Below, piece by piece: positions 1 through 64,000 of a stretch of 64,000 nt of DNA. This DNA is from Bdellovibrionota bacterium (GTDB taxonomy: Bacteria > Bdellovibrionota > Bdellovibrionia > Bdellovibrionales > JAMPXM01). The notes beneath the pieces are model-generated. The model had not been told where the DNA came from and did not search any database. It saw nothing but the letters and a program-made list of their open reading frames with translations. The translations under genes and the position numbers were made by a program. How positions within the stretch are numbered: the stretch's first letter is position 1; each line of letters opens with the position of its first letter. Location: NCBI GenBank assembly GCA_963170185.1, contig CAUJGS010000003.1:1-64000 (forward strand). Direction: 5' to 3'.

Positions 1-4
1 GACC

Positions 5-105
5 TGTTAAGGGAGTAGTCGTTCGGTTCCCACGCGGGATCGAAGTATGCGTCGACATACTGGGCACAAGCGGCCCCGGTGCATACAAAAACTCTCGAAG
101 CTTCC
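5..105 (+). promoter_or_regulatory. yybP-ykoY manganese riboswitch (Mn2+ aptamer)
   Basis: The sequence carries the hallmark segments of the yybP-ykoY aptamer in order: GGGAGTAG in the first loop (about 11-18), a hairpin whose arms AGTATG and CATACT close the loop CGTCGA (about 45-60, giving the conserved CGTC-ACATACTGG string), and a closing GGCCCCGGTGCATAC segment (about 73-87). The class senses Mn2+ and usually switches on manganese exporters. The next gene is a GDT1/UPF0016 transporter, one of the known targets of this riboswitch. About 175 nt separate the aptamer from the start codon, room for an expression platform whose fold I did not resolve. The 5' edge lies close to the window start, so part of P1 may be outside. 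Confidence 0.75.
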
Positions 106-280
106 AAGTCTTCACGACACGGACCTTCGCGATTTTTTGACGAGACTGACAAAGGTGTTTTAACAAACGCCATGCAGTCTTTCGTCAAAAATCAGATGAG
201 TGAACGGGGCTTCCGAAATTCACAAAAGCTGAATAGGCGAAATGTTCTTCATGGCTACTAACTGACCTCATGGAGGCCAC

Positions 281-880
281 ATGGAAGCGTTCTCGTCGTT
301 CGCCGCGGATTCCAATATGTCCGCGCTCTTGAACTCATTTTTTCTCGTCTTCGCCGGCGAGATGGGGGACAAAACCCAGCTCTTGGCGTTGCTGCTGGCG
401 GCCCGCTATCGGCAACCTTGGGTGATTCTGGCCGGGGTGTTTGTTGCCACGGTGCTTAATCATGCACTGGCATCGTGGGCCGGCGGCTTTTTAGCATCCT
501 ACTTCAGCCCGGTTGTGCTGAAGTGGTCGCTGGCGATTCTCTTCTTCGGTTTTGCACTCTGGATTCTGATTCCAGATAAGGAAGAAGAGTTTAAGGAGTC
601 GGGTCGTTTTGGCGCCTTCTTCACCACCGTCGTGGCTTTCTTTTTTGCCGAAATGGGTGACAAGACACAGCTAGCGACAGTGGCGCTGGGGGCACGATTT
701 AGCCAGATCTGGATTGTTACGATCGGGACGACCATGGGTATGATGGCTTCGAATGCCCTTGCTATTTTTCTAGGTGAAAAACTCTTGAAACGGATCCCGA
801 TGAAATGGGTGAGAGTATTTGCCTGCGGATTGTTTTTTCTGTTTGGATTGGGAATTCTCTTAGTTGGAGGTGAGAAATGA
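281..880 (+). CDS. GDT1/TMEM165 (UPF0016) family cation exporter, probably Mn2+
   Basis: A 199-residue polytopic membrane protein built from two homologous halves, each with the family signature EMGDKTQ (residues about 26-32 and 123-129, the second in AEMGDKTQLATVALG). In this family the acidic E-x-G-D motifs of the two halves form the ion pathway; bacterial members export Mn2+. Family length is about 190-200, so the protein is complete. The ATG follows GGAGG at a good distance. The upstream manganese riboswitch supports Mn2+ rather than Ca2+ as the physiological substrate. The stop overlaps the next start (ATGA), so at least three genes are likely co-transcribed. Confidence 0.88.
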   Translation: MEAFSSFAADSNMSALLNSFFLVFAGEMGDKTQLLALLLAARYRQPWVILAGVFVATVLNHALASWAGGFLASYFSPVVLKWSLAILFFGFALWILIPDKEEEFKESGRFGAFFTTVVAFFFAEMGDKTQLATVALGARFSQIWIVTIGTTMGMMASNALAIFLGEKLLKRIPMKWVRVFACGLFFLFGLGILLVGGEK

Positions 881-1179
881 GACTTTCTAAAAATATGTCT
901 GTCGTGAAAAACCTTGGTCTTGGTTTGTGTATTTTGGCTTCGCTCTTGGGAGTCGAGTCCGCATTTGCCGGACCTGAGTGCACAAAAGACAAGGCCGGTT
1001 GGCAGGATCAAAAGGAGTTTCAGAAGAAGCTCGTGGCCGACGGTTATAAGATCAAGGTCTTCAAGGTGACATCTGGCAACTGCTACGAAATCTACGGCTG
1101 GAACAAGGAAGGAAAGAAGGTCGAAATCTACTTTCATCCCGTGACCGGCAAGATCGAAAAAGAAAAGATCGAGAAGTGA
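877..1179 (+). CDS. Small exported PepSY-like protein
   Basis: A 100-residue protein with an N-terminal signal peptide (positively charged start, hydrophobic core, cleavage near AFA-GPEC) and a mature part that reads as one PepSY-type repeat: an amphipathic segment with VADGYKIKVFKVTSGNCYEI followed by a strand ending in YFHPVTGKIEK. PepSY domains occur in periplasmic proteins beside redox and metal proteins. Two cysteines (in GPECTKD and SGNCYEI) could form a disulfide. It overlaps both neighbours by 4 bp (ATGA), so it is translationally coupled to the transporter and to the cytochrome b561-like gene. The assignment is by pattern only. Confidence 0.7.
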   Translation: MRLSKNMSVVKNLGLGLCILASLLGVESAFAGPECTKDKAGWQDQKEFQKKLVADGYKIKVFKVTSGNCYEIYGWNKEGKKVEIYFHPVTGKIEKEKIEK

Positions 1180-1682
1180 AAACCATTTGGGACAGGCCCA
1201 CGCGGTTGGGCCATTGGTGTTTGGCCATATGCGTGACTCTGAACTTGTTTGTTCTCGAGAGTGGCGAGGTCTTTCATCAATGGACGGGCTACGTGGCGCT
1301 TGTCACTGTGCTGTTTCGCTCGGTTTGGGGCTTCTTCGGCGCCGAAGCTTCGCGTTGGTCGTCTCAGCCGCTGGCGCCAAGTCAGGTGCTTGGTTATATG
1401 AAAGCGGGCTTTCGTGAACCAGGAGGCGCTGAGCAGGCTGCCGGACATAACCCGCTGGCTGCTTGGACCTACGTTTTTTTATGGCTCTTGGTTGTAGCGC
1501 TTGCGGTCTCTGGTTTTATGATGGGGCTCGATGCATTTTGGGGCGAAGAATGGCTCCAGGAGCTTCACGAGGCATTTGCCAACGCAGTAAAAGTATTGGT
1601 TTTGGTTCATTTTATGGGCATCGTCATCGATAGCATTCGTTATCGAAGAAAAACGTGGATGCGCATGATTCGAGGGTCGTAA
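1176..1682 (+). CDS. Cytochrome b561-type membrane protein
   Basis: A 168-residue, four-helix membrane protein of the cytochrome b561 / Ni,Fe-hydrogenase b-type cytochrome superfamily. It opens with the characteristic IWDRPTRLGHW (first haem-ligand His of this fold), has a second His in VFHQWTGY, a helix with GHNPLAAW, and a late helix with LVHFMGIVIDSI. These histidines are the expected haem b ligands. The family carries electrons across or within the inner membrane, often to small soluble partners, and frequently pairs with PepSY or diheme proteins, as here. Stop codon and neighbours are tightly packed; the KefB-like gene starts about 50 nt downstream. Confidence 0.8.
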   Translation: MKTIWDRPTRLGHWCLAICVTLNLFVLESGEVFHQWTGYVALVTVLFRSVWGFFGAEASRWSSQPLAPSQVLGYMKAGFREPGGAEQAAGHNPLAAWTYVFLWLLVVALAVSGFMMGLDAFWGEEWLQELHEAFANAVKVLVLVHFMGIVIDSIRYRRKTWMRMIRGS

Positions 1683-1734
1683 GATACGGGGCTCCTACAT
1701 TGACGGCTTCCGCATTGAAGAGAGTGAGGTCTCT

Positions 1735-3978
1735 ATTCTACATCTGCCACCACTGATATCCGACCTGGGAATGATTCTCCTTATCGCCGGTGTTGTGACG
1801 ATCCTCTTTAAGAAGATCGGTCAGCCAGTCGTTCTTGGGTATTTGATAGCGGGGTTTCTCGTCGGACCCGAGGTGAGCTTTTTTCCGACGGTGGAAGAAA
1901 AGGATGCGATCAAGATCTGGGCAGAGATCGGCGTTATCGTTTTGCTTTTCGGTCTCGGGCTCGAGTTCAGTTTCAAAAAGCTCATGGCTGTGGGGCGTGG
2001 CGCGTCGATCACCGCGCTAACTGAAGTCGTCTTTATGTTGGGGCTCGGGTTTCTAACGGGACAGGCGTTCGGTTGGAACTCCATGGATAGCCTGTTCTTG
2101 GGCGGTATTCTCTCGATCTCTTCGACGACGATTATCATCCGGGCGTTTGATGAACTCGGCTTCCGACAACGGGGGTTTGTCCAACTCGTGTTCGGGGTCC
2201 TCATTGTCGAGGATCTCTTTGCTATCCTGCTCTTGGTTTTGCTTTCGACCATCGCGGTGACACATTCCTTCGAAGGCTCTCAGCTGCTTCTATCTACGGC
2301 CAAGCTTGGATTCTTTCTTTCTATCTGGTTTGTGGCCGGCATTTTTCTCGTTCCTTGGTTTTTGCGAGCTACGCGTAAATTCATGAATGAAGAGACGACG
2401 CTGATCGTCTCGCTAGGTCTTTGCCTCTTGATGGTGACCCTTGCCACGCATGCGGGGTTTTCACCGGCACTTGGAGCCTTTATCATGGGCTCGATCTTGG
2501 CCGAGACTCCGGATGGTGAAAAAATCGAGCACACGTTGAAGCCGGTGCGCGATCTCTTTGCCGCGATCTTCTTTGTCTCGGTCGGAATGTTGATCGAGTT
2601 GACTCCTCTTAAAGGACACTGGGGAGCCATCGCGGCGGTCACCTTCGTGACGATTTTTGGAAAAGCTCTCAGCACGTCCATCGGGGCTTTGATGGGTGGG
2701 CAAAGTATTCGAACTTCCGTGCAAAGCGGTATGAGCTTGGCGCAGATCGGAGAGTTTTCGTTCATCATCGCCACACTTGGTCTAAGTTTGAAAGTCATCT
2801 CGGACTTCCTCTATCCGCTGGCTGTCGCGGTTTCGGCCATCACGACTTTGAGCACGCCGTATTTGATTCGTGCCAGTGACCCGTTTGCGGAATGGCTGAT
2901 TGCGAAGCTTCCGCCTTCGATTCGAAATCGCGCCTCGGGGGATATCAAGAGTCAGAGTCTTACCGAGCAGGGGTCGAGTTTGCAGGGAGAGATTTTGCGG
3001 CTCTTCTTGAATACGATCTTGGTGGTGGCGATCGGCATTTCCGCCAAACTCTGGCTGTTTCCATTTCTCCAGGAACGTTTTGGCGAGGGGTGGATGCCGG
3101 AGGTCGTGAGCATCACGGTTTCACTTTTTGCGGCACTTCCATTTCTATGGGCCATCGTGAATGGCGCGGCTTTAATGAAAGCGCGCGGCTATCGTCTCGA
3201 GGATATTCGAGATCTCACGACACAAGCGCTCTTTATGCTTGGTGCGCGTCTTTTGATGGCGCATTTTCTTCTCGCGTTCTTGATCTCGCAGTTTGTTTCG
3301 GCGCTGTGGTCGTTCGCTCTGGTTGCGACCATCGCCATCGTCGTCGGATATCTGGGAGCGAAAAACTTCTCGAAGATCTATATCTGGCTTGAAAAGCGCT
3401 TTCTTTCGAACCTCAACGAAAAAGACGTGGTCGAGCGCAAGAAAAACAATATTCCTCAGCTGGCGCCCTGGGACGCGCATTTGTCGCGAATTCAGGTGAA
3501 TCCAGATTCCGCCTTTGTCGCAAGGCGCCTTTCGGAAATCGGCGTGCGCGAAAAGTTTGGTGTCACGGTCGCGATGATCGAGCGGGGCAGTCGGCAGATT
3601 CTGGCGCCTCGTCGCGACGAGTTTGTCATGGCATACGACAAGCTGATCGTTATCGGAACCGACGAGCAGCTGACACGATTTGCGGCTGTCGTGGAAGCAC
3701 GCGTCGCTGACGAAGCGGGAGCGGCGTCGATTGTTGGTCCTCAACAGGCGGTTCCTGGCGCGATGAAGTATGAGCTTAAGTCGGTGAGTCTTGGTGATCA
3801 CCACCGGTGGGTGGGGAAATCCATTCGCGAGTCAGGAATTCGCGAAGCAAGCGATGGCCTTGTCGTCGGACTCGAGCGTTCGGGGCAGCGTATGTTGAAT
3901 CCCGATGCGACACTCACGCTCGAAGTCGGCGACCATGTTTGGATCGTGGGCGATCCAGGCAAGATCGCCCAACTGTAA
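1735..3978 (+). CDS. KefB/KefC-type CPA2 monovalent cation:proton antiporter with two TrkA-C domains
   Basis: A CPA2 antiporter: about 12 transmembrane helices (to about residue 375), a second membrane block (about 415-560), then two RCK C-terminal (TrkA_C) domains at about 585-650 and 670-740, the last ending in VGDHVWIVGDPGKIAQL. Family strings include KKIGQPVVLGYLIAGFLVGP and LGLEFSFKKL. The first ATG is at 1771 but lacks a ribosome site. Reading upstream in frame gives LHLPPLISDLG, the usual N-terminus of KefB relatives, preceded by ATT at 1735 with GTGAGG 5 nt before it. I therefore place the start at ATT 1735; the conservative start is 1771. There is no N-terminal NAD-binding RCK_N domain, so it is not a classical glutathione-gated KefC. 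Confidence 0.85.
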   Translation: MLHLPPLISDLGMILLIAGVVTILFKKIGQPVVLGYLIAGFLVGPEVSFFPTVEEKDAIKIWAEIGVIVLLFGLGLEFSFKKLMAVGRGASITALTEVVFMLGLGFLTGQAFGWNSMDSLFLGGILSISSTTIIIRAFDELGFRQRGFVQLVFGVLIVEDLFAILLLVLLSTIAVTHSFEGSQLLLSTAKLGFFLSIWFVAGIFLVPWFLRATRKFMNEETTLIVSLGLCLLMVTLATHAGFSPALGAFIMGSILAETPDGEKIEHTLKPVRDLFAAIFFVSVGMLIELTPLKGHWGAIAAVTFVTIFGKALSTSIGALMGGQSIRTSVQSGMSLAQIGEFSFIIATLGLSLKVISDFLYPLAVAVSAITTLSTPYLIRASDPFAEWLIAKLPPSIRNRASGDIKSQSLTEQGSSLQGEILRLFLNTILVVAIGISAKLWLFPFLQERFGEGWMPEVVSITVSLFAALPFLWAIVNGAALMKARGYRLEDIRDLTTQALFMLGARLLMAHFLLAFLISQFVSALWSFALVATIAIVVGYLGAKNFSKIYIWLEKRFLSNLNEKDVVERKKNNIPQLAPWDAHLSRIQVNPDSAFVARRLSEIGVREKFGVTVAMIERGSRQILAPRRDEFVMAYDKLIVIGTDEQLTRFAAVVEARVADEAGAASIVGPQQAVPGAMKYELKSVSLGDHHRWVGKSIRESGIREASDGLVVGLERSGQRMLNPDATLTLEVGDHVWIVGDPGKIAQL

Positions 3979-4012
3979 TTACCGCTCCCTCGCACAAGCG
4001 CTTCTTTCGCCT

Positions 4013-4294
4013 TTAGAGGCTGAGGCAGCTGGATGTTACGTAGCCGGATTTTACCAGTGATTCGGCGGCGCAGATGTCCTGCGCATCGTTGGTGACTTTC
4101 TGGCAGTCGCTCGTCACATATCCGAGTTTTCGAAGGGAAACGGTGGCGCATGTAGCTTCGCCAATTCCTCCGTCATTCGAGGTACAGGTGCAACTCACGC
4201 CGTCTTTCGTGAGTTGAAAGGAATCGGCCATCGCGATCGATGCAGAAAGTGAACTGATCAGTGAAACCAAGATTGTTGATAAAATACGTGTCAT
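4013..4294 (-). CDS. Small exported cysteine-rich protein, unknown function
   Basis: About 93 residues from the ATG at 4294, which follows a GGGGGG ribosome site; an in-frame upstream ATG at 4351 would add 19 residues without signal character, so I prefer 4294. The N-terminus is a signal peptide (MTRILSTILVSLISSL, cleavage near AMA-DSF). The mature part has six cysteines arranged as CTC, C, C, C, C, with a repeated KxGYVTSxC motif (KLGYVTSDCQ and KSGYVTSSCL). This looks like a small disulfide-bonded periplasmic or secreted protein. It is transcribed divergently from the metal-efflux locus. I do not recognise a family. Confidence 0.6.
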   Translation of the reverse strand: MTRILSTILVSLISSLSASIAMADSFQLTKDGVSCTCTSNDGGIGEATCATVSLRKLGYVTSDCQKVTNDAQDICAAESLVKSGYVTSSCLSL

Positions 4295-4422
4295 TGTGTC
4301 CCCCCCTTTTTTAAGGCACGAGGGAGGCTGAGCAAGCGATATGCCCGGCATTTTGACCCCAAATGAGACTTTGGCCGGAACCTGACTGGACAGACTCGTC
4401 TCAAATATATAGTCTCAAACTC

Positions 4423-4833
4423 ATGAAGCGGGCTTTGTTCTCCGTCTTTATTCTTATGGCTCTTGTTGCGAATGCGTTTATGGCCCAAGCGCATGCAAGC
4501 CCGCCCGTTGCCGATTACCAAGTTGCCGAACAAGCGGGCCATCATGCCGAGCAGCACGTGAACCATTCCAACGACTGTGGGGGATTGCATGCTTCAAGCA
4601 ATCCGTGTTCCGAAAAAAATTGCCATGAAGGCCCTTGTTCGGGCGGACATTGCACGACTCACCATCACCATCGTGGTGGCTGCCATCATTCTGCTTCACC
4701 TTACTTACGTGTTGCAAGTCTTGCCGACCTGACAGACTCGGCTGCACAAATCTATGCTGAGAGAGCCTCTCAGACTCTTAAGCCCGATCCATTTCTAGAG
4801 GGCCCTTTCCAACCTCCTCGACATAACTCCTAA
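4423..4833 (+). CDS. Histidine-rich exported protein of a metal-efflux locus
   Basis: About 136 residues from ATG 4423, where a signal peptide begins (MKRALFSVFILMALVANAFM, cleavage near AHA-SPP); the longer in-frame ATG at 4363 adds a non-signal stretch. The mature part is rich in His and Cys, e.g. the segments HHAEQHVNH and HHHHRGGCHH, with spaced cysteines (NPCSEKNC, GPCSGGHC). Such sequences bind Zn, Ni, Cu or Co loosely and are typical of short proteins encoded upstream of CzcA/CusA pumps. It lies 110 nt before the RND gene in the same direction. A role as periplasmic metal buffer or sensor is an inference. Confidence 0.65.
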   Translation: MKRALFSVFILMALVANAFMAQAHASPPVADYQVAEQAGHHAEQHVNHSNDCGGLHASSNPCSEKNCHEGPCSGGHCTTHHHHRGGCHHSASPYLRVASLADLTDSAAQIYAERASQTLKPDPFLEGPFQPPRHNS

Positions 4834-4943
4834 ACACGGACGCGCGTGCCTTTGCCGCGTGATCCGGTCGTAGCATTTCGAGCGCGTCGCTTAGACGTTT
4901 TTATGCGCGCTTTGGCTTATGGCTCATTTGTTTAGGAGGAAAC

Positions 4944-7900
4944 TTGTTAAACGCTCTCATTCGGTACGCGCTGAATCATCGACTGCTTGTCGTCTCCATG
5001 ACGGCAGCTCTGGTGGTTTACGGTGCGATCACGATTTCAAAACTTTCTATCGATGTTTTTCCAGATATCACAAAACCCACGGTCACGATCATGACAGAAG
5101 CGCATGGCATGGCTCCGGAAGAGGTGGAGACACGAGTCACACTTCCTGTTGAGAGCTATCTCAATGGGTTACCCGGTGTTGAGCGCCTGCGTTCGCAATC
5201 AGGTATCGGACTTTCCGCGATTTACGTGGAGTTTGAATGGGGCACTGATATCTATCGCGCGCGCCAATTGGTGCAAGAGAAGCTGAATCTTTCCAAGGAG
5301 AGACTTCCAAAAGACGTCACTCCGATTATGGGGCCTGTCGGTTCTTTAATGGGGCAGATCCAACAGATTGCGGTGACGACAAACAGTGAGGTCGCGGATG
5401 GCGATGCCCTTGATCCGCTTGAACTGAGAAGTCTTGCGGACTGGGTGATTCGTCCAAGGCTGATGACGATTCCCGGGATCTCCCAAGTCATCGCCATTGG
5501 CGGTGGTCTTAAGCAGTATCAGATTCTTGTCTCGGCAGAAAAATTGAACCGGTATCAGCTGACCATCGAACAGATCGATCACGAGCTGGCCCAGATCAGT
5601 CAGAACACGACAGGTGGGTTTCTAGAGCGCGACAAGGCTGAGTATTTGGTGCGTAACATCGGGGTTGTTCGCGACCTTGAAGACGTCAAAAAGACACTTG
5701 TCGGGCTTCACTTTGGTCGCCCGGTCTTGGTCGAAGATATTGCCGAAGTGAAAATCGGGGCTCGCTTAAAGCGGGGAGACGGCAGCTACAACGGAAAGCC
5801 TTCTGTCGTGATGACGATTCAAAAGCAGCCCGGAGCCGACACGGTTCGAATCACGCAAGACATAGAAAAAGCGCTCGAAGAGCTTCGTCCAGCGCTTCCG
5901 AAATCGGTCGTCGTGAATCCGGATGTCTTCAAGCAGGCGGACTTCATTGAATCTTCGATCAGCGGGATTCTTGGCAAGCTTCAGTTCGGGACGGTCTTGG
6001 TTTTTGTCGTCCTGTTCTTGTTCTTGGCGAATCTTCGTATGTCGGTGATCACGCTGACGGCGATTCCGGTTTCGTTTTTGTTCACGGCCATCGTGTTTAA
6101 ACTCTTTGGTCTTACCGTGAACACGATGACTCTTGGCGGCCTTGCCATCGCGATCGGCGAACTCGTGGACGATTCGATTGTTGATGTGGAGAATATCTAC
6201 CGGCGTCTTCGCGAAAACTCGGCGTCCGAAAAACCTCGCTCGGTTTTAAGCGTTATCTACGATGCTTCCAGTGAGGTTCGAAACTCCATCGTGTTGGCCA
6301 CGGTCATTATCGCGCTCGTATTTTTGCCGCTCTTTAATCTTTCGGGTCTTGAGGGGCGACTATTTGCTCCGTTGGGGGTCGCGTATCTTGCGGCTTTGTT
6401 TGCGTCGCTTCTGGTTTCGCTTACGTTGACGCCGGTTCTTTGTTCGTTCTTTCTCAAGGGAAATCTCAAAGAGCACAAAGATACCAGTCTGGTTACGTGG
6501 CTTAAGGGACTTGATCGTAAAGTTCTTGAGTGGGCACTTCCGCGTTCGACATTGGTCGTTGGTTTAGCGATCGGATTATTTGTCGTAGCTATGGGATTGG
6601 TGCCGTTTATGGGGCGCGACTTCCTGCCGAAGTTCAACGAAGGCACGGCTATGATCTCGCTGGTTGCGACTCCGGGCACGAGTTTGACGGAGTCCAATCG
6701 TATAGGTGCCCAAGCTGAAAACCTCATCTTGCAGTCGCCGGAGGTGAGATCGGTTTCTCGTAAAACCGGTCGGGCGGAAATGGACGAACACGCCATGGGG
6801 GTCAATGTCAGCGAGGTTGACGTCGACTTCCGTGAGGGCGGACGGCCGCGAGAAGTTGTGCTCAACGAAATCCGCACGCGGTTAAAAGACGCGATTCCCG
6901 GAATCGGGGTGAATGTCGGGCAGCCCATTTCGCATTTGATCGATCACATGCTTTCTGGTGTGAGCGCAGCTTTGGCGATCAAGGTTTTTGGTCCCGATCT
7001 CACGACGCTTCGAGAAAAGTCGTTTGAGATTCAGGCGGCGATTCAGGACGTCAAAGGGCTCGTCGATTTGCGCGTCGAAAGCCAAGGCTTGATCCCTCAG
7101 GTCAAAATCCATGTCTTGCGGGAAGAGGCGGCGCGATTTGGCCTAAGTTCTGGTGAAGTCACGAAACTGCTTGAAGCGGCCTTTAATGGCGAAGCGCTGG
7201 CCCAGGTTTTAGAGGAAACACGGCAGTTTGACGTGTTTTTCCAGTTTGACCAAAACTCGCGAGCCTCGATGGAGAAGATGGAGAGCACGGTCCTTAAGGT
7301 CATGCCAGACGGTCGTCGGGTTCTTCTTAAAGACGTCGCCGATATCTACGAGACCACCGGGCCAAACGAAATCAATCGCGAAAACAGCCAACGACGAATC
7401 GTGATAAGCGGCAACGTCAGTGGACGCGACCTCGTGAGTCTTGTGGGAGAGATTCAAAAGCGAGTGGAAGAAAAAGTGCAGCTTTCGGAGGGATACTACG
7501 TCGTTTATGGCGGTCAGTTTGAAAGTCAGCAGACAGCCACTCGCAATGTTCTCCTCTTCGGAGCGCTTGCGATATTCGGCATTGCTCTCGTGCTCTACGG
7601 ACACTTCCGGTCGAAGGCGATCACGGCTCAGATCATGGCGACGATTCCGCTCGCATTCATTGGTGGAATCGGCCTGCTCTTTGCGACAGATCGCACGATC
7701 ACGGTCGCAAGTCTCGTGGGTTTCATCACACTGTGTGGGGTCGCTTCGCGAAATGGAATCATGATGATCTCGCACTATCTTCATCTGATGAAGTACGAAG
7801 GCGAGACCTTTAGCCGTGAAATGATCGTGCGCGGCTCGCAGGAACGGTTGGTCCCGGTCATGATGACAGCTCTTGTCGCGTCACTGGCGTTGATGCCGCT

Positions 7901-8078
7901 GGTGTTTGCCAAAGGTCAACCGGGCAGCGAGGTTTTGCATCCGGTTGCAGTCGTGATTGTCGGAGGGCTTATGACTTCGACGTTGCTAGATGTGATCGTG
8001 ACGCCGGTTCTCTTCTATCGTTTTGGAAGACGATCGGCCGAGCATTACGTCAAAGATGAAGGTGTAGAACAGGTTTAA
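4944..8078 (+). CDS. Heavy-metal RND efflux pump, CusA/CzcA family
   Basis: A 1044-residue inner-membrane RND transporter of the heavy-metal efflux type: TM1 at about 13-30, a large periplasmic loop beginning SIDVFPDITKPTVTI, helices TM2-6 (about 340-530), second periplasmic loop, and TM8-12 (about 870-1025). The TM4 relay motif is GELVDDSIVDVEN, keeping the acidic residues of VD and VEN but lacking the DFG aspartate of CzcA, closer to the CusA-like pattern. Translation starts at TTG 4944, preceded by AGGAGG at 4934-4939. Length is normal for the family. Substrate is uncertain (Cu/Ag, Zn, Co or Ni). The expected membrane-fusion adaptor gene is not next to it. Confidence 0.9.
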   Translation: MLNALIRYALNHRLLVVSMTAALVVYGAITISKLSIDVFPDITKPTVTIMTEAHGMAPEEVETRVTLPVESYLNGLPGVERLRSQSGIGLSAIYVEFEWGTDIYRARQLVQEKLNLSKERLPKDVTPIMGPVGSLMGQIQQIAVTTNSEVADGDALDPLELRSLADWVIRPRLMTIPGISQVIAIGGGLKQYQILVSAEKLNRYQLTIEQIDHELAQISQNTTGGFLERDKAEYLVRNIGVVRDLEDVKKTLVGLHFGRPVLVEDIAEVKIGARLKRGDGSYNGKPSVVMTIQKQPGADTVRITQDIEKALEELRPALPKSVVVNPDVFKQADFIESSISGILGKLQFGTVLVFVVLFLFLANLRMSVITLTAIPVSFLFTAIVFKLFGLTVNTMTLGGLAIAIGELVDDSIVDVENIYRRLRENSASEKPRSVLSVIYDASSEVRNSIVLATVIIALVFLPLFNLSGLEGRLFAPLGVAYLAALFASLLVSLTLTPVLCSFFLKGNLKEHKDTSLVTWLKGLDRKVLEWALPRSTLVVGLAIGLFVVAMGLVPFMGRDFLPKFNEGTAMISLVATPGTSLTESNRIGAQAENLILQSPEVRSVSRKTGRAEMDEHAMGVNVSEVDVDFREGGRPREVVLNEIRTRLKDAIPGIGVNVGQPISHLIDHMLSGVSAALAIKVFGPDLTTLREKSFEIQAAIQDVKGLVDLRVESQGLIPQVKIHVLREEAARFGLSSGEVTKLLEAAFNGEALAQVLEETRQFDVFFQFDQNSRASMEKMESTVLKVMPDGRRVLLKDVADIYETTGPNEINRENSQRRIVISGNVSGRDLVSLVGEIQKRVEEKVQLSEGYYVVYGGQFESQQTATRNVLLFGALAIFGIALVLYGHFRSKAITAQIMATIPLAFIGGIGLLFATDRTITVASLVGFITLCGVASRNGIMMISHYLHLMKYEGETFSREMIVRGSQERLVPVMMTALVASLALMPLVFAKGQPGSEVLHPVAVVIVGGLMTSTLLDVIVTPVLFYRFGRRSAEHYVKDEGVEQV

Positions 8079-8097
8079 TTTATAAAGGAGAATTCTC

Positions 8098-8529
8098 ATG
8101 AAACGTTTCGTTCAAACATTGTCGGTTTTCGTATTGGTTGTATCGTCGATCGTTGGCGGTTTGGTCGCGAATGCTCACGAGGGCAAAGAACACGATGCCC
8201 CAAAAGTCGTCAGCGCCCCAAAGGGCGGAATCATTCAGCCTTTGCACGAAGGTTATGTGGAAGTGGTGGCGAAGGGAAAAGATCTCAAGATCTACGTCTA
8301 TGACAAAGATGTGAAGCCCTATGCCATGGCCGATGTGAAGGTGGAAGCCAAAGCGATTTTGCCACGAACCAAAGGGCCTATTGATCTCCTCGTATCTGCG
8401 AAGTCGGATTCATTTGAATCGAGCTTCGATGCCAAGGGTGCTCATCGCTACACGCTTGTTCTCTCGGTGAAGCAAACGAGTGAACCAAAGCCAATCGATC
8501 TAAAGTTCACAATCGAGCCTAGGAAGTGA
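8098..8529 (+). CDS. Small exported protein of the RND efflux operon, unknown domain
   Basis: A 143-residue protein with a clear signal peptide (cleavage near ANA-HEG), a short His/Glu-rich start (HEGKEHD), then an all-beta-looking domain opening with APKGGIIQPLHEGYVEVVAK and containing KIYVYDKDVKPY. It has AAAGGAGAA just upstream and sits between the RND pump and the outer-membrane factor. It occupies the place where a periplasmic adaptor (CzcB/CusB) would be expected but is far too short and lacks the lipoyl and hairpin regions. It may be a metal-binding auxiliary subunit similar to small domains found at the N-terminus of some adaptors; that is inference. Confidence 0.6.
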   Translation: MKRFVQTLSVFVLVVSSIVGGLVANAHEGKEHDAPKVVSAPKGGIIQPLHEGYVEVVAKGKDLKIYVYDKDVKPYAMADVKVEAKAILPRTKGPIDLLVSAKSDSFESSFDAKGAHRYTLVLSVKQTSEPKPIDLKFTIEPRK

Positions 8530-8536
8530 GGAGCGT

Positions 8537-9826
8537 ATGATGACGAAGTCTATTTTGTGGCGACTCGCTTTTGTGGCGGGTGCGCTGATGGCTGTCCCTC
8601 AAGGGCTTTTGGCCAAAGATGAGGGAGCGGTTGTCGAGGTGAAGTTCGAGAACCTTAAGAGTCTTTTGGAAGAGCGCAATGCGCGCGTTCGTGCGGCAAG
8701 TCTTGAGAAGGAGGCCGCGGAGTCTAGGCGGGGAAGCCTTGGACGGTCGTTTCTGCCGAGGCTTGAGATTCATGGGGCGCAAGAGGCCTTTAAGATCGAT
8801 CAAACGGACTGGCGAACGGAACCGACGTACGGTGCTGAGCTCAAGTCGAATCTCTATAACGGCGGCAAGGATCGTGTCGAATCCGATATGCGTTCGATCG
8901 AGTCTGAACGACGAGCCGTCGTTCGCGAGCAGGTTCTTTCGGAAGAACTGCGATCGGCGAGAACGCGGTTTTGGGAGCTTATCGCCGGCAAAGAGCGAAT
9001 CGACTTGTTGGACTCGATGCTAAAGATCAACTCGCAAAACTTAAGTTCGGCGGAACGTCGGATTCGCAGCGGTGTCGCGACGGAATCGGACCGTGTCGAG
9101 TTTGAGATGAAAGCGGTCGATTTGAAGCGTGACTTGGCGGAGGCGAGGCTCAAGCAAGAAAACACCTACCGACAGTTTGCGGTTGCATTGGGGTTTGATG
9201 CAAAAGCGAAGCTTCGCCTTCCCGAAAAGATGGAGCACAATCACGACTTTGAGGATATGTTAAAGCATGAAGCCAAGGATCATGAGTTTCTCTTTCGAGA
9301 CGATATTCTTCGAGGCAAGAAGGCTGAGTTAGCGGCATCAAAGGAGCGTCGTGTTTGGCTGCCGAAGGTGGAAGCCTTCGCCGGGTACAAGCGTTTCAAT
9401 GAAAGAGAAGAAGAGTCGACACCGGGAAGTCCTGGAAGACGGGATGAAACGGTGTTGGGACTTCGGCTCTCGATTCAAACAGACGATCTTGTCGGCTCAA
9501 GAAGGGAGGCCGTGGCTTTGAATAAGGAGGCCGCCGCCGACTTCGAGCGAGCCGAGTTCAAGCGACGTGAGGTCGAGGCTCATATGGAGAACGAGGTTTC
9601 AGAACTTCGGTTTCTTCACGATCAGGTCCACGACGCCGAGGTCAATATCGCTCGTGCCGAACGATACTACAAGATGACACAGTCGGAGTACGCACGAGGA
9701 GTTAAAAACTCGCCCGATGTGCTAGGGGCATCGGAGAAGTTGTTCGAAAGTCGTTCGAAACGCATTGAGCTTATTCGTGAGTTTCAAGTCGCCAAATCGC
9801 ATGTTTTAGCGAAACTTGGTCGTTAG
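8537..9826 (+). CDS. TolC/CusC-type outer-membrane efflux protein
   Basis: A 429-residue protein with signal peptide (cleavage near LLA-KDE) and two long alpha-helical, coiled-coil-like halves typical of TolC-family outer-membrane factors, e.g. EKEAAESRRGSLGRSFLPR and EVSELRFLHDQVHDAEVNIA. It would form the trimeric outer-membrane exit duct of the RND pump encoded upstream. GAGGAG precedes the start; a second ATG follows directly at 8540. The preceding gene ends only 7 nt before. The final residues lack an obvious C-terminal extension. A weak hairpin (AGGCC...GGCCT, about 9833-9849) follows, between this gene and the converging membrane-protein gene. Confidence 0.85.
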   Translation: MMTKSILWRLAFVAGALMAVPQGLLAKDEGAVVEVKFENLKSLLEERNARVRAASLEKEAAESRRGSLGRSFLPRLEIHGAQEAFKIDQTDWRTEPTYGAELKSNLYNGGKDRVESDMRSIESERRAVVREQVLSEELRSARTRFWELIAGKERIDLLDSMLKINSQNLSSAERRIRSGVATESDRVEFEMKAVDLKRDLAEARLKQENTYRQFAVALGFDAKAKLRLPEKMEHNHDFEDMLKHEAKDHEFLFRDDILRGKKAELAASKERRVWLPKVEAFAGYKRFNEREEESTPGSPGRRDETVLGLRLSIQTDDLVGSRREAVALNKEAAADFERAEFKRREVEAHMENEVSELRFLHDQVHDAEVNIARAERYYKMTQSEYARGVKNSPDVLGASEKLFESRSKRIELIREFQVAKSHVLAKLGR

Positions 9827-9859
9827 AAAAAGAGGCCGGTGTGAGGCCTATCGGGACCG

Positions 9860-11134
9860 TCATCTGATCGTCATATCAGAACAAGATGCCGGTAGGTTCT
9901 CGCACAATCGCTCTTTTGTGTACTGAAGGCCCGAAACGGTCGGCGCCGCAATGGCGCAGCCGGTTTTCGTGATCGACAAAGTGACGTCGATCACGATCAG
10001 GCGTATCAGCTTCCCTTGTAGCGCACGACAAGTGGTCTCGTCTTGAATTTCGAGTCTGGGCATCTGGCGGGCTCGTTGGGGGTTGAGGGTTGCCGTGTTG
10101 GCGGAAAACATCGAAAAACCAAGCGGTGAAGGGGCTCCAATCGAATGAAGAGCCGGAGTGAGCAGCATGAACGCAATCAGTGCCGTTCCGAAACGAGCAG
10201 GCCCTTGCAATAAACTTCTCCATTGCGCTTTGTAGGGAAGTGTTTCCTTAAAAGAACCATCGGTGCGAAGCATTTGAAGAATGTGACTAACTTGAAGTCC
10301 TATGAAAACTGTCGCGAATGCCGCTGGAAACCATAAAAACGCGACGGCCGATTTCCCGCCAATTCCTCGTAGGCTTTGAAAGACAAGAAGAACAACAAGC
10401 CACGTAAAGGCTGACTGAAGAGGAATTTTCCCCAGCCGTCGCTGGAGATTGGCCGCGAATTCGGGATCAATTAAAACAGCCGCCGCGGCAAATGTGAAAT
10501 ACGGAAGGGCCAGCGGTGGGTGTATGTACATCAGGGACAAAATAAAGAGCGTCGCCAAGTGCGCGAATATTTTCGGACGATACAAAAGCCCAATTCCAAT
10601 TGAAAGTTCAAGGGCAATAGAAAGCGGCGGCAAGACCTCGGTCGCAAGCCATGTCGGCAGCGGTCCGAAAAAGTGGAGATAGTAGGCGATAAAACCTGCC
10701 GGTGATTGGAACTCAAGACCTGAGAGGTAGAGGGCATTGATCTTTTGCAGTCCCGCCAAAAGGAAAATGCTCGATGCGAAGAGAGCAGCTAGCATTTTGG
10801 TTGTTGTCTCTTTTAGGCCGGGCGCGAGAATCACAGCCATGAAGAGACAGTTGAGAACCACTTGCGGAACAAATGCTCCCGTAGCGGAGTAGAGACTGAG
10901 CCAGGCCACTACTGTAGAAAGGGCTCCGAGAAGAAGAACTCTGGGTTTTGCTCCCCAGTAGAGGTAGCTTCCGATAAGAGCGATCTTCAAACCCAAAAGT
11001 CCCCAGAGATCGCGAAACACGGAAGCCTCATAGAAAAGCGGGACGATGATGGTGTCTCGGCTTCCGCTGAAGTCGAGACCGATCATGAAAGCGCCGGCCA
11101 GACTCATGGCGGCTGCGACGTTTTTCTGGGTCAT
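9860..11134 (-). CDS. Polytopic membrane protein, DoxX/HTTM-like, unknown function
   Basis: A 424-residue protein with about 10 hydrophobic helices in the first 340 residues (e.g. LWGLLGLKIALIGSYLYWGA) and a small soluble tail with three cysteines (TTCRALQG, KTGCAIA, LCENLPASC), probably periplasmic. The segment SIFLLAGLQKINALYLSGLE and the later IALELSIGIGLLYRPK recall the DoxX/HTTM group of membrane proteins; this is a weak similarity by eye. Its start overlaps the end of the histidine-kinase gene by 4 bp (ATGA), so the two are coupled: it may modify or feed a signal to the kinase, but nothing in the sequence proves that. Confidence 0.6.
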   Translation of the reverse strand: MTQKNVAAAMSLAGAFMIGLDFSGSRDTIIVPLFYEASVFRDLWGLLGLKIALIGSYLYWGAKPRVLLLGALSTVVAWLSLYSATGAFVPQVVLNCLFMAVILAPGLKETTTKMLAALFASSIFLLAGLQKINALYLSGLEFQSPAGFIAYYLHFFGPLPTWLATEVLPPLSIALELSIGIGLLYRPKIFAHLATLFILSLMYIHPPLALPYFTFAAAAVLIDPEFAANLQRRLGKIPLQSAFTWLVVLLVFQSLRGIGGKSAVAFLWFPAAFATVFIGLQVSHILQMLRTDGSFKETLPYKAQWRSLLQGPARFGTALIAFMLLTPALHSIGAPSPLGFSMFSANTATLNPQRARQMPRLEIQDETTCRALQGKLIRLIVIDVTLSITKTGCAIAAPTVSGLQYTKERLCENLPASCSDMTIR

Positions 11135-13677
11135 GGGGTCGGACGCTCACTCACGGCTGAGAGACTGATAGGTTCTTCCGCCGCCGCCTGGTTGATGGCT
11201 TCTAGAATTTTATTTTTTCTAATCGGCTTTGTTAGGAAGTACGAAACCCCATGCCGCTTGGCCGCCTCGGCTGTCTCTTCCAATGCGTCGGCCGTGACAA
11301 GGATGATCGGTGTTACCACAAGGCCTTGGGAACGTTCATAAGATCGGACCTGCTCGGTCATTTCGAAGCCGTCCATGACGGGCATGCGCAAATCCGCGAT
11401 GACAATGTCGGGCTTTACAGATTTGTAGGATTCAAATGCCTCTTGCCCATTGGTCGCAAAATGAAGCTTCCACGGCTGCCCGGTGAAATAAGCTTCGTAG
11501 AGGTGGCGATTGCTTTCGTCGTCGTCGGCGATCAGAAGACTCAGAGATCTTGTCGGTGAGCTGGACGGTGGCTGACTAACAGAAGGCGCCGAGCTAGTCG
11601 CGCCGTCTTTGCTCATACGTCGGAAACCAAGCGCTCTCAGAAGCGAAGACGGGATCACCGGGTGGTCGTCCAAGACTTCGAGGCGTTTTACCGTACTCAA
11701 GTTTTTCAGGTCGGAATCCTCGCCGATGATCACAACTGATTTTCCATTCAGGCGATCGCGCGCGATGGAGCGATCGATTTTCAATTCGGCATCAATGATG
11801 AAGTATTTAAAGTCAGAAATGCCGACGCCTGAATTGAAGTCGCTTTCCGAAACAGTGACGAGTTCGGCTGTCGTTCCGCTAAGAGTGCGCATGAGCCGAT
11901 TCGCGAAGGTCCCGCGCTCGGTCACCACGGCGGTTTTGACCGTGCCAGCCGGATTGGCAAACGAGTTCACCCAGGAACTAGCGTCTATAATTTCAAAATC
12001 CAGGTCGACGGCGAAGGTCGAGCCAACGCCGGGGGCTGATTGCACCGTGATGTTTCCGCCCATGCGACTGACGAGGTCTTTCACAATGGAAAGCCCAAGG
12101 CCGACACCACCTTGTCCCAGAATTTTGGAGCTATCCAATTGGACAAAGCGTTCGAAGATGTCTTTGAACTTGGTGGTTGGAATCCCAACGCCTGTGTCGG
12201 TCACCGCCATGCGAAGAGAGGTCACTCCCTCGGCGGAGGCCGCGGCGTGAGTCACTGTCGAGACGACGAGTTCGACGTTTCCTTCGGTCGTGTATTTGAT
12301 TGAGTTACGTAGAAGATTTAAAAGCACCTGGCGCACGCGTGACGGATCTCCGCGCATAGCGGAGGGAACCTCTGGTGCGATATAGATTTGAAAACCAAGA
12401 CCTTTTCTTCGGCATTCCGGTGCGATCAAGCGACCGATTTCCTCGAAAAAATTTGGCGTGCGGAACGGAACGTTTTTAATTGGCAAATCGTGATGATCCT
12501 TCTTGGCGATTTCCAAAAGGTCTGAAATCAGACGAAGCAGCGAATCTCCCGACACTTTCATGGTTCCGACGAATTCACGGACCTTTGGGTCGTGGCTTCT
12601 TTCTTCAACGAGATCGAGCATGCCGAGGATAATGTTGAGCGGCGTACGAAGCTCGTGACTGACGTTGGCTAAGAACCTGGTTTTGGCCAGATTGGCTTCG
12701 GTTGCCTCGTTGAGCGCTGATTCAAGAGCTAGGGTGCGATTCAGGACAAGGTCCGCGATTTTTCGGTTTTGGTCGAGAATGAAGCGTAGAAGAAGAGAAA
12801 TCAAAACCATGATGATGAAGCCCGTGCCGGCGATTGTCCAATACAGCGGACCGAAAATCGGCTTGGGCTCGGCAAGCCATTTCAGCGAAACTCCTAGCTG
12901 ACCGGAATCAAGGGAAGCTTGCACCAGCGGGTCGGAGTTTTCGATGAGGCTTTTAACGGCTTCAGGGTCGCTGACGACCGTGGCTTGGTCGTTCTTCCAA
13001 TGTATACCGGCTCTTGATCCGGTTTCGTTATCGGAAATCAGCGCGGAGACGGTGGAGTTCGGCTGCGAATCGGCAAAGAACCGGGCCACTGGAGTCGCGA
13101 AAACAGCGTATTCATTGTGGCTCGATGCGAGATGGATGATCAACAACATCGTATCGAGAGTTTTTCCACGATGAATGGTCATCGCGGTTTGTTCGCCGCT
13201 TGCAGCCATCATTTTGATCTTTTTGCGAACGGATACGGATTCAATGTACGGAGCATTCGTTGTTGGGATCGGATCGTCTTGAAGTCGGATTAAGAACACG
13301 CGCTTTAAGACTGGCAGAATTTCCGCCTTGTTGTCGTCGACTCGTCGCAGGATTGCCACACGTTTGAAATCGGTGTGTTTGAGCATCTCTTCGATGGCGT
13401 ATCGTTGGTTTCGAAAAGCCACGGCGTTTTGACCGTAGTTAGAGATGATCGACTGGACTCTTAAGGTATTGTTGAGAAGTGAGAGTTCAATTTGTCGCGA
13501 ATAGTCTTTCGCTGCCAAGGTCCAGTCGGATCGGCGCTCGCGGTTTTCTGCCTCTTGAAACACGTACGCGATTGCCAGCGTCATCGAGAGACCCATCAGA
13601 AATACGATGACAGGGAGAATGGTGCTGGCGCGCATCAGGCGGTCTTGGTGTTCCTGTCTAAGCAGTCGATATGGCAT
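11131..13677 (-). CDS. Hybrid sensor histidine kinase with degenerate and intact receiver domains
   Basis: An 848-residue membrane kinase. TM1 (about 18-40) and TM2 (about 285-305) bracket a periplasmic sensor of roughly 240 residues. Then follow HisKA with the phospho-acceptor in NVSHELRTPLN (about 340), a HATPase_c domain with N box LLNLLRNSIKYT, G1 DTGVGIP and G2 GQGGVGLGLSIV, a receiver-like region without an acidic pocket (about 585-690), and a C-terminal intact receiver: LLIADDDESNR, phospho-acceptor D in IADLRMPVMDG, then LVTAD and LTKPI. AAAGGAG precedes the ATG. A phosphorelay through the Hpt protein encoded divergently is likely. Confidence 0.9.
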   Translation of the reverse strand: MPYRLLRQEHQDRLMRASTILPVIVFLMGLSMTLAIAYVFQEAENRERRSDWTLAAKDYSRQIELSLLNNTLRVQSIISNYGQNAVAFRNQRYAIEEMLKHTDFKRVAILRRVDDNKAEILPVLKRVFLIRLQDDPIPTTNAPYIESVSVRKKIKMMAASGEQTAMTIHRGKTLDTMLLIIHLASSHNEYAVFATPVARFFADSQPNSTVSALISDNETGSRAGIHWKNDQATVVSDPEAVKSLIENSDPLVQASLDSGQLGVSLKWLAEPKPIFGPLYWTIAGTGFIIMVLISLLLRFILDQNRKIADLVLNRTLALESALNEATEANLAKTRFLANVSHELRTPLNIILGMLDLVEERSHDPKVREFVGTMKVSGDSLLRLISDLLEIAKKDHHDLPIKNVPFRTPNFFEEIGRLIAPECRRKGLGFQIYIAPEVPSAMRGDPSRVRQVLLNLLRNSIKYTTEGNVELVVSTVTHAAASAEGVTSLRMAVTDTGVGIPTTKFKDIFERFVQLDSSKILGQGGVGLGLSIVKDLVSRMGGNITVQSAPGVGSTFAVDLDFEIIDASSWVNSFANPAGTVKTAVVTERGTFANRLMRTLSGTTAELVTVSESDFNSGVGISDFKYFIIDAELKIDRSIARDRLNGKSVVIIGEDSDLKNLSTVKRLEVLDDHPVIPSSLLRALGFRRMSKDGATSSAPSVSQPPSSSPTRSLSLLIADDDESNRHLYEAYFTGQPWKLHFATNGQEAFESYKSVKPDIVIADLRMPVMDGFEMTEQVRSYERSQGLVVTPIILVTADALEETAEAAKRHGVSYFLTKPIRKNKILEAINQAAAEEPISLSAVSERPTP

Positions 13678-13741
13678 AGGAACTTCTCCTTTCTTAACAG
13701 ACTATGACTGAGAATTCGTCGGTTCCTAAGACTTATTTTTC

Positions 13742-13789
13742 GATGTGAAGAATCCTTCACATCATCGCAACACCGGCCTCTGCTATATT
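13742..13789 (+). promoter_or_regulatory. Activator-like palindrome and extended -10 promoter upstream of the Hpt gene
   Basis: Between the divergent kinase and Hpt genes lies a perfect inverted repeat GATGTGAAG-AATC-CTTCACATC (13742-13763), followed by TGCTATATT (13781-13789), an extended -10 element with no good -35. The centre of the palindrome falls about 43 nt before the expected transcription start, the position used by class II activators such as CRP/FNR-type dimers. The half-site TGTGA is CRP-like, but the spacing of the half-sites (8 rather than 6) differs from the E. coli CRP site. Binding protein unknown. Confidence 0.45.
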
Positions 13790-13856
13790 CGGTTATAACT
13801 TAAAAAAGGGAAGTGGGGCGTCGGCCTGACAAAACTTGGTACATGAGAGGATTATC

Positions 13857-14282
13857 ATGGCGACAGAATTGACGAGAAACCCAGCGGTTCACTTCGAGGG
13901 TGTCCTTAGGGCCTTTGATGGAGCGGTTGATTTGGATCGAACAGATATTCTTCAGCTCAGCCAAGACACGAGTGAGGAAACCGTGTTGCGAATCCTGGCC
14001 CGCTTTCAAGAGACATTGGAAGAAAGTCGGAGGCAGTCTCAAGCCGGAATGGAAAACGGCGAGGCGAGTAAAATCTGGCAGGCGTGTCACAAAATCGCAG
14101 GGTCTTCGGAGTTATTGGGATTTAAACCCTTCGGGAAAATGTCTCGTCGACTGAGCTATGCTTTACGAGAAAACGAAGATCTCGCGGCATTTCGCAATGA
14201 AATCGAACGTTTTTTGGAAGAGGCCTCTGGACTCTCCGAAAAAATCGCGCGGTCTTGCCCGGACCTAAAGGCGTATCTTTAG
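13857..14282 (+). CDS. Stand-alone Hpt-domain phosphotransfer protein
   Basis: A 141-residue cytoplasmic, mostly helical protein with the histidine-phosphotransfer signature ACHKIAGSSELLGF (phospho-acceptor His about residue 77), followed by a conserved KMSRRL helix. Hpt proteins shuttle phosphate between the receiver domain of a hybrid kinase and a downstream regulator; both partners are encoded next door. The start at 13857 follows GAGAGG; an earlier in-frame ATG at 13836 lacks a site. It ends 10 nt before the convergent end of the OmpR-type regulator. Confidence 0.85.
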   Translation: MATELTRNPAVHFEGVLRAFDGAVDLDRTDILQLSQDTSEETVLRILARFQETLEESRRQSQAGMENGEASKIWQACHKIAGSSELLGFKPFGKMSRRLSYALRENEDLAAFRNEIERFLEEASGLSEKIARSCPDLKAYL

Positions 14283-14291
14283 AGTACCTTT

Positions 14292-15014
14292 TTAAGGCGC
14301 ATTTTTCTTTGCGAGCTTGTAGCCTTCGGTGAGGACGGTTTCGATTCTCACGCGTGAGTCTTCGATTTTATTTCGGATATGACTAATATGAGCGTCGATA
14401 GTTCGAGGGGTGATGTAGCGTCCCACTCCCCAGACGCGTTCGATGATCGCTTCACGCGAGAAAACTTGTCCGGGACGCCCCATGAGAAGTTTGAGAAGTT
14501 TGAACTCCAGAGGAGTAAGGTCGACCGGCGTGTTGGATGTGTTCGGGCGCACGATTTCGACGGAAATTTTCTCGGCGTCTATCAAAAGATCTTCAAAAGT
14601 CAGTGTGGTGCGGTTTTTCGGTGTGGAGTTCACCCAGCGGAGCTTGGCTTCGACCCGTGCGCGCAGTTCACTGGAATCTGGCGGCTTGCTGATATAGTCG
14701 TCGGCTCCCACGCCGAAAGCCGCGACTTTGGAAAGCATATCGGAGTCCGCGCTGACCACGATAAACGGAACCTGTTTTCCGGTGAACGCCTCTTTGAGTT
14801 TCGGAAGGGCTCTCATGCCGTTTCCGTCTGGAAGTGAGACGTCCAGTAGAACTAGATCGAAATCCAGATGCCCCGAGTCAACAGCCCGCGTGGCCTCGCC
14901 GAGCGTGCTGACATGCACCAGCGTGTGCTCACGCAGAACCGACGTCAGGTAGATCTGAAACTCTTTGCTGTCTTCGATGCACAAGATGCGCGCCATATCT
15001 GATTCATACCACAT
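14292..15014 (-). CDS. OmpR/PhoB-family response regulator
   Basis: A 240-residue two-domain regulator. Receiver (about 8-125): acidic pocket in ILCIEDSKEF, phospho-acceptor D in LLDVSLPDGNG, switch Ser in VVSADS, Lys in YISKPPD. Winged-helix DNA-binding domain (about 145-238): LTPLEFKLLKLLMGRPGQ, SREAIIERVWG, then RTIDAHISHIRNKIED and VLTEGYKL. The ATG at 15014 has GAAAGGA at good spacing, whereas the internal ATG at 14996 has none. Likely the output regulator of the adjacent hybrid kinase-Hpt relay. Confidence 0.9.
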   Translation of the reverse strand: MWYESDMARILCIEDSKEFQIYLTSVLREHTLVHVSTLGEATRAVDSGHLDFDLVLLDVSLPDGNGMRALPKLKEAFTGKQVPFIVVSADSDMLSKVAAFGVGADDYISKPPDSSELRARVEAKLRWVNSTPKNRTTLTFEDLLIDAEKISVEIVRPNTSNTPVDLTPLEFKLLKLLMGRPGQVFSREAIIERVWGVGRYITPRTIDAHISHIRNKIEDSRVRIETVLTEGYKLAKKNAP

Positions 15015-15091
15015 GTTGCGATCCTTTCAAATCGCCGCAACGCGATCTCAAAACGAGAGTCCGAAAATTAATCAGAACAGGGAGGTGACAA

Positions 15092-15541
15092 ATGGGTCTC
15101 AGACAGTACCGACAAGAGATGGAACTGGTTCCTAAGCAGGAGACGGTTTTAGGCGAGCGACGAGTTTTGATTGTGGAAGATGACCAATCTCTTAGGCCGC
15201 TTTGGGAGAAGGTTCTTCAGAACAAAGATGTGCCGATAAAAGTAGACTGGGCCACGACTCTGGATGAGGCAGAACGTTTGATCCGCTTTCGGTATCGAAA
15301 CGGGGCTCCTTATCATCTCGTGGTTGCCGACATTTTCTTGGATGGACCTGGATCTGGGATCGATCTCTGGAATCGATACGGAGAGGAGTCGATGGAGTTC
15401 GTGTTCGTAAGTGGACTTCCGATTTCGAAGTTCGAGCTTCTGATGTCGCTCAACTACGGGAGTCCGCTCTACTTTAAAAAACCCCTGAATTACATGAAGT
15501 GCTCGGAGATCGCCGATATGGCGATCGGCTGGGGAACTTGA
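15092..15541 (+). CDS. Receiver-only response regulator (paralogue 1)
   Basis: A 149-residue protein consisting of one receiver domain: acidic pair in VLIVEDDQSL, phospho-acceptor D in LVVADIFLDG, switch Ser in FVFVSGLP, Lys in LYFKKPLN. There is no output domain. Start supported by GGGAGGTGA just before the ATG. It shares with the protein encoded at 15913-16305 the uncommon strings D-(I/L)-F-L-x-G and KPLNxxxC, so the two are paralogues. It is followed after 22 nt by the small HPF-like gene. Single-domain receivers usually act as phosphate carriers or protein-binding switches. Confidence 0.88.
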   Translation: MGLRQYRQEMELVPKQETVLGERRVLIVEDDQSLRPLWEKVLQNKDVPIKVDWATTLDEAERLIRFRYRNGAPYHLVVADIFLDGPGSGIDLWNRYGEESMEFVFVSGLPISKFELLMSLNYGSPLYFKKPLNYMKCSEIADMAIGWGT

Positions 15542-15563
15542 GGCAAACAAAAGGAGGTGTGTC

Positions 15564-15884
15564 GTGAGCACGGTCGTAGATTTAATGGAAAGCCGAGGGA
15601 TTCAATTTCTTGGTCAAGAAATTCAAATTCCGGCCGGCGTTGAGTTCTGGAAGGTCGCAAGGAAGGAGCTGTCTGATCTCTGGGAAAGAGTCCCCGATGA
15701 TGGTTCCGTCAAACTGTGTTTGAAGCGCGATGGTAAGGATTTTCGAATTGATCTGGGTGTTGTTTCAAGCGCCATCGCGATTGCGGAGTCCGACGTTGCG
15801 AAAAGTCCATTTGTCGCGTTCGAGCGGGCCCTGACGAAGGTTTATCACACTTTGAACATCTGGAAGCTCGGGAGAAAGTTTTAG
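15564..15884 (+). CDS. Small protein resembling ribosome hibernation factor (HPF/RaiA) fold
   Basis: A 106-residue protein starting at GTG 15564 after AGGAGG. I do not recognise it with certainty. Its order of predicted elements, helix (WKVARKELSDLWERV), strand (GSVKLCLKRDG), strand (KDFRIDLGVV), strand (SSAIAIAESD), helix (VAFERALTKVYHTLNIWK), matches the HPF/RaiA domain, including the final helix with the pattern xAFERALxKVxxxL. If correct, it would bind ribosomes or be a divergent relative. It is sandwiched between two receiver-only genes, 22 nt after the first and 28 nt before the second, suggesting phosphorylation-dependent control. Fold assignment is inference. Confidence 0.6.
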   Translation: MSTVVDLMESRGIQFLGQEIQIPAGVEFWKVARKELSDLWERVPDDGSVKLCLKRDGKDFRIDLGVVSSAIAIAESDVAKSPFVAFERALTKVYHTLNIWKLGRKF

Positions 15885-15912
15885 CTCTCTTAAAATAGAG
15901 AGAGGGGGAGAT

Positions 15913-16305
15913 ATGACGACAAGGATGTTTCGAGTTCTCATTGTGGAGGACGATCTCGCGCTTCAACCATTTTGGACCCTGATCGTGAAGCGGTGTTTTG
16001 ATCGTGTCATCATGGACTGGGCTGTGAGCTCGGAACATGCCCTTCAGATGGTGGCAACGCTGAATAGATCTGGATTCGGCTATGATCTCATCGTCGTCGA
16101 TCTCTTCTTGGCCGGATCGGACACCGGGTATGAGTTCCTGCAATCCGAGGAGGTGGCGAAGATGAACAGCAAAACGGTTTTGGTTTCAATGGCGCCTCGG
16201 GGAGAGTTGGAATCGAAGTTTCGCAACACTCTTCCGGGGGCCGTCATCATGTCCAAGCCGTTGAACGTGGTGAGATGTGAACGCGCGATTCGCGAGGTGA
16301 TGTAG
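15913..16305 (+). CDS. Receiver-only response regulator (paralogue 2)
   Basis: A 130-residue single receiver domain: acidic pair in VLIVEDDLAL, phospho-acceptor D in LIVVDLFLAG, switch Ser in TVLVSMAP, Lys in VIMSKPLN. The ATG follows GGGGGAG. It is a paralogue of the protein at 15092-15541 (same D-(I/L)-F-L-x-G and KPLNxxxC strings). It closes the receiver/HPF-like/receiver cassette and is followed 13 nt later by the SDR gene, so all four may share one transcript. Confidence 0.88.
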   Translation: MTTRMFRVLIVEDDLALQPFWTLIVKRCFDRVIMDWAVSSEHALQMVATLNRSGFGYDLIVVDLFLAGSDTGYEFLQSEEVAKMNSKTVLVSMAPRGELESKFRNTLPGAVIMSKPLNVVRCERAIREVM

Positions 16306-16318
16306 AAAGGAGGGAGGC

Positions 16319-17230
16319 ATGTCGACGGTAGGCGAACGGCCGGTCGTGATTGTAACGGGATGTGGTTCTGGAATCGGGTGGGAGCTGGCTCGAGTTCTTA
16401 GGCAATCGCATGAGTTTCGAGTGGCGGTCACGGCACGCAAGCATCACCGAGAACAACTGGAAAAACAGTTTCATCCGGATGCCGATTTTCGCCTTTATGA
16501 TCTCGATGTCACCGATGAATCCGACATCTATCGAGTCGTACACGAGGTCTGTCGAACCTGGGGCCGGATTGACAGCCTCATCAACAATGCCGCCGTTTGC
16601 TATCGAGGCGTGGTCGAGCATATGGACTCCGAGTCGGAACGAAAACAGCTTGAAACAAACTATCTGGGACCGATGACGCTTGTCCGGGCGGTGCTTCCGA
16701 TTATGCGCGAGCAGCGCTCCGGACAGATTATCAATGTCTCGTCGGCTTCTGGGTTCCTCGCTGTTCCAACGATGGGATCCTACAGTGCTTCGAAGCATGC
16801 CTTGGAGGGGGCAACAGAATCGTTATGGTATGAATCGCGACCATTTGGCATCAAGGTGAATCTTCTTGAGCTTGGTTTCGTGAATTCACACTCGTTTCAA
16901 AAGGTCGTCTTGTCCAAGAAGGCGGAAATCAGCTCGGCCGTGGAGGGGCCGCACGCCGAATTCTACGCGACGATCACGCCGTTCATAGAAAAGTTCATGA
17001 GTCTTTCGCCAGCAACGCCGGAGAAAGTTGCCAGAAAGATTGTTCGCGTGTTGAAGAGCCCGCCATCGAGACTGCGGGTTTCTTTAACGCCTGACGCTGT
17101 GCTGTTTGCGATCGTGAGAAAAATGGTGCCGTCGGCGCTTTTCAATAGAATGGCCTACTGGACTCTTCCGGGATCAAAGACGTGGGGGCGTTCGTGGAGA
17201 TTGAAAACCGTCGGTCGGTACGTATCCTAG
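16319..17230 (+). CDS. Short-chain dehydrogenase/reductase (SDR)
   Basis: A 303-residue classical SDR: NAD(P)-binding motif VTGCGSGIG near the N-terminus, INNAAV (NNAG-type motif), catalytic Ser in NVSSASG, and catalytic YxxxK in YSASK. The arginine-containing segment after the first strand (VTARKHHR) favours NADP(H). The substrate cannot be read from the sequence; the extended C-terminus with [22 protein letters not shown] resembles SDRs acting on lipids or steroids. AAAGGAGGG precedes the ATG. Its last codons form one arm of a 14-bp inverted repeat whose other arm lies in the downstream gene remnant. Confidence 0.88.
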
Positions 17231-17276
17231 ATTCATGTGTCAGCTTCTCGGCATGAACTGCAACGTACCGACCGAC
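17210..17276. repeat. Perfect 14-bp inverted repeat spanning an SDR gene end and a gene remnant
   Basis: GTCGGTCGGTACGT at 17210-17223 is exactly complementary to ACGTACCGACCGAC at 17263-17276, with 39 nt between them. The left arm covers the last codons of the SDR gene and the right arm encodes the conserved NVPTD of the amidotransferase remnant. There is no T-run after it, so it is not a classical terminator, though it could form a stem-loop in the mRNA. It may be a footprint of a local inversion. Confidence 0.7.
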
Positions 17277-17339
17277 ATCTGCTTTTCTCTTGCGGGTTTT
17301 CAGGCACGCTTTGGCTCTTCGAAGAGGGTAGTCCGATGA
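17235..17339 (+). pseudogene. Remnant of a YafJ-type class II glutamine amidotransferase
   Basis: A 34-codon open frame begins [20 protein letters not shown], which is the strongly conserved N-terminus of YafJ-like class II glutamine amidotransferases (Cys2 is the catalytic nucleophile), continues GFQAR and then departs from the family, ending SSKRVVR before TGA. Intact family members are about 250 residues, so the gene is broken: either a large internal deletion or 3' loss with divergence. No ribosome site is visible. The rest of the 17340-17465 gap shows no further coding similarity that I can see. Confidence 0.7.
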
Positions 17340-17465
17340 GAACAGCGCGCACTGTCTCTGGGCCGAAGAGCACAGTGACTCAGTAAAAAAAATCAGAATG
17401 AGTACGTCGATCTGCGCGCACGACTTACTCGTGTGCACGCGTTAATGTTCTCCGGTGTCAGATGC

Positions 17466-17846
17466 TTAGTACGTATAGCGAATGCGTCGCACTTTCGGGC
17501 GTCCGCTAGAATCATCTTGAAATTCGACTTCACCACTTAAGCCGTTTTTGCCGATGGCTTTTTCGTAGAAGCAGGCATGTTTAAAACTTTTGGCTTTTGG
17601 GTCTGGTTTGAGCTTCGGGTCTGGGCGGCGACTTGCGATAATGAGCTTAAGTTCTTTTGGGCAATCGCCAAGCTCTTTGATTTTAAAATCCAGCAATAGG
17701 AATTCGGTCGCCTTGCGTTCTTCTGTTTCAGAAGAGCCGGGCGCCATTGTGCGTTTCAAACATCGATCAAAGCTTGGAGCGTTGTCGATGTCGGCGTGGC
17801 AGTTTAGAAAGGCTGCAAAGGCAGCGGCTAAGACGGCATTGCTCAT
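17466..17846 (-). CDS. Exported protein of unknown function
   Basis: A 126-residue protein whose N-terminus (MSNAVLAAAFAAFLNCHADI) reads as a short or atypical signal peptide. The mature part is charged and has cysteines in NCHAD, RCLKR, DCPKE and ACFYE. The run of prolines and lysines PDPKLKPDPKAK is notable. The final RRIRYTY is basic and aromatic. It overlaps the end of the upstream gene by 4 bp (ATGA), making it third in an operon of exported unknowns. No family recognised. Confidence 0.6.
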   Translation of the reverse strand: MSNAVLAAAFAAFLNCHADIDNAPSFDRCLKRTMAPGSSETEERKATEFLLLDFKIKELGDCPKELKLIIASRRPDPKLKPDPKAKSFKHACFYEKAIGKNGLSGEVEFQDDSSGRPKVRRIRYTY

Positions 17847-19009
17847 CGCGCGGTCTCCGATTTTTTCAGAGTTTCGATCGGGCCTTGTCGATTGATCGGA
17901 GATGGGTTGGAGATCGGAGAATGCGGAGTAAGTGGTCCGCTATTGATTTGAATCGCTTGGCCGGACTGCTTGGTCATAGGAATCTCCATTTTTCCGGAGC
18001 CGAACCAAAAAGGCAAAAGATTGCCGATGCTGGTAATCCCAGAACCCATTCGCATCACATCGCTGACGGTGAGATTGGAAGGTTGCTCGACTTGGGAATC
18101 CTTTAAGCCTCGGCATATCGGATGAAGCGTGAGATCGGCATTCGGCTTCTTTGCTTGGGCGAGGCGTTTACAGAGTCCCGGATCGACCGGGCAGGCGACT
18201 CCTAAGGTTTTCGAGTGTTGCACGATGGCGTCTCGCATGTCTGTTTCCGCATAGGTGTTGCAGTTGACCGATTCGTCAAGAGAGGCGTCGATCTGACTAA
18301 AGAGATCAAAGCGTCGTTTTTGCACGTAGCGACCATTCTCGCACTGAAAATACGGATTGGGCCCGTCTAAGAGTTCTTCCCAAAACTTCATTCCAAGCTC
18401 GCTGGCCGAGATATCGGCGTAGGATTTAACCTTGGAACCCTTTAGGCCCCAGGGACCATTTTCTTGTTCCATATTGAACTTCAGTGCGTCTCTGAGGCGT
18501 TGAGCGCGGGTTCCTGTTTTGTTTTTCTCCACGGCGAGATAGTTCAAGTAACCGTGAGCGAAAAAATGGTCTATCTTGTCGATCCCAATGACAAACTCGC
18601 TGTCCGCCGTTTTTACGCGATACGAGGGGACCCACATTTTGTAGTGAACACGCACCCAGTCCTTCATCATAGTGTCTTGCGCGCGTTTTGAACCTGCACG
18701 GAGATCGTAAGCGGCGTGGTTGCCGAGAACATCGTAGATATCGGGAAAGTTTCGGTCGAAGGTGTCTACCGCGAGATCCCAAAAGAGCTTTCGCGAGCAA
18801 CCACCTTTTGGGTCGACATAGATTTGGCGATCGGAAACAGTTTGGTAGTGCTCGGCGACGAGTTGAAGTTTGTAGTTCAGAGCATTGTTGAGGAACTCGT
18901 TGGCAACGGGTGCCTCTTTGTCGGCGCGTGCCATGAAGTCGTCGGGTTCTCCAGCCAAGGCAGTTTCGAAGAAGAGAATCGCAAGCATCGTCAGCGCTAG
19001 AAGTTTCAT
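17843..19009 (-). CDS. Exported protein of unknown function (operon of secreted unknowns, gene 2)
   Basis: About 388 residues from ATG 19009, chosen because it gives the same ATGA overlap with the preceding gene as elsewhere here and starts a clean signal peptide (MKLLALTMLAILFFETALAG); an ATG at 19021 would add four residues. The mature protein is mixed helical, with the segment IDKIDHFFAHGYLNYLAVEKN, scattered cysteines (GGCSRK, FQCENG, VNCNTY, VACPVDPGLCKRL, PICRGL), and a proline/serine-rich tail (HSPISNPSPINRQGP). The number of cysteines suggests a periplasmic or extracellular location. Family unknown. Confidence 0.62.
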   Translation of the reverse strand: MKLLALTMLAILFFETALAGEPDDFMARADKEAPVANEFLNNALNYKLQLVAEHYQTVSDRQIYVDPKGGCSRKLFWDLAVDTFDRNFPDIYDVLGNHAAYDLRAGSKRAQDTMMKDWVRVHYKMWVPSYRVKTADSEFVIGIDKIDHFFAHGYLNYLAVEKNKTGTRAQRLRDALKFNMEQENGPWGLKGSKVKSYADISASELGMKFWEELLDGPNPYFQCENGRYVQKRRFDLFSQIDASLDESVNCNTYAETDMRDAIVQHSKTLGVACPVDPGLCKRLAQAKKPNADLTLHPICRGLKDSQVEQPSNLTVSDVMRMGSGITSIGNLLPFWFGSGKMEIPMTKQSGQAIQINSGPLTPHSPISNPSPINRQGPIETLKKSETAR

Positions 19010-20286
19010 TGTGGATTCCAATCGCCGAAGGTGGACTGCAATTGACGAAGCCGATCCGTCATCATTTGGTGGGACCGACTTCGGACGAGTTCAAGAGTGG
19101 CTTCCGTATCGATCGTCAGCGGCACGCCGGAGGCATCGTACGAGGCCGTGGGGTTTGTCGTTACAAGGCCAAACGGTAGGTCAGCGAGAGTCGGGTCCTT
19201 GGCGACTTGTTCGGCCATATAGGCTTGCACATGGCGCGCAAGCGCTTCGGATTGCTCGGGACGCAATCGGACATAGTGGACGATTTCGATAAGTGCGTTG
19301 GCGATATCGTCACGAGGGCGAACAGCGTAAACATTGTCAGAGAGCGTGTGCATCTCTAGATAGAGGGTGCGCTGTTTGCCGGTGATCTCGACAAGGTTGT
19401 TCTGGGCTCGGTTGGAGTGTGTGTCGATGAGGTTGTCGGTTCGCTTTTGATAGAGGTCGGACACGAGTCGGCGAAGGCCTGGATCTTTGTTTTTTAAAAA
19501 GCTATCAAACTCCGAGAAAATACGAATGCGTCTGCGGGTTTCATCGACGATCTCTTTTGGCATAAATACGGCGCCGATATGGGCGGTGAAATCATGAAAG
19601 TGCAAGCGCCCCGATTGCGCCATCGGAAGCTCACCACCTTCTAGAAAACGTTTTCGATAGTCGGCGCCGGTAAGTGGCATGTTGCCCGTCTCAAAGAAGT
19701 TTATGGGAAGCCGTCTGGCATCGCCTTCGGGAAACCGCTTGTTGAAATTTGAAATGGCGCCACGAAGCTCTGTTGCGTCCGGCAGTACGACTTTGTTTGG
19801 CGTGAGTTCGAATCCCAGTTTTTTGGCGTTTTGCGAGCCCAAGATGTAAAGGATCGAATCCGGGTTGACGAGAACATCATTGAAGCCTGGCGTGTCGAAG
19901 TAGCGTTCCCATGGCTGATTCGGATCTTTCTTGGTGAACACGCGTCGCGCTCCACCAAAGCGGCCGGAGAGTTTTTCGCCTTCAACGAGATTGTCGGCGA
20001 CACCTGTGCGAAGAACCGCGTGTCGCAGTTTCAAGAGCGGATTGAAGTCGTAGCTGAGTCGTCGTTTCAAGAGGTGAAAGTAGTCGCCACATGTTGGAGC
20101 CGTCGGGTTTTTGCCGAACGCTGGTGGCGCGGAGAATGTCACCGACAAGAACACGCCGAATAAGAACGCTGCGAACAAGATGCCGAAAAAAACAGTGCCG
20201 CGCAAAGCAGTGCGAGGCCTCCTCGTGACGACACGAGGGGCTTGAAAAGGGCGTCGACGAAAGGCTGGCGCGCGCCTTGTCTTCAT
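19006..20286 (-). CDS. Membrane-anchored or exported protein of unknown function (gene 1 of operon)
   Basis: A 426-residue protein with a very basic N-terminus (TRRAPAFRRRPFQ) followed by one hydrophobic helix (about 29-55) that is either a signal anchor or a long signal peptide ending near AFG-KNP. The large exported part includes LHFHDFTAHIGAVFMPKEIV, a His/Asp-rich stretch that could bind metal, and a helical C-terminal region. I do not recognise a family. It is the promoter-proximal gene of a three-gene operon of exported unknowns, each coupled to the next by 4-bp overlap. Confidence 0.62.
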   Translation of the reverse strand: MKTRRAPAFRRRPFQAPRVVTRRPRTALRGTVFFGILFAAFLFGVFLSVTFSAPPAFGKNPTAPTCGDYFHLLKRRLSYDFNPLLKLRHAVLRTGVADNLVEGEKLSGRFGGARRVFTKKDPNQPWERYFDTPGFNDVLVNPDSILYILGSQNAKKLGFELTPNKVVLPDATELRGAISNFNKRFPEGDARRLPINFFETGNMPLTGADYRKRFLEGGELPMAQSGRLHFHDFTAHIGAVFMPKEIVDETRRRIRIFSEFDSFLKNKDPGLRRLVSDLYQKRTDNLIDTHSNRAQNNLVEITGKQRTLYLEMHTLSDNVYAVRPRDDIANALIEIVHYVRLRPEQSEALARHVQAYMAEQVAKDPTLADLPFGLVTTNPTASYDASGVPLTIDTEATLELVRSRSHQMMTDRLRQLQSTFGDWNPQ

Positions 20287-20415
20287 AGTGTAGATATCGG
20301 AGCTTTGGGTGGAAATTTGGAGCGAAGGTTTAAGAAACGGCGCATGGTTTTCACTGGACCTTGGCTTGGCTCGCGCTATGAAATCGGATAGGTTGCAGTT
20401 TGAAGGAGAAACAGT

Positions 20416-20625
20416 ATGCGAACTAGTGCAACGAAATCGAAAGCGGAATCACGAAAAGGCAACAAGCGCGGAAAGCCCAGCCGTAAGTCATCGGTGGGTG
20501 CGGGCTCAAAGAGCAAGCCTCGCGTAAAGGGAGCAAGCGTGCCTCATCGCGGCCAGAAGGCCCTAAAAAAGAAGACGGCGAAGAAGACAGCTGCAAAAAA
20601 AGCCAAAGCCGCTAAGCGCGGTTGA
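20416..20625 (+). CDS. Small Lys/Arg/Ala-rich basic protein, histone H1-like
   Basis: A 69-residue protein made almost entirely of Lys, Arg, Ala, Ser and Gly, ending with AKKTAAKKAKAAKRG; this is the composition of bacterial histone H1-like and other nucleic-acid-binding tails. GAAGGAGAA lies upstream of the ATG. The composition could also fit a ribosome-associated basic protein. In Bdellovibrio-like life cycles such proteins may compact DNA in the attack phase, but that is inference from lineage, not from the sequence. It is transcribed alone, divergent from the operon at 17466-20286. Confidence 0.7.
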   Translation: MRTSATKSKAESRKGNKRGKPSRKSSVGAGSKSKPRVKGASVPHRGQKALKKKTAKKTAAKKAKAAKRG

Positions 20626-20647
20626 TTTCTGGATTGCCGCTAAAAGC

Positions 20648-21196
20648 CTAGAGCAGGCCATGTTGCTTCAGAAACTGATCAAGCCGCTTCTGACTTGTTA
20701 GTCTGATCACAGTGACATGGCCGTACTCGGGCTCACGGATGAGCGCTTCGTATTGTTTCTTTCTTAGGTCGTAAGTGTTCCACGCCCAGAGAATGATCGA
20801 GTCTTTCGAGAGAAATGTTTTTCTGAAACTTTCTTTGTTCCCAGCCCAGAGTTCCTCTCGCTTTAGCATGCGAAGCACAGAACGTTTGAGCACGCGCCAC
20901 ATGACCAAGGTTCTTGGGTAGTCGAGCCAAATAACGGTTTCAGAGTGCTTCCATGTCACGTCTCGTACCTTGTTGTAGTTCCCATGAAGAACAAAGCCGT
21001 CGGACGACGCGATGGCTGTCGAGATTTTATTTCGAAACTGTTCAGTCGGTGTTTCTCGCCAGCCGGGCTGCCAAAACAGCGCATCTAGCTCGAGATCTTG
21101 AACGCGTAGGCGCTTGGCCAAGTGACGTGCCAAGGTGCTCTTGCCGGAGCCACTTGTACCAATAACCAAAATTTTTGAGTTCTGATTGAACGTCAC
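20648..21196 (-). CDS. Adenylate-kinase-like P-loop protein (FlaR/topology-modulation type)
   Basis: A 182-residue P-loop NTPase with Walker A GTSGSGKST (about 12-20) followed by LARHLAKRL, and a family pattern seen in FlaR-like topology-modulation proteins: LELDALFWQPGW, FVLHGNYNKVRD, VIWLDYPRT. These are putative nucleoside or nucleotide kinases of unproven substrate. The size fits the family. It is followed by the histone-like gene in convergent orientation; upstream lies a run of 15-bp tandem repeats and a tRNA gene in the same direction. Confidence 0.78.
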   Translation of the reverse strand: MTFNQNSKILVIGTSGSGKSTLARHLAKRLRVQDLELDALFWQPGWRETPTEQFRNKISTAIASSDGFVLHGNYNKVRDVTWKHSETVIWLDYPRTLVMWRVLKRSVLRMLKREELWAGNKESFRKTFLSKDSIILWAWNTYDLRKKQYEALIREPEYGHVTVIRLTSQKRLDQFLKQHGLL

Positions 21197-21261
21197 CGTG
21201 AACGACCTCGCGACACGCAGTCCAGCATATCTTCCGATAATCCTCTGACGAGAATGATTCT

Positions 21262-21306
21262 AAACGATTTCTAGTGAAACGATTTCTAATGAAACGGTTG
21301 CCAATG
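21262..21306. repeat. Three tandem copies of a 15-bp repeat
   Basis: AAACGATTTCTAGTG, AAACGATTTCTAATG and AAACGGTTGCCAATG follow one another exactly, with the third more diverged. They lie between the 3' end of tRNA-Gly and the P-loop gene (both on the minus strand). The first two copies differ at one base. Possible replication-slippage product; no regulatory role is evident. Confidence 0.75.
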
Positions 21307-21312
21307 AGAAGT

Positions 21313-21389
21313 TGGAGCGGGTGAACGGGCTCGAACCGTCGACCTATACCTTGGCAAGGTATCGCTCTAGCCAACTGAGCTACACCCGC
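21313..21389 (-). tRNA. tRNA-Gly (anticodon GCC), CCA encoded
   Basis: Read on the minus strand: acceptor stem GCGGGTG paired with CACCCGC, D-arm GCTCAGTTGGCTAGAGC, anticodon arm ATACC-TTGCCAA-GGTAT with anticodon GCC, variable loop AGGTC, and T-arm GACGG-TTCGAGC-CCGTT. Discriminator T and a genomically encoded CCA follow. All stems pair, so the gene looks functional. Excluding CCA the gene ends at 21316. Confidence 0.97.
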
Positions 21390-21524
21390 GCTCCGAAATG
21401 AGGGCCCAAGTTATGGGGGATGTGGCCGTCTGTCAATGGCTCATCCGAAAATTCCGCGGTGAAGTCTAAGAATTCTTCCGATGAAGCAAAGGCTAAATGC
21501 CTAAAACTTCAGCCAAAACGTGTT

Positions 21525-22154
21525 TTAGCTAGCGGGGGTTTTGCGGCCGAGGCGGTAGAGATTGATGTACTCGATACCCGAGATCAGGCTCAAGACCGCG
21601 CTGATCCAAAGCAGTCCGTGTCCGATCGTCTGAGTCGAGATGTTGTAAAGGGGGCCTAGCGAGTCGGTAGCAAGTGGCACATTGATCAGTACTGCCGGGA
21701 TGGCCACCATCTGTACGGCGGTCTTCCACTTTCCGGCGGCTTTGGCGTCGATGATGAGTTGGTCGGCGGCCGCGACGGCGCGAATGCCGCCGATGAGAAT
21801 GTCTCGCCCGAGGATCAAGATCACGAGAACGGGGTGGACCGCTCCGCCTGGAACAAGCAAGATGAGAATGGTGGAAACGAGAATCTTATCCGCAATCGGA
21901 TCCATGAATTTGCCCATTGTCGATTGGGCGTTGAACTTTCTTGCGAAGTATCCGTCTAGCCAATCGGTGATCGCGGCGAGAATGAAGATTCCGGCAGCGA
22001 TCCAGCCGGCCAACGGTTTGGCCATCAGCAAAACGACCGCGGTTAGCGGCACCGCCGCGACCATACGTGACCAAGTCAACCACATCGGAAGTTCACGTTT
22101 CCAAGTCGGCAAAGGCGTGGATGGCATTTTGGATGTCGTTTTGGAATCGGACAA
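21525..22154 (-). CDS. pgsA: CDP-diacylglycerol-glycerol-3-phosphate 3-phosphatidyltransferase
   Basis: A 209-residue membrane enzyme of phosphatidylglycerol synthesis. The CDP-alcohol phosphotransferase signature D-x2-DG-x2-AR-x8-G-x3-D-x3-D is complete (from DWLDGYFARK to GKFMDPIAD), giving both catalytic aspartates. About five or six hydrophobic helices. Start taken at TTG 22154, which has GGAG at good spacing; the first ATG, 22127, has no ribosome site and would remove nine hydrophilic residues. Divergent from the exported SRPBCC gene, sharing a promoter region of about 67 nt. Confidence 0.9.
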   Translation of the reverse strand: MSDSKTTSKMPSTPLPTWKRELPMWLTWSRMVAAVPLTAVVLLMAKPLAGWIAAGIFILAAITDWLDGYFARKFNAQSTMGKFMDPIADKILVSTILILLVPGGAVHPVLVILILGRDILIGGIRAVAAADQLIIDAKAAGKWKTAVQMVAIPAVLINVPLATDSLGPLYNISTQTIGHGLLWISAVLSLISGIEYINLYRLGRKTPAS

Positions 22155-22221
22155 GCGGTCTCCAGTCGGTGGTCGAGAAAGTCGAGCGAAACATCAAAGC
22201 CCTTTCGTCGTCAATCTCCGG

Positions 22222-22884
22222 TTGCAGGGGTTCGGGTTTCGACGCGTTTGGCTCGTTTTGCTTGGCTTGGGGTTGATGACGGGACCGGCTGTCAAAGCCG
22301 AGACTGGCTTGGTAGAGCTGCCGGCGCCGTTTTGGGCCGGTAAGCCCAAGGTGCGCGAAAAGCTTGAGGACCGCGATATCTTGGTTTCTGTCAGAACAGA
22401 ATCCGGGCGCCTAGACGAGGCTGCAAGTCGACTAGTGATGAGCGGTGTGGGCTGGGTCAAGCGGGCTCCGGGCGATGTGTTTGAGATGGCGAAGAGTTTT
22501 GAGAAGTTGCCGCAAGTGAGTGAGCACTTTCGTGAGGTGAAGTTCGACGCCAAAACGTCGCGCCTCTTCGTCATTTCGCAGGCTCTTGGTTATCAAGCAA
22601 GGATGCTGTTTCAGGTTCAATTGTTGGAGCAAGAAAAGCGCATTCGCTTTCATGTCATCGAGGGCCATTTTCTTGGCCTTCGTGGCGAAATCGAAATGGC
22701 GAATGTCTTAGATGGAAAAAAGAAGCCTCGTGCGAATCTGACCGAGATGTCGGTCTTGATGGCGCATGAGGCTCGCGAGCTTCCTGTACCCAAATTTCTG
22801 ATCGGCTTTGCGCTTGAGATTGTTTCTAAAAACGTCGCGCAAAAGATGCGCCGATTCTTCGAAACCGGCGCTCTTGAGAAGTAA
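22222..22884 (+). CDS. Exported SRPBCC/START-like protein
   Basis: About 220 residues. The open frame continues upstream to 21682, but that part is antisense to pgsA and has no signal character; the signal peptide (RRVWLVLLGLGLMTGPAVKA) starts just after TTG 22222, so I place the start there although no ribosome site is visible. The mature domain reads as an SRPBCC (START-like) fold: VFEMAKSFEKLPQVSEHFREV, then alternating strands and a long C-terminal helix VPKFLIGFALEIVSKNVAQKM. Such domains bind hydrophobic ligands. Ends one base before the convergent TPR-like gene. Confidence 0.65.
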   Translation: MQGFGFRRVWLVLLGLGLMTGPAVKAETGLVELPAPFWAGKPKVREKLEDRDILVSVRTESGRLDEAASRLVMSGVGWVKRAPGDVFEMAKSFEKLPQVSEHFREVKFDAKTSRLFVISQALGYQARMLFQVQLLEQEKRIRFHVIEGHFLGLRGEIEMANVLDGKKKPRANLTEMSVLMAHEARELPVPKFLIGFALEIVSKNVAQKMRRFFETGALEK

Positions 22885-23589
22885 CTAACGGGCTTTGCGC
22901 AGACGAGATTTCAGTTCGCCCTTTGAAACGACCGTCGATGTTTCGCGGAAGTTATTAGGACGCTGCCACGGTGTGGGGAGCGGGAAGTCGATCGGGCGCG
23001 GGCGCACGGCCTCGCCAAACTGACGTTCGAACTGAATCAGGGCGCCGGCCGCAGTTTGCGGAATCGAGCCACCAAAGATTTCTTTTAAATGAGTTTTCCA
23101 ATTGGAAAGAGCTTGAACCATCAAAGCGCGTTCACCGCTTTCCAGGGCGTGCTCGCAAACGCGAGAGAGGTAAAGGTTGACGGCTTTCGCCGCCTTGGTT
23201 TTGTCGCCGTCGATCATGGTATGCAAAAACGCGCAGACCATGTCGTAGGCGATGAGGTCGTCAATTCGGGTCTGTGCATTTTCAAGGGCGTACACGCCGA
23301 TACCAAAAAGCGATTGATCCATATGCGCGTTCCAGATTTCGAGTGCTTCTTGGAATTCGCCGAGTTTGATGTGCGCGCGCAGGCTTCCGAGCGTGAGTTT
23401 GGCGAGGAGGAACGAGTCTAACTGACCAGCCGCTTCGATGGCTTCAAGAATTTTCTTATAGGCAGCCAAAGCGGCTTTGTGGTTTCCCTGTGCGGCGAGT
23501 TGGTCGGCAGCCTCGCCCTCGCGAGAGAACTTCTCTATAGCATCGTCAGACATGTTTTCGACTTTCGAGGCAGTGTTTGAACGGCTCAC
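22885..23589 (-). CDS. Helical TPR-like protein, unknown function
   Basis: A 234-residue cytoplasmic protein starting at GTG 23589 with AAGGAG upstream. Residues about 20-110 form tetratricopeptide-like helix pairs (AADQLAAQGNHKAALAAYKKI, then SLRAHIKLGEFQEALEIWNA), and the rest is helical up to a basic C-terminus (KSRLRKAR). TPR-type proteins scaffold protein complexes; partner unknown. Its stop lies directly against the stop of the convergent upstream gene. Confidence 0.65.
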   Translation of the reverse strand: MSRSNTASKVENMSDDAIEKFSREGEAADQLAAQGNHKAALAAYKKILEAIEAAGQLDSFLLAKLTLGSLRAHIKLGEFQEALEIWNAHMDQSLFGIGVYALENAQTRIDDLIAYDMVCAFLHTMIDGDKTKAAKAVNLYLSRVCEHALESGERALMVQALSNWKTHLKEIFGGSIPQTAAGALIQFERQFGEAVRPRPIDFPLPTPWQRPNNFRETSTVVSKGELKSRLRKAR

Positions 23590-23683
23590 AGTTTGTACTC
23601 CTTAACATCTCATTTTCGGATGATTCTTCGCGAAATCCGAGTCGAGAACTGGTCGGGCTTTTTTGATCTCTTAAGAAGAGTTC

Positions 23684-23713
23684 TTGGTGAGCAGTCGGAA
23701 AGTCGAGTATTCT
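23684..23713 (+). promoter_or_regulatory. Candidate sigma70-type promoter of a short transcription unit
   Basis: TTGGTG (23684-23689) and TATTCT (23708-23713) are separated by 18 bp. They would start a transcript near 23720 that runs through the 17-codon ORF at 23792 to the terminator at 23902-23936, a total of about 215 nt. The nearby CCGTCATGACGG and CTGCA-TC-TGCAG self-complementary elements (23737-23760) would lie in its 5' part. Confidence 0.4.
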
Positions 23714-23791
23714 AGGTTCACCAGGATGCCGTCATGACGGGACTGGGCTGCATCTGCAGAGGTGTATGTGCCGTGGAAGGAGGTGGTGCCA

Positions 23792-23845
23792 ATGAAAGTA
23801 TCGATTAGTCATTGGACCGCCGCTCAGGAGGAAGGTCGAGCTTAA
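23792..23845 (+). CDS. Candidate 17-residue small protein or leader peptide
   Basis: ATG 23792 is preceded by AAGGAGGTG, the longest match to the 16S anti-Shine-Dalgarno sequence in the window, at ideal spacing. The frame encodes MKVSISHWTAAQEEGRA and stops at TAA. A 6-bp hairpin (AACGCT-TATT-AGCGTT) begins at the stop codon, and a strong terminator follows 57 nt later. No gene lies downstream in the same direction, so this is either an independent small protein or an sRNA with a short coding part, rather than an attenuator leader. No family recognised. Confidence 0.5.
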   Translation: MKVSISHWTAAQEEGRA

Positions 23846-23901
23846 CGCTTATTAGCGTTTGAGTTCGATCAGCCGCCCAAAGCGGAGGTCTGAAACCTTG
23901 G

Positions 23902-23936
23902 CCGCGGATCTTGAAAAAGATCCGCGGTTCTTTTTT
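23902..23936 (+). terminator. Strong rho-independent terminator
   Basis: CCGCGGATC (23902-23910) pairs perfectly with GATCCGCGG (23919-23927) around an 8-nt loop and is followed by TTCTTTTTT. The T-run is on the plus strand only, so it ends a plus-strand transcript. A second half copy, GATCCGCGGTTTTT, occurs at 23972-23985 at the end of the opposing gene. The remaining 23590-23983 gap otherwise holds the small unit described here. Confidence 0.85.
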
Positions 23937-23983
23937 GAGCCGTGTTGAACCGCGCTGAATAGAATTGAATAGATCCGCGGTTT

Positions 23984-24667
23984 TTATGGACACATGTTTC
24001 TCAGCCAGCGTCCCGGTCGGACGTCCTCTTTTAAAATCTTTCCGGTTGCCGCTTCGACCAGATAGCTCCAAGTCCGGTAGGACAATCCGGTCGATTGATG
24101 ATTCGAACGAACCAAATTTGTGCTGATGGAGAAACCGTCTGGGCAGATCGTTGGCTGATGGACTGCGGCCGAAAAGTCCCCTGAGTGACGATTGGTCGGA
24201 ACAGCGTCAGGAGCGCTGGAGAATGCGAGATAGCTGGCACGCACGGCATTTGTGAGTCCTGCGATCGGAGTGCCGATGTTCAACGGGTTCTGCTTCTGTA
24301 TCTTGGTGACGATGAAATCCAGACAGTTTTTATCGGATTCAAGCTCGTAAATCGTTTCGCGAAAGAGGAGTCCAAATTCATTGGCGAGACTTGAATAGGA
24401 TTCCCGGATCTTGATACGGGATTTAAAACCATTCGGATTGATTTCGGTTCCTTCGTAGAGATTCGATGAGATTCGCAGACGACCAGAAGTCGCGGTGGTT
24501 AAACCGGTCGCGGGATCTTGCAGGTGTGCCAACAAAGCTCGCCTATGAGCAAGGTGATACGAAGGTGCTCCGGGTTGGCAGATGGCCGTGCCGACTGACG
24601 GCCATAAACACGGCGTCGCCACCAAAGCGATGATTCGAATAATTTGAGAAATTTTGATTGGCTTCAT
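23984..24667 (-). CDS. Exported protein of unknown function (DUF4423 operon, gene 4)
   Basis: A 227-residue protein with a signal peptide (cleavage near GTA-ICQPG). The mature part begins CQPGAPSYHLAHRR, has paired cysteines (CQPG, NCLDF, ICPDG, NMCP) and ends in an aromatic/basic segment GRWLRNMCP. No family recognised. It lies 11 nt downstream of the preceding exported gene and is the last of four minus-strand genes that start with the DUF4423-type regulator. Confidence 0.6.
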   Translation of the reverse strand: MKPIKISQIIRIIALVATPCLWPSVGTAICQPGAPSYHLAHRRALLAHLQDPATGLTTATSGRLRISSNLYEGTEINPNGFKSRIKIRESYSSLANEFGLLFRETIYELESDKNCLDFIVTKIQKQNPLNIGTPIAGLTNAVRASYLAFSSAPDAVPTNRHSGDFSAAVHQPTICPDGFSISTNLVRSNHQSTGLSYRTWSYLVEAATGKILKEDVRPGRWLRNMCP

Positions 24668-24678
24668 GCCGCCTCCTC

Positions 24679-25596
24679 CTACTTTTCCAGATCGGCAAGA
24701 TCGAGTTGAAGCAAGCGCACCTCGCGCTTGATTTTGCTAAGGTAAGCCGTGTCGATGGATTTGGTCAGAGGGTCATAAGTTTTATACTTTTTCAAGATGC
24801 CCTGGTAGGCGGACAGAAGCTCGCGTTTGCGCGGCAAGGAGAGTTCTTTTCCCGCCTGCAAAAGTGAGTCTCTTTCTTGTTCGACTCGAAAAACCACATA
24901 CTGCTCAACGGCAACTTCCAAATGCTTGCGATTGTGTTCTTGTGTGATGCCTTGGTCTGTCAACCATGCGTGAAACCCTGAGCTAGATTGACAGTCATTT
25001 GCGAATTTCACGCAAAGCTTGCGGTAGGCGGTCATCATTTGTTCAAGCTGTTCAGAAGCCGTTTTGATCTTTTCATCGGACCGAACCATGTACATGCCAT
25101 ATTTGATTGGCGGCACTAAGCTTTTTTGAACACCGAAGTAGGTAAAGTATGTTTCGCCGTCGGTCATGGGAACGGTCTCGGTTCCGGCGGTTTGTATTTT
25201 CACTTTATAGACGCTGTAGGGAATCAGTTTGGTCGTATCTAGTTCTGAGTTTGTGTTTGGCCTTTTTCCGATTTCGACTTGAACAGTAATAGTTCCCATG
25301 ACCGAGTCGGCTGTTGGGTTTTGAATATCGGTCACAAATGCTGACTCGGTCCGTCTTGTCGGTCGGTAGAATCCGCCAACTTCAAATTCCGTTGCAGAAG
25401 TGACGCTGAGAGCGTCGTTAGCAAATAGGTACCCACCTTCGAGATTGATCGGGTTAAACGATATGTAACGGGCGTTGACACCTGTTTTGCCGTCGTTCGG
25501 TCGGGCTAGAGCTGATTCCGCCATTGGTATGGTGGCAGCGGAAAGAAGGGTGAGAGTCAATACTGATTGAGTAAGTGCGAGAATTTGTTTTTTCAT
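24679..25596 (-). CDS. Exported protein of unknown function (DUF4423 operon, gene 3)
   Basis: A 305-residue protein with a signal peptide (MKKQILALTQSVLTLTLLSA, cleavage near ALA-RPN). The N-terminal half looks beta-rich (YISFNPINLEGGYLFAND, then TITVQVEIGKRP), the C-terminal third helical with heptad-like spacing (YLSKIKREVRLLQLDLADLEK). Two cysteines (LCVKFANDC) could pair. A good GAGGAG lies upstream. It is 27 nt downstream of the lipoprotein gene. Function unknown; co-expression with the HExxH lipoprotein suggests substrate or partner. Confidence 0.6.
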   Translation of the reverse strand: MKKQILALTQSVLTLTLLSAATIPMAESALARPNDGKTGVNARYISFNPINLEGGYLFANDALSVTSATEFEVGGFYRPTRRTESAFVTDIQNPTADSVMGTITVQVEIGKRPNTNSELDTTKLIPYSVYKVKIQTAGTETVPMTDGETYFTYFGVQKSLVPPIKYGMYMVRSDEKIKTASEQLEQMMTAYRKLCVKFANDCQSSSGFHAWLTDQGITQEHNRKHLEVAVEQYVVFRVEQERDSLLQAGKELSLPRKRELLSAYQGILKKYKTYDPLTKSIDTAYLSKIKREVRLLQLDLADLEK

Positions 25597-25623
25597 AAAA
25601 GCTCCTCGAAAAGAATTCCGTTT

Positions 25624-26982
25624 TTACTTCGAACACTTTGGCGTCTCGCCGACGCCGAGTTGGTAGTAGGCCTCTTTGATTTTGCTAGGTAACATTCCGC
25701 TTTCTAGTCCGCGATCGAGTGTCGTCTCGTCCGTTGTGCCACAGGCGCGGTTTCCGAATCGAATCAAGGACTGAACTGTTGAAGTATCAAATTGAAGGCC
25801 AACCGCACCTAGGGATGTATCTACGTAGATGGCTCCTTCGATCTCGCCGGATGATGTTTCCCAATATGATTTCACGACTCCGATTTCCTTGGCCTGATCT
25901 CTTCGAATGACGAATGTGGCCTTGATCGTGGCGGCTGGATTTGCGACTTCATTTAGTTTCAGGCCGCCAGCTTGGGATTTTTCTAGCAATCGTTTGTATG
26001 ACTCGCTGGTGGAATATCCGGTAGGAGCCGCCGAAATCATTTTACCAAAGTCGTCTTGGAGATAGATCGACTCAACCCTCTCGGTTTCTAGGACTTCGAT
26101 TATCAGTGTTGTGAGCTGACCTTTGGTTGATGCCTTCAACGCGCGTACGGGCTCTTGGAAGCATGGCATCGAGGCGTTCTGATCGCGGTCGAGATAGACC
26201 CAAACGTCAGAGTGTATGACATTTCCAAGATAGCTGACGAGTTTTCGGTATTTGGGAATCTTAGAATCGTAACAAATACGTCTTGCATCAGCCGGTAGTG
26301 GCCAACCGAATGGCAGTTTCTTTTTTTCCGGTTCGCTGACTTCGGGGGAGACCAGATGAAAGAGGGATTCGCCTTCAATTTGATACGCTTCGTTGGTCAT
26401 GAAGCGTGTGACGGCGGCTGCTAGTGAGTGGTCCTGATCGCGATGTCCATAGAAGTGCGAAAGTTCGTGCACGGTGAGACCGACAAGATCAGCGTCCGGA
26501 ATACTGGGGCCGCGCTCTGTCGCGATTTTGACCGGATCAAAGCAAACTACGAACTCGCTTGAATTCTTCGCGTTCATCACGGCGGTCGCCGAGCGTTTTT
26601 TCCCGTCGAAAGAGTCGATGCATTCGGATTGAGCCAAGAATTGAACTTTGGTTTGCAGATCGTTGATGGCGCCCCGGGCCACCATATCGAGAATCGTCGC
26701 GCGATGGCGACTTTCTGGCATTTTCTTCGCGCGACTTAAAAATGCGGAAGTCATTGAGCGGACACTGACGGCCGATGAGTTTTCAAATGCCATCCGGACC
26801 TTATTCGACAAATTCTGAATCTCAAGAGTGAGAACGGCTTTGCGAATGGATTCGATATCGCCGCCGCCGCGCTCTTGTCCGCTGGGACGAATAGCAGTGG
26901 GCGAGGATGATGGGATTGTGCTGGCGGGGTTCGAGCATCCAGCAAGAACCAGTAGTACGGCGATCGGTGTAGCGAGTTTCAT
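25624..26982 (-). CDS. Lipoprotein with HExxHxxGH zinc-site motif (putative metallopeptidase)
   Basis: A 452-residue lipoprotein: lipobox LVLAGC with Cys16 as the acylation site. At about residue 193 it has HELSHFYGH, matching the HExxHxxGH zinc-binding pattern of metzincin-like peptidases (three His ligands and the catalytic Glu). The later domain (about 230-450) is unknown. The ATG at 26982 overlaps the end of the DUF4423 regulator gene by 4 bp, so the regulator and the putative protease are co-expressed. Substrate unknown; catalytic activity is inferred only from the motif. Confidence 0.68.
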   Translation of the reverse strand: MKLATPIAVLLVLAGCSNPASTIPSSSPTAIRPSGQERGGGDIESIRKAVLTLEIQNLSNKVRMAFENSSAVSVRSMTSAFLSRAKKMPESRHRATILDMVARGAINDLQTKVQFLAQSECIDSFDGKKRSATAVMNAKNSSEFVVCFDPVKIATERGPSIPDADLVGLTVHELSHFYGHRDQDHSLAAAVTRFMTNEAYQIEGESLFHLVSPEVSEPEKKKLPFGWPLPADARRICYDSKIPKYRKLVSYLGNVIHSDVWVYLDRDQNASMPCFQEPVRALKASTKGQLTTLIIEVLETERVESIYLQDDFGKMISAAPTGYSTSESYKRLLEKSQAGGLKLNEVANPAATIKATFVIRRDQAKEIGVVKSYWETSSGEIEGAIYVDTSLGAVGLQFDTSTVQSLIRFGNRACGTTDETTLDRGLESGMLPSKIKEAYYQLGVGETPKCSK

Positions 26983-27794
26983 TGTTCTTCCTCCATGTTA
27001 TTGGATAGTGGGAATAAAGAGATTTGTAGGCAGTAAACTTGATTGGCGTTTGCGCTTTGTCGTTGGGCGAAAGTCATCATTTTGCGTCTAAAACTTTTTA
27101 TGACCTCTTTGATTTCGGGAAGATCTTCCGTGTCGACCGTCATGGTCATCGAAGAGTGATCTCGTTCTTCGATCGAAATTTCGTCCAGAGCCTCAGCCGA
27201 TTTCACGAGAAGCTCTTTTTGGTGAAGTCTTCGAGCCACGGAAGTTTGATTGGGGTCCAAAATCGTCGAGGTGTTGCGAGCAACTGGTCGCCACGTCCCG
27301 TTCTCGATGCGTACAATTTGGCCGGCGCGTTCGAGAAGCTGCAGGCTGGTCATGACCTCGCCCGGCGAAAGTTTGAGGCGCGAGGCTATTTTTCGCACGC
27401 CGTGTGCGTTTTCGGAAGTTTTTGGAAGTTGCAGGTATTCGAGAATCGCATCGTGTTTCCAGCTTGCGATGAGGTCGAATTCTTCGTCCGCCATTCTGAG
27501 AAGTGTTTTACGAGAAGCGGAGATGGTTTTCCCGGAATTCGCAACGAATGTTGAGCACTCAGAGGGTGTTAGGCCGAGTGCTGTGCCGATGCGTTCGATG
27601 GATTTGGCGGTTAAGGGGCGGCGACCAGCCATGATCGCCGATAGAGTGGCGTGATAGACACCGAGGGATTTGGCGAAGGCGCGAAGCGAGTACCGAGGGT
27701 TGGCCTTGGTTCGTCGGGCAAACTCTCGCTGGAGTATGCGATGGAAGTCTGTGCCTTCGCGAGATTGGTTTTTGAGGTCTGTGAGTTCAGCCAT
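26979..27794 (-). CDS. TIGR02147/DUF4423-type HTH regulator
   Basis: About 271 residues from ATG 27794 (a longer start at 27845 would lie inside a palindrome, see below). N-terminal Cro/C1-like HTH with the family pattern NPRYSLRAFAKSLGVYHATLSAIMAGRRPL (read as separate halves NPRYSLRAFAKSLG and HATLSAIMAGRRPL), then a winged-helix-like middle (RLKLSPGEVMTSLQLLERAG) and the C-terminal region ending EEVIKSFRRKMM-type helix, typical of TIGR02147 proteins, known mainly from Bdellovibrio and Fibrobacter. It heads the operon of exported unknowns and probably regulates it. Confidence 0.8.
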   Translation of the reverse strand: MAELTDLKNQSREGTDFHRILQREFARRTKANPRYSLRAFAKSLGVYHATLSAIMAGRRPLTAKSIERIGTALGLTPSECSTFVANSGKTISASRKTLLRMADEEFDLIASWKHDAILEYLQLPKTSENAHGVRKIASRLKLSPGEVMTSLQLLERAGQIVRIENGTWRPVARNTSTILDPNQTSVARRLHQKELLVKSAEALDEISIEERDHSSMTMTVDTEDLPEIKEVIKSFRRKMMTFAQRQSANANQVYCLQISLFPLSNNMEEEQ

Positions 27795-27837
27795 GGACGG
27801 GGTTTTAAGGTCATTTGATGGGGCTTGCCACATAAAA

Positions 27838-27854
27838 TGCGCCATAGTGGCGCA
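27838..27854. promoter_or_regulatory. Palindromic operator candidate upstream of the DUF4423 regulator
   Basis: TGCGCCA-TAG-TGGCGCA is a perfect 7-bp-arm inverted repeat 44 nt upstream of the regulator start chosen here. Its position near the promoter of the regulator operon fits autoregulation. A HTH dimer of the regulator would be the obvious binder; not demonstrated. Confidence 0.45.
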
Positions 27855-27965
27855 AAACGCTTACAAACCGGTGCACTCCTGGCGTCGTGTCTTTGCGCCG
27901 GTGAAAGTTTACATGGCAAAAAAGGGGGGTGTTTAACGGCACCGAAGCTTGAGAGCGTCGCCAAA

Positions 27966-27994
27966 TTGACAGAACCGATACCAGGACCTATCCT
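27966..27994 (+). promoter_or_regulatory. Consensus sigma70 promoter giving a leaderless yceD mRNA
   Basis: TTGACA (27966-27971) and TATCCT (27989-27994) are separated by 17 bp. Only 8 nt separate the -10 from the ATG of yceD at 28003, so transcription would start at or within two nucleotides of the start codon. No ribosome site exists between them, consistent with a leaderless message. Confidence 0.7.
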
Positions 27995-28002
27995 ACGCCG
28001 CT

Positions 28003-28575
28003 ATGAAAATTCGTCTCGCAGAAATCCCAGAAGATGGTCGTCAGTTTACATTCACCCGTGAGTCGGGAGAGCTGAACACGGCTCTGAAGGACCTTCTGCC
28101 GGCTGTGCCTTACAAGGTCGATTTGACGATTCGTCCTCTTGGCAATGCCTACGAGATGGAGGGCAAGGTTGTGACGTCGCTAAGTGAGCTCTGCTCGCTT
28201 TGTGGATGGGATCTCAATCTCCCGCTGAATCGCACCTTCCGTGAGGTTTTGGTGGAAGAGGAAGAGACGGATCGTGAAACGCATCACGTTCACGGCAACC
28301 AATCGGTCGACTTCCTCTCCGAGGGCTCGTCGTCGACTTACAAAGACGGCGTGTTTGACGCTGGGGAGTTCGTCCACGAACTCGTCGCGATTTCGGAGCC
28401 GATGTATCCTTCTTGCGGCGATCCCGACTGTGAGCATTTAGAAGAGGCCAACGCCAAGCGGGCCGAGCTTGAGGCTGAGTTCAACAAAGCCGATGTCGAT
28501 GAAAAGACCAATCCGTTTGCCAAGCTCGCTGGCCTTAAAGTCGAAGACACAAAATCCACGAACAAAAAACACTAG
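28003..28575 (+). CDS. yceD: YceD/DUF177 family protein (23S rRNA accumulation)
   Basis: A 190-residue DUF177 protein. The conserved core with paired cysteines is present: LSELCSLCGWDLNLPLNRTF, a CxxC metal-binding site, and a downstream Cys pair PSCGDPDCEH. The acidic middle (VEEEETDRE) and segment VFDAGEFVHELVAISEPMYP are typical. In E. coli and plants the family is needed for 23S rRNA accumulation or processing. Nearly all bacteria place rpmF (ribosomal protein L32) directly after yceD; here it is absent. The C-terminal tail (KLAGLKVEDTKSTNKKH) is longer than usual. Confidence 0.88.
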   Translation: MKIRLAEIPEDGRQFTFTRESGELNTALKDLLPAVPYKVDLTIRPLGNAYEMEGKVVTSLSELCSLCGWDLNLPLNRTFREVLVEEEETDRETHHVHGNQSVDFLSEGSSSTYKDGVFDAGEFVHELVAISEPMYPSCGDPDCEHLEEANAKRAELEAEFNKADVDEKTNPFAKLAGLKVEDTKSTNKKH

Positions 28576-28677
28576 GCCGCAGCGACGCCCCAAATCTTTT
28601 CGCGCCCCTGCGCGAAAAGCAGCACGCTGGCGGGCCCTCCTGTGGAGGGTGCCTGCGCGGAGGCCGCAGCGACGCCC
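28574..28677. repeat. Convergent intergenic region with a 17-bp direct repeat and two hairpins
   Basis: AGGCCGCAGCGACGCCC occurs at 28574-28590 and again at 28661-28677. Between the copies are two hairpins: CTTTTCGCG-CCCCTG-CGCGAAAAG (28596-28619) and CCCTCC-TGT-GGAGGG. A short tandem GACGCCCTAA(T) follows. The region separates the convergent ends of yceD and the GspG-like gene; the first hairpin may terminate in both directions. Confidence 0.65.
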
Positions 28678-28687
28678 TAATGACGCC

Positions 28688-29089
28688 CTAAAAGGTTAGC
28701 GAGTCGAGCGGGTAGACGCCTTGAATGTCGTCTTGGTTGTTATAGACCCCGTCGGGACCGGCGCTTGTCACCACCAGCTGGCGCTTTTGTTTGTCATAAC
28801 GAAGCGTGTAGGCCTTGCCCCATTGATCCAAAGAGGTGTCGCGTTGGATATTGTTTCGCGTGCGCATGTTCTTTCTTAGGTACTCGGCAAAACCCTCGGG
28901 TTTCGGCTGCGAGCCGTCGAGCGTGTCGAGGTAAACCATCTTAGAGATGTCGGAGATTTCGTGTTGGGTGGCCATCACTTTGGTGGCTTCCATGACCTTT
29001 GCGATCTGCGCTTTTAAGTTCGGACTTGAAGCGGCGGCGCCGCCGGCGACGGTGATCATCGGAATTATCTTGGCGATCGCGTCGATCAT
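28688..29089 (-). CDS. GspG/pseudopilin-like small membrane protein
   Basis: A 133-residue protein with one N-terminal hydrophobic segment (IAKIIPMITVAGGAAA) and a C-terminal part that matches the globular domain of type II secretion pseudopilin GspG: DQWGKAYTLRYD followed by TSAGPDGVYNNQDDI, the calcium-binding loop pattern. No prepilin-peptidase cleavage motif (G-F-T-L-x-E) is present, so it is probably a derived, non-pilus relative. It overlaps the upstream cNMP-domain gene by 4 bp and is probably its partner. Function unknown. Confidence 0.6.
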   Translation of the reverse strand: MIDAIAKIIPMITVAGGAAASSPNLKAQIAKVMEATKVMATQHEISDISKMVYLDTLDGSQPKPEGFAEYLRKNMRTRNNIQRDTSLDQWGKAYTLRYDKQKRQLVVTSAGPDGVYNNQDDIQGVYPLDSLTF

Positions 29090-31197
29090 GACTGGCTCCC
29101 TGCAAGACGAGTTTCGGAGACGGTTTCAAGGTAAAGAGCGATGGAGGCGTGTCGCGACAAGACGCTCCAAAACTGATTGGCGGAGAGTTTGAGAAGGCGA
29201 CATGGCTCTTTGGTCATGACGCTCGCAGTGCGAGGCGTATTCATGATGAGCGCCATTTCGCCAAAGAAGTCGCCTTGACCAAGCTCCGCCAAGATTCGGC
29301 CGCTGGCGATGACGTCGACTTTGCCTCGAATCAAGAGATAAAAATCTTTGTCCGTGCGACCTTGCTCGACGACCTGTCGCCCTGGTGGAACTGTGAGAAC
29401 ATGGCCTTCGTTAAAAAAGAGACTCACGACCTCTTTCGGAGCCTCGCGAAAGAGTTCGCTAGAGGCGATGTATTGACCCAGCATCAGGCGATCCAAAAAG
29501 GCATCGGCGTCGGCGCGAAGCGTTTGGTGTTGCAGGAGGTCCTCGACAACTTTTCTGGGAATCGCGAGCACGCGGCACTCTGTCAGAGTCACGACGTCGG
29601 CCGATCTCGGGGTATTGGCAAGCAGAGTGTTTTCACCAAACACGGTCGGAGCACTGAGGCGGGTGACTTCTTGCACGGCACCGGTGGGTTGGCGCTTTTG
29701 AACAAGCACTTCGCCCTCGAGGAGAACAAAAAGCTCATCGCTAAAGGTCTCTTGCACGATCACGTGGGTTTTCGGTCCGACTTTGCGCAGGCTTGACTGC
29801 TGAACAAGAAAGAGAAGTGTATCGCGGCCGACACCTTGAAACAGAGGAATGCCGAGAAGAAAGTCGACCAATGCATCGGCGTTCGGAATTTTTTCGGCCT
29901 TGGTGCGAGTTTTGGATTTTTGCACCAGCCACTTGGTCTTCAGTGGATGAAGGACATTGCTGCCGATCATGCGTATCAAGTCGTAGACAAGGTAAAGGAA
30001 GCTCATCAGAAGTGAAATGCCGAGAATCACGCATGCCAACCACTCGGCGAAAACGCCGGAGGTCCAAGCCTCCGTGAAACTTGCGAGAATTTGCACGTCG
30101 TTTTTTGTGATCAACATAAGCAGCAGGTTGTAGGCAAACATTGTCCAAGCAATCGCAAGCGTCGAATACGCTGTGTAGATTCCGGAGTCTGCCATCTTGT
30201 CTTTGTTTGTCAGCGAAAGCAGGCCGCGGTTTTTCAAGTAAGGCAAAAGCTCAATCGCCGAGCGTTGGTTATAGACGATGTTAAAGAAGCTTGAGAGATC
30301 GGACTTGCGAAACGGGTTGAGGTCGACCATCGCGAGGATGACGGAAACCCAGAAGAGGTCATCGACAAGCGACCAGCCCGGTGCCCAAGCCATTGCCCCA
30401 GCCGTGGCGGCGGCAAAGACAAAAAAGTACGAGGACGCGACGGCGACAAACGCCAGCGAGCCGATCGAGCGACCTCCGGCCATGTAGATCTTGTCGTCAT
30501 GACTTCGAAGTGCCAACGAGAAGAGATTCAGCTCCAAACGCACAGCGCTGCGTGTGCCGGTGAGGAGAATCGCAAGCAGAGTTTTAAGAAGCGTTTTGGC
30601 CGTGATCATAAGACTTGCGACGACGAAGAAGAAGATGAGGCCCTTGACGTAGCTTCCGCCAAGTCTCAGGAAGTCCGGCGGAACATCGATGAGATCAGCG
30701 AAAAAAACGCTCGCGAGAACTCCCAGTGTGACGAAGATCGAGCCGATGGCCGCGACCAAAAACGCGATCAGATTCGGGTTTGCGATATTTTTTGCTTTCC
30801 AAAGTTCGAAACCGAAGATGGGGCGCGTGAGCCAAATGGGTTCGCGTTCGAACATCTCGGCACGTGAGGCCGAATCCTCTGTCGCAAGGCTCTCGGCGCC
30901 TTCGAGGCAGCCTTGGGTTTGCAGCTTTTGAAGCGTGCTAAAGAACGACTTAAAAGGAACTCGCCCTTGCTGTCTGGCTAGAGTTTCTAGAATCTCTGGA
31001 ATCGTGCGGCTTCCATCAAGCAGTGGCAGCATTTCGGCCGCCGAATGTGGAAGCGACACTTGTCGCGATCCGTCAGCAAGCTCGAAGAGAAGTGGGGCTT
31101 CGGCTCGGGCGGATGTCATGGGGGCGAAGGCTTGCCCGTTTTTTAATCTGGGACGCGCGTGCTGGAGAGAGGCAGCGGTATTTGTCATATTGCTCAT
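29086..31197 (-). CDS. Membrane protein: PqqD-like domain, degenerate M50 core, two cyclic-nucleotide-binding domains
   Basis: A 703-residue protein. Residues about 35-100 resemble PqqD-type peptide-binding domains. About 140-400 is a multi-helix block that lines up with membrane M50 peptide metalloproteases: the site of HELGH reads KTLLK, the VSDAW-like segment reads SHDDKIYM, and NPLLRFDGYY reads NPFRKSDLSS, so metal ligands are lost except perhaps one Asp. Two cNMP-binding domains follow (about 445-550 and 575-690), each with a phosphate-binding cassette (FGENTLLANTPRSADVV; FGEMALIMNTPRTASVM). This looks like a pseudo-protease sensor. The gene is coupled to the GspG-like gene. Confidence 0.7.
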   Translation of the reverse strand: MSNMTNTAASLQHARPRLKNGQAFAPMTSARAEAPLLFELADGSRQVSLPHSAAEMLPLLDGSRTIPEILETLARQQGRVPFKSFFSTLQKLQTQGCLEGAESLATEDSASRAEMFEREPIWLTRPIFGFELWKAKNIANPNLIAFLVAAIGSIFVTLGVLASVFFADLIDVPPDFLRLGGSYVKGLIFFFVVASLMITAKTLLKTLLAILLTGTRSAVRLELNLFSLALRSHDDKIYMAGGRSIGSLAFVAVASSYFFVFAAATAGAMAWAPGWSLVDDLFWVSVILAMVDLNPFRKSDLSSFFNIVYNQRSAIELLPYLKNRGLLSLTNKDKMADSGIYTAYSTLAIAWTMFAYNLLLMLITKNDVQILASFTEAWTSGVFAEWLACVILGISLLMSFLYLVYDLIRMIGSNVLHPLKTKWLVQKSKTRTKAEKIPNADALVDFLLGIPLFQGVGRDTLLFLVQQSSLRKVGPKTHVIVQETFSDELFVLLEGEVLVQKRQPTGAVQEVTRLSAPTVFGENTLLANTPRSADVVTLTECRVLAIPRKVVEDLLQHQTLRADADAFLDRLMLGQYIASSELFREAPKEVVSLFFNEGHVLTVPPGRQVVEQGRTDKDFYLLIRGKVDVIASGRILAELGQGDFFGEMALIMNTPRTASVMTKEPCRLLKLSANQFWSVLSRHASIALYLETVSETRLAGSQS

Positions 31198-31297
31198 ATT
31201 CTACAGAGATGGCCTGGGCGCCGATCAAAGGAAAAGCGTCGTGGTGGTCTTAAAAAGCGAAGCTCATGGGGTTTGACCCGAGGAGTGTGGTTCGGGG

Positions 31298-31326
31298 TTG
31301 ACGTTCGTCGGCGGTCCCGGTGCAAT
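31298..31326 (+). promoter_or_regulatory. Promoter of the PilZ-like gene, probably leaderless
   Basis: TTGACG (31298-31303) and TGCAAT (31321-31326) are spaced by 17 bp, and the ATG at 31333 follows after only 6 nt. Transcription would therefore start at the start codon. No Shine-Dalgarno sequence precedes this ATG. Confidence 0.55.
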
Positions 31327-31332
31327 CGAGTC

Positions 31333-32160
31333 ATGTCGAATTTCTTCTCCGCAATCAAAGAAACGTTGGGCCGTGTTTTTGGCGCAGCTTCGATGCCCGC
31401 CTCTGGAAATCAGAGTGGAGCCGACGCTGGACTTAAGGCTGGGGGACTGGCGCATGGTGCTGAGCCTCGTCGTTACAAGCGGGCAATTCTTTTGGTGGGA
31501 ACTCAGACGACGCTTCATTCGCAGCTGGCCTCGGCGATGGCCAGCTATCGAGGTAAGACGTTTCCGGTTGTCGACCTAAGTCACACAGGGCTTGCGATGC
31601 TTCGCGAAGAGATTGCGGATCACGAGCTTCCAGATGTGACGAAGTCCGAACCGATGGCACTCACGCTAGGCTTGCTTCCGGCCTTCCATGTTCAGGTGAA
31701 GCTTGTTCGCCACTCTGAGCGGATCATGGCCTTTGAGTTCGCAAGTGTGCCGACGGAAGGTCGCATGGCGATCGACAAGTTTCTTGATCCGAAGATGATC
31801 GGCCTTAACATGCGTCCGGTGGATCGGGCGTTTTTCTCGCCTGGCGAGACTTTTTCGATCTGGTTTTGTGGGCCGCGCGACACGAATTTTTTCCTTTGGC
31901 TAAGCGGCTCACGGGTTGAGCGCGCCATCATTCAGCTTGGCGAAGAGACTTTTGCGCTATTTCCTTCGAGTGTTTCCGGTGTGCGTTTCGTTCGCCAGAC
32001 GAGCGATGGCGGCACGGCCGAGACGGATGCGGCGGTTTTGCGTAAATCGGTGCATTTTGCTCTCGATGTCGCACTTCAGATTCATGATGGCGGCGAAGCG
32101 GTTAAGGGGCTTATCAAGCTCCTGACGGAAGCGGCCGACACGCTCCCTCAAGAAAACTGA
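31333..32160 (+). CDS. PilZ-like domain protein (candidate c-di-GMP effector)
   Basis: About 275 residues from ATG 31333, chosen because a promoter ends 6 nt upstream and longer frames (to 31159) have no site. Residues about 45-150 resemble a PilZ domain: RxxxR in RRYKR, and about 30 residues later DxSxxG in DLSHTG, both c-di-GMP contact motifs, then a beta strand with HVQVKLVRHSERIMAFEFA. The C-terminal half (about 160-270) is unknown, with FSPGETFSIWFCGPRDTNFF. Likely a cytoplasmic c-di-GMP-binding adaptor. The divergent neighbour has cNMP-binding domains. Confidence 0.62.
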   Translation: MSNFFSAIKETLGRVFGAASMPASGNQSGADAGLKAGGLAHGAEPRRYKRAILLVGTQTTLHSQLASAMASYRGKTFPVVDLSHTGLAMLREEIADHELPDVTKSEPMALTLGLLPAFHVQVKLVRHSERIMAFEFASVPTEGRMAIDKFLDPKMIGLNMRPVDRAFFSPGETFSIWFCGPRDTNFFLWLSGSRVERAIIQLGEETFALFPSSVSGVRFVRQTSDGGTAETDAAVLRKSVHFALDVALQIHDGGEAVKGLIKLLTEAADTLPQEN

Positions 32161-32167
32161 GGGCTTC

Positions 32168-32602
32168 ATGGCGACCGCTTTTTACGAGCTTCGCTACCGT
32201 GCGCAGTTTTTCGATACCGACGCCATGGGAGTTGTCCATCATTCCAACTATGTTCGGATCATGGAGATGGCCCGCGTGGCCTGGCTTCGTGAGATGGGTG
32301 TCATGCAGCTCCATATTCCTCACGGACCGATGGTGCTTGGCGTAACGAATCTCAGAGTCGAATATCGCCGACCCGTGCGATTTGATGACGAGATGCATGT
32401 GCGTGTGCAGGGGCGGCTTGAAGGAACGGTTTTTCGCACGCAGTACGCGATTTGGAGTCCTAGATTGAGCGAATATGTGGCACTTGGCTGGGTGGACCTG
32501 GTTTTGATGAAGGCCGACTCGCTTCAGCCGACCCGGTTTCCGCTAGAAATGCGAGCCGAGCTTCGTGAACTCCCTTGGTCAGATCGTTGGCCCGAATTGT
32601 AG
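32168..32602 (+). CDS. YbgC-like acyl-CoA thioesterase (hotdog fold)
   Basis: A 144-residue 4-hydroxybenzoyl-CoA-thioesterase-type protein with the family active-site segment FDTDAMGVVHHSNYVRIMEMAR (read in halves; the Asp in FDTDAMG is catalytic) and MVLGVTNLRVEYRRPVRFDD. YbgC members hydrolyse acyl-CoA and often neighbour tol-pal genes, not seen here. Normal length (about 135-145). Starts 8 nt after the PilZ-like gene and may be co-transcribed. Confidence 0.85.
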   Translation: MATAFYELRYRAQFFDTDAMGVVHHSNYVRIMEMARVAWLREMGVMQLHIPHGPMVLGVTNLRVEYRRPVRFDDEMHVRVQGRLEGTVFRTQYAIWSPRLSEYVALGWVDLVLMKADSLQPTRFPLEMRAELRELPWSDRWPEL

Positions 32603-32669
32603 CTCGTGACCTTCCTTCGTGGTTTTGTTAGACGAATTCTCGACACAGTCTTAAGCCGAAGGAGCAGTC

Positions 32670-33662
32670 ATGGATCGTAACCTGGCATTGGAATTTGTAC
32701 GCATCACCGAAGCGGCCGCGCTGGCGAGTGCGCGCTGGATGGGACGCGGAGATGAAAAGGCGGCGGATCAGGCGGCTGTCGATGCTATGCGGCGAGCTTT
32801 TAACAGTGTTCGGATTGCCGGCACGGTCGTCATCGGTGAAGGCGAGCGCGATGAAGCGCCCATGCTCTACATTGGCGAGAAAGTCGGTCTCGAAGGGCCA
32901 GATGCTCCCAAGGTCGACATTGCGCTCGATCCCTTGGAAGGCACGACGATCTGCGCTCAAGGCGGGGTCGGGGCGACGTCGGTGATCGCGGTGGCGGAAG
33001 GTGGTTGCTTCTTGCACGCTCCAGATACCTACATGGACAAAATCGCCTGCGGCCCAGGGGCTCGCGGCAAGATCGACATCGATGCTTCGCCAGAGGACAA
33101 CATCAAGACGGTCGCAAAAGCTCTTGGAAAAGATGTTTCTGATGTGACGGTCGTGATTCTTAACCGTCCTCGTCACGAGGCTTTGATTCAAACGGTCAGA
33201 AAAACAGGTGCGCGCATTCACTTGATTGGCGATGGCGACGTTTCGGCGGCGGTTGCCACGGCTATTGGCGATTCGGGCATTGATCTTCTCTTGGGTGTTG
33301 GTGGCGCGCCGGAAGGCGTGATCTCGGCGGCGGCTTTGATGTGCATGGGCGGAGACTTTCAAGGGCGCCTCAAGTTCCGCAATGATGAAGAGCGAAAGCG
33401 CGCGGATCGCATGGGAGTCAAAGATCCGGAGATGGCACTACGTATGACGGACCTTTGCAAAGGGCACGTCATGTTCTGCGCAACGGGTGTGACAACTGGG
33501 CCACTGCTAAAAGGTGTTCGTTATCTTCCTGGCCATCGCGCTTCGACGCATTCTATCGTGATGCGCTCGGCGACGGGGACAGTGCGTACGATCGAAGCCG
33601 AACACTCGCTTGAGAAAAAACCAGATGGCATGATTCATCACGTGCCACGCGCGGGAGTCTGA
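32670..33662 (+). CDS. glpX: Class II fructose-1,6-bisphosphatase
   Basis: A 330-residue GlpX-type phosphatase of gluconeogenesis. Family motifs: VVIGEGERDEAPMLYIGEKVG (GEGE-D metal site; read in parts), ALDPLEGTT (substrate/metal site), HLIGDGDVSAAVATAI, and GVGGAPEGVISAAALMCMGG. Length matches the family (about 320-335). AAGGAG precedes the ATG. The following zinc-ribbon gene begins within 3 nt of its stop. Confidence 0.93.
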   Translation: MDRNLALEFVRITEAAALASARWMGRGDEKAADQAAVDAMRRAFNSVRIAGTVVIGEGERDEAPMLYIGEKVGLEGPDAPKVDIALDPLEGTTICAQGGVGATSVIAVAEGGCFLHAPDTYMDKIACGPGARGKIDIDASPEDNIKTVAKALGKDVSDVTVVILNRPRHEALIQTVRKTGARIHLIGDGDVSAAVATAIGDSGIDLLLGVGGAPEGVISAAALMCMGGDFQGRLKFRNDEERKRADRMGVKDPEMALRMTDLCKGHVMFCATGVTTGPLLKGVRYLPGHRASTHSIVMRSATGTVRTIEAEHSLEKKPDGMIHHVPRAGV

Positions 33663-33664
33663 AG

Positions 33665-33958
33665 CTGGCGACGCTGACTTGTTTTGAATGCGGAAACAAA
33701 ATCGACCTAGGGCTCGCTCAAGTGCCTGGGCGTCGCGATGAGTGTGACAAGTGCCACGCGGACTTGCATGCGTGCAAAAACTGTCGGCACTATGACCCGA
33801 AGAGCTACAACGATTGTCGCGAGCCGCAAGCCGATCGTGTTCAAGAGAAAGACCGCTCGAATTTTTGCGACTTCTTTGAAGTGGGGCAGGGTGCGGGTGG
33901 AGTTTCAGAGCGCGACAAGCTTCGTGCCGCGGCGGAAGCGTTGTTTAAGAAAAAATGA
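33665..33958 (+). CDS. Small zinc-ribbon protein, CTG start
   Basis: The first usual start in frame is GTG 33722, but the reading frame upstream encodes ATLTCFECGNKIDLG, a first CxxC pair that completes a zinc ribbon with CDKC and CKNC. That part must be translated; CTG at 33665, with GGGAG 7 nt before it, is the best start, giving 97 residues. The remaining sequence has CREPQADRV and SNFCDFFE, a pattern of small Bdellovibrio-type zinc-ribbon proteins of unknown role. The C-terminus (DKLRAAAEALFKKK) is helical. The gene lies directly after glpX. Confidence 0.72.
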   Translation: MATLTCFECGNKIDLGLAQVPGRRDECDKCHADLHACKNCRHYDPKSYNDCREPQADRVQEKDRSNFCDFFEVGQGAGGVSERDKLRAAAEALFKKK

Positions 33959-33972
33959 GAGCCCAAAAAGAG

Positions 33973-34020
33973 CAAGATTCAACTCAAGATCCAAGTCAAA
34001 ATCCAAGTCAAAATAAGGAG
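33973..34020. repeat. Four degenerate tandem copies of a 12-bp unit
   Basis: CAAGATTCAACT, CAAGATCCAAGT, CAAAATCCAAGT and CAAAATAAGGAG follow one another exactly. The last copy ends in AAGGAG, the possible ribosome site of the next gene, so the array sets the spacing to that gene's start. Confidence 0.75.
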
Positions 34021-34031
34021 TGAGGCAGGAA

Positions 34032-34466
34032 ATGGCAGAGGCTAAACACACGGAAGTTTTCAATTGCACGCCAAAAGAGTTCTTCCAACTCGTCACGGAC
34101 TATGAAAAGTACCCTGAGTTTTTGTCGGAAGTGAAAAGCTGCAAGGTTCTGAAAAGCGAACCGGGCGCGAAACTTGTCGAGTACAAAGTCTCGGTGATCA
34201 AAGCCATCACGTATCAGCTTCAAACCAAAGAAGTCGAGCCGTCCTTGGTTTCTTGGAGCTTCGTCAGTGGCGAAGTATTTAAAACGATGTCGGGAAGCTG
34301 GACGATCGAAGAAGAAGCCGGCGGCAAGTGCAAATGCACCTATGCGGTTGAAGGCTCGTTTAAGATTTTTGTCCCCGGGCCGGTTGCAAGCACGCTGCTA
34401 AACGTGAACCTTCCTGCGATGATGGCGGCTTACCACAAGCGCATCAAGGCGGTTTACGGGAAATGA
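34032..34466 (+). CDS. COQ10/RatA-like SRPBCC protein
   Basis: A 144-residue SRPBCC (polyketide-cyclase-like) protein: FNCTPKEFFQLVTDYEKYPEF opening (read in parts), KSCKVLKSEPGAKLVEYKVS, SWSFVSGEVFKTMSGSW, and a C-terminal helix with LLNVNLPAMMAAYHKRIKAV. This matches the RatA/COQ10 family, which binds ubiquinone or hydrophobic ligands, or regulates ribosome association. ATG 34032 is preceded by AGGCAGGAA; an earlier GTG at 34020 has no better site. Overlaps the next gene by 4 bp. Confidence 0.8.
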   Translation: MAEAKHTEVFNCTPKEFFQLVTDYEKYPEFLSEVKSCKVLKSEPGAKLVEYKVSVIKAITYQLQTKEVEPSLVSWSFVSGEVFKTMSGSWTIEEEAGGKCKCTYAVEGSFKIFVPGPVASTLLNVNLPAMMAAYHKRIKAVYGK

Positions 34467-34909
34467 GCGAGGATACTGGCGATAAGAACGGAAAGATGGG
34501 CGACACGCTGAAGAAGATCTTCGCGACGGGCGTCTCGGCGGCGTTCATGACGGAAGAGAGCATTCGCAAGCTTGTCGGTGATATGCATCTTCCTAAAGAG
34601 AGTCTAAACTTGCTTTTGCAAGGGGCCGCGCGCTCGAAAGAAGAGCTGATGAATCGCGTGAGCCGCGAGGTCATTTCGATTATTTCGAAGATCGACTTCG
34701 TCAAAGAGGCTTCACGTTTTGTGGAAGAGCATAAGTTTCGCATCGTGGCCGAAGTCGAAGTCTTGCCAAAGACGAACGCTGGTCGCATGGCGAACACGAA
34801 CGTGGGCACGGAAGAGGCTAGTGGCGAAGGTGCTGCGCCGACGGCCGGTGCGGAATCGCAGCTCGATCCCTCTTCGAAGGTCGAGATCAAGTTCGGGCCT
34901 AAGTCTTAA
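34463..34909 (+). CDS. Small helical protein, phasin-like, unknown function
   Basis: A 148-residue protein without membrane segments. Residues about 15-95 are amphipathic helix with spaced charged residues (KKIFATGVSAAFMTEESIRK, then ESLNLLLQGAARSKEELMNRV and ISIISKIDFVKEASRFVEEH), reminiscent of phasin or PhaI-type proteins. The C-terminal third is low-complexity (Gly, Ala, Glu). It overlaps the COQ10-like gene by 4 bp (ATGA). The assignment to a family is uncertain. A strong terminator follows after 44 nt. Confidence 0.6.
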   Translation: MSEDTGDKNGKMGDTLKKIFATGVSAAFMTEESIRKLVGDMHLPKESLNLLLQGAARSKEELMNRVSREVISIISKIDFVKEASRFVEEHKFRIVAEVEVLPKTNAGRMANTNVGTEEASGEGAAPTAGAESQLDPSSKVEIKFGPKS

Positions 34910-34953
34910 GTCGCCGAAGTTTTCTCTAGACGTCTCAAGCCGAGACGAAAACG

Positions 34954-34985
34954 AGCCGATCTCCTTACATGGGGATCGGCTTTTT
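34954..34985 (+). terminator. Rho-independent terminator after the phasin-like gene
   Basis: AGCCGATCTCC (34954-34964) pairs with GGGGATCGGCT (34971-34981; one G-T pair) over the loop TTACAT and is followed by TTTTTC. A smaller hairpin CGTCTC-AAGCC-GAGACG lies just upstream (34931-34947). The T-run abuts the next ATG at 34987. Confidence 0.8.
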
Positions 34986-34986
34986 C

Positions 34987-35382
34987 ATGTCATGGATTGT
35001 GACTCTGACTTCGGCGATGGCGCTGGTGATTTGCGTTCGCGAACTCGTGGCGATCGGCATTGAAACCTGGGAGTCGCGCCGTTTGAAGAATCTGGACTAC
35101 TGGTTAAGTGGTCGGAACTCGCGCCCTGATGTGTATCTCAATGACCCGGCCGCTCGGGAATATATTCTCACTCAAGAGCAGTTTGCCGGAATGATTTCGG
35201 CGGTCTCACGCACGCAGAATCACGTACACGGTCATACGCACAGTTACACGCACAGTCACACACATGGTCGCGACGATGTCGATGGTGATGAAGCGCGAAT
35301 GTTTCGTCACTTCGCCGTGATGCTGGCGTTGGGATTTGTCGCCGCACTTGGAACGGTGTTTGGCCTGCTCACGTTGGCCTAA
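34987..35382 (+). CDS. Small membrane protein with a histidine-rich loop
   Basis: About 131 residues with an N-terminal transmembrane helix (MSWIVTLTSAMALVICV), a soluble segment that contains the strikingly His-rich HVHGHTHSYTHSHTHGRD (about 87-104), and a C-terminal helix (HFAVMLALGFVAALGTVFGLL). The repeated HxH pattern suggests metal binding, as in ZIP-family loops, but there are only two helices. The start at 34987 is chosen because the ATG at 34969 lies inside the terminator stem. Function unknown. Confidence 0.6.
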   Translation: MSWIVTLTSAMALVICVRELVAIGIETWESRRLKNLDYWLSGRNSRPDVYLNDPAAREYILTQEQFAGMISAVSRTQNHVHGHTHSYTHSHTHGRDDVDGDEARMFRHFAVMLALGFVAALGTVFGLLTLA

Positions 35383-35385
35383 GAG

Positions 35386-36057
35386 TTAATTGCCCACATA
35401 GTTTTGAGATCGCAAGAGATCTAACACCGACTTGGGTGTCAGTACGGTAGAATCCGACATATAGGCTTCTAGAAAACGGATGGGGTCTGCTCCTGGTTCC
35501 GCAGCTTCGCGCAAGGCAAGTGAGGCCTGAATCATAAAGCGCCACCATGTGCCCTGGCCGGGGTCGGCCAAATCCGTTTGCGCCATTTCTAAAAGCGATG
35601 TTTCGAGAAAAGCCTTGAGGTTGTTTCCATTCCACTTGCTGTCGATACGGAAAATCAACTGATCGAGAATCTGACGTTGTGCTTTTAGCTCTAAGCGTTC
35701 GTCGTCGAGCTCTTGAAGTCGTTCAAGCGGCGTTTCGATTTCACGCGTGAGGATTTCTAGAGTTTGTGACTGGCTAAAGTCGCGCTTAAGGCTAAGGCGC
35801 GAAGCCTGCGTGAGGCTTGCGGCCTGCGCGCTTTCGGCCTTTCGATCGAGTTCGAGCACGCGCTCGCGCCACGCACGAAGAGCCGAAATCGCCTGCGCCT
35901 TCGGACCTTGGGCGGTGGCGGCCTGTGCGACGGGGAGGAGTGGCAAAGTGGTGAGGCAGGGCGAGACCAATAAGACGAACAACAACGTGACGGCAAGCCA
36001 GCCGCTTGGCTGGGATTTGGAAGAGGGTTTTTGGGTCACGCCGTGGTTAGCCGTCAT
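35386..36057 (-). CDS. Exported coiled-coil-like protein, unknown function
   Basis: About 223 residues from ATG 36057 (a TTG at 36075 is in frame). The N-terminal hydrophobic segment WLAVTLLFVLLVSPCLTTLP is followed by AQA-ATAQ, so it is a signal peptide or anchor. The next about 100 residues are helical and charged (RERVLELDRKAESAQAASLT, then ETPLERLQELDDERLELKAQ), likely a coiled coil. The C-terminus reads EPGADPIRFLEAYMSDSTVLT. No family recognised. It converges with the His-rich membrane-protein gene with 3 nt between stops. Confidence 0.6.
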   Translation of the reverse strand: MTANHGVTQKPSSKSQPSGWLAVTLLFVLLVSPCLTTLPLLPVAQAATAQGPKAQAISALRAWRERVLELDRKAESAQAASLTQASRLSLKRDFSQSQTLEILTREIETPLERLQELDDERLELKAQRQILDQLIFRIDSKWNGNNLKAFLETSLLEMAQTDLADPGQGTWWRFMIQASLALREAAEPGADPIRFLEAYMSDSTVLTPKSVLDLLRSQNYVGN

Positions 36058-36227
36058 AGAGGGGATTTGGTGCAAAATACGGACAAAATGACGTTTGGCC
36101 TGGAGCGCTTTAAGGTGTTTTGGCTCGGTTTGTCGCTAGGGAGGGCTTAAGCGGGGTGGCGAACTTTTGGCCACCATAGACGTGTTTGCGGCGTCGGTCG
36201 TCTTGACCGAGCCTAGATGGTCGATGG

Positions 36228-37313
36228 ATGTTGGCTGATATGAGCCGAAATACCAGAGAGTTTAGAACCAAGCTTAAGCCACTTGAGTTTCGCGTTTTTC
36301 GCGAGGCGGGTTCGCGCTGGTCGAAGCTTCTTGCCACGGAAAAACTAGGTGCAAGTTCAAAGGCGAGTGGCCGAATTTTAGCGATGGTTTCCGGCGGTGC
36401 GGACTCGGTGGCGATGCTACGTGTATTGTTGGCGCTAAAAGGTCGGCTGGGTTTCGAGCTTGAGGTTTTGCACGTGCATCATGGTGACGGTGTTTGCGAT
36501 GGTGAACAGAAACAAGATTGGCGTGATCGCGCGGCGGGCCTTGTGCAAGAGTTTGCGTTTGAGCACGGGATCACGTTTCACAAGGTGAAGTCCGAGTCGG
36601 TGCTCGTCTCGGAAGCGGACTTTCGCCGTTTTCGCTGGGAGGCTATCGAATCCGTATGGGCTCACGCCAGCGAGATCGGGACTCCGTACACATGTGTGGC
36701 GTTTGCCCATCATCGAGATGACTTGCTTGAGACGAGATTGATTCGACTTTTGCGAGGGACAGGTGCCCAAGGGCTGCGGGCCATGCGTACTTGGGGAAAG
36801 CTCCGAGGTGTTTTGGTATGGAGGCCGCTACTAAGTAGCGGCGCCTTGGAGCTTCGCGACTACTTGTCGTCTTGCGGGGCTCATGAAGGGCGCGATTGGG
36901 TTGAAGACCGTAGCAATCGCGATCCGAAATATCTGCGAAATGCAATTCGCCACCAGTTGTTGCCTCAAATCGAGGCGATTCGAAAGGGCGGTGTCGCCGC
37001 GCTTGCGCGCTCGCTCGAGGTGATCGCCGAAGAGACGGAGACCTTGTCGTCTTCGATTGAAGAAGCCGAGATCTCGGAGGCGCAGGCGAAGCTGTCGCGT
37101 CGCGAACTGATGTCTCTCAGTCCCGAAAGGCGGCGTGCGAGATTGGGGCAGTGGCTGAAGCGACGAGGCGTAGAAGGGTATTCGCAGACGCAGATCAAAG
37201 AAGTTTTGAAGCGTCTTGACACCGACCAAAGACGACTCAGATTCGAAGTGTGCGGTCGAGTCTGGCTGGTTGACGAGATGGTGGAAATTGTCGCGTTGCC
37301 CCAGCAGGTCTAA
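36228..37313 (+). CDS. tilS: tRNA(Ile)-lysidine synthetase
   Basis: A 361-residue PP-loop ATPase that makes lysidine at position 34 of tRNA-Ile(CAU). ATP motif SGGADSV at about 55-61, then LEVLHVHHGDG, AFAHHRDDLLETRLIRLLRGTGAQGLRAM and RPLLS, and WVEDRSNRDPKYLRNAIRHQLLP, all TilS hallmarks (read as separate segments). Length sits between the short and long forms; the C-terminal substrate domain is short. A possible later start is ATG 36240. Confidence 0.9.
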   Translation: MLADMSRNTREFRTKLKPLEFRVFREAGSRWSKLLATEKLGASSKASGRILAMVSGGADSVAMLRVLLALKGRLGFELEVLHVHHGDGVCDGEQKQDWRDRAAGLVQEFAFEHGITFHKVKSESVLVSEADFRRFRWEAIESVWAHASEIGTPYTCVAFAHHRDDLLETRLIRLLRGTGAQGLRAMRTWGKLRGVLVWRPLLSSGALELRDYLSSCGAHEGRDWVEDRSNRDPKYLRNAIRHQLLPQIEAIRKGGVAALARSLEVIAEETETLSSSIEEAEISEAQAKLSRRELMSLSPERRRARLGQWLKRRGVEGYSQTQIKEVLKRLDTDQRRLRFEVCGRVWLVDEMVEIVALPQQV

Positions 37314-37364
37314 GAGCTGGGATGTGACGTCTGGATCGTCGGATTAATTTCTTCGAACCTTCAC

Positions 37365-37388
37365 CTTGAATTGGACTTCTAATTGGAC
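37365..37388. repeat. Two tandem copies of a 12-bp unit upstream of ftsH
   Basis: CTTGAATTGGAC and TTCTAATTGGAC are adjacent. The TTGGAC of the second copy is also the probable -35 of the ftsH promoter, so duplication of the unit duplicates the -35 element. Confidence 0.65.
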
Positions 37389-37411
37389 CTCGGGCCACGA
37401 AGTGATACCCT
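37383..37411 (+). promoter_or_regulatory. Candidate ftsH promoter
   Basis: TTGGAC (37383-37388) and TACCCT (37406-37411) are spaced by 17 bp, ending 18 nt before the ATG of ftsH with GGTGGAGG in the leader. The -10 is a weak match. Confidence 0.4.
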
Positions 37412-37429
37412 ATAGGTGGAGGCTCTCTT

Positions 37430-39406
37430 ATGCGATCTGGTCAAAAAGCAATGGCGTTGTGGCTCTTCCTCCTCGTCATATTGGTCGTTCTTTTCAATCT
37501 CTATTCGGGTCACCGTCCTGCGGCGGTCGCGGGTTTTAATTTTGCGAAACTCGAACAGGCGTTGAAAGACGGAAAAGTTCAATCGGTCACGTTCTTCCAA
37601 AACAGTCGTCAAATTCGCGGCGAGATCAAGCCGGAGTTTGAAAAAGAATTTGGCGGTAAGACGTTTCAGATCGCGGGCAATACCGATGACTCGGGTTTCG
37701 AGCTGATCCGGAAATACGGCATCACGCCGAACTACGAAAATGAAGAGTCGGCTGGGCTTATGCAGACCATCTTCATCAACTGGCTTCCGATTATTTTCAT
37801 CGTCGTCATGTTCTTGTTCTTCATGCGCCAACTTCAAGCTGGCGGCGGCAAAGCGATGAGCTTTGGCAAGAGTAAGCACAAGGTTTTGACGGAGAATAAA
37901 CACAAGGTCACGTTTGCCGATGTCGCAGGTGTCGAAGAAGCAAAAGATGATCTGGTTGAGATCGTGCAATTTTTGAAAGACCCGAAGAAGTTCACGAAAC
38001 TGGGTGGTCGTATTCCAAAAGGGGTCTTGCTTGTCGGGCCTCCGGGAACAGGTAAGACGCTTCTTGCCCGCGCGGTGGCAGGTGAGGCCGGTGTTCCGTT
38101 TTTCACGATTTCTGGTTCGGACTTTGTCGAGATGTTTGTCGGTGTCGGTGCATCGCGTGTCCGCGATCTCTTCGAGCAAGGGAAGCGCAATGCTCCATGC
38201 TTGATCTTCATCGACGAGATCGATGCGGTCGGCCGCCATCGCGGTGCCGGCATGGGCGGTGGGCACGATGAACGTGAACAAACGCTCAATCAGATGCTTG
38301 TCGAGATGGATGGTTTTGAGTCCAGCGAAGGTGTGATCCTGATCGCGGCGACAAACCGTCCAGATGTCCTAGATCCAGCCCTATTGCGCCCCGGTCGATT
38401 CGATCGTCGCGTTGTGGTGAACAAGCCAGATGTGGCAGGTCGCCGCAAGATTTTGGACGTGCATGCTCGCAAAACTCCCATCGCAAGTGACGTCGATCTT
38501 GATCGCGTGGCGCGCGGTACGCCGGGCTTTGCCGGTGCGGATCTCGAAAACCTCGTCAACGAAGCGGCGCTCAATGCGGCAAGAAATTCGAAATCTAAAC
38601 TCACGATGGCGGATTTCGAGTACGCGCGAGACAAGGTCATGATGGGTGCCGAGCGTAAGTCGATGGTGATCTCGGACGAAGAAAAAGAGAACACGGCCTT
38701 CCATGAAGCGGGTCATGCGCTTGTCAGCAAGATGCTGCCGAAGACGGATCCGATTCACAAGGTCACGATCATCCCTCGCGGAATGGCGTTGGGGCTTACG
38801 ATGATGCTTCCTGAAAAAGACCGATTGAGTTTCTCCAAAGCTCAGGCGGAAAGCGAAATCGCGGTATTGTTCGGTGGCCGAGCAGCCGAGGAGTTGGTCT
38901 TCACGGACTACACGACGGGTGCGGGCAACGACATCGAACGTGCGACAGATATCGCGCGCCGTATGGTATGTGAGTGGGGGATGTCGAACCTCGGTCCTTT
39001 GGCCTACGAAAAACGTGAAGGCCCGGTCTTCCTAGGTATGCAACAGGGCGGAACACGCGAGTACTCGGAAGCAAAAGCGGAAGAGATCGACAAGGAAGTT
39101 TATCGCATCATCAACAATGGCTACGAGAAGGCGAAACAGATCCTCCGTGACAACCGCGATGCGCTTGATCGCATGGCAAAGGCTCTGCTCGAACTTGAAA
39201 CGATTGATGGCGCGGAAGTCGACCGCTTGATCAAGGGTGATAAGTGGGAAGACTTGAAACGTGATCGCAACGATCGCGGAGCGGGTCTCCAAGCTGAGCT
39301 TGATCTCGCGGCAAAAGAGCAAAAAGAAAAAGAGGAGAAAGAAGCGGCGGAGGCGGCAGATGCTGCGGCTACGCCGAATCCGTTTGGAAAGCCAGCTCCA
39401 GCCTAA
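37430..39406 (+). CDS. ftsH: ATP-dependent zinc metalloprotease FtsH
   Basis: A 658-residue membrane AAA+ protease. TM1 about 7-25, periplasmic part, TM2 about 112-130, then AAA domain with Walker A GPPGTGKT (about 200), Walker [13 protein letters not shown] and second-region-of-homology [20 protein letters not shown]. The M41 protease domain has the zinc motif HEAGH (about 424) in [13 protein letters not shown] and the third ligand Asp in [17 protein letters not shown]. The Ala/Glu-rich tail is normal. GGTGGAGG lies before the ATG. Confidence 0.97.
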
Positions 39407-39435
39407 GGCGCGAGCTTTCTAGTTAAGGACTCGTG

Positions 39436-39464
39436 GTGGCGGTTTTGGGAAGACCGCCACTTTT
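39436..39464 (+). terminator. Probable terminator after ftsH
   Basis: GTGGCGGT (39436-39443) pairs with ACCGCCAC (39453-39460) around a 9-nt loop, followed by TTTT. The T-run is short, so read-through into cdaA is possible. Confidence 0.6.
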
Positions 39465-39505
39465 GGTTGAACAACACGTGATCGGCAGCCGAGCCTGGAA
39501 GACTT

Positions 39506-40300
39506 TTGGAAGCACTTTGGGAGAACCTACATTTTATCTTTAGCCAGCTAAGGGCCGTCGATCTCCTCGATATGGCCCTTGTTTGGCTTGTGGTCTACCG
39601 GGTGTTGGTACTGATTCGTCACACCGGCACGGTGCAAATGCTCTCGGGGTTGGGCATTCTCGCCATCGCGTATCTGGCGAGCATCTGGCTTGAGCTTTTC
39701 ACCTTCAATTGGATCCTGGAAAAGTTCTTTAATAACCTCTTCCTCATCGTCGTCATTCTCTTTCAAGGTGAAATTCGTCGCGCACTCGCGCACATCGGCT
39801 CCAATCCGTTTTTTACGGGAGCTTCGCATGTCGAGGAAACTCACATCGTCGAAGAGATCGCCAAGGGCGCCGTGGGTCTGGCGCAAAAGCAGATGGGCGC
39901 TTTGATCGTGATCGAAAAAGAAATCAATCTCGAATACTTTATCGAGGTCGGAACCGAGATGGACTCCAGCGTGAGTGCTGAGATTCTGCACTCGGTGTTT
40001 TTGCCGACGTCGCCTCTGCATGATGGGGCTGTCATTATCAGAAACGGTCGCATCTTCGCGGCCGGCTGTTTCTTGCCGCTTTCCAAGAACCCGGCGTTGG
40101 ATAAGAACCTGGGGACTCGGCATCGTGCGGCCATCGGCTTAACCGAGGAGACGGATGCGATCGTGATCGTCGTCAGCGAAGAGAACAATCGTGTGGGCGT
40201 GGTGGAGAGTGGACAGCTTGTACACGATCTGGATCATGCGTCGTTGCGTCGCCGTCTTTATGAAGCATTGGGGCTGAGGTTCAGACCTCAGACAGCATAA
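39506..40300 (+). CDS. cdaA: Diadenylate cyclase CdaA/DacA
   Basis: A 264-residue membrane diadenylate cyclase making c-di-AMP from ATP. Three N-terminal helices (about 18-95) are followed by the DisA_N domain with the catalytic DGA motif in SPLHDGAVII and the RHR motif in LGTRHRAAIG. The family string FNWILEKFFNNLFLIVVILFQ-(E)IRRAL is also present. Starts at TTG 39506, with weak TGGAAG upstream. It is followed directly by the YbbR gene, glmM and tsaE, a conserved c-di-AMP/cell-wall arrangement. Confidence 0.93.
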   Translation: MEALWENLHFIFSQLRAVDLLDMALVWLVVYRVLVLIRHTGTVQMLSGLGILAIAYLASIWLELFTFNWILEKFFNNLFLIVVILFQGEIRRALAHIGSNPFFTGASHVEETHIVEEIAKGAVGLAQKQMGALIVIEKEINLEYFIEVGTEMDSSVSAEILHSVFLPTSPLHDGAVIIRNGRIFAAGCFLPLSKNPALDKNLGTRHRAAIGLTEETDAIVIVVSEENNRVGVVESGQLVHDLDHASLRRRLYEALGLRFRPQTA

Positions 40301-40827
40301 TGGGTATGTTGAAGAAGAGCACAAACTGGAAGGACATGATCCTCGAAAACGGCTCCTACAAGCTGGTTTCGCTATTTGTGACTTTGATTCTGTGGGTGAC
40401 GATCCTGGGTCGTCGCGACTTCATGTTGACCAAAGATATGGATGTCGAATTCCTGCTTCCGTCCAATACGATCATGCAAACTCAACGTGGCGAGCGAAAA
40501 GTTTCGGTGAAAGTCTCAGGTCCTCGCACGGCTTTAAAAAAATTCGCCCATAGCCCGGGATCAGTCACATTTGATCTCACGAAGAGTGAAGTGCGTGAAA
40601 AAGACACCAAGGTTCGCGCCGTGATCCAGATGAAGAACATCGAGGTTCCGTTTGGCGTGAAGGTCGTGGCGATCGAGCCAGATGCTCTTGAGGTTGTTTT
40701 AAGCCCTGTCGAAAAGCCAATGCCGGTTGAAACTTCGGAAGGGTTCGACGGTGGCGGCTTGTCAGATGGCGCAAATTCATTAAAAACACAGAAAAAGAAA
40801 CAAGCCGATAAATCGGGTTCAAAGTGA
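40300..40827 (+). CDS. cdaR: YbbR-domain regulator of diadenylate cyclase (CdaR-like)
   Basis: A 175-residue membrane protein: one N-terminal helix (SYKLVSLFVTLILWVTILG) and a single YbbR repeat (about 45-140) reading VEFLLPSNTIMQTQRGERKV, KVSGPRTALKKF, and VKVVAIEPDALEVVLSP. CdaR in Firmicutes has four YbbR repeats; single-repeat forms are common in Deltaproteobacteria-like genomes. The start overlaps the cdaA stop (TAATG), so the pair is coupled. The C-terminal tail is polar and Lys-rich. Confidence 0.87.
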   Translation: MGMLKKSTNWKDMILENGSYKLVSLFVTLILWVTILGRRDFMLTKDMDVEFLLPSNTIMQTQRGERKVSVKVSGPRTALKKFAHSPGSVTFDLTKSEVREKDTKVRAVIQMKNIEVPFGVKVVAIEPDALEVVLSPVEKPMPVETSEGFDGGGLSDGANSLKTQKKKQADKSGSK

Positions 40828-40837
40828 GCGATTCGAA

Positions 40838-42250
40838 ATGAGCAAAAAGATGAAGGCCGAGTCAGCAGCAGAAACCAAGAGCGAAGCGCGTGGTCGCCGA
40901 CTCTTTGGAACAGATGGAATTCGCGGGACGGCCAATCAGTTTCCGATGACTCCCGATATCGTGATGAAGGTCGGTCAGGCGATGGGGCATATTCTCACGC
41001 GTGAACCGGGCCGCAATGCTGCGCCCAAAGTCGTGATCGGCAAAGACACTCGGATTTCTGGCTATATGGTTGAACTAGCTCTCACATCGGGTCTGAACTC
41101 GATGGGGGTCCATGTGCAGCTAGTAGGTCCTCTTCCGACACCTGGTATCGGTTTTCTAACACGCAATATGCGAGCGGATGCGGGGATCGTGATCTCCGCC
41201 AGCCACAACGCGTACATGGACAACGGGATCAAGATCTTCGGTTTTGACGGCTATAAGATCCCGGACTCCATGGAGCGTGAGATTGAAAGCCTGGTGTTTG
41301 ACGCCGACTTAAACTCGATGCTGGCGAAGTCACAAGCGATCGGTCGGTCCAAGCGCATCGATGATGCCGATGGACGTTACATTGTTTATGCGAAAAACGC
41401 TTTCCCGTTGGAATACACGCTCGACGGTCTTCGAATCGTCCTCGATTGCGCCAACGGAGCCAGCTACAAGGTCGCTCCCGCTATTTTTTCGGAGCTCGGC
41501 GCGGAATGTATTGTTTTGGGCAACCAGCCCAATGGGTTCAATATCAATGACAAGGCTGGTGCGCTGTATCCGGCGCGTGTCGCGGAAGCTGTTCAACAGT
41601 ATCGCGCCGATGTGGGGATCGCGTTTGATGGTGATGCCGATCGCGTTGTGATGGTTGATGACAAGGGGAATGTGGTCAATGGCGATCATATTCTCGCGGT
41701 CTGCGCGCTTCATTTGAAATCGCAAGGGCGTCTTCCTAAAAACACCGTTGTGGCGACGCAGATGTCCAACTTCGCGCTCGATAAACTGATGCGAGAAAAT
41801 GGTATTCAAGTGGTGCGAACGGATGTCGGTGACAAATACGTTGTCGAAGAAATGCGTCGCAACGGGTATGTGCTTGGTGGTGAACAATCTGGCCACATCA
41901 TTTTCCTCGAGCACACGACGACAGGAGATGGCGTGATCGCGGGACTCAATGTCTTGGCGGTCATGAAATCGACGGGTGAGTCGCTTTCAAAGCTCAATGA
42001 GAAGATGACCGACATGCCGCAGGTTCTTGTGAATACGCGCGTGCGTCGGCGTGAAGACTTGAATTCGATCAAAGGGTACAAAGAGTGTATCGCGGAAATC
42101 GAAAAGAAACTTCGCGGAGAAGGACGTATATTTGTTCGCTTCTCGGGTACGGAACCTGTGATCCGAGTTCTCGTCGAGGGTCCAAATCGTCAGGAGATCT
42201 CTCGCTACGCGGAAGAGATCGCGAGCCTTCTTGAAAGAGAACTCTCTTAA
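40838..42250 (+). CDS. glmM: Phosphoglucosamine mutase
   Basis: A 470-residue enzyme that converts glucosamine-6-phosphate to glucosamine-1-phosphate for peptidoglycan and LPS. N-terminal RRLFGTDGIRGTANQFPMTP, active-site phosphoserine in ISASHNAYMDNGIKIFG (SASHN), metal loop DGDADR, sugar-binding GGEQSGHI, and phosphate site RFSGTEPVIRVLVEG. The length fits the family, with an N-terminal extension of about 20 residues that is Lys/Ala/Glu-rich. Starts 10 nt after cdaR and overlaps no other gene. Confidence 0.96.
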   Translation: MSKKMKAESAAETKSEARGRRLFGTDGIRGTANQFPMTPDIVMKVGQAMGHILTREPGRNAAPKVVIGKDTRISGYMVELALTSGLNSMGVHVQLVGPLPTPGIGFLTRNMRADAGIVISASHNAYMDNGIKIFGFDGYKIPDSMEREIESLVFDADLNSMLAKSQAIGRSKRIDDADGRYIVYAKNAFPLEYTLDGLRIVLDCANGASYKVAPAIFSELGAECIVLGNQPNGFNINDKAGALYPARVAEAVQQYRADVGIAFDGDADRVVMVDDKGNVVNGDHILAVCALHLKSQGRLPKNTVVATQMSNFALDKLMRENGIQVVRTDVGDKYVVEEMRRNGYVLGGEQSGHIIFLEHTTTGDGVIAGLNVLAVMKSTGESLSKLNEKMTDMPQVLVNTRVRRREDLNSIKGYKECIAEIEKKLRGEGRIFVRFSGTEPVIRVLVEGPNRQEISRYAEEIASLLERELS

Positions 42251-42251
42251 G

Positions 42252-42719
42252 ATGATGTCCAAGAGCCTTACGGATCTTCGAGACACCGTTTTGAGCTGGG
42301 TGGCGCCAGAGCTCCTAGAAGGAAAACCTAAGCTGCTTTTACTAAAAGGGGCCATGGGCACCGGTAAAACCACGTTCACCACGATTCTTGCCGAGCAGCT
42401 GGGGGCGCAAGATGCGGCCTCGCCGTCGTTTGCTATTCACTCTCGATACGAAGGCCCTCGTGGAACTATCGACCACTTTGATCTAGATCGTCTTAAGTCT
42501 GCCGACGAATTAGAGTCGATTGGTTTTTGGGATCTGATTTCGGAGGCGAGTCTCGACTCACGTCGCTTTGTCGTTGTGGAGTGGGCTTCTCGTCTTGAGG
42601 AGTTCGGGTTTCAATTGGATAGCGCTTTATGGGCGAAGCCGTTTCGTGTTTGGCACTTTGAATTTGCCGGCGAACCGACCTGGTCGGTCAGTAAAAAACT
42701 GGCGGCAGCGAAAAATTAG
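42252..42719 (+). CDS. tsaE: tRNA threonylcarbamoyladenosine biosynthesis ATPase TsaE
   Basis: About 155 residues. P-loop in LKGAMGTGKTTFTTILAEQL, followed by SPSFAIHSRYEG and IDHFDLDRLKS (the HxDLYR-like region, here HFDLDR) and VVVEWASRLEEF, as in TsaE. TsaE works with TsaB, TsaC and TsaD to form t6A37 in tRNA. The start is ATG 42252 just after the glmM stop; the longer frame from 42231 overlaps glmM. Its 3' end overlaps the convergent gene by 4 bp. Confidence 0.85.
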   Translation: MMSKSLTDLRDTVLSWVAPELLEGKPKLLLLKGAMGTGKTTFTTILAEQLGAQDAASPSFAIHSRYEGPRGTIDHFDLDRLKSADELESIGFWDLISEASLDSRRFVVVEWASRLEEFGFQLDSALWAKPFRVWHFEFAGEPTWSVSKKLAAAKN

Positions 42720-45103
42720 CCGGCTTTTGCCATCGTGCCGCGAAGCGATTTGAAGACGCGCGCAAGATCGAAGGTCAGGCGCTCCATCAGGCGCAAGCTC
42801 TGACGATAGTCGACCTTGGAGTTTGTGAACCCAAGCACCATACCGCCCATACGACCATCGATCATCAAAGGGGTGATGGTCGCGTGCTTTGGCAGCATAC
42901 CGCGATAGAACTCATTAAAGAACTTCTGGTTCACTTCGCTTGTCACGATATAGCCGTGGTAAGGTTTTGCCGTACGGAACACGACTTTAAAAATGCTAGG
43001 TTCCACAAGGTCAATGGGCTCAGGCTTGTCGCCGCGAACCGAAAGAAACAGATCGTTCCATTTCCAAGGAACAAGATCACCGCCGCGGAAGAGCAAGATC
43101 ATCGCGCACTCATAGATATTGCAAGCCTGTAGGATCGCCTGAGCGCCGGCTTCGTCGATCGAGCGACACTGATCGAGGTGAATCGGGTCAAGTTTTCCGA
43201 TGGCAATCGACTTGTTGAGATAAGTCGGATTTCCACCTGGTGCTTCGGGGCGCTCTTGGTGAACGCCAGCTTGGCCAGTTCCGAGCATCGATGTAACCGG
43301 TGTGTTTTCAAGACGACGGCTTCTTGTCTGAGTGCCGGCGAAAGTTCCGGTTTTGCCGCCGACTTGTGTGTCTTGGCCGGCGTCGTGTTGAGGAGTGTTG
43401 TTCTGGATGCTGACAGCCTGAGTGGCTTCAAAGCCTGCACCCTTCGATGAACGTGGCTCAAACGCGGAACCGGTTCCGGTTTTGGGCGGAGTCGTGGGCG
43501 CCGGAGGTTTTGTAGGTTGTGAGATCGCCTGCGTTGCCGCATCGTCGACTGGAGCAAAGAGGGGCTTACGGATTCGTCCAGTTTTTGGAGCTGCCGCTGG
43601 GGATACTGGAGCGACGGGCTCTGTCGTAGGCGGCTCAGGAGTTTTTGTTTCCATCGCAAGCGGTTTTGGCGCCGAAGGTGTCTTAGCTGAGTCTCGTGTT
43701 GATTCTTTTGCCGAATCTTCCGGATCGTGTCGAGGAATCGAAAAGGGAAGATCCGGAATACCAGAGTTCTTGCCAGTCTTCGCAGGCGCCACGTCGGAAG
43801 CGGGTGCTTCTGGTTGAACTTCGTTCATAGCGCCAGATGCCGCCATGACGAGTGCCGCCAGCGGGTCGTCGCTATCAAGTGCGGCGGCCACGTCGGGCGG
43901 AGTTGTCGACGCGGCTGCGTTTACAGCTGCCGCGTCTGCAGGTGTTGTTGCTACGGGTGCGGTCGCTGCGTGTGTCGTTATAGCGACCGGCGCATCGGCA
44001 GCTGCTGCAACGGGATCTGGTTCGACGTTCAGATTGAGCGGCGGTGGAGAAGCCGGCTTTGGCTGAAGCAGTGAATCGTCGTTGAGCTTGGCTTTGGCGA
44101 CAACTTCGTCCGTGCCGGTTTCAAAATTGTGAACAAGCGTTCCGCCATCGGCCGCCGCATTGGTGTCGGTCTCATCTTGATTTGCCTTCGCGGAAGGCGA
44201 CGGAATGGTAAAACCCTCGGGGGCTCCGGCTGCGCCATTGAGATCGAAATTCACCGAGTCGTCGGCGGGTGTATCATCGCCGGCCTCGGCCTGAGCTGAA
44301 GCCACGAGACCAGCTGCTTCATCCGCTGCGGCTTTGCCAAGATCTCCGAAATTCAAACCTTCTGGCATGATTAGCCCGTCGGGTAATACCAAGCCTTCCG
44401 GCGCTTCGTTTGCCGAAGAGTCCGATGCGGCTTCCGTCGAAGCATGGCCGTCGCTTGTTTCTGCGTCTTGATTGTTTAACAGGCCAAGTTCGCGACTAAG
44501 AGCCGCAAACGGATCGCCGCTATCGTCGAGGCTTGCGGCCGCTTTGGGCGTCGCAGGCATCTCGAACTTCGGCTTCTCCTCGGGCGTAGCGGCCGGTGCA
44601 GCTGCGATGACAGGTTTTGAGGCCGTCGCTTGATCGACACGTTCGAAGTAGTCGCGCAAGCGCGAAGGTGCGGCGAGCACGACGCGGTGACGTTTCGAGA
44701 GAGAGAGTTCCTGCGCCGATGGATTCACGACAGCGACCAAGAGGACATCGTCCCACTCGGCAAGAGGCACGCACGTCGCGTTCCAAGGGTGAATTTCTTT
44801 CACGCGATCCCAGAACATCGTGTCGATCGGTGCTTCGAAATAAGCTTGGCGCACCACCGGGATTTCAAAGGCTTCTGATTGCCACTGAACAAACGCCTCT
44901 TCGGTGAAGTGCCCCTGTTGGATGCACCAGAGAACAAACTCGATCGAGCTTCCAGCGTCGGAAGGGTTCATTTCAGACGCGCGCAAAGGCGAATTCTGAG
45001 AGAATTCCTCCCAAAACGCCTCTAGAACACTCTGATCGACCTTGAAGTGATCGCGCCAAGATTGGCTGGAAATCATATTCACCTTGGTCTGTTTATCGGC
45101 CAT
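42716..45103 (-). CDS. MshEN-like domain, long acidic/Pro-Ala linker, C-terminal GAF-like domain
   Basis: About 795 residues from ATG 45103 (the longer frame from 45235 overlaps nifS). Residues about 35-145 match the GspE/PilB N-terminal (MshEN) domain: CIQQGHFTEEAFVQWQSEAF, a central CVPLAEWDDVLLVAVVNPSA, and a terminal LRDYFERVD. MshEN domains bind c-di-GMP in other proteins. A linker of about 450 residues rich in Ala, Pro, Glu, Asp and Thr follows, with a short repeat LVLPDGLIMPEGL. The C-terminal about 170 residues look GAF-like (PLMIDGRMGGMVLGFTNSKV). No ATPase domain is present. Confidence 0.72.
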   Translation of the reverse strand: MADKQTKVNMISSQSWRDHFKVDQSVLEAFWEEFSQNSPLRASEMNPSDAGSSIEFVLWCIQQGHFTEEAFVQWQSEAFEIPVVRQAYFEAPIDTMFWDRVKEIHPWNATCVPLAEWDDVLLVAVVNPSAQELSLSKRHRVVLAAPSRLRDYFERVDQATASKPVIAAAPAATPEEKPKFEMPATPKAAASLDDSGDPFAALSRELGLLNNQDAETSDGHASTEAASDSSANEAPEGLVLPDGLIMPEGLNFGDLGKAAADEAAGLVASAQAEAGDDTPADDSVNFDLNGAAGAPEGFTIPSPSAKANQDETDTNAAADGGTLVHNFETGTDEVVAKAKLNDDSLLQPKPASPPPLNLNVEPDPVAAAADAPVAITTHAATAPVATTPADAAAVNAAASTTPPDVAAALDSDDPLAALVMAASGAMNEVQPEAPASDVAPAKTGKNSGIPDLPFSIPRHDPEDSAKESTRDSAKTPSAPKPLAMETKTPEPPTTEPVAPVSPAAAPKTGRIRKPLFAPVDDAATQAISQPTKPPAPTTPPKTGTGSAFEPRSSKGAGFEATQAVSIQNNTPQHDAGQDTQVGGKTGTFAGTQTRSRRLENTPVTSMLGTGQAGVHQERPEAPGGNPTYLNKSIAIGKLDPIHLDQCRSIDEAGAQAILQACNIYECAMILLFRGGDLVPWKWNDLFLSVRGDKPEPIDLVEPSIFKVVFRTAKPYHGYIVTSEVNQKFFNEFYRGMLPKHATITPLMIDGRMGGMVLGFTNSKVDYRQSLRLMERLTFDLARVFKSLRGTMAKAG

Positions 45104-45209
45104 CTGACTAATCCGATTGAGGTTTTCAAAAGGAACTGGACCCGCCCTCCGTTTGGATGAGGTTCGGGTTTGAGTCGGGGCACCAAAATGTGCTAGTTTC
45201 CGTCGAAAT

Positions 45210-46448
45210 ATGGCCCACTTAACGCAAAGTCCCAAGCCCGCTATCTATCTGGATCACAATGCGACAACTCCGCTTGATCCGGAGGTGATCGCTCGACTTT
45301 CGGCGTGGGCCTTGGACTGGGGAAATCCGAGTTCGATTCATCAGGCCGGTCGCGGGCCGAAAGCGCGTTTGCGCGATGCACGCGCGAGCGTTGCACGGAT
45401 GATCGGTGCAAATCCGTTGGAAGTCATTTTCACGTCGTGCGGAAGCGAGTCCAACAACACGGCGTTGGTCGGTGCGCTTTCGGCGTTAAAGGCGTCGGGC
45501 GACAAGCGCCGTCACGTGCTTGCGAGTTCGCTTGAACACCCCAGTGTAAAGCGAACGTTGGAGCATCTTTCGGAGCAAGGGTACGAAGTGGAGTTCGTGC
45601 CAGCCAATCGTTCCGGTTTGATGCGTGTCGAAGATTTTCGCGCGCGTATTCGGTCTGGTGAGACGGCGTTGGTCAGTTGCATGCTCGTGAACAACGAAAC
45701 CGGCGTCGTTCAACCGGTGAAAGAAATCGCGGAACTCGCTCACGCGGCAAATGCATTGATGCACACGGATGCGGTGCAGGCTCTAGGGAAAATGCCGGTT
45801 GATCTGCGTGATCTTGGCGTCGACTACGCGTCGTTTGCCGGTCACAAGTTTTACGCTGTTCGCGGAGCCGCGGTTCTTTTCGTAAAACGCTCGTCGCCGT
45901 TTCAGCCATTGATCTTCGGCGGGGCGCAAGAGCGACATCGTCGCGGCGGAACCGAGAACACGCTTGCGATCGCTTCGCTGGGTTATATGTGCACGCGTGT
46001 GGGTGAAGTGCCCGAGCGGGCCAAGCACATGGCGTCGCTTCGTGATCATTTTGAAGCACGTGTGCTGGCGGAGATCGAGGCTGTTTCGATCACGGGTGGC
46101 GAGAGTCCACGTGTGGGGTCGACTTCGAGTTTGTTGATCCCAGGAACCGACGGCGAGACGCTGCTTATGAGCCTCGACATGGAAGGCGTTCAGGTTTCCA
46201 CCGGGGCGGCTTGTAGTTCGGGGAGCCCAGAGCCTTCGCCAGTTTTGCTTGCCATGGGCTTAACGCGTGAAGAGGCGCAGTGTTCGCTTCGTGTCGGTGT
46301 TGGATGGGGCAACACGGTTGGTGAGATCGATAGCTTCGTTGAGATTTTAAAGAAAGTCGTAACTCGCCTTCGGGACCTTCGCGGTTGGAAGTCTGGATCC
46401 TCATCTGAATCCTCGGCGGATGCGTCGACGAAAGGACGTGTGGTGTGA
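45210..46448 (+). CDS. nifS: Cysteine desulfurase (NifS/IscS family)
   Basis: A 412-residue PLP enzyme that supplies persulfide sulfur, here presumably for the tRNA thiolase encoded next. Motifs: YLDHNATTPLDPEV at the N-terminus, cofactor Lys in SFAGHKFYAVRGAAVLFVK, and the active-site Cys in STGAACSSGSPEPSPVL. The ATG has no ribosome site; a TTGAGT/TGCTAGTTT promoter ends about 10 nt upstream, so the transcript may be nearly leaderless. First gene of a long overlapping operon. Confidence 0.93.
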   Translation: MAHLTQSPKPAIYLDHNATTPLDPEVIARLSAWALDWGNPSSIHQAGRGPKARLRDARASVARMIGANPLEVIFTSCGSESNNTALVGALSALKASGDKRRHVLASSLEHPSVKRTLEHLSEQGYEVEFVPANRSGLMRVEDFRARIRSGETALVSCMLVNNETGVVQPVKEIAELAHAANALMHTDAVQALGKMPVDLRDLGVDYASFAGHKFYAVRGAAVLFVKRSSPFQPLIFGGAQERHRRGGTENTLAIASLGYMCTRVGEVPERAKHMASLRDHFEARVLAEIEAVSITGGESPRVGSTSSLLIPGTDGETLLMSLDMEGVQVSTGAACSSGSPEPSPVLLAMGLTREEAQCSLRVGVGWGNTVGEIDSFVEILKKVVTRLRDLRGWKSGSSSESSADASTKGRVV

Positions 46449-47581
46449 CGGGGTTTGTCGATCGTTCTCCTATTGGGCCAGATGGGCGTCGCCGCCGAGT
46501 TCTGGTTGCGATGAGTGGCGGGGTTGATTCATCGGTCGCGGCGGCCCTGTTGGTCGAACAAGGTTACGATGTCGTCGGCGTCACGATGCAAGTGTGGGAC
46601 TATACGTCTTGCGATATCGAAGAAGGCAACGGCACCTGCTGCTCGAGTCTGGATGTCGACGATGCGCGGTCGGTTGCGGATCGATTTGGCTTTTCGTTTT
46701 ATGTCGCAAACTGCGAAGCGAAATTCAAAGCAAGCGTTATCGACCCGTTTGTCGAGGGTTATCTCAAAGGGCAAACACCGCTTCCTTGCGTGAACTGCAA
46801 CACCTTCTTGAAGTTTGACCACTTGATCACACGCATGAAAGAGCTCGACTGCGATTTCTTGGCGACAGGGCACTACGCGAAAATCGAACCTGGCATCGAC
46901 GGCCGTCCAACGATTGTAACTTCCGACGACAGTTGGAAGGATCAAACGTATTTTCTCTTCACGATCGATCCAGAGGTTGTGCCGCGATTGATGTTCCCAA
47001 TCGGTCACTTGAACAAAGCCGAGGTGAGAAAAATCGCCGAGGAAAAAGGACTCGTGGTCGCGCGCAAGAAAGACTCCACCGGTATCTGCTTTGTCGGAAA
47101 CATGGGTTACTCGAATTTCATCGCCTCGCAGGTCTCCGCCGATAAACTAGTTGGCGGAAACATTCGATTACACCCGACCGGTGAGATCGTGGGCGAACAC
47201 GCAGGGATTCATCATTTTACCTACGGTCAGCGCAAAGGTCTTGGTCTTGCGACCCGCAAAGACCGTTCGGAAAGCGAAGCGCCACTCTTTGTTCTTCGTA
47301 TTGATCCCGAAACTCGCGATGTGTGGGTGGGTGACGAGTCGTATCTCTTTTCAAAGACTGTTCAGGTACGTGAGCCACGATTCTTAGGAGCCTTCGAGCC
47401 CGGTGAGCGTTTGAAGGTGAAGATTCGCTACGCGCACAAAGGTGCCTATGGGCGTGTGCTAAAGCGTGAAGACGGAAACTTAGAGGTCGAGTTCGAAGAA
47501 CCGGTGCGTGCGGTGACACCTGGTCAGGCCGCGGTGTTTTACCGCGATTCGCAGCTTGTTGGTGGGGGATGGATTCCGTGA
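46445..47581 (+). CDS. mnmA: tRNA-specific 2-thiouridylase MnmA
   Basis: A 378-residue enzyme making 2-thiouridine at tRNA position 34. PP-loop motif VAMSGGVDSSVAAALL, catalytic Cys in LPCVNCNTFLKFD and DSTGICFVG, plus the segment ATGHYAKIE. Start is GTG 46445, overlapping nifS by 4 bp (GTGA), so the sulfur donor gene is directly coupled to the acceptor. Length typical. Confidence 0.95.
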   Translation: MTGFVDRSPIGPDGRRRRVLVAMSGGVDSSVAAALLVEQGYDVVGVTMQVWDYTSCDIEEGNGTCCSSLDVDDARSVADRFGFSFYVANCEAKFKASVIDPFVEGYLKGQTPLPCVNCNTFLKFDHLITRMKELDCDFLATGHYAKIEPGIDGRPTIVTSDDSWKDQTYFLFTIDPEVVPRLMFPIGHLNKAEVRKIAEEKGLVVARKKDSTGICFVGNMGYSNFIASQVSADKLVGGNIRLHPTGEIVGEHAGIHHFTYGQRKGLGLATRKDRSESEAPLFVLRIDPETRDVWVGDESYLFSKTVQVREPRFLGAFEPGERLKVKIRYAHKGAYGRVLKREDGNLEVEFEEPVRAVTPGQAAVFYRDSQLVGGGWIP

Positions 47582-48942
47582 GTGATTCCTTGAATCAGGA
47601 GTCTCAGCTCGACTTTGTCATGCACACCTGGGGTTGCAAGGTGAACACCTATGACACCGGGCTTTTGCAAGCTCGTCTTCCGTCATCCGGGGATGCGTCA
47701 CAAAACGGCAAACAAGGCGTGAAGGTGCATGTCTTGAACACGTGTGCGGTCACGCAAGAGGCTTCGCGCGAGGCGGCTCGAAGAGTGCGACAGTTGAAGG
47801 CGCGAGAGCCGGATTCGATGGTCGTTGTAACGGGGTGTGGTGCGCAGGTCGACGGCGGCATTTTTGATACGCTTAAAGGCGCTGATCTTGTGATCGCGAA
47901 TTCGCACAAAGGCGATATCGAAAACCTTGTTCAAAAGCATTTGGCCGGAAAACTTGATTCAAAGGTGTTTCGTTCGAATATCTTTAGAAAAGATGAACTA
48001 GAAGAGGGTGGCGGCTTTGAGGCCGATCACACACGGGCGTTTCTCAAGGTGCAAGACGGCTGCAATAGCTTTTGCACCTACTGCGTGATCCCGTTTGCCA
48101 GGGGAAAGTCGCGCAGCATTTCGATTGAAAACCTCGTGCGCCGAGCTACCGAGCTGCACGCGGCGGGCGCTAGTGAAATCGTCGTTACCGGTGTCCACAT
48201 TGCGGATTACGAGGATGTCTCGACGGGAACGGCTCGCGGATTGGATGACTTGATAGAGGCGCTTTTGAAACAGACGAGAATTCCTCGTCTTCGCGTTTCA
48301 AGTCTTGAACCGGTTGAGCTCTCTGATCGTCTGCTCGAAATGTACAGCGATTCACGAATGTGTCCGCATTTTCATCTTTCGATCCAAAGCGCATGCACGG
48401 CGACACTGAATCGCATGCGTCGACGTTACACGGCTGACGACGTCGAGAGTGTTTTTTCGCGAATCGAAGCGAAGCTGCCGAAGGCCTTTATTGGATTGGA
48501 TCTCATTGTCGGGTTTCCTGGGGAAACCGACGAGGAGTTTCAGGAAACCTACGAGCGTCTTCGTCGCAGCTTCTGGACACGCATCCATGTTTTTCCCTAT
48601 AGCGAACGTCCGGGCACTAAGGCCCTGGCCCTTGAGGGCAAAGTACCGGTTCAGGTCCGGCAGAGTCGTGCGGCGTTCATTCGTCAGCTCTCAAGTGCTC
48701 GCTATCGTGAACAAGCACTTAAGGTGATCGGTGAAAATCGATCGGGTTTAATTTTGAAATCGGTGAAGAATTCAGAGGGTGAAGAGCCGCAGTATCAGGC
48801 GTTGACACGCGACTACTGGCCAGTTCGCCTTAAAGGAGCAGGCTTGCAAGCAGGTTTTGAAGTGCAATTGCAGCTGATGGATTTCGTGGAACCGAAGAAT
48901 GGTCGTTTGGATGGATGGATCGAAGGACGGGTTTTGGTATGA
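47569..48942 (+). CDS. mtaB: tRNA t6A37 methylthiotransferase MtaB
   Basis: A 457-residue radical-SAM methylthiotransferase that makes ms2t6A37. UPF0004 N-terminal cysteines in HTWGCKVNTYD, LNTCAVTQEA and VTGCGAQVD, radical-SAM cluster CxxxCxxC in DGCNSFCTYCVIPFARG, then SSLEPVELSD and HLSIQSACTATLNRMRRRY typical of MtaB, and a C-terminal TRAM-like region. Starts at ATG 47569, inside the mnmA end (overlap 13 bp). Confidence 0.92.
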   Translation: MDSVSDSLNQESQLDFVMHTWGCKVNTYDTGLLQARLPSSGDASQNGKQGVKVHVLNTCAVTQEASREAARRVRQLKAREPDSMVVVTGCGAQVDGGIFDTLKGADLVIANSHKGDIENLVQKHLAGKLDSKVFRSNIFRKDELEEGGGFEADHTRAFLKVQDGCNSFCTYCVIPFARGKSRSISIENLVRRATELHAAGASEIVVTGVHIADYEDVSTGTARGLDDLIEALLKQTRIPRLRVSSLEPVELSDRLLEMYSDSRMCPHFHLSIQSACTATLNRMRRRYTADDVESVFSRIEAKLPKAFIGLDLIVGFPGETDEEFQETYERLRRSFWTRIHVFPYSERPGTKALALEGKVPVQVRQSRAAFIRQLSSARYREQALKVIGENRSGLILKSVKNSEGEEPQYQALTRDYWPVRLKGAGLQAGFEVQLQLMDFVEPKNGRLDGWIEGRVLV

Positions 48943-49751
48943 CGTCAAACGATTCCGGCACACAAACAGATCAGCTTCGGTTGAACGAAATCTATCACTT
49001 TAGAAGTTCGCATTGGTTGGAGCTTGCGATGACGCATAAGTCGTACTCCAACGAGCGTAAGGCGGCCGAGGCATCGACCGCACCTCCGGCGACCCTGGTG
49101 TTGGGAACCCCAGTGGTGACGGCTGGCGAATCGCAAGAAGATATGCTGCTTCCAGACGACAATGAACGCCTGGAGTTCTTGGGTGACGCGGTTTTAAGCG
49201 CGAGCCTTTCGGCAAGGCTTATGCGTGAGTTCCCATTTGATCCCGAAGGCACCTTATCCAAGCGTCGTGCGAGTCTGGTGAACGAAGAACGACTGGCGAG
49301 CATAGCCAAGCGTTTGAAGCTTGATGAGATGCTCAAACTTGGGAAGGGCGAAATCAAAACCGGTGGCGCCACCAAGCCAAGGATTCTTGCTTGTGGCCTT
49401 GAGGCGCTTATCGGTGCGGTGTTTTTGGATTCCGGCTTTACGGAAGCCGATCGGGTCATCGGTGTTTTGTTTAAGGATGAGATCGAGGGGATTAAGACTT
49501 CCAATCTCGATTTCGAGCGCGACTACAAAACCCGACTTCAAGAGTACTGCCATCTTAAGTACGGGGCTGCTCCGAGCTATCTGCTGGTGGGCGAGTTCGG
49601 CCCGGCTCACGCTAGAGGCTTTCGCGTCACGGTAAAAATTGGCGACCAAGAACTCGGAACTGGCGAGGGGCGGAGTAAAAAAGCGGCCGAACAAGAAGCG
49701 GCGAAAGTGGCCTTGCAGGAAGTCCAAACACAGAAAAGTGGTCCGTCATGA
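48939..49751 (+). CDS. rnc: Ribonuclease III
   Basis: About 270 residues from ATG 48939 (ATGA overlap with mtaB). The signature NERLEFLGDAVLSASLS, the second catalytic-region segment CGLEALIGAVFLDSGF, and a C-terminal double-stranded RNA-binding domain (TRLQEYCHLKYGAAPSYLLV, then RSKKAAEQEAAKVAL). An insertion of about 30 residues (TAPPATLVLGTPVVTAGESQ) lies between the first helix (LAMTHKSYSNE) and the signature, longer than in E. coli RNase III. Confidence 0.93.
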   Translation: MTSNDSGTQTDQLRLNEIYHFRSSHWLELAMTHKSYSNERKAAEASTAPPATLVLGTPVVTAGESQEDMLLPDDNERLEFLGDAVLSASLSARLMREFPFDPEGTLSKRRASLVNEERLASIAKRLKLDEMLKLGKGEIKTGGATKPRILACGLEALIGAVFLDSGFTEADRVIGVLFKDEIEGIKTSNLDFERDYKTRLQEYCHLKYGAAPSYLLVGEFGPAHARGFRVTVKIGDQELGTGEGRSKKAAEQEAAKVALQEVQTQKSGPS

Positions 49752-50674
49752 CGGCAAAAAAGAACTATCGCGCGGGATTCGTCGCTTTGCTCGGTGAACC
49801 CAACGCGGGAAAAAGCACGCTGCTAAACGCGCTCTTGGGCGAGCAGATTTCTATTGTTTCTGAAAAACCTCAGACGACGCGTTCGCGTGTCCATGGGATC
49901 TGGTCGGATTCCAATGCGCAAATCGTCTTTGTCGATGCGCCCGGCACGATTGAAAGTACTTCTGGTATCAATTCGTTTCTGAAAGAGGAGATCGTCGACG
50001 TCATTAACAAGGCGGACGCCGTTTTAGTTGTACTAGCGGCCGATACGGAAGAGGACTCGGCAAGAAAGCTTCTGAGCGTCGCCAAGTCTTCGGGAAAGCC
50101 CTTTCAAGTGATCATCAACAAGTCGGATCTTTTAAAAGGCGACCGATTGCCGAAATCGTGGCCGGCGCTTTTGGAAGATAAGATCGAGTTTGTTGCGGTG
50201 TCCGCGCTGAAAAAGTCGAAAGAGGCCGGGCAAGAGGTTGTCGGCAGACTCGTGCCGCTGATGCCTGAGGCTGAAGGGCCTTTGTTTGACGAAGAGCTTT
50301 TGACGACCGAAACCATGCGAAAACTAGCGGCCGAGTTCGTGCGAGAAGCTTGTTTTCATCACACGCGCCAGGAGATCCCCTACGGACTGGCGGTGCGTGT
50401 GACAAAGTATATTGATCCCAACGAGTCCTCCGAAGCTGATTCGGACGTGACGAAGATCTACTGCGAGATCATAGTTGAGAAGCCGGCGCACAAGGGTATT
50501 GTGATCGGCGCTAAAGGTGCAAACTTAAAGAAAATCGGCAGCGATGCGAGGAAGTCGATCGAAAAGATCCTTGGCTCGCGAGTCTATCTCGATCTGCATG
50601 TGGATGTTCGAGAGGGTTGGACGAAGAACAAGCGGATTTTGAAGGAGCTGGGTTATGTCGTCGTCAAAGAGTGA
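49748..50674 (+). CDS. era: GTPase Era
   Basis: A 308-residue GTPase that binds 16S rRNA and 30S assembly. G1 GEPNAGKSTLLNALLG, G3 VDAPGT (usually DTPG; here Ala), G4 NKSD, and a C-terminal KH domain with GAKGANLKKIGSDARKSIE. Starts in the ATGA overlap with rnc; rnc-era is a classic conserved pair. Length is typical. Confidence 0.95.
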   Translation: MTAKKNYRAGFVALLGEPNAGKSTLLNALLGEQISIVSEKPQTTRSRVHGIWSDSNAQIVFVDAPGTIESTSGINSFLKEEIVDVINKADAVLVVLAADTEEDSARKLLSVAKSSGKPFQVIINKSDLLKGDRLPKSWPALLEDKIEFVAVSALKKSKEAGQEVVGRLVPLMPEAEGPLFDEELLTTETMRKLAAEFVREACFHHTRQEIPYGLAVRVTKYIDPNESSEADSDVTKIYCEIIVEKPAHKGIVIGAKGANLKKIGSDARKSIEKILGSRVYLDLHVDVREGWTKNKRILKELGYVVVKE

Positions 50675-52025
50675 ATCGCTCTTTCAAAGTTATCGTCCGA
50701 CTTCGCGGGTCGCGATCATTGGTCGTCCAAACGTCGGTAAGTCGACGCTGTTTAACTTCCTCACGGACTCGCGTAAGGCCGTGGTGAAAAATCAGCCAGG
50801 TGTCACGCGCGACATTCTGATCGAGCCCGGAGAAGTTTGGGGCGTGAAGTTTGATGTGATCGACACCGGTGGTCTTACCGAAGCCTCGGACCTGTTTTCG
50901 CAGCTCATTCGTGAGCAGGTCGTCGATTTCTTGGCGAGTGTGGACCATCTCATCGTCGTGATGGATGGTCGTGCCGGGCTTCTGCCGGAGGACCGCGATA
51001 TTATTCGTATCGCCAAAGAAACGGGTAAACCATTTCTCTTGGTGGTGAACAAGGTCGATCGCAGTCACGACTTGGAGCTGGCAAAAGCCGAATTTTATGA
51101 GTTTGGCGTCGATGTGGTCGCCACCAGCTTTGAGATGCGATTGGGATTGGATGAAGTTCTCGAATGGATCGTGTCGCAGGTTAAGAAGACCGAGAACACG
51201 GTTCGCGACGGACTCAAGCTTGCGATGGTCGGAAAGCCCAATGTCGGCAAGAGCTCGCTTTGCAACAGCCTGCTAGGGGAAAATCGCCTCTTGGTTTCTC
51301 CGGTCGCCGGCACAACGGTTGATTCGGTCGACACGGAGCTTGTGTACGAGGGGCGAAAGTTTGTTCTGGTCGATACCGCCGGACTTCGTCGCAGTTCCAA
51401 GCGCGAAGAGGATATTGAGATCATCGCGGCATTTAAATCACAAGACGCGATTCATCGTGCGGACCTGATTTTATTAGTCGTCGACGGCAATATCGGACCT
51501 ACCGACCAAGACGCCAAAATCTTGGAAAGCTGTCTTGAGTCTCACAAGGCTGTGATTGTGGTGGCCAATAAGTCGGACGTGGCGGAACGCGAAATTCCGC
51601 AGTACCGCAAGTGGTTTCAATCGCGTATCGAGTCGGAGTTTCACTTCTTCCGCGATGTGCCCGTCGTTTACACGTCGGCAAAAACGGGTCGTGGGTTGAG
51701 AGAGCTTTTTGAAATGATCGCGGATATGGAAGAAAAGCTGGCGATTCGCATTTCCACGAGTGAACTCAATGATTTCTTCACCAATGTGATTCGTCAGGCG
51801 CCAGCGCCTGTTTGGGGCACGACGAACGTGAAGTTCTACTATCTCACTCAGACTCACCAACGTCCGCCAGCATTCATCGCTTTTGCAAATCACCCCGATG
51901 GCGTTGATAAAGCGTATCGGCGGTTTCTGGCAAAACGTATTCAGGAGCAGTGGGGGCTTCAAGGAGTTCCGATTCGCATCTTCTGTATGGGATCAGGTCG
52001 TCGCTCAGGCGGAGGCGATGACTAA
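50655..52025 (+). CDS. der: Ribosome biogenesis GTPase Der (EngA)
   Basis: A 456-residue protein with two tandem GTPase domains: G1 in IGRPNVGKSTLFNFL and MVGKPNVGKSSLCNSLLG, G3 DTGG and DTAGL, G4 NKVD and NKSD, then the KH-like C-terminal domain ending IRIFCMGSGRRSGGG. It functions in 50S assembly. Starts 20 bp inside the end of era. Complete. Confidence 0.96.
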   Translation: MSSSKSESLFQSYRPTSRVAIIGRPNVGKSTLFNFLTDSRKAVVKNQPGVTRDILIEPGEVWGVKFDVIDTGGLTEASDLFSQLIREQVVDFLASVDHLIVVMDGRAGLLPEDRDIIRIAKETGKPFLLVVNKVDRSHDLELAKAEFYEFGVDVVATSFEMRLGLDEVLEWIVSQVKKTENTVRDGLKLAMVGKPNVGKSSLCNSLLGENRLLVSPVAGTTVDSVDTELVYEGRKFVLVDTAGLRRSSKREEDIEIIAAFKSQDAIHRADLILLVVDGNIGPTDQDAKILESCLESHKAVIVVANKSDVAEREIPQYRKWFQSRIESEFHFFRDVPVVYTSAKTGRGLRELFEMIADMEEKLAIRISTSELNDFFTNVIRQAPAPVWGTTNVKFYYLTQTHQRPPAFIAFANHPDGVDKAYRRFLAKRIQEQWGLQGVPIRIFCMGSGRRSGGGDD

Positions 52026-53419
52026 TGCCTGGAAGACGGGATACGCTTTGGGGAACCCGATTTGGTTTTTATCTCGCGGCCGTTGGTTCGGCCTTGGGGC
52101 TTGGGAACCTTTGGCGATTTCCCTTCGTGACCGTTGAAAATGGCGGCGGCGCTTTTGTTCTGCTTTATGTTGGCTTTGTCTTGATCGTGGGACTGCCGAT
52201 CTTGATCGGCGAGCTTATGCTAGGGAAAATCGCTCGTCGCGGATCAGTCGCGGCCTTTCGTCGCTTGGAAAACGATGACGAGATTGGCGAGAGCGAGCCG
52301 GGAACATTTGGGGCTGGAGGTTTTGCGGCGCTTAGCTGTCTCTTGGTCTTGGCCTATTACGCTGTTGTAAGCGGGTGGGTTTTGCATTTTCTTATGCAGT
52401 TCGCGTTCGGTGGGATCTTGTCGTCAGGCGAGAACATTGATTCCAGCATGCGGGTTTTAAAAGACAGTGGGCTCCTGCAGTTGGCTTTGGCGAGTGTTCA
52501 TATTTTGATATCGCTTGTGATCGTCGTTAAGGGCGTCCAAGAGGGGATCGAAAAGTGGGTCGGTAATATCATGCCGGTCTTTGTCGTTCTCTTGGGAATC
52601 TTGGTTGTGAAATCCTTGGCAACGGGGCAGGCGACGGAAGCTCTTCGTTTTCAGTTTTATCCGGACTTCACGAAGCTTAACTGGCACTCGCCACTTCATG
52701 CTCTGGGGCATGCGTTTTTTTCGCTCTCAGTAGGCATGGGTACCATGATCGCATTTGGTTCTTACTTAAAGCCGGAGGCCCATATCCCAAGTGCCGGGTT
52801 TCGTGTAGCGACACTTGATACGGTCATCTCGCTTTTCGCCGGTCTTTTGATTTTCCCGACGATTATCGGCATGAGCTTGGGAAGTTCCGGGCCTGAGATG
52901 TTGTTTCGTGCCCTGCCAAGGCTTTTGCAGGGAATTGAAAGTGGTTGGTTTTTTGGAGTGGCGTTTTTCGTTTGCCTTTACCTAGGCGCACTAGGTGCCT
53001 CGATCGGCCTCTTGGAGGCACTGGTCGCCAATGTGACCGAGGCTTTGAAAGTGTCGCGTGAGAAGGCGGCCTGGGTGGTTGGAACGGCGACAGTGGTATG
53101 CGCGGTGATTCCGGCGCTCTCGTCTAGCGTGCTCGACGATGTGACCGTCAACGGTCGGTCGCTCTTTTTGTTCTGGGATTCGGTGGTGGTAAACGGGCTT
53201 TTGCCGCTTGGAGTTTTGGCCTTTTGTTTGGCGCTTTCGAAAAAGCTGAAGGCAGCGCCTGCTATTCACGAGTTCGTAAATGACGACTCGCTTGTGACAC
53301 AGACGCTTTATTCTCACTGGCGTTTCGCGATTCGCTTTTTAATTCCGAGTATCATCGTCATGTGCGTGATGACATCGCTATTGGCGTCGTTTGCCGAAGT
53401 TATTTTTTTGGGGCGGTAA
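52025..53419 (+). CDS. Sodium:neurotransmitter symporter family transporter
   Basis: A 464-residue SNF-family transporter with about 11-12 helices. It opens with RFGFYLAAVGSALGLGNLWR, followed by FPFVTVENGGGAFVLLYVG, the Na1/substrate-site hallmark of LeuT-like proteins, and GLPILIGELMLGK. Substrate is probably an amino acid or related amine. The start overlaps the der stop by 1 bp (TAATG). It ends the seven-gene operon; its last 20 bp overlap the end of the opposing exported gene. Confidence 0.9.
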   Translation: MPGRRDTLWGTRFGFYLAAVGSALGLGNLWRFPFVTVENGGGAFVLLYVGFVLIVGLPILIGELMLGKIARRGSVAAFRRLENDDEIGESEPGTFGAGGFAALSCLLVLAYYAVVSGWVLHFLMQFAFGGILSSGENIDSSMRVLKDSGLLQLALASVHILISLVIVVKGVQEGIEKWVGNIMPVFVVLLGILVVKSLATGQATEALRFQFYPDFTKLNWHSPLHALGHAFFSLSVGMGTMIAFGSYLKPEAHIPSAGFRVATLDTVISLFAGLLIFPTIIGMSLGSSGPEMLFRALPRLLQGIESGWFFGVAFFVCLYLGALGASIGLLEALVANVTEALKVSREKAAWVVGTATVVCAVIPALSSSVLDDVTVNGRSLFLFWDSVVVNGLLPLGVLAFCLALSKKLKAAPAIHEFVNDDSLVTQTLYSHWRFAIRFLIPSIIVMCVMTSLLASFAEVIFLGR

Positions 53420-56400
53420 CCGGAGCTTTTGGTCTTGGTGCCTGCTGGGGGGACGACTGGCCAGTTGACTGGCCAATCGATTGAGCAGGCACGCGTGTTC
53501 GGCGAGAAGCCTCGTAGGCATTCCAAATTGACGCGATCGATGCACCGGTGGAAAGCGCCTGACTAGCCGCTTGATAGCGCTCCACGGTCCAAGCGTCGTT
53601 CATGCCGAGTTCGATCGCTTTGGCGAGATAGCTTTGTGTGGCGATCAGGCTTGCGTAGTCGCCGGCCATCGCTTTTAAAAAACTCGCATGTCCAGCAATT
53701 CGGAAAGCCAGAGCATGATCGCGCGAGTATCTTAAACATTCAATTGCGAGAGCCTCGGCGCTTGAAAGCGAGCCTGGGTCGGTTGTCGCGACTCCAGGTG
53801 CGGCGAAATACAAGGTTTCAGCTTTTTTAACCAGCGCGAGAGCCAGCGTTTGATCGAATTCGGGAGCTTTGGAGATCTGCGAGGCGCGTCGCGCGTTTTG
53901 AATCGCGAGATCATATTGTCGAAACTGAATGAGTCCCCAGGCTAACCCGCCAAAGAGCCACGGGTTTTTGGGTGCTTCGTAAAGCGCTCGACTGTAGGTT
54001 TTCGTGAATTCGGCACTGTTTTTCGTGCTGAGATAGAAGTTTGCCAAGCGTTCCAACGCCGAGACTTTTGTCACACGTGGTCCGCGGATGTTTGCGGCAC
54101 GGCTAAGGCTGCTTTCGACTTGCGCTTTATTGCCAAGAGCTTGGTGGATTTCGGCCATCATGATGAGGTCGCTAGCGACATCTTTTTCTAGCGACATCGC
54201 ATTTTGAATTGCGACCAAAGCCTCTTTGGGGCGGCCGTCGGCAAGTAGCATGCGCGCGTGAACACGGTGATAGCGCGGATTTTTCATCATGTCTTTTCCA
54301 ATGCTCACAAAGAGCTTTCCGGCTTCTTTGAGGTGCAGCGGAAGATACCGGCCCTCGGCGGCAAGGCCACTGGTGACGAGGGCATCGACGTACTCCAAGC
54401 GAATCTGCGGAGAAGTGAGGCCTCTTCGAATCATGTCCCGCATAGAAAGGAAGATCTTCATCTGGATGACGGGATTTAGCGGCCGCGAATCCACCATGCC
54501 GAGAGTTTTGATGTCTTGCAGGTTAAAAAGAGAAATCGGTTTTTTTAGCGATGCCGCTTCGTCGGGCGCCAGGGAGAACATAGGATCTTCGTACGCGGGT
54601 CGAGGGCCGATTGCGACTTTGGAGCGCGCGATGCAGCCGAGATACGAAGCGAGTTCATCTTTGAAGACTTTTGTTTGAATGGAGTTAGCGGGGATTCGAT
54701 CTTGCTTGAAGCGGATGTTTTCCGCCACCAGGAATCCGTCGGGTGTTTCACGGGTCTCGCGAATCACCGAAGCAAATGAAGTCAGAGAGATGCAAGAAGT
54801 TTGAGTTTCGTCGGAGACGGCGGAGTTTCTGAATCGTGTCTCGATATCGAGGTTGAGGTTCTTTGACATGATAAGGTCGGTGGCGCGTGCTCCCGTTGCA
54901 AGCGATGGTAGGCCGACGATGCCGGGTACACTTAAGTCGACGTCGCGGTGTTCGCCACGGATTCCGACAAGGCCGGTTCCAACAAACGAGAAGTTGATAT
55001 CGAAATGGCGTCCTCGACGATCGCGATTGTCGATTTGCATCAGCGGTGTGATCTGCGGAGCTTTTGCAGCCAGTCCAAAGAGTGAACGAATGTAGGGTTC
55101 AACCTGTTGCTGGCCCTGTGTGATGGCGAGAATTTTGAGTTCCGCGGCCATTGGTCCTTCAACTTGCACGCGGCCCGAAGCGGCGACACTGGTGTCGGGT
55201 CGGACGTCGAATGTTTGCGTGATGCGAACCGATGTCGAAATCGGAGACTCAATCGGAACCCGTTCGAAGTTTGATCCGGTGCGAGTCAGCGTCAAAGCCC
55301 AGGCGCCTTGAATTTCGCTAAGTGGCCCTTCCGTGTAAACGACCGGGATCGTGGGATCGAAGAAGCGTGTTTTTCCTTGGTCTAATACGCGCACGACGGC
55401 GTGATTGAAGGACTCAAGTGAAGGGGTGGTGGGCATTTCTTCGATGAAAAGTCGTTCGGTCGGATTTTGTTTCCAAACAAGTGCCACGTCGGCTTGGACA
55501 CCTGCGGCTCTCAGGGCGACGGACGTCATGTAGGCATAGTCTTTTGAGTCGGCTCGTTTTAAGCGAATCATGTCGGAAAGACTCTGCGGTGTAAGGCCGC
55601 CTTCGGCGCGCGACCATTCGCCTGTGTAACGCACGATTTGCTGAATGCGTTCGACCACGAGATTGATTCGTTCGTCTATAGTCGGAATGGCTTTGGCCGC
55701 ATCGACGATGAAACCGAGTTCGGAAGGCATCGGGTCGTTCAGAGGTGGTTGAAATTTGGGAACCAAGACGTCCAAAACGCCCACCCAAGACGATTGATTG
55801 GAGATTTGAACGCGTGGAATTTGAAGAGTGCTGATGGCTCCGCCTTGTTCGCCATCGAATTTGCGATAGACCGGTGCCTTGAGTTCGATCTTATAGAGAA
55901 ACTGACCGTCGGGAAGTTTGCCTTGAGTGAAGGCCAAGAGAGGGTTGTTTCTTTCGCGAGCGGATCGCGAAGCATCGATGAAGATGGGCTCTTTGGACTC
56001 AACCGAGATCGAGCCGCTGAGTTCCGGATACTCCGTTCCCCATGTGAAGGCGCGTGAAAAGAGGCCCATGATGCGTGATTGTCGGTTCGAGATCTCGTAG
56101 GTGATTCGCAAGATGGAGCCGACCTTGAGGTCGCCAAAGCGAATGATCCAGTTGCGAGCTGGGTCAAATGGGTTCAACGGTCGCACGGTGGACTTGTCGT
56201 CCACCGGCTCAAGAAAGATACCATCGGCGGCGACCGCTTTTGACAGGCTTGGCGTATTACCGAGGCCTGGTTCGAAAAATTCGGCTGAGTGAATTTTTAC
56301 GTCTTCCAGCTCGTCGCTGATCGGGAACTTGTAGCGTGAAACAAGGGCGCGTCCTTGATCTGTGTTGATCTTGATTTCTAAAACGCCATTGATGCGAAAC

Positions 56401-56636
56401 GTTCCGCCTTGGGAAATTGGCGCGACTTGAATCACGCGGTCGTGACGGCGAATATGCAAAGGCGCATCTTCCGAACGTAGCCATGCGGCTTGTGCAAGTT
56501 CTGGAGTGAGCGTCGCTAGCGTAAGTGCGCCGATGATCGCAAGACAAAGCATGGCGCACGACATTCCGTGAGGAAGTACGATCGGAAACAGAGTCGGTTT
56601 TCGGGCGAGTTGTTTCGCCGAAATACTTGTTATCAC
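53400..56636 (-). CDS. Large exported DUF3857/transglutaminase-like/TPR protein, catalytic Cys replaced
   Basis: About 1078 residues from GTG 56636, chosen because it gives a positively charged region, hydrophobic core and AQA cleavage site (LAQA-AWLRS); the frame is open to 56711 and a later ATG is at 56564. Domains: DUF3857 (about 50-245), transglutaminase-like (about 290-420) in which the usual KGDCKD reads RADSKD, so Cys is Ser while the His (FNHAVVRVL) and Asp (FFDPT) are kept, a beta-rich middle, and C-terminal TPR-like repeats (about 780-1020). Probably periplasmic and non-catalytic. The 3' end overlaps the SNF transporter gene by 20 bp. Confidence 0.75.
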   Translation of the reverse strand: MITSISAKQLARKPTLFPIVLPHGMSCAMLCLAIIGALTLATLTPELAQAAWLRSEDAPLHIRRHDRVIQVAPISQGGTFRINGVLEIKINTDQGRALVSRYKFPISDELEDVKIHSAEFFEPGLGNTPSLSKAVAADGIFLEPVDDKSTVRPLNPFDPARNWIIRFGDLKVGSILRITYEISNRQSRIMGLFSRAFTWGTEYPELSGSISVESKEPIFIDASRSARERNNPLLAFTQGKLPDGQFLYKIELKAPVYRKFDGEQGGAISTLQIPRVQISNQSSWVGVLDVLVPKFQPPLNDPMPSELGFIVDAAKAIPTIDERINLVVERIQQIVRYTGEWSRAEGGLTPQSLSDMIRLKRADSKDYAYMTSVALRAAGVQADVALVWKQNPTERLFIEEMPTTPSLESFNHAVVRVLDQGKTRFFDPTIPVVYTEGPLSEIQGAWALTLTRTGSNFERVPIESPISTSVRITQTFDVRPDTSVAASGRVQVEGPMAAELKILAITQGQQQVEPYIRSLFGLAAKAPQITPLMQIDNRDRRGRHFDINFSFVGTGLVGIRGEHRDVDLSVPGIVGLPSLATGARATDLIMSKNLNLDIETRFRNSAVSDETQTSCISLTSFASVIRETRETPDGFLVAENIRFKQDRIPANSIQTKVFKDELASYLGCIARSKVAIGPRPAYEDPMFSLAPDEAASLKKPISLFNLQDIKTLGMVDSRPLNPVIQMKIFLSMRDMIRRGLTSPQIRLEYVDALVTSGLAAEGRYLPLHLKEAGKLFVSIGKDMMKNPRYHRVHARMLLADGRPKEALVAIQNAMSLEKDVASDLIMMAEIHQALGNKAQVESSLSRAANIRGPRVTKVSALERLANFYLSTKNSAEFTKTYSRALYEAPKNPWLFGGLAWGLIQFRQYDLAIQNARRASQISKAPEFDQTLALALVKKAETLYFAAPGVATTDPGSLSSAEALAIECLRYSRDHALAFRIAGHASFLKAMAGDYASLIATQSYLAKAIELGMNDAWTVERYQAASQALSTGASIASIWNAYEASRRTRVPAQSIGQSTGQSSPQQAPRPKAPVTAPKK

Positions 56637-56759
56637 TCTGATTCTTGTATCGGCGATGAGGCGGCGGCTCTTGATAAAATCCGGCCCATTTGCATCACAC
56701 TGAAACGCCAAACGCCAACTACTAGACGATAGCCCAGCGTAATTGAAGCCGTAGCGATA

Positions 56760-57599
56760 CTAAAAGTTAACGCCCAAGACACCTAGAACGGTGAAGCTAT
56801 CGCCGACGGGTGAAACTCCGGTCGACTGGTCGTTTTCGTCGAGGATGATTTTCGCTTCATCGGTGAACATGGCGTATTGGAACATGCCCTGAAGACCGAA
56901 GAAGAGTTTGTTTCGCATCATAGGGACTTCGATGCCTGCTCCGACGTTGAACGCGAACGCGGCATCTTTGGCGAAGTTGTCATTTCCGGAGACAGTGATC
57001 GTGCGATACATCTGCGAGAAACCACCTAGAATGTAGGGATTCAGATCCGCAAGTCCGCGTGTCACGTTCTGCGTGTTGAAATAGTATTTGAGGTTCGCAC
57101 CGATGTCGGTGACGTTCACGTTGCCGCGAATGGGCGTGTAGCTGCCGCCGGCAACACTTAAAAGGTGATCGCTCGTGAGAAAGCCGAACTGCAGAGCAAA
57201 TCGCAAATCGAAAAAGTAGCAGAGGAAGAGGCCAAACGCCATATTCGTCGAGTAGATCTGAGAGAGCGTTTGGGTCCAGCCACGGGCTCCGCCGATGAAG
57301 CCCACTGTAAGAAGTCGTCCGTTTCGGAAGAAGTTCAAATCCTCTTCTTCTTCGACGGATTCTTCGAATTCCGAATAATCGGCAAACGGATCATAGGAGT
57401 CATCGGCTTGGGCGACTAAAACCCCAGGAGGAAGATTGAGGCGAGTGGTTGCTGAGCTGGATTCGTTACTTGTGACAAGCGTTTGCTGAGCGGTCGCGAG
57501 GTTGGGAGTCAGAAGGAGGAGGCTTGCGAGAACGGCGCCGGAAATGGCCTGTTTTAGAAGGCTTGGGCGAGGGCCTGGGCCGCAGTTTTGGGTAAGCAC
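56760..57599 (-). CDS. Outer-membrane beta-barrel protein
   Basis: A 279-residue exported protein starting at GTG 57599 with AAAGGAG upstream. Signal peptide (cleavage near ATA-QQT), an acidic linker (SEFEESVEEEED), then alternating amphipathic strands (LTVGFIGGARGW, ALQFGFLTSDHLL, PYILGGFSQMYR, FFGLQGMFQYAMF). It ends in VLGVNF with the terminal Phe needed for BAM recognition. Similar OmpA-type 8-stranded barrels are common in Bdellovibrio-like genomes. Function unknown. Confidence 0.75.
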   Translation of the reverse strand: MLTQNCGPGPRPSLLKQAISGAVLASLLLLTPNLATAQQTLVTSNESSSATTRLNLPPGVLVAQADDSYDPFADYSEFEESVEEEEDLNFFRNGRLLTVGFIGGARGWTQTLSQIYSTNMAFGLFLCYFFDLRFALQFGFLTSDHLLSVAGGSYTPIRGNVNVTDIGANLKYYFNTQNVTRGLADLNPYILGGFSQMYRTITVSGNDNFAKDAAFAFNVGAGIEVPMMRNKLFFGLQGMFQYAMFTDEAKIILDENDQSTGVSPVGDSFTVLGVLGVNF

Positions 57600-57659
57600 G
57601 CAAGCTCCTTTTGCATAGCGTCAAAGAGTGAACTCTCTAATAGGGTACCGAGCAAAATC

Positions 57660-57780
57660 CCCCTAGGCAAGAGCGCAGGTACAAGCGCAGGCAGAGCCGA
57701 AGCGGTCTCGATCGGAATGTCGAGAAGTTAGACAGTGGATCTGGCAGTCGGTTGGACTGTCGGTTGGACTGTGGAATCTT
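57660..57780. repeat. Degenerate 12-bp repeats upstream of purM
   Basis: The 262-nt gap between the outer-membrane gene and purM holds two short arrays: CAAGAGCGCAGG and TACAAGCGCAGG (57667-57690), and CAGTCGGTTGGA with CTGTCGGTTGGA (57745-57768) followed by CTGTGGAATC. No clear riboswitch or PurR-type palindrome is visible in the rest. The purM leader ends with GCGAGG before the ATG. Confidence 0.6.
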
Positions 57781-57861
57781 TGTCTCTTCGGGTGGCTTGC
57801 GTGCTTCTTGGGTTGATTCTTTGCCCTCGGTTTGGTCCTATGTGGCGGCGAGGTTTCACTC

Positions 57862-58914
57862 ATGTCGAAGATTTCCTATCGCGACTCCGGAGTCGATGTG
57901 GAGGCTGGCGATCAGCTGGTCGATTGGTTGATTGAATCCGAAGGTGCGGGCAAAGATGGTGGAAGCCAAAAGAAGCCAGCCCCTCGTGCCGACCAGGTGG
58001 TTTCTGGAATCGGTGGCTTCGCAGCGGTTTTCCGCGCTCAATTCTCTCACATGAAAAAACCGTGTTTGGTGGCGGCGACCGATGGGATCGGGACGAAGAT
58101 CCTGCTCGCGAGTCATGCTCGGCGCTACGGCGAGGTTGCGCAAGACTTGGTCGCGATGTGCGTGAACGACCTTGTTTGCTCGGGTGCCGAACCTCTTTTC
58201 TTTTTGGATTACTACGCGACCAGCAAGCTTGAGCCTCAGGCAGCTAAAGAGTTTCTTCATGGCGTGCGCCGAGCTTGCGAGTTTGTGAACTGCGCGCTTA
58301 TCGGCGGCGAGACGGCGGAAATGCCTGGCGTGTACAAGCCCGGCGATTTCGACGCTGCTGGATTCGCGGTTGGCGTTGTCGACGAAGAAGACATGCTTGG
58401 GCCTTCGCGGGTGGAGGTCGGCGATCAGATCGTGGGTGTTTCGAGTTCCGGATTTCACTCAAACGGATTTTCACTTTTGCGAAAGCTATTTGAGAGCGAT
58501 CTCGACAAGTGGGTCGATCAGCTTTTGGTACCGACGGCACTTTATGTGAACCTGGTTTTGGAGCTGAAGAAAAAGGGTCTTGTCAAAGCGGCGGCTCATA
58601 TCACCGGTGGCGGCATGGAGAACTTGCCGCGTGTTCTGCCCCGTGGCTCCGAGGTGAAGCTTGTCGACTGGGCATGGCCGGACACCTTCATCGAGGTTCA
58701 AGAGCGCTCGCGACTGACGCGAGAAGAAATGCTGAAGACGCTGAACTGCGGTGTGGGCATGGCTCTGGTTTGCAGTCCAAAACACGTGGCGGAAGTCGAG
58801 AAGATCGTTCGGGCGCATGATCATCTTGCGATGGCGCTTGGACGTGTCGACCTCCAGCAGGGATCCAAGGCGCTTCATGAGCCGTCCGCAGCGGAATCGC
58901 GGGTGGTGTACTGA
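57862..58914 (+). CDS. purM: Phosphoribosylformylglycinamidine cyclo-ligase
   Basis: About 350 residues from ATG 57862, where the family opening SKISYRDSGVDVEAG begins; the frame to 57832 is longer but less typical. Family strings: KPCLVAATDGIGTKILLA, DLVAMCVNDLVCSGAEPLFFLDY, IGGETAEMPGVYKPGDFDAAG and AHITGGGMENLPRVLP. It closes the imidazole ring to AIR (step 5). First gene of the pur operon; its stop overlaps the purN start. Confidence 0.96.
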   Translation: MSKISYRDSGVDVEAGDQLVDWLIESEGAGKDGGSQKKPAPRADQVVSGIGGFAAVFRAQFSHMKKPCLVAATDGIGTKILLASHARRYGEVAQDLVAMCVNDLVCSGAEPLFFLDYYATSKLEPQAAKEFLHGVRRACEFVNCALIGGETAEMPGVYKPGDFDAAGFAVGVVDEEDMLGPSRVEVGDQIVGVSSSGFHSNGFSLLRKLFESDLDKWVDQLLVPTALYVNLVLELKKKGLVKAAAHITGGGMENLPRVLPRGSEVKLVDWAWPDTFIEVQERSRLTREEMLKTLNCGVGMALVCSPKHVAEVEKIVRAHDHLAMALGRVDLQQGSKALHEPSAAESRVVY

Positions 58915-59507
58915 TGATTCGTTGGTGCGTCTTCATTTCTGGAAGAGGCTCCAATCTCGCTGCCGCAATCGAAGAGTGTCGCGAAACTGGTCCGACGATC
59001 TCTTTGGTTGTCTCATCGGATGAATCTGCGCCTGGACTGGCAAAGGCGAGGCGCGCCGGGATTCCCACTCTCGTGATGCCGAAGATAGATCATCCGACCA
59101 CTGGTAGCGGCAAACAAAAGATCGACTGGGTGGCTTTGGATAGAGCTCTGCGTGCCGCTCGCATCGACGCGATTTTTTTATTGGGTTTCATGCGCATTGT
59201 TCCGGCTGATTTTTTGGAGCGCTGGAGTGGACGCGTTTGGAATCTTCATCCGTCGCTTCTGCCAAGTTTTCCGGGGTTGCGTAGCATCGAGCGAGCGGCC
59301 ATGGCCAAAGCGCCGCTCGGGGCGACGATTCATGTCGTTGAACCGGAAGTCGATGCGGGACCAATTGTGAAACAAACACGCGTTGAATCTCGTGGTGCGG
59401 TTTTGGAGAGTGTGGCCGCGGCGGAGTTTTTCGTGCACCAGGTGGAGCAAGTTTTGGTGAGAGGGATGTTCTCACGGCTTCGAACCATGGAAGAGGGGAA
59501 GGGCTAA
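58914..59507 (+). CDS. purN: Phosphoribosylglycinamide formyltransferase
   Basis: A 197-residue folate-dependent enzyme (step 3). Motifs: SGRGSNLAAAIEE (phosphate loop), GFMRIVPADFLERWSGRVWN (folate/catalytic region), HPSLLPSFPG with catalytic His, and GATIHVVEPEVDAGPIV with catalytic Asp. Length normal. Overlaps purM by 1 bp and the next gene by 1 bp. Confidence 0.95.
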   Translation: MIRWCVFISGRGSNLAAAIEECRETGPTISLVVSSDESAPGLAKARRAGIPTLVMPKIDHPTTGSGKQKIDWVALDRALRAARIDAIFLLGFMRIVPADFLERWSGRVWNLHPSLLPSFPGLRSIERAAMAKAPLGATIHVVEPEVDAGPIVKQTRVESRGAVLESVAAAEFFVHQVEQVLVRGMFSRLRTMEEGKG

Positions 59508-60817
59508 TGGAATCAGCCTCGATGCAAGTTGCGGATGTGATTTTAGTTTCAACTGATACACGCGGCTTTGAGCTTGCGGCGTCTTTGGCGAAAAAAGGTT
59601 GGAAAACGGTCGTTCTAGAACTCGATGGCGGTCCTTTAAACAAATATCTGGAGTTGGAAGATCGCTTCGGTCCGTTTGCCTCTTACTCGGATAGTGCCAA
59701 GGCCTTTGAGGATGGAGAAGCGACGGGTTCGCTTTGGCTTAAGAGTGGTCCGGTCGCGCTGGCTGGTCCGCGCACGGAAGTCGGCAGTGCTCATCTTTCG
59801 AACCGTTATGGACTCGATCGTGTTTGGGTCAAGGCGCTTAGTCGAAGCCTGCTGGCTTCGAGACTTAAGCGTCGTGAGGCGTTTCTTGATTCGGCGGGAC
59901 CAGCAGAGCCTGAGATCGGTTGGCAGCGCGGAGTTCGCCCACTCTTGAATGTTTCGGAGCTGGCGGCCTTTCGGCGTAAGAATGCACTGGCGTCGGGTGT
60001 TCGGATCTTGGATGTCGATCAGATTTTGGATATTCGAATTCGCGATGGACGCATGGATCGTATCGAACTTCGCACCGTCGACGGCAAGGTTTTGCAAGAG
60101 CGCACACGATCGGCGGTGTGGTTGCTTTCACTTGAGGAGTCGCAGCGTACAGAGTTCGTGAATGCCAAGGTCTCGGTTTCGACCTTGCTTTCTCAGCCAA
60201 GTATTCTTGAGCCCTTGATGGGCTGGTGGAGAAGTCGCTTGGTCGTTAGCGGCTTAAAGTCGAAAGCGGCTCCTACTGGGCTTCGAAAGCCACCCGAAAT
60301 GCCGTCGCATCTTGTGTTTGTTGGCTCGCTTGAGCGTCCTTGGACTCATGACAATGTGATGGCCCTGGATTTGGTGGAAAAAACCGAAGAGATCTTGGTT
60401 TACGATGTTTGGATGCGGCTTCCGTATTGGTCCCGCGCGGACCACGTGTACCGCGATGAGCAGCGGATGCTTGCCAAGCAGCAGTTGGCGGAGCGTCTCC
60501 CGGGATGTGAGATCGAATGGGTCACGCCATCGCCGATTGGACTTAGTGAAGCTTCAATTCGTATGCCTCAGATTCTTTATTCTCACGACTCCAAGCCGCC
60601 GAAGTCGGTCGTGCGCAACATGTGTTTTGCCGGACCGGAGGTTTGGCGAGGGGTTGGTCTTGTTGGCCTGGAGCTTTGCGAAAACGACTGGATCAAGGAA
60701 CTCGAAGGTCTTCGCATGGATTGGGACCCGGCGGCGCGTGTTCACGCCAGTCGCGTCCAGAAATTGAAATACAAAGTGCAAGGCTACATGAAACCAGAAA
60801 GTGAGATTTCGCCGTGA
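59507..60817 (+). CDS. Unknown Rossmann-like protein encoded inside the pur operon
   Basis: A 436-residue soluble protein. The start (VADVILVSTDTRGFELAASL, then KKGWKTVVLELDGGPL) reads as a Rossmann/FAD-type beta-alpha-beta unit, with the strand-2 acidic residue, but the GxGxxG loop is lost (STDTRG). The rest is unlike known amine oxidases. It is coupled to purN (1-bp overlap) and to purB (4-bp GTGA overlap), so it is likely expressed with purine synthesis. Not a known purine enzyme (purH, D, E, F, K are absent here but none fit). Role unknown. Confidence 0.7.
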   Translation: MESASMQVADVILVSTDTRGFELAASLAKKGWKTVVLELDGGPLNKYLELEDRFGPFASYSDSAKAFEDGEATGSLWLKSGPVALAGPRTEVGSAHLSNRYGLDRVWVKALSRSLLASRLKRREAFLDSAGPAEPEIGWQRGVRPLLNVSELAAFRRKNALASGVRILDVDQILDIRIRDGRMDRIELRTVDGKVLQERTRSAVWLLSLEESQRTEFVNAKVSVSTLLSQPSILEPLMGWWRSRLVVSGLKSKAAPTGLRKPPEMPSHLVFVGSLERPWTHDNVMALDLVEKTEEILVYDVWMRLPYWSRADHVYRDEQRMLAKQQLAERLPGCEIEWVTPSPIGLSEASIRMPQILYSHDSKPPKSVVRNMCFAGPEVWRGVGLVGLELCENDWIKELEGLRMDWDPAARVHASRVQKLKYKVQGYMKPESEISP

Positions 60818-62109
60818 TTGCTCGCTACACGCGCCCCGAGATGGGCAACGTCTTTAAGCCAGAACGTCGTTTCGATTGGATGTTGAAAGTGGAGACGACG
60901 GTCGCGGAAGTTCAGGCCGCGCACGGCTTGATCCCTGCGGAGGCGGCCAAGGCAATTCGCGAAAAAGGTCGTTTCGATGTCGCTCGCATCGAAGAAATCG
61001 AAAAGACCACCAGACATGACGTGATCGCGTTTGTTTCCTGTGTCGCCGAAAATGTCGGTGAGCATGGCCGATGGATTCACTACGGCCTGACTTCCAGCGA
61101 TGTTCTGGATACGGCCTTGAGTCTTCAGACGATGGAAGCGCTGACGGTTTTGCGAACGTCGCTTCACAAGCTCATCGCCGGCTTGCAAAAACGCGCGCGC
61201 GAAGAGGCGGCGACGCTTTGTGCGGGTCGTACCCACGGGATGCATGCCGAACCCACGACGTTTGGGATGAAGCTTGCGGGCTTTTGGAGCGAGTTTCAGC
61301 GACATGATACACGTCTTGCGCGTGCGCTTGAGAACATCTCAATCGGAAAGCTTTCGGGAGCGGTTGGAACGTATTCGACTCAAGGTTTTGAAATCGAACG
61401 CGATGTGTGCGCGAAATTGGGGCTTAAGCCCGAGACGATCGCGACACAGGTGATTCCACGCGATCGTTATGCCGAAGTCTTTTCGGCGTTGGCGCTTCTG
61501 GGTGGTGGAATCGAACGTTTGGCTGTCGAGATGAGACATCTCCAGCGAAATGAGCTTGGTGAAGCGGTTGAGGCTTTTGCCAAAGGGCAAAAGGGATCAA
61601 GCGCGATGCCGCACAAGAAGAACCCGATCACGGCCGAAAACCTCACCGGAGTGGCGCGCCTGCTTCGTAGCTACGCGCAAGCTTCTTTTGAGAACATGGC
61701 GCTCTGGCATGAGCGAGATATCTCGCATTCATCAGTTGAGCGCGTGATTGTGCCGGATGCGTTCATCTTGGCTCACTATGCTTGCGAACGTATGAACGAC
61801 CTCGTTAGCGGCCTTGAAGTGCAAGCGGACGCGATGAAACGAAATATGGATCTTTCGGGCGGCATGCTCTTTAGCTCGCACTTGCTTCTGGCGTTGGTCG
61901 AGGCGGGTCTTTCGCGAGAAGAGGCGTACGCACATGCCCAGCGTCTGAGTCACAGTTTGAAACTGGGTGAAAATCTCAAGGATGCTGCGGCGAATGATCC
62001 GGAAGTGAAGAAGTTGGTCAAACCAGAAGTTCTTGATGATGTGTTCTCGGGGCGCCGTCACCGTGAAGCGGTTAAAGGTGCTCTCGAACGCGCGGGTTTG
62101 TGGAAGTAG
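60814..62109 (+). CDS. purB: Adenylosuccinate lyase
   Basis: A 431-residue fumarase-superfamily enzyme for two steps of purine synthesis. Motifs: TRPEMGNVF opening, IHYGLTSSDVLDTALS, AGRTHGMHAEPTTFG, and the superfamily signature GSSAMPHKKNPI. It starts at GTG 60814, overlapping the previous gene by 4 bp. Length normal. Confidence 0.96.
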   Translation: MIARYTRPEMGNVFKPERRFDWMLKVETTVAEVQAAHGLIPAEAAKAIREKGRFDVARIEEIEKTTRHDVIAFVSCVAENVGEHGRWIHYGLTSSDVLDTALSLQTMEALTVLRTSLHKLIAGLQKRAREEAATLCAGRTHGMHAEPTTFGMKLAGFWSEFQRHDTRLARALENISIGKLSGAVGTYSTQGFEIERDVCAKLGLKPETIATQVIPRDRYAEVFSALALLGGGIERLAVEMRHLQRNELGEAVEAFAKGQKGSSAMPHKKNPITAENLTGVARLLRSYAQASFENMALWHERDISHSSVERVIVPDAFILAHYACERMNDLVSGLEVQADAMKRNMDLSGGMLFSSHLLLALVEAGLSREEAYAHAQRLSHSLKLGENLKDAAANDPEVKKLVKPEVLDDVFSGRRHREAVKGALERAGLWK

Positions 62110-62126
62110 TGTTTTAAGAAAGCGGG

Positions 62127-62876
62127 ATGGCGATGGAAGCAGGCGGACGATTTTCTAAAGGTGCCATGGTCTACGAAGGTAAAGCCAAGCGCTTGTACCA
62201 GGTCGAAGGACGCTCGGATCTCATTTGGCAGGAGTTCAAAGATAGCCTCACGGCTTTCAATGCTCAAAAAAAAGGGAACTTCGCCAACAAAGGAGCTTTG
62301 AATCGTGAGATCAGCTCACTTTTGTTTCAGGAACTGGAAAAAAACGGCGTTCACACACACCGCGTGGCCGACATTTCGGCGACCGAAGAGGTGACGAAGA
62401 AGCTTGAGATGGTGAAGCTTGAACTCGTTGTGAGAAACGTACTGGCGGGTTCGACGGCAAAAAAATTTGGTATCGAAGAAGGTACGCCGCTTGAGCGCCC
62501 GCTTGTCGAATTCTATTACAAGGACGATGCGCTTGCGGACCCGTTCGTGAGCGACGATCAGGCGATCATGATTAAAGCCGCAAAGTCTTTGGCGGAGCTC
62601 GATGAACTAAAAGTGTTTGCTCTGAAGGTGAATGCGACCTTGCTTCCAGTTATGCGCTCGGCGGGCTTACAGCTTGTGGATTTTAAGATTGAGGCGGGTC
62701 GAGATACGACTGGTGTTCTTCACCTTGCAGACGAGATTTCGCCAGACTGCTGCCGCCTTTGGGATCTTAAGACGGGCGAGAAGATGGACAAGGACCGCTT
62801 CCGTCGTGATCTTGGTGGTGTTGAGGAAGCGTATCGCGAAGTTTGTGAACGATTAAAGAAAGCGTTGCTTAAGTAG
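62127..62876 (+). CDS. purC: SAICAR synthase
   Basis: A 249-residue ATP-dependent phosphoribosylaminoimidazole-succinocarboxamide synthase. N-terminal MVYEGKAKRLYQVEG after a short extension, FKDSLTAFNAQKK, VRNVLAGSTAKKFGIEEGT, GLQLVDFKIEAGRD and ADEISPDCCRLWD, all family motifs. Starts 17 nt after purB. Complete. Confidence 0.95.
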   Translation: MAMEAGGRFSKGAMVYEGKAKRLYQVEGRSDLIWQEFKDSLTAFNAQKKGNFANKGALNREISSLLFQELEKNGVHTHRVADISATEEVTKKLEMVKLELVVRNVLAGSTAKKFGIEEGTPLERPLVEFYYKDDALADPFVSDDQAIMIKAAKSLAELDELKVFALKVNATLLPVMRSAGLQLVDFKIEAGRDTTGVLHLADEISPDCCRLWDLKTGEKMDKDRFRRDLGGVEEAYREVCERLKKALLK

Positions 62877-62889
62877 AAGAGGTGTTGAG

Positions 62890-63138
62890 ATGGCAAAAGA
62901 GTTTACTTTCGGTGTGACGGTTATGCCGCGAAAAGAAGTTTTGGATACGCAAGGTCGCGCCGTCGAAGAGACGCTGAAGCGAGAAGGTGAGCCGGTCGTT
63001 TCGGCTCGCGTTGGCCGTTACGTTGAACTCAAAGTCACGGGTACGACAGTGAAGGAAGCTGAAGCGACAGCTCAGAAGATTTCATCGGGTCTTTTGGCAA
63101 ACACACTGATTGAGACATTTGAACTGAAACTTCTCTAA
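62890..63138 (+). CDS. purS: Phosphoribosylformylglycinamidine synthase subunit PurS
   Basis: An 82-residue protein of the PurS family with VMPRKEVLDTQGRAVEETLK, SARVGRYVELKVTG and a C-terminal helix ending IETFELKLL. It bridges PurQ and PurL in the three-subunit FGAM synthetase. GAAGAGGTG lies before the ATG. Typical length. Confidence 0.94.
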   Translation: MAKEFTFGVTVMPRKEVLDTQGRAVEETLKREGEPVVSARVGRYVELKVTGTTVKEAEATAQKISSGLLANTLIETFELKLL

Positions 63139-63169
63139 GTTTTCGTTTCGTATTTTTGGAAAGGCGACG

Positions 63170-63829
63170 ATGGGAAAATCACGCGTGGGAGTTATTCGAT
63201 TCCCGGGAACAAATTGTGATCGCGACGTTTTCGAAGCGGTCGAACAAAGCGGTGCGGAGGCCGTTTGGCTTTGGCATGGTGATCAGTTCGATTTCAAGGG
63301 CTTTGCTGCTCTGATTTTGCCGGGTGGGTTTTCTTACGGCGACTACTTGCGAAGCGGTGCTCTGGCCGCTCGTGCGGTGGCGATGCAATCTGTTCGTGAA
63401 GCGGCTTCGCACGGGACTCCTATTTTGGGAATCTGCAACGGGTTTCAAATTCTTTGCGAATCGGGTCTCTTGCCAGGGGCTCTTTCTCGCAATCACGGGC
63501 TTCGTTTCATCGATGCTTGGGTGGACTTAAAAAAAGCCGGCGGTAAAACGACTTTTGGTGCGGCATTGAAGGTCGGTGATGGAATTCGCATTCCGATCGC
63601 TCATGCCGATGGTCGCTACATCATTGCCGAAGAGAACCTTAAGGGTCTTCGCGACAACAACCAAGTCTGGTTGGAGTATGTCGACAATCCCAATGGTTCG
63701 ATCGCGAACATCGCGGGCGTCACGAATGCCGCAGGTAATGTCGCGGGACTGATGCCGCATCCTGAGCGTGCGTATCACGAATGGATGGGCGGTTCCGACG
63801 GACGCAAACTTCTTGAGATCTGGAAATAG
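63170..63829 (+). CDS. purQ: Phosphoribosylformylglycinamidine synthase subunit PurQ
   Basis: A 219-residue class I glutamine amidotransferase. VIRFPGTNCDRDVFEAVEQ opening, SYGDYLRSGALAAR, nucleophile Cys in LGICNGFQIL, and catalytic His/Glu in GLMPHPERA. It supplies ammonia to PurL. Located directly before purL. Confidence 0.96.
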   Translation: MGKSRVGVIRFPGTNCDRDVFEAVEQSGAEAVWLWHGDQFDFKGFAALILPGGFSYGDYLRSGALAARAVAMQSVREAASHGTPILGICNGFQILCESGLLPGALSRNHGLRFIDAWVDLKKAGGKTTFGAALKVGDGIRIPIAHADGRYIIAEENLKGLRDNNQVWLEYVDNPNGSIANIAGVTNAAGNVAGLMPHPERAYHEWMGGSDGRKLLEIWK

Positions 63830-63838
63830 GTGAGAGCG

Positions 63839-64000
63839 ATGGGACAAGACACAAGAACCAATGACGAGTTGGACGCCAAGCTTAAGCACTATCGCTTGAA
63901 TCGCGATGAACATAAACGCATCGCTGGTCTATTGGGGCGGGAGCCTCAGGGGGTCGAGTGGGCTCTGTTTTCGGCGATGTGGAGTGAGCACTGTTCGTAC
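63839..64000 (+). CDS. purL: Phosphoribosylformylglycinamidine synthase subunit PurL, truncated by window end
   Basis: The first 54 codons of purL ([20 protein letters not shown]...) end in [11 protein letters not shown], the N-terminal hallmark of the small-type PurL (WSEHCSY), followed by the window edge. AGGTGAGAG precedes the ATG. The full gene would be about 2.2 kb. Confidence 0.95.

Follow-up and report, generated by a model that had tools for sequence, protein, structure and literature searches.

Within the 64,000-nucleotide stretch of Bdellovibrionota DNA analyzed here (the window), two overlapping genes raise the question of whether a membrane protein laid out like an M50-type intramembrane peptidase, with altered residues at the zinc site and cNMP-binding domains at its C terminus, is descended from such peptidases, and what it could do together with a small GspG-like protein. 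The safest claim from the sequences is that it appears to be an ancient, conserved, non-catalytic membrane protein of M50 origin, with intact cNMP domains, encoded in a tight operon with the GspG-like partner.

The two genes

The larger gene encodes a 703-aa protein that consists of a PqqD-like N-terminal domain, a six-TM pseudoprotease core, and tandem cNMP-binding domains (Table 1). Its open reading frame shares four bases, ATGA (29086-29089), with that of the partner. In the list of open reading frames, both lie where the preliminary description had placed them, including the overlap. The named relatives of this genome are Bdellovibrionaceae and Bacteriovoracaceae MAGs. The short gap that separates yceD from the partner gene (window positions 28575-28692) contains two copies of GGCCGCAGCGACGCCC.

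Table 1. Features of the locus, with positions in the window
Feature	Residues or length	Position	Strand	Evidence
Pseudo-M50/cNBD protein	703 aa	29086..31197	-	ORF list, Pfam, hhalign to catalytic PqqD-M50, AlphaFold
PqqD/RRE-like winged-helix N-domain	about 12-118	30844..31164	-	Sub-threshold Pfam PqqD, alignment to catalytic relatives
Membrane core, probably M50-derived	118-432	29902..30846	-	AlphaFold; hhalign without N-domain
KTLLK in the place of HExxH	201-205	30583..30597	-	Alignment with HELGH
NPFRKSD in the place of NPLLxxDG	294-300	30298..30318	-	Alignment; third-ligand Asp kept
Phosphate-binding cassette, cNMP domain 1, VFGENTLLANTPRSADV	519-535	29593..29643	-	Family alignment
Phosphate-binding cassette, cNMP domain 2, FFGEMALIMNTPRTASV	644-660	29218..29268	-	Family alignment
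GspG-like partner	133 aa	28688..29089	-	Pfam T2SSG, PDB match, family alignment
Divergent PilZ-like gene adjoining the pair		31333..32160	+	Homologues beside the pair in near relatives (G001-G004 and G012)

Origin of the membrane core

Pfam M50 was unmatched in the 20 family members scanned, the profile of the pseudoprotease family found no match among PDB sequences, and tblastn searches of plasmids with the core gave no matches. The family was compared with 18 catalytic PqqD-M50 proteins, encoded in the same phylum (L127 and L129-L138) or on plasmids (L142-L148, including MpaP of daptide clusters). All but one of these (17/18) match Pfam Peptidase_M50, and their common profile matches MjS2P (3b4r) and SpoIVFB (8vjl). 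In hhalign, the window family was aligned to this set over 331 columns with a probability of 97.7% and an E value of 1.7e-12, in a register that places KTLLK on HELGH, NPFRKSD on NPLLTFD, and Trp351 on the Trp of the catalytic proteins. After removal of the N-domain, the probability was 90.8%, versus at most 2.2% for reversed and shuffled targets; a repeat with 36 sequences, also without the N-domain, gave 87.8% versus at most 4.9% for the controls, which comprised reversed, column-shuffled, and block-shuffled versions. Single subfamilies produced weaker M50 scores, some of them near background, so the homology depends on the pooled profile.

The AlphaFold model of the core (pLDDT 88.3, pTM 0.85) was built from an alignment without any catalytic sequence. 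It has a long helix bearing KTLLK, then a β-hairpin, and after this a series of shorter helices up to the NP motif; in the model, this is the order of elements expected of M50. A Foldseek search of the PDB with the core model returned nothing significant (SpoIVFB 8vjl had an E value of 2.8 and a probability of 0.16), a negative result that is hard to weigh. Matches of the full-length model were dominated by the cNMP domains, and the viral library gave no useful match. Given that Foldseek found no significant PDB match, the homology rests on sequence profiles, which suggest that the core is a remote relative of M50. The proposal of an M50-derived core with a destroyed HExxH motif is supported by the significant profile similarity to catalytic PqqD-M50 proteins and the low scores of shuffled controls.

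The N-domain resembles PqqD, as had been suggested, but its Pfam PqqD score of 16.5 bits does not reach the curated cut-off of 23.4. A relationship to PqqD is indicated solely through the catalytic relatives: the N-domain aligns with their PqqD domain in profile comparison, and the profile of the latter matches the RRE protein TbiB1 in the PDB.

Loss of the HExxH zinc motif

The window protein has lost both His residues of HExxH as well as its Glu, and the Asp of the third ligand (D300) is present. At the aligned position, HExxH is absent from all 36 aligned members; L026 contains an HExxH string at another place. The first His position is occupied by Lys or Arg in 34 of the 36 members and the second by Lys, Gln, or Arg in 32, position 300 is Asp or Glu in 34, and Pro295 and Trp351 are invariant. 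The loss of the catalytic motif is well supported. Residual zinc-protease activity is considered unlikely because both His and Glu are absent in every aligned member. The preliminary description, which cited KTLLK as evidence of changed zinc ligands, was correct with respect to the His, His, and Glu of HExxH but not to the retained D300. The strings VSDAW and NPLLRFDGYY that it quoted do not occur in the protein; both represent M50 consensus, and the corresponding places hold RSHDDKIYMAGGR and NPFRKSDLSS.

The same genome encodes a divergent 685-aa relative (L002, G000:C36:24591-28247) that contains hydrophobic stretches as well as cNMP domains and has no HExxH.

cNMP-binding domains

The C-terminal part of the 703-aa protein matches the Pfam cNMP_binding domain in two stretches (E value, 1.1e-38), and its PDB matches are PKG/PKA regulatory subunits and SthK. 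In the cassette of domain 1, Gly-Glu is found in all 34 rows with letters at this place and Arg in 33 of 36 rows; in that of domain 2, FGE is present in 36/36 rows and Arg in 35/36, with one gap. The earlier statement that two intact cNMP domains are located at the C terminus agrees with the Pfam match and with the conservation of Glu and Arg in both cassettes. We infer that the two domains are putative sensors of cAMP or cGMP. Predatory members of Bdellovibrionota rely on nucleotide signaling, and four class III cyclase domains are encoded in the same genome.

The GspG-like partner

The partner combines a hydrophobic N terminus with a GspG C-domain that carries the SxGPD..DD pattern. It passes the Pfam T2SSG cut-off (23.0 versus 21 bits), and T2SSG is matched, with E values up to 1, by 14 of the 16 members of its family. 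In the PDB, it is matched best by GspG/PulG-type pseudopilins, over SAGPDGVYNNQDDI, the SxGPD..DD stretch. There is no prepilin-peptidase site in the N terminus of the partner, MIDAIAKIIPMITVAGG, or in the N termini of the 16 members as read from their alignment, in which Lys7, Pro10, and the GspG-like Asp/Ser/Gly set are among the invariant residues. The protein is thus, as first described, pseudopilin-like and devoid of a prepilin site. A separate GspG with a higher score (93.6 bits) is encoded elsewhere in the genome, which means that the partner is not just the major pseudopilin of T2SS. In eight Bacteriovoracaceae partners (L065, L066, L068, L073, L074, L076, L079, and L081), the C-terminal tail consists of GYDRDGFDRNG-like repeats.

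A search for the two-gene pair in relatives had been recommended, and it revealed a conserved pair. The partner profile has strong matches (E value below 1e-10) in 26 of 369 genomes, and in all of these except G226 (25/26) the partner directly adjoins the pseudo-M50/cNBD gene. The pairs mostly keep the identical four-base overlap, and the gene surroundings vary. The pairing of the two genes is well supported.

Distribution and gene neighborhoods

The core model is matched, in some cases only partly, in 55 of the 369 genomes, and long homologues with open frames of about 565 to 744 aa are found across Bdellovibrionota. Over the N-domain and core, identity is 44 to 63% for near relatives and 17 to 24% for distant ones. 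A tree of 56 proteins places the 36 pseudoprotease members on one side of a branch with support of 99/97 and the 18 catalytic PqqD-M50 proteins on that of another (support, 100/100). A single ancient loss of catalysis would fit this topology, which is no proof because the branches are long. Repeated occurrence of the core, the altered motifs, and the pairing throughout Bdellovibrionota argues for more than chance. In family f9, proteins of about 370 to 420 aa (L031-L038 except L036) have an N-terminal domain and tandem cNMP domains and no membrane core.

Two homologues of the divergent gene that adjoins the pair match PilZ just under the cut-off, and hhalign against the PilZ neighbors of another family gave an E value of 1.5e-4 and a probability of 51; its PilZ identity is weak. 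PilZ-like genes adjoin the pseudo-M50 gene in two families. In the large clade f4, they lie immediately upstream, and the partner is mostly absent (L064, grouped in f4, has it), which means that the partner is not needed everywhere. The f4 loci scanned have a gene for a secreted S8 (subtilase) or M14 peptidase downstream of the pseudo-M50 gene. The order PilZ-like genes, pseudo-M50 gene, secreted S8/M14 peptidase gene was seen in L183-L185 and in the f4 loci among L017-L028.

Proposed role and alternatives

The likely role of the protein would be that of a non-catalytic membrane scaffold for its partner, controlled by cAMP or cGMP. For the ligand, gating, output, salt bridge, cleft-partner contact, and topology, we infer the following arrangement. 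The ancestor would have been a PqqD-M50 intramembrane peptidase whose zinc site was replaced by a conserved Lys-Lys pair and Asp/Glu, residues that probably form a salt bridge keeping the cleft folded without metal. The two cytoplasmic domains would sense cAMP or cGMP and make the six-helix core change its shape or its oligomeric state, and the old substrate cleft of this core may grip or free the hydrophobic N terminus of the co-translated partner, with the pilin-like C-domain of the latter presumably exposed to the periplasm. The cleft-partner step is modeled on the BofA-SpoIVFB precedent. The output is likely to be the regulation of a process at the envelope or surface, such as secretion, adhesion, or pilus-like assembly. 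We give an even chance to this reading, in which a non-catalytic switch evolved from PqqD-M50 peptidases acts on the partner under cNMP control. A broader version is more tentative: pseudo-site-2-proteases gated by cNMP would occur phylum-wide, with a lysine pair in place of zinc, cNMP controlling the grip of the dead cleft on an uncleaved partner, and PilZ bringing in c-di-GMP in some families.

Alternatively, the partner could be built into a pseudopilus-type structure, with the pseudoprotease positioning it as an assembly or recruitment factor of a secretion or pilus machine and cNMP control being secondary. The retained GspG C-domain and SxGPD..DD pattern would fit such a role, as would a Variovorax plasmid on which a catalytic PqqD-M50 gene directly adjoins gspG, gspK, and a T2SS set. 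However, the partner does not have the prepilin-peptidase site of ordinary pseudopilins, the genome has its better-scoring GspG elsewhere, and no T2SS genes were recognized beside the pair in loci read by eye, which makes this role rather unlikely. That the protein is a receptor or carrier of a ribosomal peptide, bound by the PqqD/RRE-like domain and held uncut by the pseudo-M50 core under cNMP control, is suggested by the alignment of the N-domain with its PqqD/RRE counterpart in RiPP-type M50 proteins, MpaP among them; but neither around the window nor in the loci that were read was a precursor peptide or modification enzyme recognized, and we regard this as improbable.

Slightly less probable still is an unrelated six-helix membrane domain whose resemblance to M50 stems from composition and short motifs. 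It would account for the absence of significant Foldseek matches to solved M50 structures and of Pfam M50 matches in the members scanned, but not for a profile score far above those of all three kinds of controls or for HELGH/KTLLK, NPxxxxD, and the common Trp falling in register. The protein could also be a Pycsar-type anti-phage effector, combining cNMP and membrane domains, a reading for which the match of its cNMP domain to PycTIR and TIR effectors in PADLOC speaks. The match is limited to that domain, with no match to a TIR or PycTM effector domain, no cyclase was recognized among the neighbors scanned, and both the wide distribution of the family in the phylum and its pairing with the GspG-like gene speak against this role. 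With a cNMP-only match and no adjacent cyclase, this reading was rejected as having only a very slight chance of being correct.

Comparison with known systems

The catalytic PqqD-M50 proteins (MpaP of daptide clusters and PqqD-M50-HlyD) have in common with the window family the PqqD/RRE-like N-domain, the M50 layout, the sites of HExxH and NPxxxxD in the same order and register, and the Trp. They differ in the intact HExxH, which is lost in every member of the window family, and many of them carry an HlyD-like domain where the latter has two cNMP domains. In Bdellovibrionota, L137/L138 and L127 combine PqqD, the M50 core, and cNMP in one protein, as the window protein does; in contrast to the window family, they retain HELGH or HEMAH, the cNMP domain of L127 is N-terminal, and no GspG-like neighbor was seen in their short flanks. 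L137 and L138 (open frames of about 1030 aa), with HELGH and a C-terminal cNMP domain, are possibly cNMP-regulated active intramembrane proteases. On the Variovorax plasmid (L149, CP063167.1, positions 1-22000), the catalytic gene lies between TolC/HlyD-type genes, and the locus also has a 48.7-kb tandem-95 repeat gene and gspG, gspK, gspD, gspE, and gspF; it may be a cluster for secretion of a giant adhesin.

GspG, the major pseudopilin of T2SS, has the C-terminal domain and the SxGPD..DD motif in common with the partner, which differs from it in the absent prepilin site, the hydrophobic start with its invariant Lys7 and Pro10, and the operon with the pseudo-M50 gene. Like the window pair, the SpoIVFB-BofA-SpoIVFA system comprises an M50 core with a soluble regulatory domain at its C terminus (CBS in SpoIVFB) and a small partner, and a helix of BofA fills the M50 cleft of SpoIVFB (PMC9042235). 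However, SpoIVFB is an active protease with CBS instead of cNMP domains, and its partner is unrelated to GspG.

The preliminary judgment that such a protein appears undescribed is consistent with the searches, which covered open-access literature: no description of such a bacterial protein was found, nor anything relevant on cNMP domains combined with M50 or S2P. Given this scope, it is not certain that none exists. The Bdellovibrio cNMP protein Bd2879, a CASP16 target, was set aside as a CRP-like putative transcription factor of different layout (PMC12750041). Bd1971, a cAMP-sensing EAL c-di-GMP phosphodiesterase of Bdellovibrio, is an example from the same phylum of a cNMP domain regulating another domain, but it is not an M50-type membrane protein (PMC6717892). 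The closest precedent is EGY3, a chloroplast S2P pseudoprotease described as the only pseudoenzyme of the S2P family and, in that account, only from plants (PMC9355673). In contrast to the window pair, neither cNMP domains nor a pilin-like partner have been reported for it. As a conserved family in bacteria that has intact second-messenger sensors and an operon partner, the window family would provide a tractable system for studying the role of an inactive intramembrane-protease fold; it would also give Bdellovibrionota a cNMP output embedded in the membrane.

Follow-up and report, generated by a model that had tools for sequence, protein, structure and literature searches.

A predicted flavoprotein fold encoded beside purB in one bacterial class, and its possible role as a partner of adenylosuccinate lyase

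Gene X in the purine operon

The window, the whole stretch of 64,000 nucleotides analysed here, carries a purine operon in the order purM-purN-X-purB-purC-purS-purQ, with all genes on the same strand (Table 1). X denotes the ORF between purN and purB, which is single-copy in the source genome and shares one base of its start with the purN stop (TAATG). Immediately past the end of the window the contig continues with purL and purF (L198; Pfam), and purH and purA were found elsewhere in the source genome, so X does not fill any of these gaps (purD, purE and purK lay outside this check). No Pfam or NCBIfam family reaches its cut-off with the X protein, whose best library matches are short and sub-threshold and which falls in no known purine enzyme family, in agreement with the sequence-only reading, which saw no resemblance to the missing purine enzymes. 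A Pfam DsbC_N match (E 3e-4, 20.6 bits against a cut-off of 25, 39 residues) was absent from six relatives scanned and was attributed to chance; matches to ANAPC9, CDC50, TIGR00292 and PDB 8ew9 (E 0.02) were also taken as chance. An Rfam scan of 53000-64000 matched no RNA element, and two peptide patterns run against IMG/VR found no viral carriage of X.

Table 1 Features of the X locus, in window coordinates
Feature	Position	Strand	Evidence or remark
purM	57832..58914	+	NCBIfam TIGR00878, 322.5 bits (cut-off 236)
purN, upstream neighbour here, not in many relatives	58914..59507	+	TIGR00639, 125 bits (below cut-off 150)
Gene X, 436 aa, ATG to TGA	59507..60817	+	ORF; predicted amine-oxidase/phytoene-desaturase-like FAD fold, degenerate cofactor loop
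Codons of S15-T-D-T-R-G20, loop in place of GxGxxG	59549..59566	+	Alignment of 113 homologues
Codon of E38, acid closing beta strand 2	59618..59620	+	Asp/Glu in 104/113 homologues
Segment with the most conserved residues (W240, R242, P266, W279, N283, D300, W302, P306)	60218..60424	+	Strands of the would-be substrate domain
GTGA overlap, X stop / purB start	60814..60817	+	4 bases; same kind in 67/113 genomes (strict script)
purB, adenylosuccinate lyase, constant neighbour of X	60814..62109	+	TIGR00928, 476.8 bits (cut-off 326.2)
purC, purS, purQ	62127..63829	+	purC and purQ by NCBIfam above cut-off; purS by place and homologues in other loci

Upstream of purM, a divergent minus-strand pair encodes a 1103-aa protein with weak TPR similarity (53400-56711) and a 279-aa outer-membrane beta-barrel protein (56760-57599); a minus-strand gene pair occupies the matching place in L199 and L207. 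Downstream of the purine operon, ldcA (LD-carboxypeptidase S66), a beta-lactamase-like hydrolase and an mpl-like Mur ligase follow in conserved order (L198:7566-12154, L207:10215-13687), and this run stands directly after purB where the other pur genes have been lost.

Distribution of X and its linkage to purB

Direct search recovered relatives of X in 39 of 59 related genomes. A profile built from 26 of these relatives (A1) detected X in 119 of the 143 genomes searched within the class, which we infer to be Bdellovibrionia, genus g19 being Bdellovibrio. Outside the class the same profile gave 0 of 225 phylum genomes, a count that could miss very divergent members and for which at most four candidate stretches per genome were scored, fewer than within the class. 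A scan of 84,980 species for peptide patterns derived from relatives returned 46 X loci, nearly all titled as Bdellovibrio relatives; the first genome scan, with the window protein as query, had found nothing because the X family diverges fast. A public record titled Streptomyces griseus (L070) has a Bdellovibrio-type purM-purN-X-purB arrangement; the title looks wrong. Conservation at this position in Bdellovibrionota, proposed as a check by the sequence-only reading, is thus borne out in relatives and confined to a single class. No homologue in a non-purine context with another clear function was found.

X is a genuine gene and not a chance reading frame, being a class-wide family under strong purifying selection. 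Between close Bdellovibrio genomes (seven pairs), dN/dS was 0.01-0.08 for X and 0.01-0.03 for purB, one purB value being incomputable owing to saturated dS. The complete B. bacteriovorus kdesi genome holds a second, partial copy of X ~160 kb from the full one, comprising the C-terminal third (L144; G062, contig 1, 2392167-2392646; E 2e-62) with one internal stop, and a genus mate of the source (L003 in G002, a 76% complete draft) has an in-frame TGA in its X homologue, which reflects either genuine decay or an error in the sequence.

Of the 24 genomes in which the profile detected no X, 15 were inspected through their purB. A wider profile revealed an X-like ORF upstream of purB in G077 and G097, and in genus g15 an ORF of 314-336 aa occupies the same slot in nine of the ten genomes checked (G097 included). 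Taken as a set, the short g15 ORFs gave an alignment to the X profile spanning 148 columns (probability 94, pairwise E 1.2e-7, from a single comparison and not a database search), and the impression that X is missing from this genus was accordingly rejected for those nine genomes in favour of a shrunken X-like ORF. Two genomes have purB but no X, namely G044 and G023, the latter with a purM-N-B-C-S-Q-L operon that looks complete; in G011, G079 and G083 purB lay at a contig end or was not found, placing them outside the verdict on presence or absence. Outgroup purB genes, sampled at 23 loci in other classes, are preceded by a variety of ORFs, none of them X-like at E up to 10.

Linkage of X to purB is nearly constant. 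Among 113 genomes with an X protein, purB lies downstream on the same strand within the stretch examined in 110, and the two genes overlap in 95, by exactly four bases in 67 of these. A gap of 0-100 bases separates them in 11 genomes, and four show larger gaps: G119 (228 bases), G132 (inserted genes), G002 (the stop inside X) and G103, where the long gap is a split-match artefact and a reading of the context gives a four-base overlap. The three genomes without purB in the stretch are G111 (contig end), G133, in which a 941-aa gene stands between X and purB, and G134, in which X adjoins purM and purB is on another contig. The inserted gene of G133 (L203:6628-9450) has a prepilin-like start. Of the 46 loci from the species scan, purB follows X in 42, a contig edge intervenes in three and purB is elsewhere in L105. 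Genes upstream of X vary among relatives and may be purN, purM or non-purine genes, purN being often absent; the window and the majority of f1 and f4 relatives carry X inside a pur operon. The proposed coupling of X to both purN and purB is seen in the two overlaps here, while across relatives the partner is purB.

Comparison of gene orders disclosed repeated loss of the other pur genes around X and purB. G004 has the order era-der-NSS-...-purM-purN-X-purB-purC-purS-purQ-purL-purF-ldcA, and the source genome shares it from purM on, followed by blaLike and mpl. In the Bdellovibrio genus, all 19 stretches show, where contig ends allow, era-der-NSS-...-X-purB-ldcA-blaLike-mpl, with purM, purN, purC, purS, purQ, purL and purF gone from the locus in 19/19 and ldcA after X-purB in 18/19, the contig ending in the remaining one. 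X-purB without other pur genes also occurs in f2 (G013), f4 (G129, G055, G112) and, outside the Bdellovibrio genus, f9 (G081, G097). Retention of X-purB alone in several lineages indicates that the partner of X is purB rather than the purine operon as a whole, which narrows the earlier suggestion of a partner of purine synthesis. One Bdellovibrio-genus member, G046, carries a purF-purN-purL-purQ-purM cluster at another locus (L268, contig 1, 1030000-1044000) whose purL and purM are 31% and 43% identical to the window genes, as if acquired by transfer after excision of the native cluster.

X also persists in genomes in which several de novo purine genes are missing. purM was not found in 13 of 141 genomes; eight were tested further, leaving aside five with completeness of 54-90%. 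In seven of these eight, purH and purL were missing as well, purA was present in six of the seven, and all seven have X next to purB, in G020 as the shrunken ORF. The Bdellovibrio-genus members G056, G073 and G069 are without purM, purH and purL. Genes may be missing from drafts, yet G020, G056 and G073 are 99-100% complete. X thus does not track the presence and absence of the de novo pathway: seven genomes lacking purM, purH and purL keep it beside purB, and the operon-bearing G023 is without it. This pattern indicates an association of X with PurB and the AMP branch rather than with de novo synthesis.

Rates of evolution were in line with this linkage. Over the class, X changes at about three times the rate of PurB (mean tree distances of 3.65 and 1.14 in 57 genomes). 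The partial correlation of distances in these 57 genomes was 0.44 for X-PurB with PurM fixed and 0.03 for PurM; in 32 genomes the values were 0.54 for X-PurB and 0.17 for both PurM and PurN. X-PurB exceeded X-PurM in 498 of 500 subsamples and X-PurN in 495 of 500, with the reservation that correlations of this kind are never entirely free of effects of the shared operon. A search for PurB positions tracking X yielded none that convinced: of 22 class-specific positions, G023 and G044 keep 22 and 19, respectively, even though both are without X, indicating that these positions do not mark an X interface.

Predicted fold and degenerate cofactor loop

Structure prediction assigns X the FAD fold of the amine-oxidase/phytoene-desaturase group. 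The B. bacteriovorus homologue was modelled with a mean pLDDT of 92.1 and pTM of 0.90, and the window protein (AF2) with a pLDDT of 78.5 and pTM of 0.81. Foldseek placed both models with the flavoproteins nicotine oxidase, monoamine oxidase and phytoene desaturase, at TM of about 0.4-0.57, so that domain positions differ. For the B. bacteriovorus homologue, matches included NicA2 (E 1.1e-13) and the GDI structures 6c87_B (E 5.9e-12) and 1d5t (3.3e-11). VIA-align ranked gamma-carotenoid desaturase 4rep first for both the homologue (Z 18.8, rmsd 4.1, 386 aligned) and window X (Z 17.1, rmsd 4.8, 342 aligned), and aligned the homologue with the GDI/REP structure 3cpj_G at Z 15.7 (rmsd 4.4, 352 aligned). 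The predicted fold is thus of the FAD type that the earlier proposal of a comparison with FAD/NAD proteins had in view.

Sequence profiles are consistent with this assignment. The X profile aligned over its full length with 25 PF01593-type proteins of relatives, selected from 30 loci for carrying the GxGxxG loop (pairwise E 1.6e-5), and one f11 member gave sub-threshold matches to FAD profiles (Pfam DAO 7e-5, CrtD 1.5e-4, CrtI-type 8e-4). Window X had no PF01593 match up to E 10, nor did any appear up to E 1 in six other homologues. X therefore shares with PF01593-type FAD flavoproteins, including those of the protoporphyrinogen-oxidase fold, the whole-chain predicted fold, the strand-helix-strand opening, the acid of strand 2 and the full-length profile alignment, but differs from them in having no Pfam match above cut-off, in a GxGxxG motif that is not intact in 111 of 113 members and in its fixed link to purB.

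The degenerate Rossmann opening noticed in the sequence-only reading is real. Residues 11-20 of window X read VILVSTDTRG where GxGxxG is expected, and all three glycines are intact in only two of 113 homologues (G141 and G142), both of family f11. The first, second and third loop glycines are retained in 12, 5 and 92 homologues, respectively; the second is replaced in 108, mostly by Phe or Tyr, and an Arg precedes the third in 98. In the B. bacteriovorus model, strand 30-34, the second beta strand, closes with the E38-type acid, a position that contacts ribose in FAD enzymes. A Trp aligned to W240 is invariant (113/113). To judge from the alignment, this pattern looks like decay of the cofactor site after the class arose, and ancestral members may still bind FAD, as some in f11 keep GxGxxG.

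X as a candidate PurB partner

On these comparisons we tentatively favour X as a cofactor-degenerate flavoprotein fold that would serve as a dedicated partner or modulator of PurB, probably by binding it. This class-specific protein would descend from a flavin enzyme with the fold of phytoene desaturase and amine oxidase, would have lost its pyrophosphate-binding loop and would have been retained as a dedicated PurB partner, probably made in step with PurB through the overlapping start and stop codons. On the IMP-to-AMP branch, it would most likely modulate the activity, stability or assembly of PurB. We infer from sequence patterns that X may act through PurB, bind it and have no enzymatic function of its own. 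A PurB accessory protein is expected to stay linked to purB and to survive together with it, as X was found to do here. X is not an obligatory subunit of PurB, because purB occurs without X in G023 and G044; together with the outgroup loci, these genomes fit a modulator better than a subunit.

Rab GDI/REP may offer a model for how a flavin fold could be turned into a protein regulator, as proposed for X. These eukaryotic proteins have a flavin fold without a known flavin enzyme role and bind prenylated Rab GTPases. The predicted fold is common to them and X, and no sequence match between them was found here.

That X is still an enzyme, with an altered mode of binding FAD or a different nucleotide, or with no need of a cofactor, and acts on an AMP-branch metabolite (adenylosuccinate, fumarate, AMP, adenine or a side product), seems doubtful to us, although several features speak for it. 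An enzyme fold is predicted at high confidence to be retained, conserved Trp, Arg, Asn and Asp residues line strands of the would-be substrate domain, the acid of strand 2 is kept in 104 of 113 homologues and GxGxxG is intact in G141 and G142. These stand against the near-universal replacement of the second loop glycine (108/113), the lack of any enzyme-family profile match above cut-off, and the shrinkage of X to ~320 aa in one genus and its loss from two purB-bearing genomes.

We also regard it as unlikely that X performs a separate function with no relation to PurB and has only the transcript in common with purB, the overlap merely coupling its dose to purB. HflD of E. coli is a different protein from X and, like X, is encoded by the gene directly upstream of purB. 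The hflD-purB pair sets a precedent for an unrelated gene in this position, as supplying purB, but not hflD, reversed the effect that deletion of hflD had on susceptibility to fosfomycin, a polar effect (PMC11963563); an effect of a gene upstream of purB can therefore be purely polar. X and purB are, moreover, no longer adjacent in G132-G134. Against such independence, exactly X-purB is what is left after other pur genes were lost from the locus in several lineages, and the rate of X tracks PurB, not PurM or PurN.

An improbable variant of the partner reading would make the decayed FAD site a sensor of an adenine nucleotide (AMP, ADP or ATP) that signals to PurB in a complex. With the second loop glycine lost, a dinucleotide should no longer fit, while the Arg (98/113) and the ribose-type acid (104/113) remain. 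If this were true, AMP synthesis would be under feedback at the level of protein, in a form confined to this class, whose members also draw nucleotides from prey.

Least probable is that X belongs to the de novo purine pathway, or to its multi-enzyme assembly, as a component specific to this lineage, as its place inside the pur operon in the window and most f1/f4 relatives might suggest, since X is kept in the seven genomes without purM, purH and purL, G023 has the operon without X, and in Bdellovibrio G046 the de novo genes sit at another locus while X is still with purB. On the same retention, the lineage-specific enzyme of purine synthesis once entertained for this gene becomes unlikely.

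For a role of X as a PurB partner, we know of no dedicated protein regulator of this core enzyme in bacteria. Searches of a collection with few subscription journals, on Bdellovibrio purine genes, essential genes and auxotrophy and on adenylosuccinate lyase pseudoenzymes, gave nothing on X. If the partner reading is true, a flavin-enzyme fold would have been recruited as a dedicated partner of adenylosuccinate lyase throughout the class, including the predator Bdellovibrio, and the natural loss of the other pur genes around X-purB makes the partner question directly testable in B. bacteriovorus.
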